Origin: Flavobacteriales bacterium
Lineage (GTDB): Bacteria > Bacteroidota > Bacteroidia > Flavobacteriales_D > Sanyastnellaceae
Length of the DNA: 38,937 bases
Direction: 5' to 3'
Assembly (NCBI GenBank): GCA_029238785.1
Contig: JAQWFN010000056.1
Coordinates: 1-38,937 of the forward strand
In this document: positions 1 to 38,937 of the stretch, piece after piece
How positions within the stretch are numbered: the first letter of the stretch is position 1
How the letters are laid out: each line of letters starts with the position of its first letter
The notes under the pieces: model-generated
What the model saw: the letters and a program-made list of their open reading frames with translations, nothing else
What the model was told of the DNA's origin: nothing
The model's database searches: none
Program-made: the position numbers and the translations under genes

Positions 1-2329
1 AAGGACTCGCTTGACCAGCAAAATCATGAGCTACTTCCCATGGACCAGTTCCCGTTAGCGTAAGGTTCAACTCAAGCACATCACCTTCACAAATGGATAC
101 CGTACCGCTGCCGTCAAGTGCACTGAGCGCTGCCGTTGGTAGTGGAATGACTTGAATATTTGCGCTGGTAATATTTGTATTGCCACAAGTAGGGGCATCA
201 GTATATGCTACTTCTGTGATGGTAATATCTGTGGTAGAATTAGGGTTAAACGTTAAAACCTCACCATCTGTGTACAGACCACTGACAGGAGGATTAACAC
301 CATCATTATAAGTTACTTCAAAAGCACCTACCTGATCAATGTCTAAAACTAATTCGGCTGTTTCTCCAAAACAAATGCTCACGTCACTAACAAAAGAAGC
401 ATTTACCTCCGGTCTAACTTGAACGGTAATTTCTGAGGTTCCGGTAAAGTTACATGCTGGGTTATTGGCATCAGTAATTGATTCCAAAGTGTAGGTCGTG
501 TTCACTGCAGGAGATACCGTGAAAACGTCGCCATCATTCAGCAAGGGAACCGCTTCTAGGAGTCCGCTTTGTTCATTGCGGAGTGCGATTGTAAACGGAC
601 CAGTTCCATTGAGGTTAAAAGTGATATCGCTCGATTCTCCCAAACAAATTGTATTATCTCCGCTAATAGATCCCAAAGGCGCTGGAGTTGTTCCCACCAC
701 AAAACTTGTGTCTCGAGAGCATCCCACCAAGTCTTGGTCAACCACTGTGAGGCTGTAAGTCCCACCCACTAAACCACTAATGTCTTCTGTATTAGTTGGA
801 ATGTCCGGCCAGGAATAATCGTAATTTCCGCTTCCTCCATTAACCGTTAAATCAATGGCACCGTCATTTCCAGCGCAGGTTTCGTCATTAACAACACCAT
901 TAAATGACGATAAGGCAACGCCAATGGAGATGAGCTCACTTTGCACACAGGAGGCAGGTGCATTAAGGGCAATCACTTCAATAAGACAATCTTCACTTGG
1001 GATAATGGTTTGTGATGCGCCCGTGGCATTTAAGCCGGAAGCAGTTCCGCTAATCAGGTTCCATTGAAACTGCGTATCGCCGCTTGCTTCAAGTTGAACA
1101 GATTCACCTAAACACACCAGAGTATCTGTAAGATTAACCGAAAGACTTGGGTTTACAATAAGGTCAAGGAAGATTGTTTCTTGAGTTGGTGTTGGGCAAT
1201 TGTCATCTTCAAGAGAAACACTCACAGTAGTGCTACCTAACATTGATTCATCAGTCAAAACTCTGAATTCTCCGATAGCAGGATTATCGCCGTCTTGAAT
1301 AAAAGTTCCTCCAGGGAAGAGACTTGTAAAATCTGAACTAAGCGTAATGTTTCTGAATGAGTTGGTACTGCTTGCTTGAACAGAGAAAATCAAGCTGTCG
1401 CCCAAACAAACTTCTGCTGTTGTAGCATCTATTGCAAGTGTTGGCGCGCCAACACTTTGAATTTCTGGGGTATCAAAAACAGAGGGTGTGGTATCACAGA
1501 CCCTAACCGTAAAGGCCATGTTCTCGTGTAAAACACCTATAAAATCGCCATTGATATCAAATACATCAATTTGCACGCCCACAACATAGTTTCCGAACAC
1601 ATTGGGAGCAGTGAAGGTGATGGTTCCAGTGGCTGCATCAATTGTTGCGCCCGGTATAGGTTCATCACAAGATGAAAATGTGGGAGCGGGAACTCCTGCA
1701 GCAATAAGCGGACAAGAGAAACTATATTCTAAAAAATAGCCATAAGGATTATTGACCGAAATGGTGTGAGATACTGGATCTCCTGCACAAACATAAGGGA
1801 TCTGACCAAGTGGATCAATACTGAGACCTTCAAGGCCTAGGCCCAATAAGCACCCAGCAGAAGGGATGATACTCGTCTCAAAATAAGCTGTTGGTAGACT
1901 AGAAAAATCCATATTGATGAAATAATTCCAGTCACCATCAGACCATCGAACTGTCCAGTCGCAAACAGGGTTGAGATTCACTTCTACGTAATACTCCAAG
2001 GCTTGGGCCCCTGGTAACAAACCTCCAGAACAAGAACTATTTGCAAATTCTGTTGGACAGAGATCTGAAATCTCTACAATTGAGATTAAGTCTGCTGAAA
2101 CAGAAAAAGGCAATACCCCTGTGCAGTTACTTGGAAGAAAGAAAAAGGTTTCAGTGGGAGGTGCCAACGTTGCTCCAAAACAATCTTTATACATTGTCAT
2201 GGTAACACCATAGTTATCTCCACCTAAACACTCGTAAGTAATGTTACCACCTAAGACGTGATTTCCTTGTGATTCCAAGGCAAACGTCGTCAACAATAGC
2301 AAACAAATCGCAGTTGTTATCCTCTTCAA
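1..2329 (-). CDS. Giant secreted adhesin-like protein, 5' part (3' end beyond window)
   Basis: Open for 776 codons and runs off the left edge. An in-frame TGA lies two codons upstream (2333-2335), so the likely start is TTG at 2329, giving a signal peptide MKRITTAICLLLLTTFA. The mature N-terminus HVLGGNITYECLGG followed by MYKDCFG matches the N-terminal module of large Bacteroidota surface proteins that usually end in a gliding-motility or T9SS sorting domain; that end is outside the window. Further along are tandem Ig-like modules, and about residues 470-540 resemble a SprB repeat (DETCAGNDGAIDLTVNGGSG, then SYSW-like and GGTYSLTVVD). Many Cys pairs are present. It is inferred to be exported by Sec plus T9SS and to act in adhesion or gliding at the cell surface. 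It is divergent from the lamin-tail gene. Family assignment is good; the specific ligand is unknown. Confidence 0.85.
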   Translation of the reverse strand, partial: MKRITTAICLLLLTTFALESQGNHVLGGNITYECLGGDNYGVTMTMYKDCFGATLAPPTETFFFLPSNCTGVLPFSVSADLISIVEISDLCPTEFANSSCSGGLLPGAQALEYYVEVNLNPVCDWTVRWSDGDWNYFINMDFSSLPTAYFETSIIPSAGCLLGLGLEGLSIDPLGQIPYVCAGDPVSHTISVNNPYGYFLEYSFSCPLIAAGVPAPTFSSCDEPIPGATIDAATGTITFTAPNVFGNYVVGVQIDVFDINGDFIGVLHENMAFTVRVCDTTPSVFDTPEIQSVGAPTLAIDATTAEVCLGDSLIFSVQASSTNSFRNITLSSDFTSLFPGGTFIQDGDNPAIGEFRVLTDESMLGSTTVSVSLEDDNCPTPTQETIFLDLIVNPSLSVNLTDTLVCLGESVQLEASGDTQFQWNLISGTASGLNATGASQTIIPSEDCLIEVIALNAPASCVQSELISIGVALSSFNGVVNDETCAGNDGAIDLTVNGGSGNYDYSWPDIPTNTEDISGLVGGTYSLTVVDQDLVGCSRDTSFVVGTTPAPLGSISGDNTICLGESSDITFNLNGTGPFTIALRNEQSGLLEAVPLLNDGDVFTVSPAVNTTYTLESITDANNPACNFTGTSEITVQVRPEVNASFVSDVSICFGETAELVLDIDQVGAFEVTYNDGVNPPVSGLYTDGEVLTFNPNSTTDITITEVAYTDAPTCGNTNITSANIQVIPLPTAALSALDGSGTVSICEGDVLELNLTLTGTGPWEVAHDFAGQASP

Positions 2330-2417
2330 AATTCAGTTCGGTTATTTAGTATTCTCTTAATTAAGGCATTCGACGTGTATGAGGAAAATCCTCGCGCATA
2401 TAGATGTTTCAGTTTCG

Positions 2418-2458
2418 CTAAGATACAAAACACATTGCAGTCATCTGCAATGTCTTAG
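2418..2458. repeat. Nested inverted repeat in divergent promoter region
   Basis: A perfect 9-bp inverted repeat ACATTGCAG (2432-2440) and CTGCAATGT (2445-2453) with loop TCAT is flanked by outer arms CTAAG (2418-2422) and CTTAG (2454-2458), with a 9-nt bulge on the left side. It sits between two divergent genes for secreted proteins (starts 2329 and 2554), so it could be an operator or a 5'-UTR hairpin of the minus-strand adhesin mRNA. There is no T-run on either side, which argues against a terminator. Confidence 0.6.
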
Positions 2459-2529
2459 GATTACTCCCTATATTGTTAGCGAATGGTTAAATTTCTTTTT
2501 AAATCTGCTCCCTAGTCGTTTAAGGTTCT

Positions 2530-2537
2530 TAGCTTTG
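2530..2537 (+). promoter_or_regulatory. Bacteroidota-type -7 box for the lamin-tail gene
   Basis: TAGCTTTG matches the Bacteroidota consensus TAnnTTTG exactly and lies 16 bp before the ATG at 2554, predicting a very short leader. The -33 element is weak: TCTG at 2504-2507 with a 22-nt spacer is the best candidate. Confidence 0.5.
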
Positions 2538-2553
2538 TAGAAAATTCAAACAA

Positions 2554-3492
2554 ATGAAAACACTTCTACCTTTAATTGCATTTGTTCTAATAGGACAGCA
2601 AGTAATCTCTCAAGGTTGCAACGAACTTTTTATTTCTGAGTACTGCGAAGGATCAGGAAACAACAAAGGATTCGAAATCTACAATCCAACGGATGCGCCT
2701 ATCGACCTTGGACCATATGTATTGCAACGCTGGTCAAACGGAGCTAACGCAATGTCTGACGAAACAAATCTTGTAGGAACAATTCCAGCTTATGGTGTTT
2801 GGGTTGTTGTTAACGGTCAAACTGAAGACGTTGATCTTGGTGGAGGAAGCATCTCTCCTGCGGTTGATCCATTGATGCAGATTTATGCAAACCAATTGGA
2901 CAATCCATACCCAGCTCCAACTTACATGAACGGAGACGACGCGCTTGTGTTCATTAAGAATGGTCAGCCCATCGACATGTTCGGCAAGCCAGGTGAAGAT
3001 CCAGGTTCTGCTTGGACAGACAACGAGGCTACTGGTTACACTTCTGAAGATGGTGGTACTTTCTTAACTGCCAACAAAACCTTGAGAAGAAAATTCAACA
3101 TCACTTCTGGAGACATCGTTGTTCCTGTGACGTTTTATGCTTTGAATCAATGGGATTCTCTTCCAAGCAACACTTGGGATGGTCTTGGTTCACACGCTTG
3201 TTCTTGCGATCCTAATGCTGTTGACCCTAACAACATTACAGAGCAAACACCAGTTGAATTGGAATTGTATCCAAACCCAGTTAACAACGGTGTACTGAAC
3301 ATCGACGCTAACTATAACATCGCTCGTGTAGAGATCTATTCTCAAAACGGTCAGCGTGTAGTTGAATCAAACACTACAAGCACCATTAAGCGTCATGCAG
3401 TTGACGTTGCTGAACTTCCAAAAGGAATGTACATCGTAAATATCTACTTTGATAACAACGTGACTTTCTCACAACGTGTTATCATCCAATAA
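2554..3492 (+). CDS. T9SS-secreted lamin-tail-domain protein
   Basis: 312 residues. Signal peptide about 1-19 (MKTLLPLIAFVLIGQQVIS). Residues about 21-140 form a lamin-tail (LTD) domain, seen as LFISEYCEGSGNNKGFEIYNP followed by the typical GDDALVFIKNGQPIDMFG stretch. Residues about 235-312 are a T9SS type-A sorting domain (LELYPNPVNNG ... LPKGMYIVNI ... QRVIIQ). LTD domains in bacteria commonly sit on secreted nucleases and phosphatases, but no catalytic domain is visible here, so this may be a binding or surface-anchored partner. It is followed by an intrinsic terminator, then a TonB receptor and an HKD-family protein on the same strand. The LTD and sorting calls are firm; the role is inferred. 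Confidence 0.88.
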   Translation: MKTLLPLIAFVLIGQQVISQGCNELFISEYCEGSGNNKGFEIYNPTDAPIDLGPYVLQRWSNGANAMSDETNLVGTIPAYGVWVVVNGQTEDVDLGGGSISPAVDPLMQIYANQLDNPYPAPTYMNGDDALVFIKNGQPIDMFGKPGEDPGSAWTDNEATGYTSEDGGTFLTANKTLRRKFNITSGDIVVPVTFYALNQWDSLPSNTWDGLGSHACSCDPNAVDPNNITEQTPVELELYPNPVNNGVLNIDANYNIARVEIYSQNGQRVVESNTTSTIKRHAVDVAELPKGMYIVNIYFDNNVTFSQRVIIQ

Positions 3493-3513
3493 GCTTTATA
3501 ATTAAACACAAAT

Positions 3514-3542
3514 AGGCCGTTCAAATTGAGCGGCCTTTTTTT
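3514..3542 (+). terminator. Intrinsic terminator 8 bp upstream of the TonB-receptor ATG
   Basis: AGGCCG (3514-3519), an 11-nt loop and CGGCCT (3531-3536) are followed by a T-run to 3542. It ends the lamin-tail transcript and almost touches the start codon of the next gene at 3550. Confidence 0.85.
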
Positions 3543-3549
3543 CCTTATT

Positions 3550-6426
3550 ATGAAACGACTTCTCTTTATTCTTTGCGTCATTACACTGAGCTCTTTTGCT
3601 CAAGCACAACAAAAAGGTAAAGTATTCGGAACCGTTAAAGATGCTGGTACCGGAGAAACACTTATTCAAGCAACCATCTTATTCAATAGCACTGGTGTTC
3701 TTAGCGATTTTGATGGGAACTACAGCGTTGAGTTGCCTTATGGAACTTACACCGTTAAGGCGAGCTATGTGGGATACAATGCTATCGAAAAAACCATCAC
3801 TGTTGATGGGCCTTCAAGAGAATTAAACCTAAAGTTGTCTGGTCTTTTGCTTCGCGAAGCTGAAGTTGTTACAGATCTTATTGTCGATAGAGAAACGCCC
3901 ATTGCCGTTTCCGACATCAAACCCATTCAAATTCAAGAGGAACTTGGTTCTCAACCCATCCCAATGATCCTCAACAGTACCCCTGGTGTTTACGCCACCA
4001 TGGAAGGTTCTGATGATAATGGCCCGTCCATATCTATTCGTGGATTCAAGCAACGAAATGTTTCTGTTATGATTGATGGAATTCCCGTGAATGATATGGA
4101 AAACGGTAGTGTATTTTGGAACAACTGGTTTGGTTTGGACCTGGTTACGCAAACCATGCAGGTTCAACGTGGATTAGGAGCTTCGAAATTGGCCCTTCCT
4201 GCTATTGGAGGAACGGTTAACGTTGTAACCCAAGGTATCGACGCCAAAAAACAAACCTCAGTAAAACAAGAAGTTGGAAACAATGGATTCTTAAGAACAA
4301 CGCTCGGACACACTTCTGGGCGCCTCCCTGGAGGTTGGGGTTACACCCTTTCAGGTTCTTACCAACGCCAAAACGGTTTCATCGACCAAACCGGCTCTGA
4401 AGCCTTTTTCTACTATGGTAAAATACAAAAAGAATTTGGTAACCACGTATTGAGTTTAAGCGCCATGGGAGCACCATCGCTCAACAATGCTCGTTCTTAT
4501 CAGCAAAGAATTGTTACTCATGATAAAGATTTTGCGCAATCACTTTTTAATGGAAGCGATGAAGAATATGCCCGTTTGATGAACTACAGCCAACAACACA
4601 GAGCTATTTCTAATGGCCCAAATGCACCTGTTGTGGTGGACGGACAGCTTGTTGGATTCACACAAGACCTTTTAATTGATTCTTTGAATAACGTTTTCGG
4701 TTTTAGCTCTGAAGACGACTTCATGAACATCATGAACCAAACCAGTTTTATTGATACCAGTGGTGTTATCGACAGAGGATTGCGCTACAACATTCACTGG
4801 GGAGAACTAAATGGTGATGTGATTAATGAAAGACAAAACCGTTATCACAAGCCGCTTTTCTCCCTTCGTCATAGCTGGAGAGTGAACGATAAGTTTTTTG
4901 TTTCGAACATGGCTTACGCCTCTTATGGTCGTGGTGGTGGTACTGCGCTCGCCCCAGCTCTTGGTTTGGGAGATTATGATGAAAACGGACAAATTGATTT
5001 CCAGCGGTTTTACAATGCCAACACCACCTCTTTTTCTTCAATAGATCCTTTGTACTCCGACACGGAAAGAAAAGCCGGTTGGTTCTTGAGAAAAAACTTC
5101 AATAACCACCAGTGGTTTGGCTTGCTTTCTACCTTCCGTTGGGACAAATCGGAGAAATTCACCCTTAGTGGTGGCGTTGATTTCAGAACATACAAAGCAC
5201 AGCACTACGCTGAAGTATTCGACCTTTTAGGAGCTGATTACTACATCCCAACAAATATTCCTCAAGGTGAAGACCCCATGAAACGTGTTGGAGATCGCAT
5301 CGACTTTGGAAATGAAGTGTTTGTTAACTGGGGTGGCATGTTTGGTTTGGCCGAATACAAAACCACCCTTTGGAACGCCTTCCTTAACGTGAGCGCCGTT
5401 TATCAGGGTTATAACCGAATCGATAATTTCATCGAACCGGAAGATACCGAACGCACTGGTGCTGAAAAAGAAGCCGGCTGGAAATGGATTCCAGGTTTCA
5501 CGGTGAAATCGGGTGGTGCATATAACGTATCTGAATGGTCCAACATCTTTATGAATGCGGGGCACTTAAACAGAACTCCCGTATCTCGAAACGTGATTGG
5601 CTTTGACAACAAGTATGTAGAAAACGTAGAAAACGAGCAAGTAACTTCTGTAGAGCTCGGTTACAAGTACTCTCGCTTCCCTTTCTCAGTGAACATTAAC
5701 GGTTATTACACCATTTGGAACAACCGTCCGCTCGACCAACTCCTCAGCATCGAACTTCCTAGTGGAGAGCGAGTGAGAGCCAATGTGAACGCCATGAATG
5801 CCCTGCACCAAGGACTTGAGCTCGACGCAGCCTATAAAATTTCCAATGTGTGGTCTTTAGAAGGTTATGTTTCTTTGGGTGACTGGAAGTGGACAAGCAG
5901 TGAAGACAGCTTGGTGCTCATCGATCAAGAAACCAACCTTCCATACATCAATGCGAATACGGGTAATCCGGAAGTGATTTCCTACAATGCTGCTGGGGTG
6001 TATGTGGGCGATGCTCCTCAATTTCAATACAGCCTAGCGGTGAAATATGCCTTCAAAGGTTTTTACATTAAACCGCGATTTACCTTCTTTGATAAGTTCT
6101 ATGCCGATTTTGATCCCTTCTCACTCTTTGATGAAAATGAAGGACGTCAATCTTGGAGAATTCCTGCATACGGTTTGCTTGATATTCATGGTGGTTATGG
6201 CTTTGATTGGAAAGAGTCGAAAATCGATCTTCGTTTGAGTATTTTTAATGCTTTGAACACCATTTATATTATCAACGCACAGAATAACGATACCAATGCA
6301 TTGCCTTTCTACCGCAATGCAGGCGATCGATACAGCTTTAGACAAAATAACTTTGATGCTAGTTCGGCTAGTATTTACATGGGACAAGGAGCAAGAGCTA
6401 ACTTCTCTATCCGAGTTCGTTTCTAA
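3550..6426 (+). CDS. TonB-dependent outer-membrane receptor
   Basis: 958 residues from the ATG at 3550. An in-frame start at 3526 would lie inside the terminator stem and spoil the signal peptide, so it is rejected. Signal peptide MKRLLFILCVITLSSFAQAQ. Residues about 24-100 are a carboxypeptidase-regulatory-like beta-sandwich (GKVFGTVKDAGTGETLIQAT, then FDGNYSVELPYGTYTVKASYVGY). Residues about 120-230 are the plug (PSISIRGFKQRNVSVMIDGIPV, QVQRGLGASK). The remainder is the 22-strand barrel, ending in the aromatic residue of SIRVRF. No SusD partner is present. The next gene starts 11 bp downstream, so receptor and HKD-family protein are probably co-transcribed. It is inferred to import a product released by the secreted partner; the substrate is not known from sequence. 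Confidence 0.93.
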   Translation: MKRLLFILCVITLSSFAQAQQKGKVFGTVKDAGTGETLIQATILFNSTGVLSDFDGNYSVELPYGTYTVKASYVGYNAIEKTITVDGPSRELNLKLSGLLLREAEVVTDLIVDRETPIAVSDIKPIQIQEELGSQPIPMILNSTPGVYATMEGSDDNGPSISIRGFKQRNVSVMIDGIPVNDMENGSVFWNNWFGLDLVTQTMQVQRGLGASKLALPAIGGTVNVVTQGIDAKKQTSVKQEVGNNGFLRTTLGHTSGRLPGGWGYTLSGSYQRQNGFIDQTGSEAFFYYGKIQKEFGNHVLSLSAMGAPSLNNARSYQQRIVTHDKDFAQSLFNGSDEEYARLMNYSQQHRAISNGPNAPVVVDGQLVGFTQDLLIDSLNNVFGFSSEDDFMNIMNQTSFIDTSGVIDRGLRYNIHWGELNGDVINERQNRYHKPLFSLRHSWRVNDKFFVSNMAYASYGRGGGTALAPALGLGDYDENGQIDFQRFYNANTTSFSSIDPLYSDTERKAGWFLRKNFNNHQWFGLLSTFRWDKSEKFTLSGGVDFRTYKAQHYAEVFDLLGADYYIPTNIPQGEDPMKRVGDRIDFGNEVFVNWGGMFGLAEYKTTLWNAFLNVSAVYQGYNRIDNFIEPEDTERTGAEKEAGWKWIPGFTVKSGGAYNVSEWSNIFMNAGHLNRTPVSRNVIGFDNKYVENVENEQVTSVELGYKYSRFPFSVNINGYYTIWNNRPLDQLLSIELPSGERVRANVNAMNALHQGLELDAAYKISNVWSLEGYVSLGDWKWTSSEDSLVLIDQETNLPYINANTGNPEVISYNAAGVYVGDAPQFQYSLAVKYAFKGFYIKPRFTFFDKFYADFDPFSLFDENEGRQSWRIPAYGLLDIHGGYGFDWKESKIDLRLSIFNALNTIYIINAQNNDTNALPFYRNAGDRYSFRQNNFDASSASIYMGQGARANFSIRVRF

Positions 6427-6437
6427 TTATATCCAAA

Positions 6438-8627
6438 ATGAAAAAAATCAGTCTATTTACCTTCGCTCTACTTGCAAACCTTTGTGTTCTTGCCCAGAGC
6501 GATATCCTTGATGCACGAACCAACTTCAGCATCGGACAAGAAGTTACTGTTAGCGGAATTGTTACCAATGATGGTAGCTTAGGTTCAGTTCGCTACATTC
6601 AAGATGAGTCTGCAGGAATTGCCATTTATCCTGGTCAAAACTGGGATGGTTTTACCGAGCCAATGCCTGGAGATGAGATTACCGTTACTGGTTTAATTAC
6701 CGAGTTCAACGGCTTACTTGAAGTAGGCCCTGACCTCTCTGTGGTTAGCATCAACAGTTCAGGAAACGAATTACCAGAACCACTTGTGATTACGCCATCT
6801 CAAATGAACGAGAGTGTTGAAGGTCAATTGGTGCGTATTGATGCTGCCGTTTTTGCTGCGGGCGGACAAATTATCCAAGGAAACTCAACTTACAACTTCA
6901 CCTCATCTGGAGAAGATGGAGTTGCTTATTTCAGAACAAGCAATGCTCTTGTTGGTGAGGTGCTTACGTCTTGTGAGGCAAACATCACTGGAGTTGCTTC
7001 TCAGTTTAGTTTTGACGGTTTTGGTGGTTATCAGTTGCTATTGAGAAACTCAGACGATTTTGAAGCCCTTCAGAACATCTGCATTTCTTCTACTATTGAT
7101 CAAGACAACATCACTACTACAAGCTTCGACATCTCATGGACAACCGATGCTGCAGGTGATTCCTTTGTTGAATTTGGAACTACGCCGGAGTTAGGAGATG
7201 AAGTATATATTTCTGATTTGACAACAGATCACGTGGTTACGCTCGATAACCTTGAGCCTGGAACCATCTATTACGTTCAGGTTTCTTCTAACTTAAACGG
7301 CGAAACCACCACATCTAACATCTTGCCTTTCGCTACAGTATCGCTTTCTTCAGGTGAAATTCTAGCTTATTTCACAGGAAGCGTTGACACCTCAGTAGCT
7401 ACAGATGAGGAAGCCATTTCTTTAGGTTTCGACATGAACGATACCATTGCAGCATACATTACACGTGCTCAACACACCCTTGATATTGCGGTGTATAACA
7501 TCAACAACGACCTCATTGAAAACGCCATCAACACAGCGTATAACAACGGAGTTCAGATTCGTTATATCGCCGAAGGAAGCACCGCCAACATTGGGGTGAG
7601 TGATTTCAACGATAACATTCCTGTATTGTACAGAGAAGACAACGAAGGTTCAGGAATGCACAACAAATTCCTTATTGCCGATGCAGAATACACTGATTTA
7701 GCATACGTTTTGACCGGTTCTACCAACTGGACAGAAGCAAATTTAACGACAGACTACAACAACCTTGTGGTGATTCAAGACGAATCTTTGGCGAAAGCTT
7801 ACACCATCGAGTTTAACGAAATGTGGGGTAGTGAAGGAGCGCTTCCAGATGCACTTAACAGCAAATTTGGTCCTGAGAAAAGCATCAACACGCCTCGCAA
7901 ATTCATTATTGGAGGTTCACCTGTAGAATTGATCTTCTCTCCAACAGACGGAACCACCAATGCCATTCGCGATGCTGTTTTGGAAACAGACTACGATTTG
8001 CACTTTGCCTTGCTCGCTTTCACAAGAGACGAGATTGCAGAAGCCATGCTAGAGGTCAACAGTATCTTTGTAAACATGAACGGTATCATGGAGCAGGCCA
8101 ACAACCAAGGTTCTGAATTTGAACCCCTGAACGCTGGAAACATCCCTGTTTATTCTCATGAGGGCATCGCCAACACCATTCACCATAAATACTGCATTAT
8201 CGATCACTCTCAGCCGGCCTCTGATCCAATGGTGATTACCGGTTCACACAACTGGTCGTCAACTGCAGAAAACATCAACGATGAAAACACTTTGATTATT
8301 CACGATGCGCGTCTTGCTAACTTGTTCTACCAAGAATACAAGAAACGTCTAGATGAAGTAACCGTAAATATTGACGAAGTAAGTGCGGGTATCGATATGA
8401 AAGTTTATCCTAATCCAGCACAAAACGTTTTGAACCTTCAATTGAATGAATTGGCTCAAGAAAACATGCTCATCAGCCTTACTGATTTGAGCGGAAAAGT
8501 TGTTGGTCAATGGAACATGAACAGCAATTTCTTACAAATTGAGACCGCTGCATTTTCTCGTGGAATGTACATTTTAAGCATCCAGAGTACAATGGGTATT
8601 AAAAGTGCAAAAATTCAGCTTCAGTAA
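6438..8627 (+). CDS. T9SS-secreted phospholipase-D-like (HKD) protein with OB-like and FN3 domains
   Basis: 729 residues. Signal peptide MKKISLFTFALLANLCVLAQ. Residues about 25-115 look like an OB-fold-like nucleic-acid-binding module (QEVTVSGIVTNDGSLGSVRYI). Residues about 213-300 are fibronectin type III. Residues about 330-635 contain two complete phospholipase-D signatures HxKxxxxD: His408-Lys410-Asp415 and His582-Lys584-Asp589, each followed by GS-x-N (GSTN 427-430; GSHN 602-605). Residues about 652-729 are a T9SS sorting domain (MKVYPNPAQN ... SRGMYILSI). Two HKD motifs in one chain imply a monomeric phosphodiesterase active site, as in PLD and some nucleases. With the OB-like module a secreted nuclease is favoured over a phospholipase, but this is inference. 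Confidence 0.88.
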   Translation: MKKISLFTFALLANLCVLAQSDILDARTNFSIGQEVTVSGIVTNDGSLGSVRYIQDESAGIAIYPGQNWDGFTEPMPGDEITVTGLITEFNGLLEVGPDLSVVSINSSGNELPEPLVITPSQMNESVEGQLVRIDAAVFAAGGQIIQGNSTYNFTSSGEDGVAYFRTSNALVGEVLTSCEANITGVASQFSFDGFGGYQLLLRNSDDFEALQNICISSTIDQDNITTTSFDISWTTDAAGDSFVEFGTTPELGDEVYISDLTTDHVVTLDNLEPGTIYYVQVSSNLNGETTTSNILPFATVSLSSGEILAYFTGSVDTSVATDEEAISLGFDMNDTIAAYITRAQHTLDIAVYNINNDLIENAINTAYNNGVQIRYIAEGSTANIGVSDFNDNIPVLYREDNEGSGMHNKFLIADAEYTDLAYVLTGSTNWTEANLTTDYNNLVVIQDESLAKAYTIEFNEMWGSEGALPDALNSKFGPEKSINTPRKFIIGGSPVELIFSPTDGTTNAIRDAVLETDYDLHFALLAFTRDEIAEAMLEVNSIFVNMNGIMEQANNQGSEFEPLNAGNIPVYSHEGIANTIHHKYCIIDHSQPASDPMVITGSHNWSSTAENINDENTLIIHDARLANLFYQEYKKRLDEVTVNIDEVSAGIDMKVYPNPAQNVLNLQLNELAQENMLISLTDLSGKVVGQWNMNSNFLQIETAAFSRGMYILSIQSTMGIKSAKIQLQ

Positions 8628-8653
8628 GCTAAGCTCAAAATACTTTGACATTA

Positions 8654-8686
8654 AAAAGCCAGGTTTCATTTAGATTCCTGGCTTTT
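8654..8686. terminator. Bidirectional terminator between the HKD gene and gldH
   Basis: AAAAGCCAGG (8654-8663) pairs with CCTGGCTTTT (8677-8686). A-rich left and T-rich right flanks let it terminate both converging transcripts. Confidence 0.85.
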
Positions 8687-8716
8687 ATATTTTATTCGTG
8701 AAGCGTAATTTGAGGC

Positions 8717-9178
8717 TTATTCTATACTGAAGCCAATATTATAAATCCCGTTTAAGGTATCTTCTCTCATCGCTTGGCGCACATTCAACAAGTAAGCTCC
8801 GGTAAGCGGAAACATGACGTCTTGTTTGTACGCAATTTTATGATCAACGAGGTCGCCCAAACCTTTTCCATACCACTCTCCTGATGGTGCAGCTAGCGGA
8901 CATTCTAAAGTGTCGATAGCTTTCTTGCCGTTCGGAAATTGAAGCTCTACAAATAGAAAGAGGTTTCGGTAAGGATAGCTCCCATCGTTTCTCAAATGGA
9001 TGTAGAAATCGTTTCTCGACACCGTATCCTCCACTTCAAAATTAAATTGCTTCACATCAGCTGCTTCCCAAGTTCTATCTTCGAATTCATAGTTCTTGAA
9101 GTAAACGTAATCTGTTCCGCAAGCCCATAAAAGGCATGATGCTGCGGCCACTGCAACTATATTCAGTGATTTTTTCAT
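8717..9178 (-). CDS. gldH: Gliding-motility / T9SS-associated lipoprotein GldH
   Basis: 153 residues. The N-terminus MKKSLNIVAVAAASCLLWAC is a lipoprotein signal with acylated Cys20 predicted; the mature part begins GTDYVYFKNYEFEDRTW. Length, lipobox and the C-terminal NGIYNIGFSIE match GldH, which is required for gliding and chitin use in Flavobacterium. The start chosen is ATG at 9178, sharing one base with the ricT stop (TGATG, 9176-9180), so translation is probably coupled; a TTG one codon earlier is less likely. The gene order ricT-gldH is conserved in Flavobacteria, supporting the call. LspA at 24578-25252 would remove its signal peptide. Confidence 0.9.
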   Translation of the reverse strand: MKKSLNIVAVAAASCLLWACGTDYVYFKNYEFEDRTWEAADVKQFNFEVEDTVSRNDFYIHLRNDGSYPYRNLFLFVELQFPNGKKAIDTLECPLAAPSGEWYGKGLGDLVDHKIAYKQDVMFPLTGAYLLNVRQAMREDTLNGIYNIGFSIE

Positions 9179-10584
9179 CAAGCGTCGCTTTTCGGTGCTT
9201 CACCTCCTTGATTTGGTCCTTTCGGTCCTCTTCTAGATGGTCTTCGTTTTTTCCTAGCCGGAGCTTTCCCTTCGCCTTGTGGACCGTTTGAGGGAGCCTT
9301 AGGTGCCGCCTTAGCCGGCTGATTGCCTTGAGCTTTGGCTTCAGGTCTATTTCCCGGTTTTCCAGGACCTTTTTTCCGTCTTCGCTGGTTGTTCGATGCG
9401 TTTCGGTCTCCACCCGCCCCAGGTGCATTGGCCTCTGGTTTTGCTCCAGGTTTTGCCGTTCTGCCTCTGTTTGACTTTTTACGTCTACTTTTCTTTTGGT
9501 CGAAACGCGTTAAGCTATCTTGTCCCACCACATTAGCATAAACTTCTTCCTCCTCGACTCTATCTTCAATCATGTAATCCATCAAAGAAACCGGTTTCTC
9601 TCCTGCCTCATTCATGGCGATGATCTCCTTCACTTGTTCAACAGGAATACCAATTGGGGAGCTCCCTGGAGTATCTTGTTGAATGAAGTACATGATTCCT
9701 TTGAAGATATCTGTTTTGAAGTGAAATGCCAGTCCCCCTTGAGTTTTCAGTTTGGTATTTCCGCTCGGGAATTGCTTTACCGCCTCGAGGTATTGATCGA
9801 GCTCAAAATTGAGACAACACTTCAACTTTCCGCATTGCCCTGCTAATTTTTGTGGGTTTAAAGACAATTGCTGATAGCGTGCTGCGCTGGTAGAAACCGA
9901 TCGGAAATCAGTTAACCAAGTTGAACAACACAACTCTCTTCCGCAAGATCCTATTCCGCCCAAACGCGCTGCTTCTTGACGCATTCCAATTTGGCGCATT
10001 TCGATTCTCACGCCAAAGGCATCGGCATATTTTCGAATCAGTTCTCTAAAATCTACGCGATCTTCTGCTGTATAAAAGAAGGTAGCTTTGGCTCCGTCTC
10101 CTTGATACTCAACGTCGCTAATTTTCATTTGCAAACCAAGTTCAGAAGCCAATTTTCTAGCTTCTTGCATCGTTGGTTCTTCTAACTTTCTGGCTTCTTG
10201 CCAGCGCTCAACATCCTCTGTTTTTGCTTTGCGGTATACCTTCTTGATCTCGTGATTGTCTTTAACACCCTTCAGTTGAAGTTGTGTGCGAACCAATTCA
10301 CCAGTAAGAGATACTATTCCAACGTCGTGCCCCGGAGAAGACTCCACGGCAATCACATCTCCTATTTGCAATTCGAGTTGATCTACGTTCCGAAAGAAGA
10401 ACTTTCTTCCATTCTTAAAACGCACTTCAACAATATCATATGGCTTTTGACCAACAGGAAGTTCCATCCCTGAAAGCCAATCAAACACATCTAGTTTATT
10501 GCAACCGCTAACTCCACAGGCTCCGTTGTTTTTACATCCTTTTGGCAATCCAGTGCCATTATTGGAACAACTTTCACATCCCAT
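9178..10584 (-). CDS. ricT: RicT/PSP1-family regulatory protein with long basic tail
   Basis: 468 residues. A Cys-rich N-terminus (MGCESCSNNGTGLPKGCK, about 1-30) typical of the Bacteroidota form is followed by the PSP1 core with two CxxxxCC / CGKLKCC Cys groups (CGRELCC and CGKLKCC) that ligate an Fe-S cluster in the Bacillus Y-complex (RicT/YaaT). That complex modulates RNase Y maturation of mRNA in Bacillus; the Bacteroidota role is less studied. Residues about 364-468 are a low-complexity Lys/Arg/Pro/Gly/Ala tail (KKSRRKKSNRGR, RRRKKGPGKPGNR), likely disordered and possibly RNA-binding. It has its own candidate -7 box and leader hairpin and overlaps gldH by one base. Confidence 0.9.
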   Translation of the reverse strand: MGCESCSNNGTGLPKGCKNNGACGVSGCNKLDVFDWLSGMELPVGQKPYDIVEVRFKNGRKFFFRNVDQLELQIGDVIAVESSPGHDVGIVSLTGELVRTQLQLKGVKDNHEIKKVYRKAKTEDVERWQEARKLEEPTMQEARKLASELGLQMKISDVEYQGDGAKATFFYTAEDRVDFRELIRKYADAFGVRIEMRQIGMRQEAARLGGIGSCGRELCCSTWLTDFRSVSTSAARYQQLSLNPQKLAGQCGKLKCCLNFELDQYLEAVKQFPSGNTKLKTQGGLAFHFKTDIFKGIMYFIQQDTPGSSPIGIPVEQVKEIIAMNEAGEKPVSLMDYMIEDRVEEEEVYANVVGQDSLTRFDQKKSRRKKSNRGRTAKPGAKPEANAPGAGGDRNASNNQRRRKKGPGKPGNRPEAKAQGNQPAKAAPKAPSNGPQGEGKAPARKKRRPSRRGPKGPNQGGEAPKSDA

Positions 10585-10595
10585 AGTGGTTGATT

Positions 10596-10613
10596 AGGGT
10601 GATTGTACACCCT
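10596..10613 (-). promoter_or_regulatory. Leader hairpin in the ricT 5'-UTR
   Basis: AGGGTG (10596-10601) and CACCCT (10608-10613) are a perfect 6-bp inverted repeat with a 6-nt loop between the -7 box and the ricT ATG, starting 12 bp from the start codon. It could gate translation. Confidence 0.45.
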
Positions 10614-10619
10614 CCAAAA

Positions 10620-10627
10620 CAAAGTTA
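10620..10627 (-). promoter_or_regulatory. Bacteroidota-type -7 box for ricT-gldH
   Basis: On the minus strand this reads TAACTTTG, an exact TAnnTTTG match, 36 bp before the ricT ATG. No clear -33 TTTG is seen. It suggests that ricT-gldH can be transcribed independently of recO-holB. Confidence 0.45.
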
Positions 10628-10644
10628 GTAAAAAGCGCGTGCGA

Positions 10645-11778
10645 TTATTCGGCTCTTCTCAATAGTTTGTGAACTTGAAACGAGGTATGCAACAAAACCA
10701 AGCGAGTATAGACGTTTCTCGACACGTCATTGTGCGCTGCCTCTATGGCTTCAGTGAGTTCCAAGACATTCAAATGATTGATGAAAGGAGCAAATTTTGA
10801 GGCAAATTTTGCTTCATCAGCAGTAAGTCGGGTCAACTCTTCTCTACCATAATTGGCCACAATGCATTGACGAAAAAAGTGAAGGGCATATTCTAAAAAC
10901 GACTTCACCGCCTCTCTTCCACTTTTATGCAGCTTCTCGGCTATTGGAACCAATTGTTGAGCATCGTTCGAATAACAGGCCCTCATCCACTGGGCCAGCT
11001 GTTCAAAGTGCTCGTTATTACTCATGTTGTTGGTGAGGAGCTTGTATGCTTCATTCACGTTGCCATCCACAAAATGAGCGATTTCCAAAGCTCTTTCTTG
11101 ACTCAATCCATGATTCTCTATCAAAAAAGTGCTTAAAACTTCTTCTGAAGGCAAATGTACTTTGGTGACCTGCATTCGAGATAGAATGGTGGAAAGCAGC
11201 TGTTCTGTGTCGTGACACACCATCATAAATAAAGTCCCCGGCCCCGGTTCTTCGAGTTGTTTGAGCAACTTGTTGGCCGTTTGGGCATTCATGAATTCGG
11301 GCAAGCAAATAATCATGATTCTGTAAGTTCCTCCGTAAGCTGCCAAGGTGAGTTTTCTGATAATGCTTTCCGCTTCGTCAACAGCGATGTTCAGTTGCTT
11401 ATTTTCAGCTACAAGGTCGTCTTTCCAATCTTCAGTTGTGAAGTAAGGATTATTCATTAGTCGCGCTCGCCAGCGGTCTAAAAACAAGTCTGAGACTTTC
11501 TTCTGACCCGATTTTGATGGGGCGATGATGGGGAATGAAAAGTGTAAATCAGGATGTTGAAGCGAGCTTACTTTTACACAAGAAGGACAGCTTCCACAGG
11601 CATCTTGTTCACCTCTGTTCTGGCACAAAAGAAAGCGGGCGTATGCTAAAACCAAGGCCAGTTTACCACCACCTTCAGGTCCTGCAAACAACTGTGCATG
11701 AGGGATTTCATCATCTGCTACTTGCTTCAGCAAAAAAGCCTTAACAAGGTCTTGTCCTATTACATCTTTAAAAAACAC
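10645..11778 (-). CDS. holB: DNA polymerase III delta' subunit
   Basis: 377 residues from GTG at 11778, giving MFFKDVIGQDLVKAFLL, the usual delta' N-terminus. The frame is open further upstream, but that part overlaps the previous gene and has no delta' similarity. The clamp-loader AAA+ fold shows a P-loop variant GPEGGGKL (no Thr after Lys, expected for non-hydrolysing delta'), a four-Cys zinc module (CQNRGEQDACGSCPSC) and a sensor region (QTANKLLKQLEEPGPGTLF). It acts in the beta-clamp loader. It lies 23 bp after the TonB-receptor stop and 60 bp before ricT. Confidence 0.92.
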   Translation of the reverse strand: MFFKDVIGQDLVKAFLLKQVADDEIPHAQLFAGPEGGGKLALVLAYARFLLCQNRGEQDACGSCPSCVKVSSLQHPDLHFSFPIIAPSKSGQKKVSDLFLDRWRARLMNNPYFTTEDWKDDLVAENKQLNIAVDEAESIIRKLTLAAYGGTYRIMIICLPEFMNAQTANKLLKQLEEPGPGTLFMMVCHDTEQLLSTILSRMQVTKVHLPSEEVLSTFLIENHGLSQERALEIAHFVDGNVNEAYKLLTNNMSNNEHFEQLAQWMRACYSNDAQQLVPIAEKLHKSGREAVKSFLEYALHFFRQCIVANYGREELTRLTADEAKFASKFAPFINHLNVLELTEAIEAAHNDVSRNVYTRLVLLHTSFQVHKLLRRAE

Positions 11779-11801
11779 AAGCCAAAGGTAATTGAAGCTT
11801 T

Positions 11802-14207
11802 TTAAAAACGAGCTCGAATAGCGAGATAAAGGTTCCTGCCCGGCGCTGAGGGCCCGGAAGCAAAAGGCTTGTAATGCATATCGAGGATGTTCTCGAGTCC
11901 AACTTGAGCTTCTAACTGCTGAGAAATGTAGTACGAGGTAGCCAAATTTAGTGTCCACCATGCCGGTGTTCCAGAATCCAAGGCCTCTTCAGCTTTGTCG
12001 GTGCCACCTGCACCATAACGTTCGATTGGCTTCTCCCCATTATAGAAAGCATAAAGCTCTCCTTGAAACTTCTCTACTTTATAACTCAAACCAACACGAC
12101 CAAAAAGCGGAGGAATGTGTGATAATGGAAGGCCACTACTTTGATCTTCTCCAAAAGTATAATTCACACTCCCACTAGCGCTGAGATGCTGGTTAAACTG
12201 AGCATTAAAAGTGAAAAAAGCCCCATAAATGAAGGCTTCATCAGCGTTCACGTTGGTTTCGATGCGTGCATTTTCCCCATCAATAAACAAGGAGTCTTCT
12301 CCATTTATTTGATAGGGTCTAGGAACGATGGCATCTGTAATGAATGAGTAAAAACCCCCAGCTTTTAACTGAACTTTTTCATTTAGAAGATCTTTGCTTG
12401 TGCTAAGTTCACCAGAGTACACGTATTCCGGTTTCAGCTCATCGTTTGGGATAATCACGAATCCCCCATTCTCTCTTACCTTGGCAAAATCATCCACATT
12501 AGGGATTCTATATGCTGTAGCCAATACGGCATTTATTCGCCATGTATCCGAAGCCTTGTAAACCAGTCCTGCACTTCCCGTGAAAGCCCCATTATTAAAC
12601 TCGATATTATCAAAGGGCAAGTCAAATAATCCATTTTCATCATAATTCGAAGCAAGCACCGCATGGCTGTATCTTGCTCCAAGGTCAAGCCTAAAGTTTT
12701 CTCGAATGTCTTTTTTATAAGTAAGGTAGGCTCCAAATGTGTTCATGCTTGAACCTCCATTAGGGTAGCGTGTGATGGCGTCATTTATTTCTCTTGTTAC
12801 GAGATTTCTATCAGAAGCGCTTGAGCGAACATCATTAAAAACAAGATCTAGTCCATAGTTCAATTGCGCTTGGTTTTCCAAGTGTTTAATAAAATCAAGA
12901 TTGAAGCTAAACACCTTTACCTTCTCCACTTGCGCATTTCTAACTTCGCTGTAGAGCTGACGCTTAAACCTTGACTCTTCGAGCGCTTGATACGCTGCGG
13001 TCATGCTTAAAGCATCGTAGTACCTCGTTTTTTGCTTCTGTTGAGCATTTATAGAAAAGAGCGTTCTTTTTTGCGGACCATAATTCCATTCAGCCCAACG
13101 CGGTTCGCCATTGCGGTAGTCGTTCAAATTGTCAAACCTGGGGATGTTTGAAGAGGTGCTTAGTTGAAAGTTGCTGTTTATAATCCAATGCTCTCCCAGC
13201 TTAATTCGGAATTTCTGAAGAAAGTCCAGTTGAGCGTAAGCTGTTCCTTTTTGCACTTCTGGGTCTGGATTTTCAAGCACCTGATCTGCACCTTCACTTC
13301 GCAGCACAAATTCATCTCCCAATCCCCAATGCTCGTCGCCGTGCGTTCGCCAAGAGCCCATGCGGAGGTCTTCAAAAGAACTTCTTGTAATTGAAGTCAA
13401 AGACGCCCAGTTCCCTTCTGCAACCGAAAAATCCAAGTGCACCGTTCGTTCTTGTGCAGCGCTAGCAATTCGACCAAATAAATTCGCCTTCACTTCTTGT
13501 TCATTGCCTTTCGCAAAAGCAGGGTTTTTTGTTCTATAATGAACCACACCACCAAGTGCATCGCTCCCATAAACAACACTTGCTGGTCCGAAAACAAGTT
13601 CTACCCTTTCTAAGATCAAGGGGTCGATGGTGATGGCATTTTGTAAATGGCCTGAACGGTAAATGGCGTTGTTCATCCTAACTCCATCAACCACAAGAAG
13701 AATCTTGTTGGCTTCAAATCCTCGCATGATTGGGCTTCCACCTCCGGCCTGACTCTTTTGCACCAATACCATTCCCGTGGTTTGAAGGGCGTCTGCACTT
13801 GTTTGCGGGTTGAGAAACTTTATGCTTGCTGCAGGAATCAGCTCCGCTTGTTTTGGGGTATCTGTAAGTTTTTCTTCTCCTCCAAACTCCGTAATTACGA
13901 GGGCTTCCTTCATGGAAACAATTTGTTGAACAAGGTATACCACCTTTTTTTGACCCGGTTCAAATTGCTCCCCGATGATGGCGAGTTCAAAATAACCTAC
14001 ACAAGAAATCAGCAAGTCTTCGCCCTTTATATAGTTGTTTAAAAATACTGCACCGTTCGCGTCGCTATAGTCGATAATTGTGCTTGATAAATGCTGCACA
14101 CTTGCATTGGCAATGGCTTCATTAGAAGCTAAATCTCTGATGATTAAGTCTTGAGAAAAAAGATTCAAGCAGCTTAAAAGGAAAACGAGGAGGAGGCTAT
14201 TTTTCAT
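11802..14207 (-). CDS. TonB-dependent receptor, hemoglobin/heme-type architecture
   Basis: 801 residues from ATG 14207 (MKNSLLLVFLLSCLNLFSQ signal peptide). An upstream TTG at 14222 only adds five residues inside recO. Residues about 22-95 are a carboxypeptidase-regulatory-like domain (LIIRDLASNEAIANASVQHL). The plug follows (GGGSPIMRGFEANKILLVVD, GPASVVYGSDALGGVVHY), then a barrel ending LAIRARF. The plug and barrel signatures resemble receptors annotated for hemoglobin, transferrin or lactoferrin uptake, but the ligand is not proven. It overlaps the recO 3' end by 11 bp and precedes holB by 23 bp, so it sits inside a DNA-metabolism run. Confidence 0.9.
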   Translation of the reverse strand: MKNSLLLVFLLSCLNLFSQDLIIRDLASNEAIANASVQHLSSTIIDYSDANGAVFLNNYIKGEDLLISCVGYFELAIIGEQFEPGQKKVVYLVQQIVSMKEALVITEFGGEEKLTDTPKQAELIPAASIKFLNPQTSADALQTTGMVLVQKSQAGGGSPIMRGFEANKILLVVDGVRMNNAIYRSGHLQNAITIDPLILERVELVFGPASVVYGSDALGGVVHYRTKNPAFAKGNEQEVKANLFGRIASAAQERTVHLDFSVAEGNWASLTSITRSSFEDLRMGSWRTHGDEHWGLGDEFVLRSEGADQVLENPDPEVQKGTAYAQLDFLQKFRIKLGEHWIINSNFQLSTSSNIPRFDNLNDYRNGEPRWAEWNYGPQKRTLFSINAQQKQKTRYYDALSMTAAYQALEESRFKRQLYSEVRNAQVEKVKVFSFNLDFIKHLENQAQLNYGLDLVFNDVRSSASDRNLVTREINDAITRYPNGGSSMNTFGAYLTYKKDIRENFRLDLGARYSHAVLASNYDENGLFDLPFDNIEFNNGAFTGSAGLVYKASDTWRINAVLATAYRIPNVDDFAKVRENGGFVIIPNDELKPEYVYSGELSTSKDLLNEKVQLKAGGFYSFITDAIVPRPYQINGEDSLFIDGENARIETNVNADEAFIYGAFFTFNAQFNQHLSASGSVNYTFGEDQSSGLPLSHIPPLFGRVGLSYKVEKFQGELYAFYNGEKPIERYGAGGTDKAEEALDSGTPAWWTLNLATSYYISQQLEAQVGLENILDMHYKPFASGPSAPGRNLYLAIRARF

Positions 14208-14925
14208 CAAAAAGCAATTCAATAATAGGCAGCGAAGTTATTCCTTTTCCAATTGAAAGTTGAAAACACAAGTAATTGACCAAAGCATGAAGCAAACGTC
14301 TTCTGCTTTCTCCAGACAAACTCAAGTCGTCTAAATTCGCCATTCTCAAATCAAAAGCTTGAATAAAAACCTTGGCATCATCTGCTGAAAGTACCCTTCC
14401 TTCTACCGGAACAATTTGCTTACTCAGCCAAGTCCCCTCTTGTAGATCAAACACTTGATTGACATCTTGGGTTTGTTGTGGCTGTAGACCAAGAAGCTTG
14501 ATCCAGTTGGCCAAAAAATACAAGTGAATGTTCGCTAAACGATTGCTCACATCTATCCATTCGAAGGTGCTTACTGCAAGTTGATACATTTCTCTTGAGC
14601 CATCATTTTGTTGTGTACTTTTAAGAATAATCTCCGCCAAAAAAAGCATCAAACTACTTTTCACAACATCTCCAGGAACATTTTGATAATGCACTAATCG
14701 CTCTAATTGCGATACAGAAAGGAGATCTGTTCCTTGCTTTTCGGTGTATTCGACGTCTAAAATTGCACCTGCATGGCTTAAAATTTGATTTTTAGCCTTT
14801 TTATTCCCCATCCCCCGAACAAAAAAAGCAAGCTGTCCCATATCTGGTGAAAGCCCTTTCATAATTGCCGTTCCAGAGGTATATGGCACCAACTTCAACA
14901 CGATGATATTTGTTCTTTTACTCAA
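14197..14925 (-). CDS. recO: DNA repair protein RecO
   Basis: 242 residues. The N-terminal OB-fold begins MSKRTNIIVLKLVPYTSGTA with the conserved FFVRGMGNKKAKNQ region, followed by the helical C-terminal domain. It lacks the four-Cys zinc knuckle found in some RecO proteins, as is common in Bacteroidota. RecO loads RecA with RecR in gap repair. The start is TTG at 14925: an in-frame TAA at 14929-14931 leaves no ATG upstream, and the next Met would delete the conserved first strands. It is first in the minus-strand run, and its 3' end overlaps the TonB receptor by 11 bp. Confidence 0.9.
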   Translation of the reverse strand: MSKRTNIIVLKLVPYTSGTAIMKGLSPDMGQLAFFVRGMGNKKAKNQILSHAGAILDVEYTEKQGTDLLSVSQLERLVHYQNVPGDVVKSSLMLFLAEIILKSTQQNDGSREMYQLAVSTFEWIDVSNRLANIHLYFLANWIKLLGLQPQQTQDVNQVFDLQEGTWLSKQIVPVEGRVLSADDAKVFIQAFDLRMANLDDLSLSGESRRRLLHALVNYLCFQLSIGKGITSLPIIELLFDEK

Positions 14926-14952
14926 ACTTTATGTTTTATTTTCCAAAGATGC

Positions 14953-14982
14953 TTGCAATAGTAGAAATTGTTTCTAATTTTG
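14953..14982 (+). promoter_or_regulatory. Bacteroidota promoter, TTG-N19-TAATTTTG
   Basis: TTG at 14953-14955, a 19-nt spacer, and TAATTTTG at 14975-14982 match the -33/-7 consensus of the Bacteroidota primary sigma factor in sequence and spacing. The predicted start is near 14989, about 85 bp before the terminator hairpin ends. Confidence 0.55.
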
Positions 14983-14988
14983 ATTTAT

Positions 14989-15100
14989 CCAAAGGAAAGG
15001 AAAAGATATTTAAAACTTTAAAAGCGCTAGTGTGAGTAATTGCACATAGTTTAAAGTTAGGTTAGGCAGGGCAATCTTCAAGGTTGTCCTGTTTTCTTTT
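14989..15100 (+). ncRNA. Candidate small RNA or attenuated leader
   Basis: This is the stretch from the predicted start after the TTG-N19-TAATTTTG promoter to the T-run of an intrinsic terminator. It has no ATG and only a trivial GTG frame, so it looks non-coding. It does not match a riboswitch family I recognise. It may be a free RNA of about 110 nt or the 5' leader of the 15188 gene with premature termination. Both promoter and terminator are visible; the RNA itself is inferred. Confidence 0.4.
15067..15100 (+). terminator. Plus-strand intrinsic terminator in divergent spacer
   Basis: CAGGGCAA (15067-15074) pairs with TTGTCCTG (15084-15091), eight pairs including one G-U, followed by TTTTCTTTT (15092-15100). 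No plus-strand gene precedes it, since recO diverges upstream. Confidence 0.65.
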
Positions 15101-15141
15101 GAAACCTTCCGAAATCCATTATCGTAAGTAGAGGTCAGATC

Positions 15142-15172
15142 TGTCTGATATGCATGTAAGCATTGTCTGACA
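15142..15172. promoter_or_regulatory. Paired TGTCTGAyA boxes before the 15188 gene
   Basis: TGTCTGATA (15142-15150) and the palindrome TGTCTGACA (15164-15172) are 22 bp apart, about two helical turns, just upstream of the ATG at 15188. A further TCAGA/TCTGA inverted pair lies at 15135-15148. They could bind a dimeric regulator. A similar pair occurs near 31596-31627. Confidence 0.35.
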
Positions 15173-15187
15173 TAAACTGATCAACTT

Positions 15188-18100
15188 ATGAAATCACTAT
15201 CGGCAATTCTCGCTACCCTTGTAGCGCAATCCTTCTTGGTCTCTTCACTTTGGGCCCAGTCTCCTGGAGGTATTGGAAACACAGACTTACAACTTTGGCT
15301 TCGCTCAGACATGGGTGTAAGCGCAAGTGGAAACAACGTTCCCGTTCCTTTATGGGAAGACCAGGGGCCACTTCTCAATCACGCAACACAGGCATCACCC
15401 ATCGCTCAGCCTTTGCTTCAAGCGAAAAGAATCAATGGATATCCAGCGCTTCGTTTTAATTTTGCCGACCGTTTTATGGAGGCGGATTTAAGCACTTTGA
15501 GCAGTGGCGACTATACCGTATTTGTCGTTTCTCTTCGAGCTAATGGAAATCCAAACAGCTATTTAATGGGAATCGATCAAAGCACGCCTACTGCAGGTTT
15601 TAGCCTTGGTTATCCCAGTGCGACTAGTTTTGACTTATCGCAGTTTGGCTCAAGCACGAGCATTGTTTCTCCTTCTTATGCTGGTGCTAATGAAGTTTCA
15701 AGCATTGTGAACGTAAGTAAAACCGCCGCATCTGGTTTTTTCAATGCAATTGTAAGATCAGGAACCAACATCAATGCGACTGGCGCTCCTGCTAGTGGCC
15801 TTGAAAGTGGAATAGGACTCATTGGAAGAGGAAGCAACGGCAATGGATTTCGAGGTCATATCGCTGAGGTAATTGTTTACAATCGCAGCTTGAGTACCTC
15901 AGAAACAAGTGCAATCAAAACCTACCTCGCACTGAAGTATGGTTTAACAATTGATGTTTCAGACCACCTCTACTTTTCGAACGCGAGTTACAACTTCGGT
16001 ACAGCAAGTATTGCTCAATTCAATAACGCACTCCTTAATCAAGTGACATCGAAAAGCGAAGAAGGTGATGCCATACTTACGCTTTCATCGCCAGATGATC
16101 TAGACAATGGCGAAGTACTTACTGTGGGACACAATAACGGACCATTAGCCTTTGGTGGAGGTTCTGTGAATTGCGCTCTTGCTCGATTATTGAGAAGATC
16201 TTGGTTTGTTGAAGAAATTGGGGAAGTGGGCGAAATTCGCCTTGAGTTTGAAACAGCAGCTCTTGGTTCAATTAACCCAAATGAAACTGTACTCGTTATC
16301 GATAAAAACAACAATGGATTTCAAGATGATGCGCTCATTCATGGAGAGCTGTTTGGCACTACCCTGCGCTTTAATAATGTCGACCTTAGAGATGGAGATT
16401 ACTTCACATTAGCTTTGGGTAGAACACGTTTCGTTGCAGCTGCCGATGGTGATAGTACAGACCCAATTTGGTCAACAGATGGAAGTACTTCCGGAATGCG
16501 AAGCATTAACTTTTGCGAATTTTCTGAGTACATAGTTCCTGCCGGAAGAACGGTCAACATGACGCACAACAGTGCAAATATGGGATCCCTTTTGGTTGAT
16601 GGAACCTTTGATCTTAATGGTCGTGATCTATCAATCAAACAAAACCTTGAAGTTAATGGCAACTTGATAACAAATGGAGCCACGCTAAGCTTTAATGGAA
16701 CTGCCGACCAGTTTATCGAAGGCGCAAGTGCAATCCATGTTGATGATGTGATTTATAACGGTTCAGAACGTTTGGTAATTCGTTCAAATGAGCTCGCCGT
16801 TCATGGTGTTGTTTATGTGAATGATGGAATCCTTAGAACAAATAACAAGTTGCGCTTGGTGTCAGACGCCAACGGCACAGGCATGATTGCTGAGCTCATT
16901 GGAAATATCTCTGGAGATATTATTGCGGAAAGATATCACCCTGCAAGTAATAACGGATATGTTATGCTTGGTAGTCCTATTGAAGATATTACCAACGCCG
17001 AATTGAATGAAGACCTCGTAACTACTGGTTTCCCAGGAGCTGATTATGCCGTTTATCCTTTTAACAACATTCGATCTTACGACGAAACCGTTCCAGGACT
17101 GAGAGACGAAGGTTTTATGGGAGCAACAGGAATGAGCGATAACCTCAACGTAGGCTCTGGAAGAATGATTTATATGGCTTCAGGAAATCAACACTTGTCT
17201 CTCGAGGGAAAACCGGCAAAAGGCAACGAAAACATCACGGTGAGCTACACAAATAGCGGAAGCCCTGAAGAAGATGGATGGAATCTAATTGCAAACCCTT
17301 ACCCCTGTACCATTGATTGGAACGACTTGAATTGGACCAAAACAAATATCGACGATGCTATCTATGTATATGATGCATCCACTGGTTTATATGCGAGTTA
17401 TGTGAACGGAATTGGAAATAACGGAGGTTCAAACCTCATCGCTCCATTCCAAGCTTTTTGGGTACATGCGAATGCAAATTCCCCACAAATTATAGCTCAA
17501 GAATTGGTTAAAGCTCCTGTAGCGGCAGCCTTTAAAAACAACAACAGCTCTCCATTTCAATTGACCGTAAGCTCAGGTAATCAATACGATGAAGTAAGCT
17601 TCTATTGGGATGAAAATGCTAGTGATGATTTTGATGCTCTTCTCGAAGCTGAAAAAATGATGATCTCGAATACTGTGCTTGGAATCTCTGCAATACAAAC
17701 AAATGGAACACAACTTTCAATTCAAGCATTTGAAGACACTGGTGCTCCTTTGAGCATCCCCTTGCATTTGAATGTAGGAAGTAATGGCACAATTAACTTC
17801 CAAAGTGAAGGTATAGAGGACATGGCAAAAGGACGATGTGTGACGCTTGTTGATTACCTCACAGGAGAAGCTTACCCAATCATGAGCGGTGATGAAATTA
17901 TACTTGAAATGGAAGCAGGTGTTTATCCAGATCGTTTTGCCCTTGAAATGTCGGCATCATTCATCTCAGAAATTCAACACCCTACATGCCCAGAAAGCAG
18001 CAATGGTTCTATTACCGCTGAAAATCAAAGTAAAGGAACAATTTCATGGTACGATGATGCAAATAATCTAATTGCAAGCAGCAACATGAGCGAAAGCACC

Positions 18101-18922
18101 ATTCAAAACCTCAGCCAAGGCATCTACCGTTGTGAAATAGAAAACAACAGTGCTTGTGGACAATTGGTTTCTCACATGGTATTAAGCGCTCCGTCGCCAA
18201 TTACCTTGAACAATGAAATCACTCTCCCAAGCTGCTCAAACATGGCAGACGGCGCAATTAGTACACAAATTACGGGCGGTGCAGCACCATTCGAACTTTT
18301 GTGGAATACCGCTGACACAGGAAACAGCATTTCTTCCCTGTTTCCTGGAACATACGAATTGAATATTGTTGATGCCAATGTCTGTATTGCACATGCCTCC
18401 TTCATTTTGGAAAGCGAAAACCCCATTCATGTGGATTTCGAAGCACCAGAAATGACCGAGCTTGTTGCTGGAATGGCAGTGGTTCCTTTTAACAACAACA
18501 GCACGAATGCAAGCTCTTACCTCTGGTCTTTTGGCGACGGTAGCTTCAGCACCGAAGCCAATCCTACACACGTGTATAATGAACTCGGTACTTACCAAGT
18601 AATCCTCACCGTGAGCAATGGAAATTGCAGCATAAGCGAAGAAAAAACCATTAGCATTGACAGTGCACAAAGCATCGATAACGACGTTTTTGCAGAAGAA
18701 TTCAATGTAGGATTTACCATCGACGGAATCTTTGTTCAACACAAAGACGGACAATTTAACGGAATCATAAATGTATACAACATGCTTGGACAGAAACTCA
18801 TACCGAGTGCCCCTTTCCAAAGCCAAATCAAACTGCAAGTTCCTGTTTATAATAACTATGTTTTGATCGACATTTACTCGCCAGAAACAGGGCAACGAAC
18901 CTTCATTAAGCGAATTCGTTAA
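15188..18922 (+). CDS. Large secreted surface protein with PKD domain
   Basis: 1244 residues. Signal peptide MKSLSAILATLVAQSFLVSSLWAQ. Residues about 30-250 form a LamG-like sandwich of the type seen in large Bacteroidota proteins (LQLWLRSDMGVSASG, FRGHIAEVIVYNRSLS). Residues about 255-410 are the accompanying beta domain (DLDNGEVLTVGHNN). Middle regions include the frequent motif GWNLIANPYPCTIDW (about 690-710), and two Ig/SprB-like modules lie near residues 930-1080. A PKD domain at about 1090-1155 has YLWSFGDGSFS. The last 80 residues (INVYNMLGQKL ... RTFIKRIR) resemble a divergent T9SS type-A sorting domain. It is inferred to be exported to the surface. No catalytic residues were recognised. 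It is followed by a strong terminator. Confidence 0.88.
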   Translation: MKSLSAILATLVAQSFLVSSLWAQSPGGIGNTDLQLWLRSDMGVSASGNNVPVPLWEDQGPLLNHATQASPIAQPLLQAKRINGYPALRFNFADRFMEADLSTLSSGDYTVFVVSLRANGNPNSYLMGIDQSTPTAGFSLGYPSATSFDLSQFGSSTSIVSPSYAGANEVSSIVNVSKTAASGFFNAIVRSGTNINATGAPASGLESGIGLIGRGSNGNGFRGHIAEVIVYNRSLSTSETSAIKTYLALKYGLTIDVSDHLYFSNASYNFGTASIAQFNNALLNQVTSKSEEGDAILTLSSPDDLDNGEVLTVGHNNGPLAFGGGSVNCALARLLRRSWFVEEIGEVGEIRLEFETAALGSINPNETVLVIDKNNNGFQDDALIHGELFGTTLRFNNVDLRDGDYFTLALGRTRFVAAADGDSTDPIWSTDGSTSGMRSINFCEFSEYIVPAGRTVNMTHNSANMGSLLVDGTFDLNGRDLSIKQNLEVNGNLITNGATLSFNGTADQFIEGASAIHVDDVIYNGSERLVIRSNELAVHGVVYVNDGILRTNNKLRLVSDANGTGMIAELIGNISGDIIAERYHPASNNGYVMLGSPIEDITNAELNEDLVTTGFPGADYAVYPFNNIRSYDETVPGLRDEGFMGATGMSDNLNVGSGRMIYMASGNQHLSLEGKPAKGNENITVSYTNSGSPEEDGWNLIANPYPCTIDWNDLNWTKTNIDDAIYVYDASTGLYASYVNGIGNNGGSNLIAPFQAFWVHANANSPQIIAQELVKAPVAAAFKNNNSSPFQLTVSSGNQYDEVSFYWDENASDDFDALLEAEKMMISNTVLGISAIQTNGTQLSIQAFEDTGAPLSIPLHLNVGSNGTINFQSEGIEDMAKGRCVTLVDYLTGEAYPIMSGDEIILEMEAGVYPDRFALEMSASFISEIQHPTCPESSNGSITAENQSKGTISWYDDANNLIASSNMSESTIQNLSQGIYRCEIENNSACGQLVSHMVLSAPSPITLNNEITLPSCSNMADGAISTQITGGAAPFELLWNTADTGNSISSLFPGTYELNIVDANVCIAHASFILESENPIHVDFEAPEMTELVAGMAVVPFNNNSTNASSYLWSFGDGSFSTEANPTHVYNELGTYQVILTVSNGNCSISEEKTISIDSAQSIDNDVFAEEFNVGFTIDGIFVQHKDGQFNGIINVYNMLGQKLIPSAPFQSQIKLQVPVYNNYVLIDIYSPETGQRTFIKRIR

Positions 18923-18938
18923 TTCTTGTAGAAGAAAG

Positions 18939-18973
18939 AAAAGCCCCGACGCAAAAGTGCATCGGGGCTTTTT
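18939..18973. terminator. Bidirectional terminator
   Basis: AAAAGCCCCGA (18939-18949) pairs with TCGGGGCTTTT (18962-18972), with an inner GCA/TGC extension. A-tract and T-tract flanks serve both the 15188 gene and the converging AAA+ gene. Confidence 0.9.
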
Positions 18974-18995
18974 CATTTTGGTAATTTCGTCCTAC

Positions 18996-20474
18996 TTATT
19001 CCTCATAATCCTCGTCAGAGAACAATTGATTGAATAAATCACTAAAACTATGTCCTTCATCCGCAACATCCTTATTGATCAAGTTGAATTCACCCAAAGC
19101 ATGCAGCACAAATTCCATCATCAACAACTCATCTCCTGCATTGAGGTTTGGAGCATATTTCCCAACAACATCCCGTAAACCAGGAACACTATGAAGTGCG
19201 TCGTGATATTCTTTTTCCGACATTTCAGCCCCGAGGTAAAGTTCGTTTTCAGTAAACCACGATTTGCTTTCCAAAAAGGGGTCTTCCAACTTTCTTCTTT
19301 TGATGGTCTCTGGATTAGGAAAAATCTGAGGAAACTTGGTTCTGATGGCCTTCCCGATTAAACCAAAAGCCACTCCTGCAGCGCCTTCTTGTTCTCCTTC
19401 ATAAACCAACTCAACTTTCCCCGTAACTGCCGGTACAATGGCAGCAAGGTCTCCAATTCGAGTACTGGTCTGTTCTCCACCATTCAAAATACTTCTTCGT
19501 TCTGCAGCAGCTACCAAGTGCTCAAATGCCGTGATGGTTAAACGCGCACTTACTCCTGATTTTTGGTCGATCAATTCTGATGACCTCGCCTCAAAAGCAA
19601 TCAATTCCAATAATTCACTCACCAAATCGCTCTGTTGAACTTTTTCGTTTTGTTGGGGTAAAATTTGAGCTTCTTGAAGGGTGATTTTCTTGCTGATTTC
19701 AATGTCCTTCGGGTAATGCGTTAAGATCTGAGATTGAATACGGTCTTTTAGCGGGGTGATGATGGACCCCCTGTTTGTATAATCTTCTGGATTAGCGGTG
19801 AAAACAAATTCAACATCCAAGTCCAATCTCAATTGAAAACCTCTAATTTGAATATCCCCTTCCTGAAGCATGTTAAAGAGGGCCACTTGTATTCTGGCCT
19901 GTAAATCAGGCAGCTCATTAATCACAAACAAACCTCGATTTGCTCTTGGGATCAAACCAAAATGAATCACCCGTTCGTCTGCGTAATTCAATCCCATGTT
20001 TGCTGCCTTGATGGGGTCTACATCACCAATCAAATCTGCCACACTCACATCTGGTGTAGCCAATTTCTCCACATACCTTTTCGAACGGTGAAGCCATGAA
20101 ATTGGTGTTTTATCGCCGTTTTGCTCAATTAAATCAAGGGCGTATCTCGACAAAGGATTGAGCGGATCGTCGTTAATTTCAGAACCTTCTACTACGGGAA
20201 TATATTCGTCCAGCAAGCCCACCAATCCGCGAGCCATACGCGTTTTTGCCTGACCCCTTAGGCCGAGAAAGTTCATGTTGTGTCGGGCCAAAATTGCCCG
20301 TTGAATTTCCGGAATTACCGTATTCTCATAGCCCACAATTCCTTCAAACATCGCTTCTCCTGCCTGCATCTTTGCAATCAAGTTGTCGCGAAGTTCATCT
20401 TTCACTTTTTTAGACTGATAGGCGCTCTTTTTCAAATCGCCCAAAGTGCGAATACTCGTATCTTGTTTTTTCAA
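18996..20474 (-). CDS. MoxR / Mg-chelatase-like AAA+ ATPase
   Basis: 492 residues. The Walker A variant is GLRGQAKT (71-78, Lys77), Walker B is GLFVINEL (181-188) with Asn-Glu in place of Asp-Glu, sensor 1 is in FTANPEDY (Asn228), and a likely arginine finger lies in PLKDRIQ (Arg245). The C-terminal third holds the helical lid and a basic-acidic tail. The start is TTG at 20474, overlapping the VWA stop (TTGA, 20471-20474). Starting at the first internal Met (residue 36) would cut the conserved LGDLKKSAYQ segment. MoxR ATPases with VWA partners act as metal-insertion or assembly chaperones (RavA-ViaA, CoxD-CoxE, ChlI-ChlD). The client here is unknown. Confidence 0.87.
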   Translation of the reverse strand: MKKQDTSIRTLGDLKKSAYQSKKVKDELRDNLIAKMQAGEAMFEGIVGYENTVIPEIQRAILARHNMNFLGLRGQAKTRMARGLVGLLDEYIPVVEGSEINDDPLNPLSRYALDLIEQNGDKTPISWLHRSKRYVEKLATPDVSVADLIGDVDPIKAANMGLNYADERVIHFGLIPRANRGLFVINELPDLQARIQVALFNMLQEGDIQIRGFQLRLDLDVEFVFTANPEDYTNRGSIITPLKDRIQSQILTHYPKDIEISKKITLQEAQILPQQNEKVQQSDLVSELLELIAFEARSSELIDQKSGVSARLTITAFEHLVAAAERRSILNGGEQTSTRIGDLAAIVPAVTGKVELVYEGEQEGAAGVAFGLIGKAIRTKFPQIFPNPETIKRRKLEDPFLESKSWFTENELYLGAEMSEKEYHDALHSVPGLRDVVGKYAPNLNAGDELLMMEFVLHALGEFNLINKDVADEGHSFSDLFNQLFSDEDYEE

Positions 20475-21574
20475 AGTCGTTTTCTTCTATTTCGTTCAAA
20501 ATCTTGTAAAATCATATCTCCCAAGCCGTCCAAGCCGGTAAAAAAGGCCTTTCCACTATTTGCTTCAGTAAAATCATTAATGAACTCCTGGAGGTAGGGA
20601 TCAGTAGCAATCATAAAAGTGGTGATGGGTATTTTTTGTTTCCTGCATTGTCTTGCCAAATTGAAACACTTGCCCGTAATGTATGGGTCCAGACCAAAAC
20701 TGTTCATGTAGTACTCTCCGTTTTCCTTAAGGCACGATGGTTTTCCATCGGTAATCATAAAAATTTGCTTGTTGGAGGTTTTCCTGCGGCGAAGAATATC
20801 CATAGCACGTTCCAAGCCTGCAACGGTATTGGTGTGGTAGGGACCTACTTTTAGGTAAGGCAAATCTTTTACACTCACTTCCCAAGCGTCATTCCCAAAG
20901 GCCACTATGTCTAAGTTGTCTTTGGGATACTTGCGCATGATCATTTCACTTAGTGCCATGGCCACTTTTTTTGCTGGGGTGATGCGGTCTTCCCCATAGA
21001 GGATCATGGAGTGGGATAAATCAATCATCAAGACCGTAGACATGCTTGTAACTTGCATTGTTTCGCGCACTTCAAGGTCGCCTTCATCCATTCTAAAATC
21101 CCCGCCAATTCCATGATTGATCTGCGCATTTCTGAAGCTCTCCGAAAAATCAATCTGCTCTAGCTTATCGCCAAATTGAAAAGGCCTACGGTCTTCTGTT
21201 TGCTCGTCTCCTTGTCCTAATTTATTGGTTTGGTGCTGGCCAAGGCCTCCTCGCTTCATCTTTCCAAACACTTGGTCTAAGGCGCGCTGACGAATGGCCT
21301 GTTCGCCTTTAGAACTAAGTATGGGTATGCCCTTTCCGTTTTCACTTCCGTCTTTTAAAAAGCCCTTTTCTTTTAATTCGTTAATGAAATCGTCAATGCT
21401 GTAATTATCGTTTGTTAGTTGGTGCTCCCGATCGATTTGCCTGAGCCAATCGATGGCCTCTTCCACATCACCACTGGTGTGGGTCAGAATTTCAAGAAAG
21501 ACATCCAAAAGCCGCTCAAAGTCCGTTCTCTTGTCCCTTTTAGGCTTATATTCTGAAAATAAATAACCTTTCAT
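20471..21574 (-). CDS. VWA-domain protein, partner of the AAA+ ATPase
   Basis: 367 residues from ATG 21574 (MKGYLFSEYKPKRDKRTDFE); a TTG three codons upstream (21583) is the alternative. The N-terminal half is helical and charged, with a Gly/Gln-rich linker. The C-terminal VWA domain has a complete MIDAS: DLSHS (Asp185, Ser187, Ser189) and ITDGKPS further on. No signal peptide is seen, so it is cytoplasmic. It is translationally coupled to the AAA+ gene by a 4-bp overlap. The pair resembles RavA-ViaA or ChlI-ChlD in logic, where the VWA subunit docks on the ATPase through a metal ion and engages a client. Confidence 0.87.
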   Translation of the reverse strand: MKGYLFSEYKPKRDKRTDFERLLDVFLEILTHTSGDVEEAIDWLRQIDREHQLTNDNYSIDDFINELKEKGFLKDGSENGKGIPILSSKGEQAIRQRALDQVFGKMKRGGLGQHQTNKLGQGDEQTEDRRPFQFGDKLEQIDFSESFRNAQINHGIGGDFRMDEGDLEVRETMQVTSMSTVLMIDLSHSMILYGEDRITPAKKVAMALSEMIMRKYPKDNLDIVAFGNDAWEVSVKDLPYLKVGPYHTNTVAGLERAMDILRRRKTSNKQIFMITDGKPSCLKENGEYYMNSFGLDPYITGKCFNLARQCRKQKIPITTFMIATDPYLQEFINDFTEANSGKAFFTGLDGLGDMILQDFERNRRKRL

Positions 21575-21683
21575 GTTCTTCAATTAGCAGTGTTTAAAAC
21601 GTAGGCCGTAAATCGGTCTTTCAAGGAGAAAAAGTTATTAATTTTAACCAAGCATTAAGAGATAAGTTCATTGTCTTTATATC

Positions 21684-22616
21684 ATGATAAAAAACCTAGC
21701 CACACTTCTACTTTCAATTGCGCTTCTAAGTGCTTCAGCTGCTACAAAGCTTAAAACGATCATTCATTTTGAGCACAACGAACACACGGTTTGTGCTGCT
21801 GGAAAAGCATCGATTAATGACTTAATTATGTCTATTGGCGAAGGTGAAATTGAAAAAATCGATATCGTTGGTCATTGTTCTCCTGATGGCGACATGGATT
21901 TCAACCTAAAACTCAGCGAAAAAAGATCAACTGCGGTTTATGAAATTCTAAGCGCTTCGATAAAAGATGTTGGGCAGTATCAGCTCATTGCTTTCGGAGA
22001 ACTGCATCAGCCCAATCCAGATCAGCCTGAAATGAACCGCTGTGTAGAGCTTATAGCCTATGTCCTCGATCCAAATCCGCCAATGCTCATTGCTGAAAAC
22101 CCAGCGAGCATTCTCTTTCCTGAGGACTTTCCAAAGCCTGTAAAAAACGATTTAGCCCTGAATGAGCCCAGCCCCGAAATATTACCCAAATCTGAATTAA
22201 AACACCTCAAAGAAACCACCACTTCAGAAGGCACCAGCTTTTCGGTTCAAAGCATCTACTTCCATGGGAATTCTGCTGTTTACAAGAAAAGTGCACAAGA
22301 TGCCCTCGATGAATTGCTGCGCTACATGAAGGAACACCAAATCCGAATTCGAATTGAAGGTCATGTCAACGGCGAGTTTGGGAAACGCTACATGAAAGAA
22401 ATTGAACGGAGTAATCCTGAACGAATAGGGTATAAGAATGCAGAAGATTTAAGTCTTGCGAGAGCCAACAGCATTAAGCGTTTTCTGGTAGAAAACGGCA
22501 TTGATCCATCCCGTATCGATTGTGTTGGCAAAGGAGGTAAATTCCCCGTTCACAAGAAACCGAAAAACGAAAAGGAAAACGCCGCGAACAGGCGAATAGA
22601 AATTATCGTTCTCTAA
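21684..22616 (+). CDS. Secreted protein with two OmpA-like domains
   Basis: 310 residues. Signal peptide MIKNLATLLLSIALLSASA. Residues about 25-130 form an OmpA-C-like domain (IIHFEHNEHTV, DIVGHCSPDGDMDFNLKLSEKRS). An acidic, proline-rich linker of about 60 residues follows. Residues about 185-310 form a second OmpA-like domain (IRIEGHVNGEFG, SLARANSIKRFLVENGIDP, NRRIEIIVL). The second domain contains an insertion (KRYMKEIERSNPERIGYKNAED) between the GHVNG and SLARA motifs. Such domains bind peptidoglycan through an Asp and an Arg, so a periplasmic wall-associated role is inferred. ispG follows after 51 bp. Confidence 0.85.
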   Translation: MIKNLATLLLSIALLSASAATKLKTIIHFEHNEHTVCAAGKASINDLIMSIGEGEIEKIDIVGHCSPDGDMDFNLKLSEKRSTAVYEILSASIKDVGQYQLIAFGELHQPNPDQPEMNRCVELIAYVLDPNPPMLIAENPASILFPEDFPKPVKNDLALNEPSPEILPKSELKHLKETTTSEGTSFSVQSIYFHGNSAVYKKSAQDALDELLRYMKEHQIRIRIEGHVNGEFGKRYMKEIERSNPERIGYKNAEDLSLARANSIKRFLVENGIDPSRIDCVGKGGKFPVHKKPKNEKENAANRRIEIIVL

Positions 22617-22667
22617 AGGAACAACTTTTTGAAGTTCTCGCTGTTTTACTGCTAAACGCATCAATCC

Positions 22668-24599
22668 ATGAAGAAGTCCAACAAATACTGTGTTTCACAA
22701 TTCATTTACCAACGCTGGAAAACACGCGAAGTGATGATTGGTCATGTTGGTTTTGGCGGCGATAATCCTATTCGCGTGCAGTCGATGACAACGGCAGACA
22801 CCATGGATACCGAAAAAACAGTGGCCGAATCGATTCGAATGATTGATGCGGGTTGCGAGTTGGTGAGAATTACAGCCCCCAGTAAAAAAGACGCTGCTAA
22901 CCTTGCGGTAATCAAGAAGGAATTGCTCGAGAAAGGCTACGATACACCCTTAGTAGCCGATATTCACTTCACCCCAAATGCCGCTGAAGAAGCCGCTGAA
23001 CACGTTGAAAAAATACGTGTTAACCCAGGAAACTACGCCGATAAAAAGAAATTTGAACATCACGAATATACCGACGAGTCCTACAACACAGAGCTCGAAC
23101 GTATTCGCGAACGCTTCACCCCATTAGTGCTCAAATGCAAACGCCTCAACAGAGCCATGCGCATCGGTACAAACCATGGCTCATTAAGCGATCGCATCCT
23201 CTCCCGTTATGGAGACACGCCACTGGGAATGGTTGAATCGGCCATGGAGTTTTTACGAATTTGTAGGGATCACGACTACCACGACATTGTGATTTCGATG
23301 AAAGCTAGCAATGCTAAAGTCATGGTTCAAGCCTATCGCCTCTTGGTCAACCACATGATGGCGGAAGGCATGAATTACCCACTTCACCTCGGTGTAACGG
23401 AAGCGGGTGATGGAGAAGACGGTAGAATTAAATCGGCTGTGGGCATTGGTACGCTGCTCGAAGATGGCTTGGGCGATACCGTGCGCGTTTCCTTAACTGA
23501 AGCACCCGAAGAAGAAATTCCGGTTGCTCGTATTTTGGTTGATCGCTACTTAAATCGTCAAGATGCTCCACCAATTGAAGCAGTTCCTTCAAGCATCGAC
23601 CCCTTTGAGTACGACAGAAGAAAATCTCACGCTGTAGGTCAAATTGGTGGCGGACAAGTTCCGGTGGTGATTGCCAACCTTTCAAAACGAGATCAAATTC
23701 AAGCGGCTTCCTTTTTTGGAGCTGGATATCAGTACAGTGTTCCTTTGGATAAATGGAACATTGCAGACATGGCCGCAGACTACATTTATGTTGGTCAACA
23801 CCAAATCGATTTTGAAATACCCGGCACCTTAAGCATCATCCAAGATCATGGCTATTGCCAAAACAAAGATCGTCACCTTCCTTTATTGGAACTTGATGTG
23901 CTACTTCGTGATGGAGCGCCTGAGCAAGCTTATTTCTTAGCGCTAGAAAATAAAGATTTGAATGCTGAAATCATTGCGTTTTTGAAGGCCGACAGCAATG
24001 TGATTGTTTTATTGAAGACCCAGCAAGAGCATGCCATGGCTGATATGAGAACGGCCTTTTACAAGTTGATGAATGCTGATGTGAGCTGCCCTGTTGTGCT
24101 ATCTCGTCAATACAAACTTTCATCCGAAGACCATTTTAGAATGTATAGTGCTACAGACTGTGGTGCTTTGCTTTTAGATGGTTTGGGCGATGGCGTTTTA
24201 GTTGCTGGTGATCAAATTCCAGTTAAAACTGAAATCTCTACTGCTTTTGGTATCCTTCAAGCTACCAGAACCCGAATTAGTAAAACAGAATACATCTCTT
24301 GTCCTTCTTGTGGTAGAACCTTATTCGATCTTCAAGAAACCACAGCCAAAATTAGAGCAAAAACCAGCCACTTAAAAGGAGTGAAAATTGGCATTATGGG
24401 CTGTATTGTAAACGGACCAGGAGAGATGGCTGATGCCGATTATGGCTATGTTGGAACGGGTGTTGGAAAGATTACGCTCTACAAAGAGAAGGAAGTGGTG
24501 CGAAGAAATGTTCCCGAAGCAGAAGCTGTGGATGCTTTGATTGATTTAATTCGAGAGCACGGCGATTGGGTGGAAGTTCAAAGCTCTGTAGAAGCCTGA
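22668..24599 (+). CDS. ispG: 4-hydroxy-3-methylbut-2-enyl diphosphate synthase, long form
   Basis: 643 residues. The TIM-barrel N-terminus shows PIRVQSMTTADTMDTE and VADIHFTPNAAEEAAEHVEKIRVNPGNY. A large central insertion is typical of Bacteroidota, Chlamydia and plant IspG. The 4Fe-4S ligands are Cys545 and Cys548 (CPSCGR) and Cys579 (GCIVNGPGE), with Glu586 as the fourth, at spacings close to E. coli IspG. It converts MEcPP to HMBPP, the penultimate step of the MEP isoprenoid pathway. The last 22 bp overlap the convergent lspA gene, with no terminator between them. Confidence 0.97.
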   Translation: MKKSNKYCVSQFIYQRWKTREVMIGHVGFGGDNPIRVQSMTTADTMDTEKTVAESIRMIDAGCELVRITAPSKKDAANLAVIKKELLEKGYDTPLVADIHFTPNAAEEAAEHVEKIRVNPGNYADKKKFEHHEYTDESYNTELERIRERFTPLVLKCKRLNRAMRIGTNHGSLSDRILSRYGDTPLGMVESAMEFLRICRDHDYHDIVISMKASNAKVMVQAYRLLVNHMMAEGMNYPLHLGVTEAGDGEDGRIKSAVGIGTLLEDGLGDTVRVSLTEAPEEEIPVARILVDRYLNRQDAPPIEAVPSSIDPFEYDRRKSHAVGQIGGGQVPVVIANLSKRDQIQAASFFGAGYQYSVPLDKWNIADMAADYIYVGQHQIDFEIPGTLSIIQDHGYCQNKDRHLPLLELDVLLRDGAPEQAYFLALENKDLNAEIIAFLKADSNVIVLLKTQQEHAMADMRTAFYKLMNADVSCPVVLSRQYKLSSEDHFRMYSATDCGALLLDGLGDGVLVAGDQIPVKTEISTAFGILQATRTRISKTEYISCPSCGRTLFDLQETTAKIRAKTSHLKGVKIGIMGCIVNGPGEMADADYGYVGTGVGKITLYKEKEVVRRNVPEAEAVDALIDLIREHGDWVEVQSSVEA

Positions 24600-25252
24600 T
24601 TTTCTGGAGGAATAGTAGCGTCAATTTCTGAAACCTCCATCTCTTCATGATCTTGAGAACTTTCCTTCTTGAAGTAGGCTTTTTGGCGAATGATAATCCA
24701 AATAATTCCCACAGATATAGCGGCATCTGCTACATTAAAGATGGGTGGGAAGATTTCTCCACCTCGTGCACCGAAATAAGGCACCCATTGTGGCCACTCC
24801 ATGCAAAAGTGGAGCATATCAACCACCTTACCTTGTAGGAAAGCAGCATATCCCGGAGCTTCTTCGCTTGCAAATTCAGCGGCCTTTCGAGCTGTACTTC
24901 TTGTGAATAACTGTCCGTAAACAGCACTATCAATGATATTTCCAATAGCACCAGCAAGCACAAGCGACACGCAGGTAATAAAGCCTTTCGCTTGTTGTTC
25001 TTTAATGACTCTTCGCAAGTAAAACCCAATAACGATAACAGCAATTACCCGAAAAAGGGTCAAGCTAATTTTACCCCAAACTCCAGGTAAGCTCATGCCC
25101 CAAGCCATGCCCGGATTCTCAATAAAATGAAGTTGGAACACACCCTCAATTACGGGTATGCGTTCGTACAACTCAAAATTGAGCTTGACATAAACTTTAG
25201 ATACCTGATCAACGATCAGAACGAGTAATATGGTGAAAATTGATCTATACAA
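24578..25252 (-). CDS. lspA: Lipoprotein signal peptidase II
   Basis: 224 residues with four membrane segments. Catalytic Asp108 lies in GNIIDS and Asp176 in FNVADAAIS, and NPGMAWG is the conserved loop. Between the aspartates is the long Bacteroidota insertion (GQLFTRST ... GKVVDML). The C-terminal tail is acidic. The start is TTG at 25252, in the same frame as dksA and 9 bp after its TAA; no ATG is available. It is last in the ileS-dksA-lspA operon and overlaps the ispG 3' end. It cleaves diacylglyceryl-modified prolipoproteins, including GldH. Confidence 0.95.
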   Translation of the reverse strand: MYRSIFTILLVLIVDQVSKVYVKLNFELYERIPVIEGVFQLHFIENPGMAWGMSLPGVWGKISLTLFRVIAVIVIGFYLRRVIKEQQAKGFITCVSLVLAGAIGNIIDSAVYGQLFTRSTARKAAEFASEEAPGYAAFLQGKVVDMLHFCMEWPQWVPYFGARGGEIFPPIFNVADAAISVGIIWIIIRQKAYFKKESSQDHEEMEVSEIDATIPPENQASTEL

Positions 25253-25261
25253 GAGCGGCGC

Positions 25262-25633
25262 TTATTGCTTGTTCTTCGCATCAATACTTAAGGTAGCGTG
25301 AGGAACTAAACGAAGACGCTCTTTGGCAATCAACTTTCCTGTTTCTCTGCAAATACCGTAAGTTTTATTGCGAATTCGCAACAAGGCATTCTCAAGGTTT
25401 CTGATAAACTTCTCTTGGCGACTTGCCAATTGAGCCGTTTCTTCGCGGCTCATTGTTTCAGAACCATCTTCCATCATTTTAAATGTTGGTGAGGTATCTT
25501 CTGTTGTATTATCGTCTGAGTGAGACAATGATTTTTTGAGTTGATCTAAATCTTGTCTTGCTTGCTCGAGTTTCTCTTTGATGAGGATCTCGAACTCCTT
25601 TAATTCGTCGTCTGAAAATCTTACTTCTGCCAT
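25262..25633 (-). CDS. DksA/TraR-family protein, degenerate zinc finger
   Basis: 123 residues: a coiled-coil helix pair (about 5-90) with an acidic tip region MMEDGSETMSREE, then a short C-terminal zinc-finger-like fold with only one of the usual four cysteines (Cys95 in YGICRETGK), ending VPHATLSIDAKNKQ. This degenerate form is standard in Bacteroidota between ileS and lspA. DksA proteins act in the RNA polymerase secondary channel, often with ppGpp; that role is inferred. ATG is 6 bp after the ileS stop. Confidence 0.92.
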   Translation of the reverse strand: MAEVRFSDDELKEFEILIKEKLEQARQDLDQLKKSLSHSDDNTTEDTSPTFKMMEDGSETMSREETAQLASRQEKFIRNLENALLRIRNKTYGICRETGKLIAKERLRLVPHATLSIDAKNKQ

Positions 25634-25639
25634 GTTCTA

Positions 25640-28600
25640 TCAATTAAGGCGCTGGATGGAAATTTCCGTGCTTAGGTTATCATCCACTTCAACGTTTAAA
25701 CCGTTATCAATCGTATCGACCAATTCCAATTTTCCTGCCAAAGTCTCCGCGCTAATATACTTTAAATTGTTTTCGACAGCTTGGTTAATTCCGTCTTGCT
25801 TTTTGATGTACAAAGCAATGCGATCTGTTAACTCCAAACCACTGTCTTTTCTAAGGTTTTGAATTCTATTTACCAATTCTCGTGCAATGCCTTCCTCAAT
25901 CAATTCTGCATTTAAGGTGAGGTCTAAAGCCACTGTTATTGGTCCATCAACACTCACCGTCCAACCCGGAATATCGTCGGTAAGAATTTCAACATCACTT
26001 GGTTCCAAACGGAACTCTTGATCATCAACATTGATCATCAATTCACCTGTACGTTCCAAAGTGCTTATTTGTTCTTGTCCGAGCGCATTTATTGCAGCAC
26101 TTGCGGCCTTCATTGATTTTCCGAACTTCGGACCTAAGGCTTTAAAATTTGGTTTGATTCGCTTCACCAAAACACCCGCAGTGTCGCGCAAATATTCCAA
26201 TTCTTTTACATTCACCTCAGCCAAAACAAGATCTTCAACTGCTTGAAGTTGTCTTTCGAAAGTAGCATCTAAAATAGGCACCATGATCTTCTGCAAAGGC
26301 TGTCTTACTTTCAAACGCTCCTTCTTACGAATACCAAGAACCATTGAGGTCAGCTTTTGAGCGATGTGCATGCGTTGTTCTAAATCCACATCAATCTGCG
26401 TTTCATCCACTTTTGGGAAGTCTACTAAATGAACGCTATCGATTTTCTCGTGTGTTCCAGAGGTGAGATCGGTATACAATTGATCCATGTAGAAGGGAGC
26501 AATCGGCGCAGCCATAATCGCCACCTTTTTCAAACATTGGTGAAGTGTTTGGTATGCCGAGATTTTGTCTTCAGCATATTCGCCTTTCCAGAAGCGTCTT
26601 CTGCACAAACGAACATACCAGTTGCTGAGCTCATCACTAACAAATTCCTGAATCAAACGTCCTGCTCTTGTGGGCTCATAAGCTGCATATGCCGCATCCA
26701 CATCAGCCACCAAAGAATTCAACTTCGAAAGGATCCAACGATCGATTTCTGGTCGATTCGCTACCGCTTCTTCCTGATCAACAAAGCCATCAATATTGGC
26801 GTAAAGCGCAAAGAAGTTATACGTATTGTAAAGTGTGCCGAAGAATTTACGTTGCACTTCGGTAATTCCATCTTGGTCAAACTTCAAATTGTCCCAAGGC
26901 TGGGCGTTGGTAATCATGTACCATCTTGTGGCATCCGGACCGTATTGCGCAAGGGTTTCGAAAGGATCAACCGCATTGCCCAAACGTTTCGACATTTTTT
27001 GTCCGTTCTTGTCTAAAACCAAACCGTTCGACACCACCGTTTTATAAGCCACTTGATCGAAATTCAATGTAGCAATGGCGTGCAGTGTGTAGAACCAACC
27101 TCTTGTTTGATCAACTCCCTCAGCAATAAAATCAGCCGGAAATGCCTTGTTTTCATCAATCATTGCCTTATTTTCAAAAGGGTAATGCCACTGTGCGTAA
27201 GGCATCGAACCTGAATCAAACCAAACATCGATCAAATCGGCTTCTCTTTGCATGGGCTTGCCGCTATCGCTCACCAGGATAATCTCATCAACCATTGGCT
27301 TATGAAGATCGAACTTGGCGTAGTTTTCTGCACTCATGTCGTTGGGATCAAAGTTGGCAAAAGGATTGGCCTTCATCAAGCCTGCGTTTACTGATTTCTC
27401 GCAAGCCGTTTTCAGTTCAGCCACAGAAGAAATACAAATGGCTTCATCACCTTCTTCTGTTCTCCAAATTGGAATTGGAATTCCCCAGTATCTCGAACGC
27501 GATAAGTTCCAGTCATTGGCGTTTTCCAGCCAGTTACCGAAACGTCCTGTTCCCGTGCTTGCTGGTTTCCAAGTGATGGTGTTATTGAGTTCCACCATTC
27601 GATCTTTAATGGCCGAAACTTTGATGAACCAAGAATCGAGCGGATAATATAAAATAGGGCGATCTGTTCTCCAGCAATGAGGGTAAGAGTGCTCGTATTT
27701 TTCTACATTGAAGGCCAAACCTCTTTCTTTAAGGTGAATAGCGATTTCAACATCTACAGAACGTTCTGGAACTTCATCGTCGTTATAGTACTCGTTTTTA
27801 ACGTATTTGCCACTCCATTCACCCAGACCTTCAATAAACCTTCCTTGTAAATCAACCAAAGGAACTCCTTGTCCGTTAGCATCTGCCACAAGCATTGGTG
27901 GAACACCCGCATCTTTGGCAACTTTCGCATCATCAGCACCAAAAGTTGGAGCCGTGTGTACGATTCCTGTTCCGTCTTCTGTTGTTACGAAGTCTCCAGG
28001 AATCACCACAAAAGCCTTTTCAAGATCTTCCATCGGCATCGCCCAAGGGAGTAACTGAAGGTATTTCATCCCAACAAGATCACTACCCATTGCAGTCCCC
28101 ACAACTTCATAATCCGGATCTTTTTTACCTCCAAAGTGTTTTGAGAGAAGCGCTTCTGCTAGAATAACAGTAATGGGCTCATTCGTGTACTTGTTGATGG
28201 TATTGACGAGTGCGTATTTAATTTTTGGTCCAACTGTCAGGGCCGTGTTTGAAGGAAGCGTCCAAGGGGTTGTTGTCCACGCCACAAAGTAGCATTTGTT
28301 CAAGGATTTTCCCGCATCTACAAAGGCTTCTACTTGAGCCAAAGACGAATTCTCCACTTCAAATTGGGCCACAATCGTGGTGTCTTTTACATCGCGGTAA
28401 GTTCCTGGTTGGTTCAATTCGTGTGTTGATAAACCAGTACCAGCTTTTGGTGAATAGGGCTGAATGGTATAACCTTTATAGAGCAAGCCTTTATCGTAGA
28501 TCTGACCCAATTGCCACCAAACACTTTCGATGTATTTGTTGTCGTAAGTCACATACGGGTCATCCATGTTCACCCAATAGCCCATTTCTTGGGTAAGCCG

Positions 28601-29002
28601 ATTCCAAACGTCGGTATATTTCATCACCGCTTTTCTGCAGGCTTGGTTGTATTCTTCAACCGAAATTGTTTTCCCGATATCCTCTTTGGTGATGCCCAAT
28701 TCCTTTTCAACACCAAGCTCAACCGGCAAACCGTGGGTGTCCCAACCCGCTTTACGCATGACGCGTTTCCCTGTTAAGGTCTTGTATCGGCAAAAAATAT
28801 CTTTAATGGCACGGCCCATAACGTGGTGAATTCCGGGCATTCCATTTGCTGAAGGTGGTCCTTCAAAAAACACAAAGCTGTTCTCTTCAGGGCGAGAATC
28901 AATACTTCGCTGGAACACATTTTTCTCTTCCCACTTCTTGAGTACCTCTGCGGCAACATTGGGCAAATGCAACGCGGGGTATTCTTTATACTTATCGGCC
29001 AT
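25640..29002 (-). CDS. ileS: Isoleucyl-tRNA synthetase
   Basis: 1120 residues from ATG 29002 (MADKYKEYPALHLPN); the open frame extends 13 codons upstream but does not look native. Class-I signatures: the HIGH equivalent GIHH (57-60), GWDTHGLPVE, WTTTPWTLPSN in the editing domain, and KMSKR (669-673). The C-terminus is long, as in the eukaryote-like type II bacterial IleS rather than the E. coli type, and no C-terminal zinc knuckle was seen. It charges tRNA-Ile. First gene of the ileS-dksA-lspA operon. Confidence 0.97.
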   Translation of the reverse strand: MADKYKEYPALHLPNVAAEVLKKWEEKNVFQRSIDSRPEENSFVFFEGPPSANGMPGIHHVMGRAIKDIFCRYKTLTGKRVMRKAGWDTHGLPVELGVEKELGITKEDIGKTISVEEYNQACRKAVMKYTDVWNRLTQEMGYWVNMDDPYVTYDNKYIESVWWQLGQIYDKGLLYKGYTIQPYSPKAGTGLSTHELNQPGTYRDVKDTTIVAQFEVENSSLAQVEAFVDAGKSLNKCYFVAWTTTPWTLPSNTALTVGPKIKYALVNTINKYTNEPITVILAEALLSKHFGGKKDPDYEVVGTAMGSDLVGMKYLQLLPWAMPMEDLEKAFVVIPGDFVTTEDGTGIVHTAPTFGADDAKVAKDAGVPPMLVADANGQGVPLVDLQGRFIEGLGEWSGKYVKNEYYNDDEVPERSVDVEIAIHLKERGLAFNVEKYEHSYPHCWRTDRPILYYPLDSWFIKVSAIKDRMVELNNTITWKPASTGTGRFGNWLENANDWNLSRSRYWGIPIPIWRTEEGDEAICISSVAELKTACEKSVNAGLMKANPFANFDPNDMSAENYAKFDLHKPMVDEIILVSDSGKPMQREADLIDVWFDSGSMPYAQWHYPFENKAMIDENKAFPADFIAEGVDQTRGWFYTLHAIATLNFDQVAYKTVVSNGLVLDKNGQKMSKRLGNAVDPFETLAQYGPDATRWYMITNAQPWDNLKFDQDGITEVQRKFFGTLYNTYNFFALYANIDGFVDQEEAVANRPEIDRWILSKLNSLVADVDAAYAAYEPTRAGRLIQEFVSDELSNWYVRLCRRRFWKGEYAEDKISAYQTLHQCLKKVAIMAAPIAPFYMDQLYTDLTSGTHEKIDSVHLVDFPKVDETQIDVDLEQRMHIAQKLTSMVLGIRKKERLKVRQPLQKIMVPILDATFERQLQAVEDLVLAEVNVKELEYLRDTAGVLVKRIKPNFKALGPKFGKSMKAASAAINALGQEQISTLERTGELMINVDDQEFRLEPSDVEILTDDIPGWTVSVDGPITVALDLTLNAELIEEGIARELVNRIQNLRKDSGLELTDRIALYIKKQDGINQAVENNLKYISAETLAGKLELVDTIDNGLNVEVDDNLSTEISIQRLN

Positions 29003-29171
29003 GATATTTCCTTTTAAAGCCCACGAATTTAAGCATTTCATATGGAGTAACAGCTTGCTTTTTGGCTAGCTTTTTTTAAGATGAAATCATTTCACCTACA
29101 TCATAGTCATCCGCACACTGACAATCGCTTATGCTCTTCGATACGTAATGTGGATGAGAAAACTTCACCTC
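29003..29171. other. Divergent spacer between ileS and the OmpA/TPR gene
   Basis: A 169-bp divergent intergenic region. It includes a short inverted repeat TGAAA-TCA-TTTCA near 29083-29095 and TAGCTTTT (29067-29074), one mismatch from the -7 consensus. No clear full promoter or riboswitch is seen. Confidence 0.35.
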
Positions 29172-31607
29172 ATGAAAAAGCTAATCTTTACAGCCTGTTT
29201 CGCCATTTTTAGTAGTTCGTTTGCTTGGACACAAAGCAAGCACCTTGAAAACGCAAATGAATCTTTCAGCCAAATGGCCTTTAAGGAAGCCGCGCAAGGC
29301 TATCATCGCTGCCTTGAAAAAGACCCTGAAAACACCTTTTTAATGCGACGTATTGCCGATTGTGCTTTGAATTCGGGCGACTTTGAAAAGGCTATTGTTT
29401 GGTATCAAAACTGCCTTCAAAAAGGAGGCTTCTTTAGGGACGACCAGCTTTGTCTTTCTCAAGCGCTGATTGCCTCAGGAGCTTATGAGGCAGGGATGGA
29501 AGAACTGTATTCCTTTGCCGATAATCACCCAGAAGACCCCAGAACAATCGCCATCAAAGCGCAAGAAAACAACAAAGGGAAATCACACAAATACCTCTTG
29601 AAAAATGGGGGCTCGAGTAAAGTTGGCCTGGGTCAAACATTGAGCTTTGAAATGGGAGTAAACGCCTCTAAAATTGGCCCTTTAGCAAAGAAAAACAGCA
29701 TGATTAATGTTTTTCAAGGTGAAAACCTCCTTTTCACCGAAAGCGGCATCGATTGTGCATTCGACCCTGTAGAACAGGTATTCGTAATTACTTCCATCAA
29801 GGAATCGAGAAAAGACATTTTGTATGATGAAACAGGAAGGCCTCTGTGGGAAATGAATGCCTTTGATTTTGAAGGAGTCCCATTAACAGAAAATCACTTC
29901 ATAAAAAACTTTGCATCAAGCACTCATTGTGTGGGACTGCCTAGATTTAATGAAGAAAGTATCTTGTTTAGTAGTAATTCAAGAGAAGGGCGAGGAGGTT
30001 TTGATATTTACGAATTGAAGCGAACAAACCTTGATAAAGCACTTCCAAAGAATCTCAGGTCAATGAATACCCCAGGTGATGAGTGTTACGCTCATTATGA
30101 GCAAGGGAACATCATCTTTAGTTCGAATGCTTGGCCAGGTTCAGGTGGATTTGATTTGTTCTGCTTAGAACATACTGCACTATACCCCAAGGCCATAAAG
30201 AACAGTTCATCTGCTAACGAATTTATACTAGGAATCTCAGAAGGTCAAGCAGCTGTGCACGCCTATAGTCCATATAACGGAAGCAAGCACTACTCAGCAT
30301 TGCTCGCGCTTGAGGAATATCATTGTTTAGAAATTACTTTCGAACTCCCGATTGACGAAGAGTTTGTCATTTACAACAAACGTCGAGAAGAAATTACCAA
30401 AGGACGAACAGAAAATAATAAAATGGCTTTCCTTATTCGTCCCGATGAGCTTTTAGAAATTACAGGGAGCATAGCTGGAACCTTATTTGAGTTTAGTGTA
30501 TGGACCGATGGTGAGAACCCGCAGTTTCTCAGTATGGAATTATTAAAAGCACAGGCCATTGTCTATAAAGCCTTTGACGGTCAGGGAAGTGGCATTGTTC
30601 TGGGTGAAGAAAAAGCACGACTCAATGACGTCTTCCTTTATGAGGATCCCTACTTATTTGCCGAAGAAAACACCATAACGCATTCGCTTGTGTCTTTTGA
30701 TTCAGAGACAGCTCAGGTGGGAAACCTCATTGCTGTTAAAAATCAAAGCGGTGAAGTTATTCATCACGCTTTGGTAGATGAGCATCATCAGATCCACATA
30801 CCTTATAACAGCTCAGAAATTAGTGGTTTCAATCGATTCGTAATTGATCAAAACGGGAAAGCAAGTGCATCAAGCTCCTTACTTGCGCTTAGGATGGAGG
30901 AAATTCAGAAGACCGCCAAAGAAGATTATTTTAGTGAAAATGCGGCAAAAAACCTCCTCTCTTTAGGTGAAGACCCAAATGAAATTGAACGCCTTGTACT
31001 ATACCCAAAGCCAAGCGGTACAATTGCCTTAGGAAATGGCCGTTTTGTTGCGTTTGAAAGCGCTGAAACGGCTGATACATCTAGGCAAAATCAAAACACC
31101 CTTTCGAGTCCAAAAACAAATCAAAGAGTAGCCAAAACCAATTATGAAAGCAAGAGTGCTTTCAACCTAGCAGCCATTTATTTTGAATACAACAGCGACA
31201 TTGTCGCCCCTAGTGCGCTGCAGCAGTTGATTGGTTTTGTTGAAGAATTAGCCGTAAATAATGATAAACGACTTGTTATTAGCGCACATGCTGATGCGCG
31301 AGGGAGCAAGCATTTCAACCAAGAACTCAGCAGAAGAAGAGCAGAAGCTGTGGCTCTAGCTCTTGTGAACCTAGGAGCTAGCCCAGATCAAATCGTCTTG
31401 CAGTGGTTTGGAGAATCAAATATTATCAATCATTGTAGTGATCAAGCCATTTGTTCGGAGGATTTACACAAAAAAAAAAGGGAGAGCCGACTTAAAATTG
31501 CTCTCAAACGAAGAATTAGCCTTAGAGCAGTAAACCAAAACAAAACCTATGAAAATCAAGGGCTTCGGCCCTTTTTTTTGTGCCCGAAAATTTCGTCTGT
31601 CAGATAA
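29172..31607 (+). CDS. TPR / beta-propeller / OmpA-domain envelope protein (PorE-like)
   Basis: 811 residues from ATG 29172, which gives a clean signal peptide MKKLIFTACFAIFSSSFAWTQ; an in-frame ATG eight codons upstream is possible. TPR helices span about 15-130 (FKEAAQGYHRCLEKDPENT). A PD40-type propeller lies at about 180-360 (ILFSSNSREGRGGFDIYELK, IIFSSNAWPGSGGFDLF). The OmpA C-terminal domain is at about 670-775 (IYFEYNSDIV, HADARGSKHFNQELSRRRAEAV). This domain order resembles PorE of the T9SS, inferred to be peptidoglycan-bound. The end is odd: a run of ten A at 31470-31479 lies in the OmpA domain, and the last 17 codons lie in and after an intrinsic terminator. Confidence 0.85.
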   Translation: MKKLIFTACFAIFSSSFAWTQSKHLENANESFSQMAFKEAAQGYHRCLEKDPENTFLMRRIADCALNSGDFEKAIVWYQNCLQKGGFFRDDQLCLSQALIASGAYEAGMEELYSFADNHPEDPRTIAIKAQENNKGKSHKYLLKNGGSSKVGLGQTLSFEMGVNASKIGPLAKKNSMINVFQGENLLFTESGIDCAFDPVEQVFVITSIKESRKDILYDETGRPLWEMNAFDFEGVPLTENHFIKNFASSTHCVGLPRFNEESILFSSNSREGRGGFDIYELKRTNLDKALPKNLRSMNTPGDECYAHYEQGNIIFSSNAWPGSGGFDLFCLEHTALYPKAIKNSSSANEFILGISEGQAAVHAYSPYNGSKHYSALLALEEYHCLEITFELPIDEEFVIYNKRREEITKGRTENNKMAFLIRPDELLEITGSIAGTLFEFSVWTDGENPQFLSMELLKAQAIVYKAFDGQGSGIVLGEEKARLNDVFLYEDPYLFAEENTITHSLVSFDSETAQVGNLIAVKNQSGEVIHHALVDEHHQIHIPYNSSEISGFNRFVIDQNGKASASSSLLALRMEEIQKTAKEDYFSENAAKNLLSLGEDPNEIERLVLYPKPSGTIALGNGRFVAFESAETADTSRQNQNTLSSPKTNQRVAKTNYESKSAFNLAAIYFEYNSDIVAPSALQQLIGFVEELAVNNDKRLVISAHADARGSKHFNQELSRRRAEAVALALVNLGASPDQIVLQWFGESNIINHCSDQAICSEDLHKKKRESRLKIALKRRISLRAVNQNKTYENQGLRPFFLCPKISSVR
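31558..31579 (+). terminator. UUCG-tetraloop terminator inside the 3' end of the OmpA/TPR gene
   Basis: AAGGGC (31558-31563), loop TTCG (31564-31567), GCCCTT (31568-31573) and eight T (31572-31579). A C(UUCG)G loop is exceptionally stable. The reading frame continues to TAA at 31605-31607. Confidence 0.8.
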
Positions 31608-31627
31608 ATCCCACATTTTCTGTCAGA
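31596..31627. promoter_or_regulatory. Two identical palindromic boxes TCTGTCAGA
   Basis: TCTGTCAGA occurs at 31596-31604 and 31619-31627, 23 bp apart, each a perfect TCTG/CAGA inverted repeat around a central T. The first overlaps the stop region of the preceding gene. They could be operator half-sites for the giant adhesin at 31900. Confidence 0.4.
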
Positions 31628-31675
31628 AATGATAACCTTTTAGTGTAAGTCAGGGTATAAGGAGGAAGAAGCACA

Positions 31676-31696
31676 ATGACTTGCTATCTAACCTAA
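31676..31696 (+). CDS. Possible six-residue leader peptide
   Basis: ATG with a very good AAGGAGG (31659-31665) 10 nt upstream, unusual for Bacteroidota, encoding MTCYLT then TAA. It is the first of a chain of tiny ORFs. May be a leader peptide or chance. Confidence 0.2.
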   Translation: MTCYLT

Positions 31697-31723
31697 CTCA
31701 ATGAATCAATTAAAATTGAAACA

Positions 31724-31828
31724 ATGAGACGACTTAACCCGCTTAACCAGCACCAACAGCTTAACCTCTGTCCTGACTTTACATCCGTAAAAGTTAAACT
31801 CCTGCAAATGCCTTTGCAGCAGCGATAA
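31724..31828 (+). CDS. Possible 34-residue small protein
   Basis: Encodes MRRLNPLNQHQQLNLCPDFT and 14 further residues ending in PLQQR, with ATG overlapping the TGA of an eight-residue ORF (31701-31727). Basic, Gln/Leu/Asn-rich, no recognisable family. The coupling suggests possible translation, but codon evidence is too short to decide. Confidence 0.2.
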   Translation: MRRLNPLNQHQQLNLCPDFTSVKVKLLQMPLQQR

Positions 31829-31899
31829 ACTCCTTTGGCAGTGAGCCTGCCCAAAACTTGATTTTTACCAACATAGAGTAATCACTTAATACTGTGATC

Positions 31900-34800
31900 A
31901 TGGACAATCTTTACCCAAATTTTTCTACCCAGAAAAAATCTAAAACCCCGTTATTCAAAGCTTTTAGCTTGAATTACACCTTTATTTTCTTGCTTACATT
32001 AAGCTGTCTACTTTGCAACAAGTCATTCTTGGCTCAAACAACTTGGACAGAAAATGCAGCAGCTTATAACCTCGATTTGAATGGAAACAAAGACGGAGGA
32101 TTCTCTTTCTGCGATTTTGATCTAGATGGTGATTTCGATCTTTTGATCAACACCAATAGCAGTTCATATTTGTATGAAAACATTGGAGGAACCACATTCA
32201 ACGATATTACCGCAAGTCGCGCTCCTGAGCTCACAAATTCTGCTCGTGAGCGTTGTGCTGTTTGGGGCGATTTGAACAACGATGGTTATCCCGATTTCGC
32301 ACGAAACACCTCTAACCGTGGTATCGAAGTCTTCCTTCAAGACCCCGTGACAGGAAATTTTGGTGATGGAAACGGTGGTTTCGCAACGCAAGAGTACAAC
32401 GGTAATAACCCTGGAAACTTCAATATCGCCGATGGTGTAAACACCGAAGGTATGGGGTTCATCGATTATAACGGCGATGGATACTTAGACATCGTGTTCG
32501 ACAACCACAACTTTGGTGTGGACATGCTTGAAAATGATGGTAGCGGATTCTTCACGCATGCAACGGCAAAAGGACCTTCATACAATGCAGGCAATCCTGC
32601 AACCTGGCCTTTAGGACTCGCACAAGACGCTGTTGATGGCGATTATGGCTCGGTAACAGATTATGACAATGATGGTTGGGTAGACTTCATTGCTCGAAAA
32701 AGAAATCAAGTTGACTTTTTTAGAAACATTGGTGGAACATTCGATGAAGCCGTAGATTTAGATCAATCTAAAAATGGAAACAAAGGAGCGGTAAACTTCT
32801 CTGATTTTGATAATGATGGCGATTTTGATTTGTACTGGACCGAAAACGGAACCAATCAAATTTATGAAAACCAAAATGGAAACTTCGTTGCTTTGGGCGC
32901 TGCTACTGGTATTCCAACTGGTTTTGGTGGAAACCGTATTGATGGACTAGCTTGTGGCGATGTAGACAACGATGGTGATATTGACATCTTCCTCGCTGGA
33001 GACCAAACTGGGTTTCTTTACATCAATCAAATTAACGATCCAATTGGCGGGGCGAATACTGGCGCTGCTATGACTTTTGTTGATAGCGGTGAGACCTTTT
33101 ATAATGACGATGGTGAAGGCGCCTCGTTTGTAGATATTGATAATGATGGCGACTTAGACTTGTATGTGAACATCAGAAACGATGAGAATGTATTGTTCAT
33201 CAACAACCTCTCCGGTCCAGCTCTGGACAATTACCTGTTTGTAGACATCAAAGAAAACAGAGCTATTGCCAACATGCCTGCTGGCGTAGAAAGAGATGCA
33301 TTAGGAGCAACTTTATGTCTTGTTGATTGTGACGGAAATGTTATTTCTGGAATCCGAGAAATTAATGGAGGAAATGGTCATGGAACACAGGATGTTTCTA
33401 GAATACATTTTGGTTTGCCCGATGGTCCTGCAGATTACTACATTTTACAAGCATCTTATCCAAACATTGCGGGTCAACCTCGCCTCCAAATCAATGAGGA
33501 AATTCGTCCAGTTGATTACGCCTACCACCTCTACGAAATTACCTATGATGCCGCATTGAATAATGCCCCAATTGGTCAAGACGATATTCTTTACTTCACA
33601 GAAAACACACCATTAACCTTCAACCCTTTATTGGATCATGGGAACGGTGTTGATAGCGATCCAGACGGTGATGCCATCTACGTTTACGCTATTGGCACTC
33701 CTCCAAGTAATGGTACAGCAAGTGTGAATGGTAATGGAACAATCACTTACACTCCAGGAACTGATTTCATTGGCATCGATACATTCACTTACATCATTGC
33801 AGATAACCCATTTTGCGCTGCTGCTGGCTTGTTTGATGAAATTACTGTAGAACTCATTTATCAAGACTCACCAGACAATTGTGTTGTTAGTTTTGATCCT
33901 TACACTTGGACGGAACTACCTCCAAATGATGATGGTTCAACACCACAAATCAACATCCCTTTTGATTTTCTATTGTATGGTATTACTTATAACTCACTGT
34001 ACATCAATAATAACGGAAATGTCTCTTTTGACAACCCCTATGCTTGGTTTACTTCTGCTGGTTTCCCTATTGGTACTCCTATGATTGCACCTTTTTGGGG
34101 TGATGTGGATACCCGTGATTGGGGTCCTTATGGATACCAAGGTGAAGTATGGTACACAGTTAATTCAAACTCTGTTTACGTTACTTGGTTGAATGTTGGT
34201 CCATACAACGCCTATGCAGCGGTGAACGACAACCTTCAAAACACCTTTACCCTTGTCATGTCTGATGGAACTGATCCTATTCTCGCTCCTGGGAATAATA
34301 TTGGTTTCTTCTATGGCGACATGCAATGGACAACTGGAAGTGCCTCGGGCGGAACAGATGGCTTTGGTGGTTCCCCAGCCACGGTTGGTGTTAACGCTGG
34401 AAACGGTGTCGACTATGTTTTGCTTGGAATGTACAATCAAGACAATCCCGACTACGACGGTCCTGGTGGGAACGATGACGGTGTGAATTGGTTGGATGAC
34501 GAATGTTTCGAATGGAATGTTTCTAGCTCAGAGAACTTTCCCCCTGTTGCACAAGGCTTCCCTCAAGGAAACAGCTACAACATCTGTTTTGGCGCAACTG
34601 AAACTCTAAACCTCGGGTTTACTGGTCCAGAAACAGACGAAATTGTTGACCTCACAATCAATACTAATGCTTGGGCGGGTGCAACTATTCTGTCTTCAGC
34701 AAATGGAAATCCTGCTACTGCTGCACTCGAAATCACAGGAGATGTAGTTGGCACATACATCATCAGCTTAACAGCTACTGACAATGATGTTGAGACAGAG

Positions 34801-37800
34801 ACAACAACAATTGACCTTATCGTAAACGTACTCGATTGTAACTGTTCAGCACCACCAAGCATTGCTTGTGCTGCGGACCAAACAAGCAATACAGATTTAA
34901 ACAGCTGTGATGCCAACCTTAGTGTAACAGCACCAGCTGTTGTTAGCTCTTGCTTTGGTACTACCGCAATTGATTTTGATGGTACGAACGATTTCATCCA
35001 AGTTCCTAATCGAATTAATGATGGCGCCTTTGCTATTGATTTTTGGTTCAAGCCAGAAGCAAGTACTTGGAACGGAACCATCTTCGATATGTCTGAAGAC
35101 GACGATGCTAATGGAACAAATCAGCGCTACTTCTATATCCATGGAGACCAAAACGGGCTAGAGTTTAGCTTTGAATCTGATGATGATTCAGATGTGAACC
35201 TCAATGCAAACCTTGATTTGAGTGAGGTGAGATGGTATCATGTTGTAGTTAATGGAAACTTTAATGCAGCTGGCCCTCACCAAATGTATATTGATGGATC
35301 ACTAGAAGCATCATCAAATGCTACTACTAGCGCTAAACCAACAACATACAGAACTCCTCGTATTGGTAATTACGGTTCTAGTTATGTGGTTCCACAAAAT
35401 GCTTTTGGTGGACAAATTGACAATTTCAGAATCTACAACACCAACCTTTCTGCTACGGAAGTGAGTGAAGTAGCTTGTTCTAACTTAACAAGTGTGCCTA
35501 ACAACCTGATCATGAACCTTCAGTTTGAAGACGGAACAGGAAGCGCTACTGCCAGTGATTCCGGTCCAGACGGAAACGATGGAACCTTGAACAACATGAA
35601 CGTGGCTAACGTTTGGGTAAGCTCTGACTTAATTAGCGAATGTACAACGCTCACTAACAATATTACAGGTACAAACGATGCTTCTGGTGTTTATCCATTG
35701 GGAAGTACTAACGTTATCTGGACAGCAACGAACACTTCTGGGAACAGCAATTCATGCACCCAAGTAATAACTGTTCTTGATAACCAAGCTCCAAGCATCA
35801 CTTGCCCTGCTAACATTAATACCTCAAACGCACCCGGTTTATGTGAAGCAAACATCGCTCTTGGTAATCCCGTGGTTTCAGATAACTGTGGAGTTCCAAC
35901 TTTCAGCAATAATGCGCCTGCTACATTCCCAATTGGAACTACAGATGTAATTTGGACAGTAACAGATGGTGCTGGAAACACTTCAACCTGTACACAAACA
36001 GTAAGCGTTAACGATAACGAATTACCAAATGCCGTTTGTCAGGATTTAACAGTTGAATTAGACGCTTCTGGCTCTGCAAGTATTTCAAGCGCTATGATTG
36101 ACAATGGCGCAAGTGATAATTGTGGAATTGATAACATCTCAATCAGCCAAAATAGCTTTGATTGTTCTGATTTATCTTCAGGAACAACAATCACCTCAAG
36201 CAATGGTTATAATGTCAATATAAATGTTGATGCAATTAATATTAATCCTAGCAGTTTTTCTTGTGCGTTTGGTTACAATTACACTGTTGATTTAGCTTAT
36301 ACAGTGACATTTGACGGAGCTAACATTCCTTCAAATTTATTTACACTTCAAGGAACGATAGGATGTGGTCTAAACTCACACTTCTTCAACCTTCCAAATA
36401 CAGGTGGATCAGGTACAGTTACTTCTGCTAATTCTTACACTTCTAACACTGATTGTGCGACCGTTACTCCAGAGAGTTTAGGATGTAATACCATTAACAT
36501 TCAGATTTCTGGTCCAGGAATACCGAACCAAACCATCACCCTAAATCCTTCTGCAGTTCCGGTAACAATGACCGTTACTGATACAAATGGAAATGTTAAT
36601 ACCTGCACCTCAATGGTGACAGTTGAAGACAACATTCCACCAACAATCACGTGTGCTGCAAATGTAAACGCTTCTACAGACCTTGGTTCTTGCTTTGCTA
36701 CTGTTTCACTTGCTGCTCCTAGTACTGCTGATAACTGTGGTGTAGCTTCGGTAACCAATAATGCTCCAGCTACCTTCCCTATCGGTACGACTCCTGTTAC
36801 TTGGACAGTGACTGACAATGCTGGGAACACCGCTACTTGTTCTCAAAATGCTACGGTTGCTGATAACGAGAATCCAACAATCACTTGTGGTGGAGACATC
36901 AGTGTAAATACAAACGCAGCAGGATGTAGAGCCAATGTTACCGTTCCTGCACCTACAACGAGTGACAACTGTGGAATTAGTTCTTTGGTGAACAATTACA
37001 ACGGAACAACAAATGCCAGTGACAACTACCCAGTTGGAACAACGACTGTTGTATGGACCATCACAGATAATGCTGGGAACAGCTCAACTTGCTCTCAAGA
37101 CATTACTGTGATTGATAATTTAACAGCAGACGCTGGCTCAAACCTTACTGTATGTGAAGGAGAAACGGTTAATTTGTTTGCAAATGCATCTGGGGCTAGT
37201 CCGTTCCTCTATTCTTGGAACAACGGCTTAGGAAACACACCAACACCTTCATTTGTGGGTAGTCTTGGTACTTACGCAAATCAAACCACTACTTATACTG
37301 TAACGGTTTCAGACGATAACGGCTGTATAGATACAGACAACGTCAACGTTACAATTCTTTCTGTTCCTCAAGCAAGTATTAGTACTGTTGATGCCACTTG
37401 CGGAAGCAATAATGGTTCAGTTACCTTCAGTTTTAATGGCCACCCCAACAGAGGAGCTGTTGAATATAGTCTTAATGGTGGGTCAAGCTACCAACCCGCA
37501 GTTGCCGACAACTCAGGGGCAGTTACTTATAATGGACTTGCTCCAGGAACATATACCTTCTTCGCAAGATGGGGTAATGACGAATGTCCTGTTTCATTGG
37601 GCTCCTTCACCATTTCAGATGTTGATACAACTGACCCAACGATTGTTTGTCCGGCGAATATCACTGCATCTACCTCGGCCGCTTTTTGCTCGGCAAATGT
37701 AAGTGTTGCTGTACCTGTTACGAATGACAACTGTTCGGTAACAAGCTTGGTAAACGACTTTAACGCTACTGGTAATGCTTCTGGTGTTTATCCACTTGGA

Positions 37801-38937
37801 ACAACAGCAGTACTTTGGACAGTGAGTGATTATAACGGGAATACAGCCTCTTGTTCAATGAATATCACCGTGATTGATGATGTGGCACCTGTAATTACTT
37901 GTGCTTCGGATGTGATTGCAAGCACAAACCTTGGCTCTTGTTCGGCGAGTATTGCTTTGCCATCACCTGTGGCAACGGACAATTGTGGTCTTGCTTCTCT
38001 TATTGATAATGCTCCAGCTACTTTCCCTATCGGTACAACAACAGTAACATATACCGCTGTAGATAATGCTGGTAATGTTTCTACTTGCGCTATTGATGTA
38101 ATTGTTAGCGACAACGAAAACCCAACAATCACTTGTGCGGCTGATGTCAACACCACTACCGATGCCGGTTCCTGCTTCGCGGCTGTAGTACTTGCTGCTC
38201 CTACTACTTCAGATAACTGTGGTGTAGCTTCAGTGAACAACGACGCTCCAGCTACCTTCCCTATCGGAACAACAACAGTGACTTGGACGGTAACTGACAA
38301 CGCTGGAAATACCGCTACTTGCACGCAAGATGTAATGGTAACGGATAACGAAAACCCAACAATCACTTGTGCTGCAGATGTTAATGCAACTACTGATGCC
38401 GGTTCTTGCTTCGCGACTGTGGTACTCGCTGCTCCTACTACTGCTGATAACTGCGGTGTAGCTTCAGTAAGCAACAACGCTCCAGCTACCTTCCCTATCG
38501 GAACAACAACAGTGACTTGGACGGTAACTGACAATGCTGGTAACACGGCTACGTGTATTCAAGATGTAACGGTTACGGATATCGAAAACCCAACGATTAT
38601 TTGTGCGGCTGACGTGAATGCAACTACTGATGCTGGTTCTTGCTTCGCAACTGTGGTGCTCGCTGCTGCTACTACTGCGGATAACTGCGGTGTAGCTTCA
38701 GTGAACAACAACGCTCCAGCTACCTTCCCTATTGGTACAACAACAGTGACTTGGACGGTGACTGACAACGCTGGTAACACCGCTACTTGTACTCAAGATG
38801 TGACGGTTACAGATAACGAAAACCCAACGATCACTTGTGCTGCTGCTGTCAACACAACGACCGATGCTGACGATTGTTTCGCTACTGTCGTGCTTGCTGC
38901 GCCTACTACTGCTGATAACTGCGGTGTTACCAGCGTT
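31900..38937 (+). CDS. Giant modular surface protein with VCBS, NIDO, LamG and HYR domains (3' end beyond window)
   Basis: Open for 2346 codons and still open at the window edge. The N-terminus has a signal-type segment ending at about residue 46 (FIFLLTLSCLLCNKSFLAQ). Order by approximate residue: FG-GAP/VCBS propeller with DxDxDGD loops (65-430); ASPIC/UnbV-like segment (446-524, DALGATLCLVDCDGNVI); cadherin-like bridging domain (554-651); NIDO-like domain (662-848); Ig-like (882-980); LamG (1024-1187, DFDGTNDFIQVPNR); then HYR repeats interrupted by Ig/SprB-like modules (about 1745-1907), and finally near-identical 78-residue HYR repeats. Many Asp-rich loops suggest calcium binding. It is inferred to be a T9SS-exported adhesin; the sorting domain would be outside the window. 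Confidence 0.9.
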   Translation, partial: MDNLYPNFSTQKKSKTPLFKAFSLNYTFIFLLTLSCLLCNKSFLAQTTWTENAAAYNLDLNGNKDGGFSFCDFDLDGDFDLLINTNSSSYLYENIGGTTFNDITASRAPELTNSARERCAVWGDLNNDGYPDFARNTSNRGIEVFLQDPVTGNFGDGNGGFATQEYNGNNPGNFNIADGVNTEGMGFIDYNGDGYLDIVFDNHNFGVDMLENDGSGFFTHATAKGPSYNAGNPATWPLGLAQDAVDGDYGSVTDYDNDGWVDFIARKRNQVDFFRNIGGTFDEAVDLDQSKNGNKGAVNFSDFDNDGDFDLYWTENGTNQIYENQNGNFVALGAATGIPTGFGGNRIDGLACGDVDNDGDIDIFLAGDQTGFLYINQINDPIGGANTGAAMTFVDSGETFYNDDGEGASFVDIDNDGDLDLYVNIRNDENVLFINNLSGPALDNYLFVDIKENRAIANMPAGVERDALGATLCLVDCDGNVISGIREINGGNGHGTQDVSRIHFGLPDGPADYYILQASYPNIAGQPRLQINEEIRPVDYAYHLYEITYDAALNNAPIGQDDILYFTENTPLTFNPLLDHGNGVDSDPDGDAIYVYAIGTPPSNGTASVNGNGTITYTPGTDFIGIDTFTYIIADNPFCAAAGLFDEITVELIYQDSPDNCVVSFDPYTWTELPPNDDGSTPQINIPFDFLLYGITYNSLYINNNGNVSFDNPYAWFTSAGFPIGTPMIAPFWGDVDTRDWGPYGYQGEVWYTVNSNSVYVTWLNVGPYNAYAAVNDNLQNTFTLVMSDGTDPILAPGNNIGFFYGDMQWTTGSASGGTDGFGGSPATVGVNAGNGVDYVLLGMYNQDNPDYDGPGGNDDGVNWLDDECFEWNVSSSENFPPVAQGFPQGNSYNICFGATETLNLGFTGPETDEIVDLTINTNAWAGATILSSANGNPATAALEITGDVVGTYIISLTATDNDVETETTTIDLIVNVLDCNCSAPPSIACAADQTSNTDLNSCDANLSVTAPAVVSSCFGTTAIDFDGTNDFIQVPNRINDGAFAIDFWFKPEASTWNGTIFDMSEDDDANGTNQRYFYIHGDQNGLEFSFESDDDSDVNLNANLDLSEVRWYHVVVNGNFNAAGPHQMYIDGSLEASSNATTSAKPTTYRTPRIGNYGSSYVVPQNAFGGQIDNFRIYNTNLSATEVSEVACSNLTSVPNNLIMNLQFEDGTGSATASDSGPDGNDGTLNNMNVANVWVSSDLISECTTLTNNITGTNDASGVYPLGSTNVIWTATNTSGNSNSCTQVITVLDNQAPSITCPANINTSNAPGLCEANIALGNPVVSDNCGVPTFSNNAPATFPIGTTDVIWTVTDGAGNTSTCTQTVSVNDNELPNAVCQDLTVELDASGSASISSAMIDNGASDNCGIDNISISQNSFDCSDLSSGTTITSSNGYNVNINVDAININPSSFSCAFGYNYTVDLAYTVTFDGANIPSNLFTLQGTIGCGLNSHFFNLPNTGGSGTVTSANSYTSNTDCATVTPESLGCNTINIQISGPGIPNQTITLNPSAVPVTMTVTDTNGNVNTCTSMVTVEDNIPPTITCAANVNASTDLGSCFATVSLAAPSTADNCGVASVTNNAPATFPIGTTPVTWTVTDNAGNTATCSQNATVADNENPTITCGGDISVNTNAAGCRANVTVPAPTTSDNCGISSLVNNYNGTTNASDNYPVGTTTVVWTITDNAGNSSTCSQDITVIDNLTADAGSNLTVCEGETVNLFANASGASPFLYSWNNGLGNTPTPSFVGSLGTYANQTTTYTVTVSDDNGCIDTDNVNVTILSVPQASISTVDATCGSNNGSVTFSFNGHPNRGAVEYSLNGGSSYQPAVADNSGAVTYNGLAPGTYTFFARWGNDECPVSLGSFTISDVDTTDPTIVCPANITASTSAAFCSANVSVAVPVTNDNCSVTSLVNDFNATGNASGVYPLGTTAVLWTVSDYNGNTASCSMNITVIDDVAPVITCASDVIASTNLGSCSASIALPSPVATDNCGLASLIDNAPATFPIGTTTVTYTAVDNAGNVSTCAIDVIVSDNENPTITCAADVNTTTDAGSCFAAVVLAAPTTSDNCGVASVNNDAPATFPIGTTTVTWTVTDNAGNTATCTQDVMVTDNENPTITCAADVNATTDAGSCFATVVLAAPTTADNCGVASVSNNAPATFPIGTTTVTWTVTDNAGNTATCIQDVTVTDIENPTIICAADVNATTDAGSCFATVVLAAATTADNCGVASVNNNAPATFPIGTTTVTWTVTDNAGNTATCTQDVTVTDNENPTITCAAAVNTTTDADDCFATVVLAAPTTADNCGVTSV
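38122..38937 (+). repeat. Near-identical 234-bp tandem HYR-coding repeats
   Basis: The marker CCAAC in the segment encoding NPTITCAADV recurs at 38122, 38356, 38590 and 38824, exactly 234 bp (78 codons) apart, with high identity between units. Older, more divergent copies with the same period occur at 36640 and 36874, and at about 37636 and 37888 (252 bp apart). The array continues beyond the window. Confidence 0.9.

Follow-up and report, generated by a model that had tools for sequence, protein, structure and literature searches.

A three-gene surface cassette of Flavobacteriales that probably couples nucleic-acid cleavage to TonB-dependent import

Results

Anatomy of the cassette

The window (the whole stretch of 38,937 nucleotides of Flavobacteriales DNA analysed here) contains a three-gene cassette that probably couples the capture and cleavage of nucleic acid at the cell surface to TonB-dependent import, serving nutrition, transformation or both. 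We show the anatomy of this cassette, its conservation and the swapping of its nuclease; we further show that, in the genomes compared, it never occurs together with a cassette of the Riemerella type, which replaces it at the same site in three lineages. The features are as follows.

2554..3492, + strand: gene 1, secreted lamin-tail-domain protein with a T9SS type A sorting tail, 312 aa
3514..3536, + strand: terminator-like hairpin and T run in the gap between genes 1 and 2 (10-pair stem, then T6)
3550..6426, + strand: gene 2, TonB-dependent receptor (CarboxypepD_reg-like domain, Plug and barrel), 958 aa from ATG 3550
6438..8627, + strand: gene 3, candidate T9SS-secreted nuclease (DUF5689, FN3-like domain, PLD pair and sorting tail), 729 aa
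6495..7082, + strand: DUF5689 domain of gene 3, residues 20-215, whose model shows tandem OB folds resembling ones that bind DNA or RNA
7659..7682, + strand: first HKD motif of gene 3, H408-K410-D415, invariant in 30 homologues
8181..8204, + strand: second HKD motif of gene 3, H582-K584-D589, invariant in 30 homologues

The three genes are separated by gaps of 57 bp (genes 1 and 2) and 11 bp (genes 2 and 3). Pfam matches above the curated cut-offs were LTD (3.1e-11) and Por_Secre_tail (7.4e-13) in gene 1, CarbopepD_reg_2 and Plug in gene 2, and DUF5689, Pur_ac_phosph_N, PLDc_2 (two stretches) and Por_Secre_tail in gene 3, where an fn3 match fell slightly below its own cut-off. Hence, genes 1 and 3 both carry the C-terminal sorting domain of type IX cargo. 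Gene 1 aligned with the LTD end of the NCBIfam model of ExeM (3.6e-17), yet far under the model cut-off. The open reading frame of gene 2 spans 3526..6426 with TTG 3526 as the first start codon (966 aa); ATG 3550 is the likely start because the signal peptide begins there. No SusD-like gene adjoins the receptor, whose neighbours are the LTD and nuclease genes, and no SusD family appears among the Pfam matches. The products of the three genes are all acidic, and therefore contact with DNA would require local basic patches or divalent ions.

The genome spans 3.1 Mb in 132 contigs, of which the window is contig 61. A GldH gene downstream of the cassette, the T9SS tails and SprB-like repeats in the window indicate a gliding-type Bacteroidota setting. 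The arrangement is beyond chance, because only three PLDc_2 matches occur genome-wide, two of them within gene 3, and because the order lamin-tail gene, TonB receptor, nuclease repeats in dozens of genomes.

Among 64 loci from relatives of the window, 22 had a comparable hairpin in the gap between genes 1 and 2; none was found in the 60 gaps between genes 2 and 3. The hairpin sequences at this recurring position differ among relatives. Since the number of terminator-like sites in the window region was not above that of shuffles, only the positional recurrence counts as evidence. We infer that the hairpin probably leaves the transcript of gene 1, and hence its product, in excess.

Modelled structure of gene 3

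The AlphaFold model of gene 3 had a mean pLDDT of 87.4. The top matches of its PLD part were the 5′ exonucleases PLD3 and PLD4 (Z 32-33, rmsd 3.0, about 320 residues; 4e-16 in Foldseek); PLD phospholipases and phosphatidylserine synthase also matched the fold, with lower Z. Both HKD motifs are followed by GSxN motifs, likewise invariant in the 30 homologues, so that gene 3 has the two HxKxxxxD motifs with GSxN and the fold that define the PLD superfamily structurally. Modelled alone, DUF5689 reached a pLDDT of 91.4. Foldseek ranked the HIN-200 tandem-OB DNA sensors first (E 1e-4), and the best VIA-align matches were the OB folds of tRNA synthetases, RPA and CST (Z about 11). A fold held in common, here predicted by a model, does not by itself demonstrate DNA binding. 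At one locus of family f4 (L102:6965-9163, genome G015), gene 3 is interrupted by an in-frame stop, through assembly error or decay.

The first-pass annotation, made from sequence alone, had described three same-strand genes encoding a T9SS lamin-tail protein, a TonB receptor without SusD and a T9SS protein with an OB-like domain, an FN3 domain and two complete HKD motifs. The three genes were confirmed by Pfam and the open reading frames, and both HKD motifs by their integrity and invariance; the tandem OB model of DUF5689 agrees with the OB-like domain. At the FN3-like domain, Pur_ac_phosph_N was over its cut-off and fn3 just under. Three outcomes would have refuted that annotation: no conserved synteny, an HKD site inactive by structure, or an activity on phospholipids only or on no substrate. 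The second was not borne out, since the residues are intact and the fold is best matched by PLD3/PLD4; the other two are taken up below.

Two unrelated nuclease folds in one slot

We used genes 3 and 2 as queries against 150 genomes from the window's order and read 80 neighbourhoods, among which the receptor cluster comprised 73 loci, the third-gene cluster 72 and the lamin-tail cluster 65. The order lamin-tail protein, receptor, surface protein was kept across most families of the order, and the synteny check was thus passed. Within the cassette clade, absent members corresponded to contig ends or to genes missed by the ORF caller (at L089, the search shows the PLD gene).

In family f4 and in most of the window's own family (f1), the PLD pair sits in the third gene, which lacks PLD in other families. 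All 26 complete copies without PLD carry Endonuclease I (Pfam), whose R-E-H triplet is invariant and is accompanied by an N-x-x-R-S-N motif, and 11 of these 26 also contain DUF5689. The exchange between PLD and Endonuclease I required at least three changes on the receptor tree, which was a quick one and gives a minimum count; both states occur within the window's own family. Because two unrelated nuclease folds fill one operon slot, the substrate is expected to be nucleic acid and not phospholipid. This exchange is the strongest argument for such a substrate, and the hydrolysis of nucleic acid by gene 3 is inferred from it. An activity restricted to phospholipids is judged unlikely on the same ground.

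DUF5689-PLD proteins were also seen away from the receptor cassette (L133:3378-5615, L134:3535-5772, L136:4477-6630 and L137:3222-5378), some of them as second copies within one genome. Separately, five loci (L138, L139, L140, L141 and L142) hold a paralogous receptor group that branches outside the cassette receptors; beside these, no PLD or Endonuclease I cassette gene was recognised.

A second cassette type replaces the first in place

In Riemerella anatipestifer, a transposon screen identified RA0C_RS04915 and the adjacent RA0C_RS04920 as essential for natural transformation; the former is an outer membrane protein with CarboxypepD-reg, the latter contains DUF5689 and DUF5017, and after markerless deletion of either, transformation was no longer detected (limit about 4e-10; PMC8459023). 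The nuclease producing single strands was left unassigned by that screen (PMC8459023). Transformation was also lowered in Riemerella tonB mutants, although the tonBA mutant did not suffer from iron starvation (PMC8383284). These studies measured transformation, not uptake. The literature searched contained no mention of DUF5689 or RS04915 other than PMC8459023, and nothing further on point concerning TonB-dependent DNA uptake in Bacteroidota.

A search for DUF5689 exposed a second cassette, composed of a receptor of about 845 aa, a DUF5689-DUF5017 protein of 410-450 aa and a divergent EEP nuclease; no lamin-tail gene was seen in this type. The three genes lie side by side in R. columbina, which is naturally competent (PMC7965970). 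The second type also occurs in Chryseobacterium and others, and Bergeyella has its receptor and DUF5689 gene. RS04915 and RS04920 most probably belong to this type, an assignment that rests on architecture and on R. columbina and not on their own sequence. In Bergeyella, a dprA-like gene (L329:960-2072; by eye, without a family search) and the Riemerella-type receptor are about 4.6 kb apart.

The possibility that the window receptor is the RS04915 orthologue was rejected: the named Weeksellaceae, including R. columbina, have another receptor beside the DUF5689 gene. Searched at 1e-60 with a model of the RS04915-family receptor, the window's genome yielded no match; genuine members score above 480 bits. 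Gene 3 likewise does not have the DUF5689 and DUF5017 architecture, as DUF5689 is present, DUF5017 is absent and the PLD pair stands instead. The window cassette is thus outside the Riemerella locus family, yet it looks interchangeable with it.

The window type was present in 88 of the 150 genomes and the second type in 47; no genome had both, and 15 had neither. Chance alone would give an overlap of about 28 genomes, or of 8.2 if types are shuffled within families (P about 2e-9; relatedness inside families not removed). Types were assigned to genomes by hand, and contig breaks fall inside the cassette in three (G116, G145 and G148). Three times, both types were found in different species of one genus (g29, g32 and g39). 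Furthermore, three lineages show swaps in place with matching flanks. In family f9 (genus g32), the site lies between the same peptidase and 5′-nucleotidase genes: a DPP IV-like peptidase gene flanks one side and a split 5′-nucleotidase (a C-terminal domain lipoprotein, then a metallophosphatase) follows both cassette types directly downstream on the same strand (L176, L179 and L109). In family f4 (genus g39), the second receptor set replaces genes 1 and 2, and the PLD gene is kept in both (54% identical). In the window's family, the same SprB-like and RicT-region genes flank either type. That one type replaces the other in place and the two never coexist implies a shared function, which is thus carried over by replacement and not by orthology, the receptors being only about 22% identical.

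The window's genome encodes ComEC, DprA and a 327-aa protein with three HHH motifs that resembles the published RS02645. ComEC was tried as a discriminating marker and failed, being present in 134 of the 150 genomes.

Discussion

We propose that genes 1 to 3 form an operon handling extracellular nucleic acid, most likely DNA. The products of genes 1 and 3 would be exported by the type IX system and retained at the surface. Gene 3 would grip the polymer through its tandem OB domain and cleave it with an active site built from the two HKD motifs. The lamin-tail protein, probably in excess, may act as the surface partner, in a role like that of SusD in a polysaccharide locus. The receptor would then import DNA or oligonucleotides with energy from TonB, and the imported pieces may supply nucleotides and phosphate or, through the HHH protein, ComEC and DprA, enter transformation. 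Catalysis, substrate, surface partnership, import and physiological role are all inferred. Handling of nucleic acid at the surface is very probable, although activity itself is inferred; that the receptor imports DNA or oligonucleotides is probable.

The first-pass annotation had read the locus as one of external cleavage and TonB-dependent uptake, comparable to a polysaccharide utilisation locus without SusD. This is supported as an analogy, enzyme activity and uptake being inferred. Its term 'utilisation' is perhaps too narrow, because the cassette alternates genome by genome with the type required for transformation in Riemerella; an import of DNA that serves transformation is roughly as possible.

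How DNA passes the outer membrane in Bacteroidota is an open question, on which the window cassette bears: one operon combines a receptor with a nuclease and a fold of the kind that binds nucleic acid, and in relatives it occupies the chromosomal place of the Riemerella-type cassette. A bolder reading is that transforming DNA enters Bacteroidota through TonB-powered receptors of the outer membrane, that at least two non-orthologous cassettes are interchangeable for this, and that the surface nuclease of the window type (PLD or Endonuclease I) makes the entering end or strand. The balance of evidence still tips slightly against this reading. Similarly, a role in transformation among carriers of the window type is a possibility that we would not yet favour. 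Some observations also count against the proposed operon function as a whole: Flavobacterium johnsoniae was not transformable in the published test, DUF5689-PLD proteins sometimes occur away from any such receptor, and ComEC is nearly universal in the order, so that its presence says little.

The cassette shares parts with several known systems. Like RS04915/RS04920 of Riemerella, it has a TonB-receptor-type protein with CarboxypepD-reg followed by a DUF5689 surface protein, and the two types occupy the same chromosomal slot in three lineages and are never found in one genome; in the Riemerella type, however, DUF5017 replaces the nuclease on the DUF5689 protein and a separate EEP gene lies nearby. 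Gene 3 resembles PLD3/PLD4 and Helicobacter pylori NucT in its HKD active site and fold, and differs from them in that two HKD motifs are joined, in a bacterial protein, to OB, FN3-like and T9SS sorting domains, its activity being inferred. ExeM of Shewanella (LTD, YhcR-like OB region and EEP) also combines lamin-tail and OB modules with a secreted nuclease; it is a characterised extracellular nuclease, and its activity is lost when the OB region is removed (PMC6085458). Unlike the single chain of ExeM/YhcR, the window has the LTD and the OB-nuclease as separate genes, no EEP domain in any of the three, a PLD or Endonuclease I nuclease, and an added TonB receptor. SusC/SusD loci share the combination of surface enzyme, surface partner and TonB receptor, and differ in that the window has no SusD and its enzyme is a nuclease candidate; a SusCD reading was rejected for these reasons.

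The alternative that survives best is purely nutritional: the nuclease would shred nucleic acid, the receptor would import short oligonucleotides as a source of phosphate, nitrogen and nucleobases, and DNA of recombination length would never enter. It is favoured by the 5′-nucleotidase genes directly downstream in family f9, by the EEP gene beside the second-type receptor and the type I phosphodiesterase beside distant homologous receptors, by the parallel with NucT, a nuclease of the PLD type that has been implicated in transformation as well as in purine salvage (PMC5714352), and by the better transformation of R. columbina without phosphate or peptone (PMC7965970). Against it stands the interchangeable Riemerella-type cassette, which is essential for transformation. 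We consider the exclusive form plausible but not quite the better bet; it is a special case of surface capture coupled to import, so that the two confidences overlap, and nutrition and transformation do not exclude each other.

A second alternative, which we regard as unlikely, is that the nuclease strips DNA from matrix or host traps, the receptor carrying an unrelated cargo and sharing only its regulation. Such clearance is a frequent role of extracellular nucleases (PMC6085458), but the gene order persists from family to family even where the nuclease fold has been exchanged, and replacement in place exchanges the receptor too, as if the receptor were the core. Finally, that gene 3 is a phospholipase D in a locus taking up lipid head groups is very unlikely: the fold does match PLD phospholipases and phosphatidylserine synthase, but at lower Z than the top-ranking PLD3/PLD4 nucleases, and the OB-fold domain argues against it, as does the Endonuclease I that fills this slot in all 26 of the other cassettes.

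Receptor homologues beyond the order

Conservation of the nuclease neighbour throughout the phylum was considered and rejected, as no PLD or Endonuclease I neighbour of the homologous receptor was seen in most of 20 distant loci from other orders and classes. One of these receptors does lie near an Endonuclease I gene. At three of the distant loci, a type I phosphodiesterase/nucleotide pyrophosphatase follows the receptor (L374:4673-5920, L375:8616-9830 and L376:4456-5700), a further phosphodiesterase family adjoining this receptor type. At another locus, a chain of 1203 aa that unites DUF5689, an EEP nuclease and a T9SS tail (L366:10893-14501) is encoded two genes upstream of a homologous receptor; it is possibly a fused version of the system.
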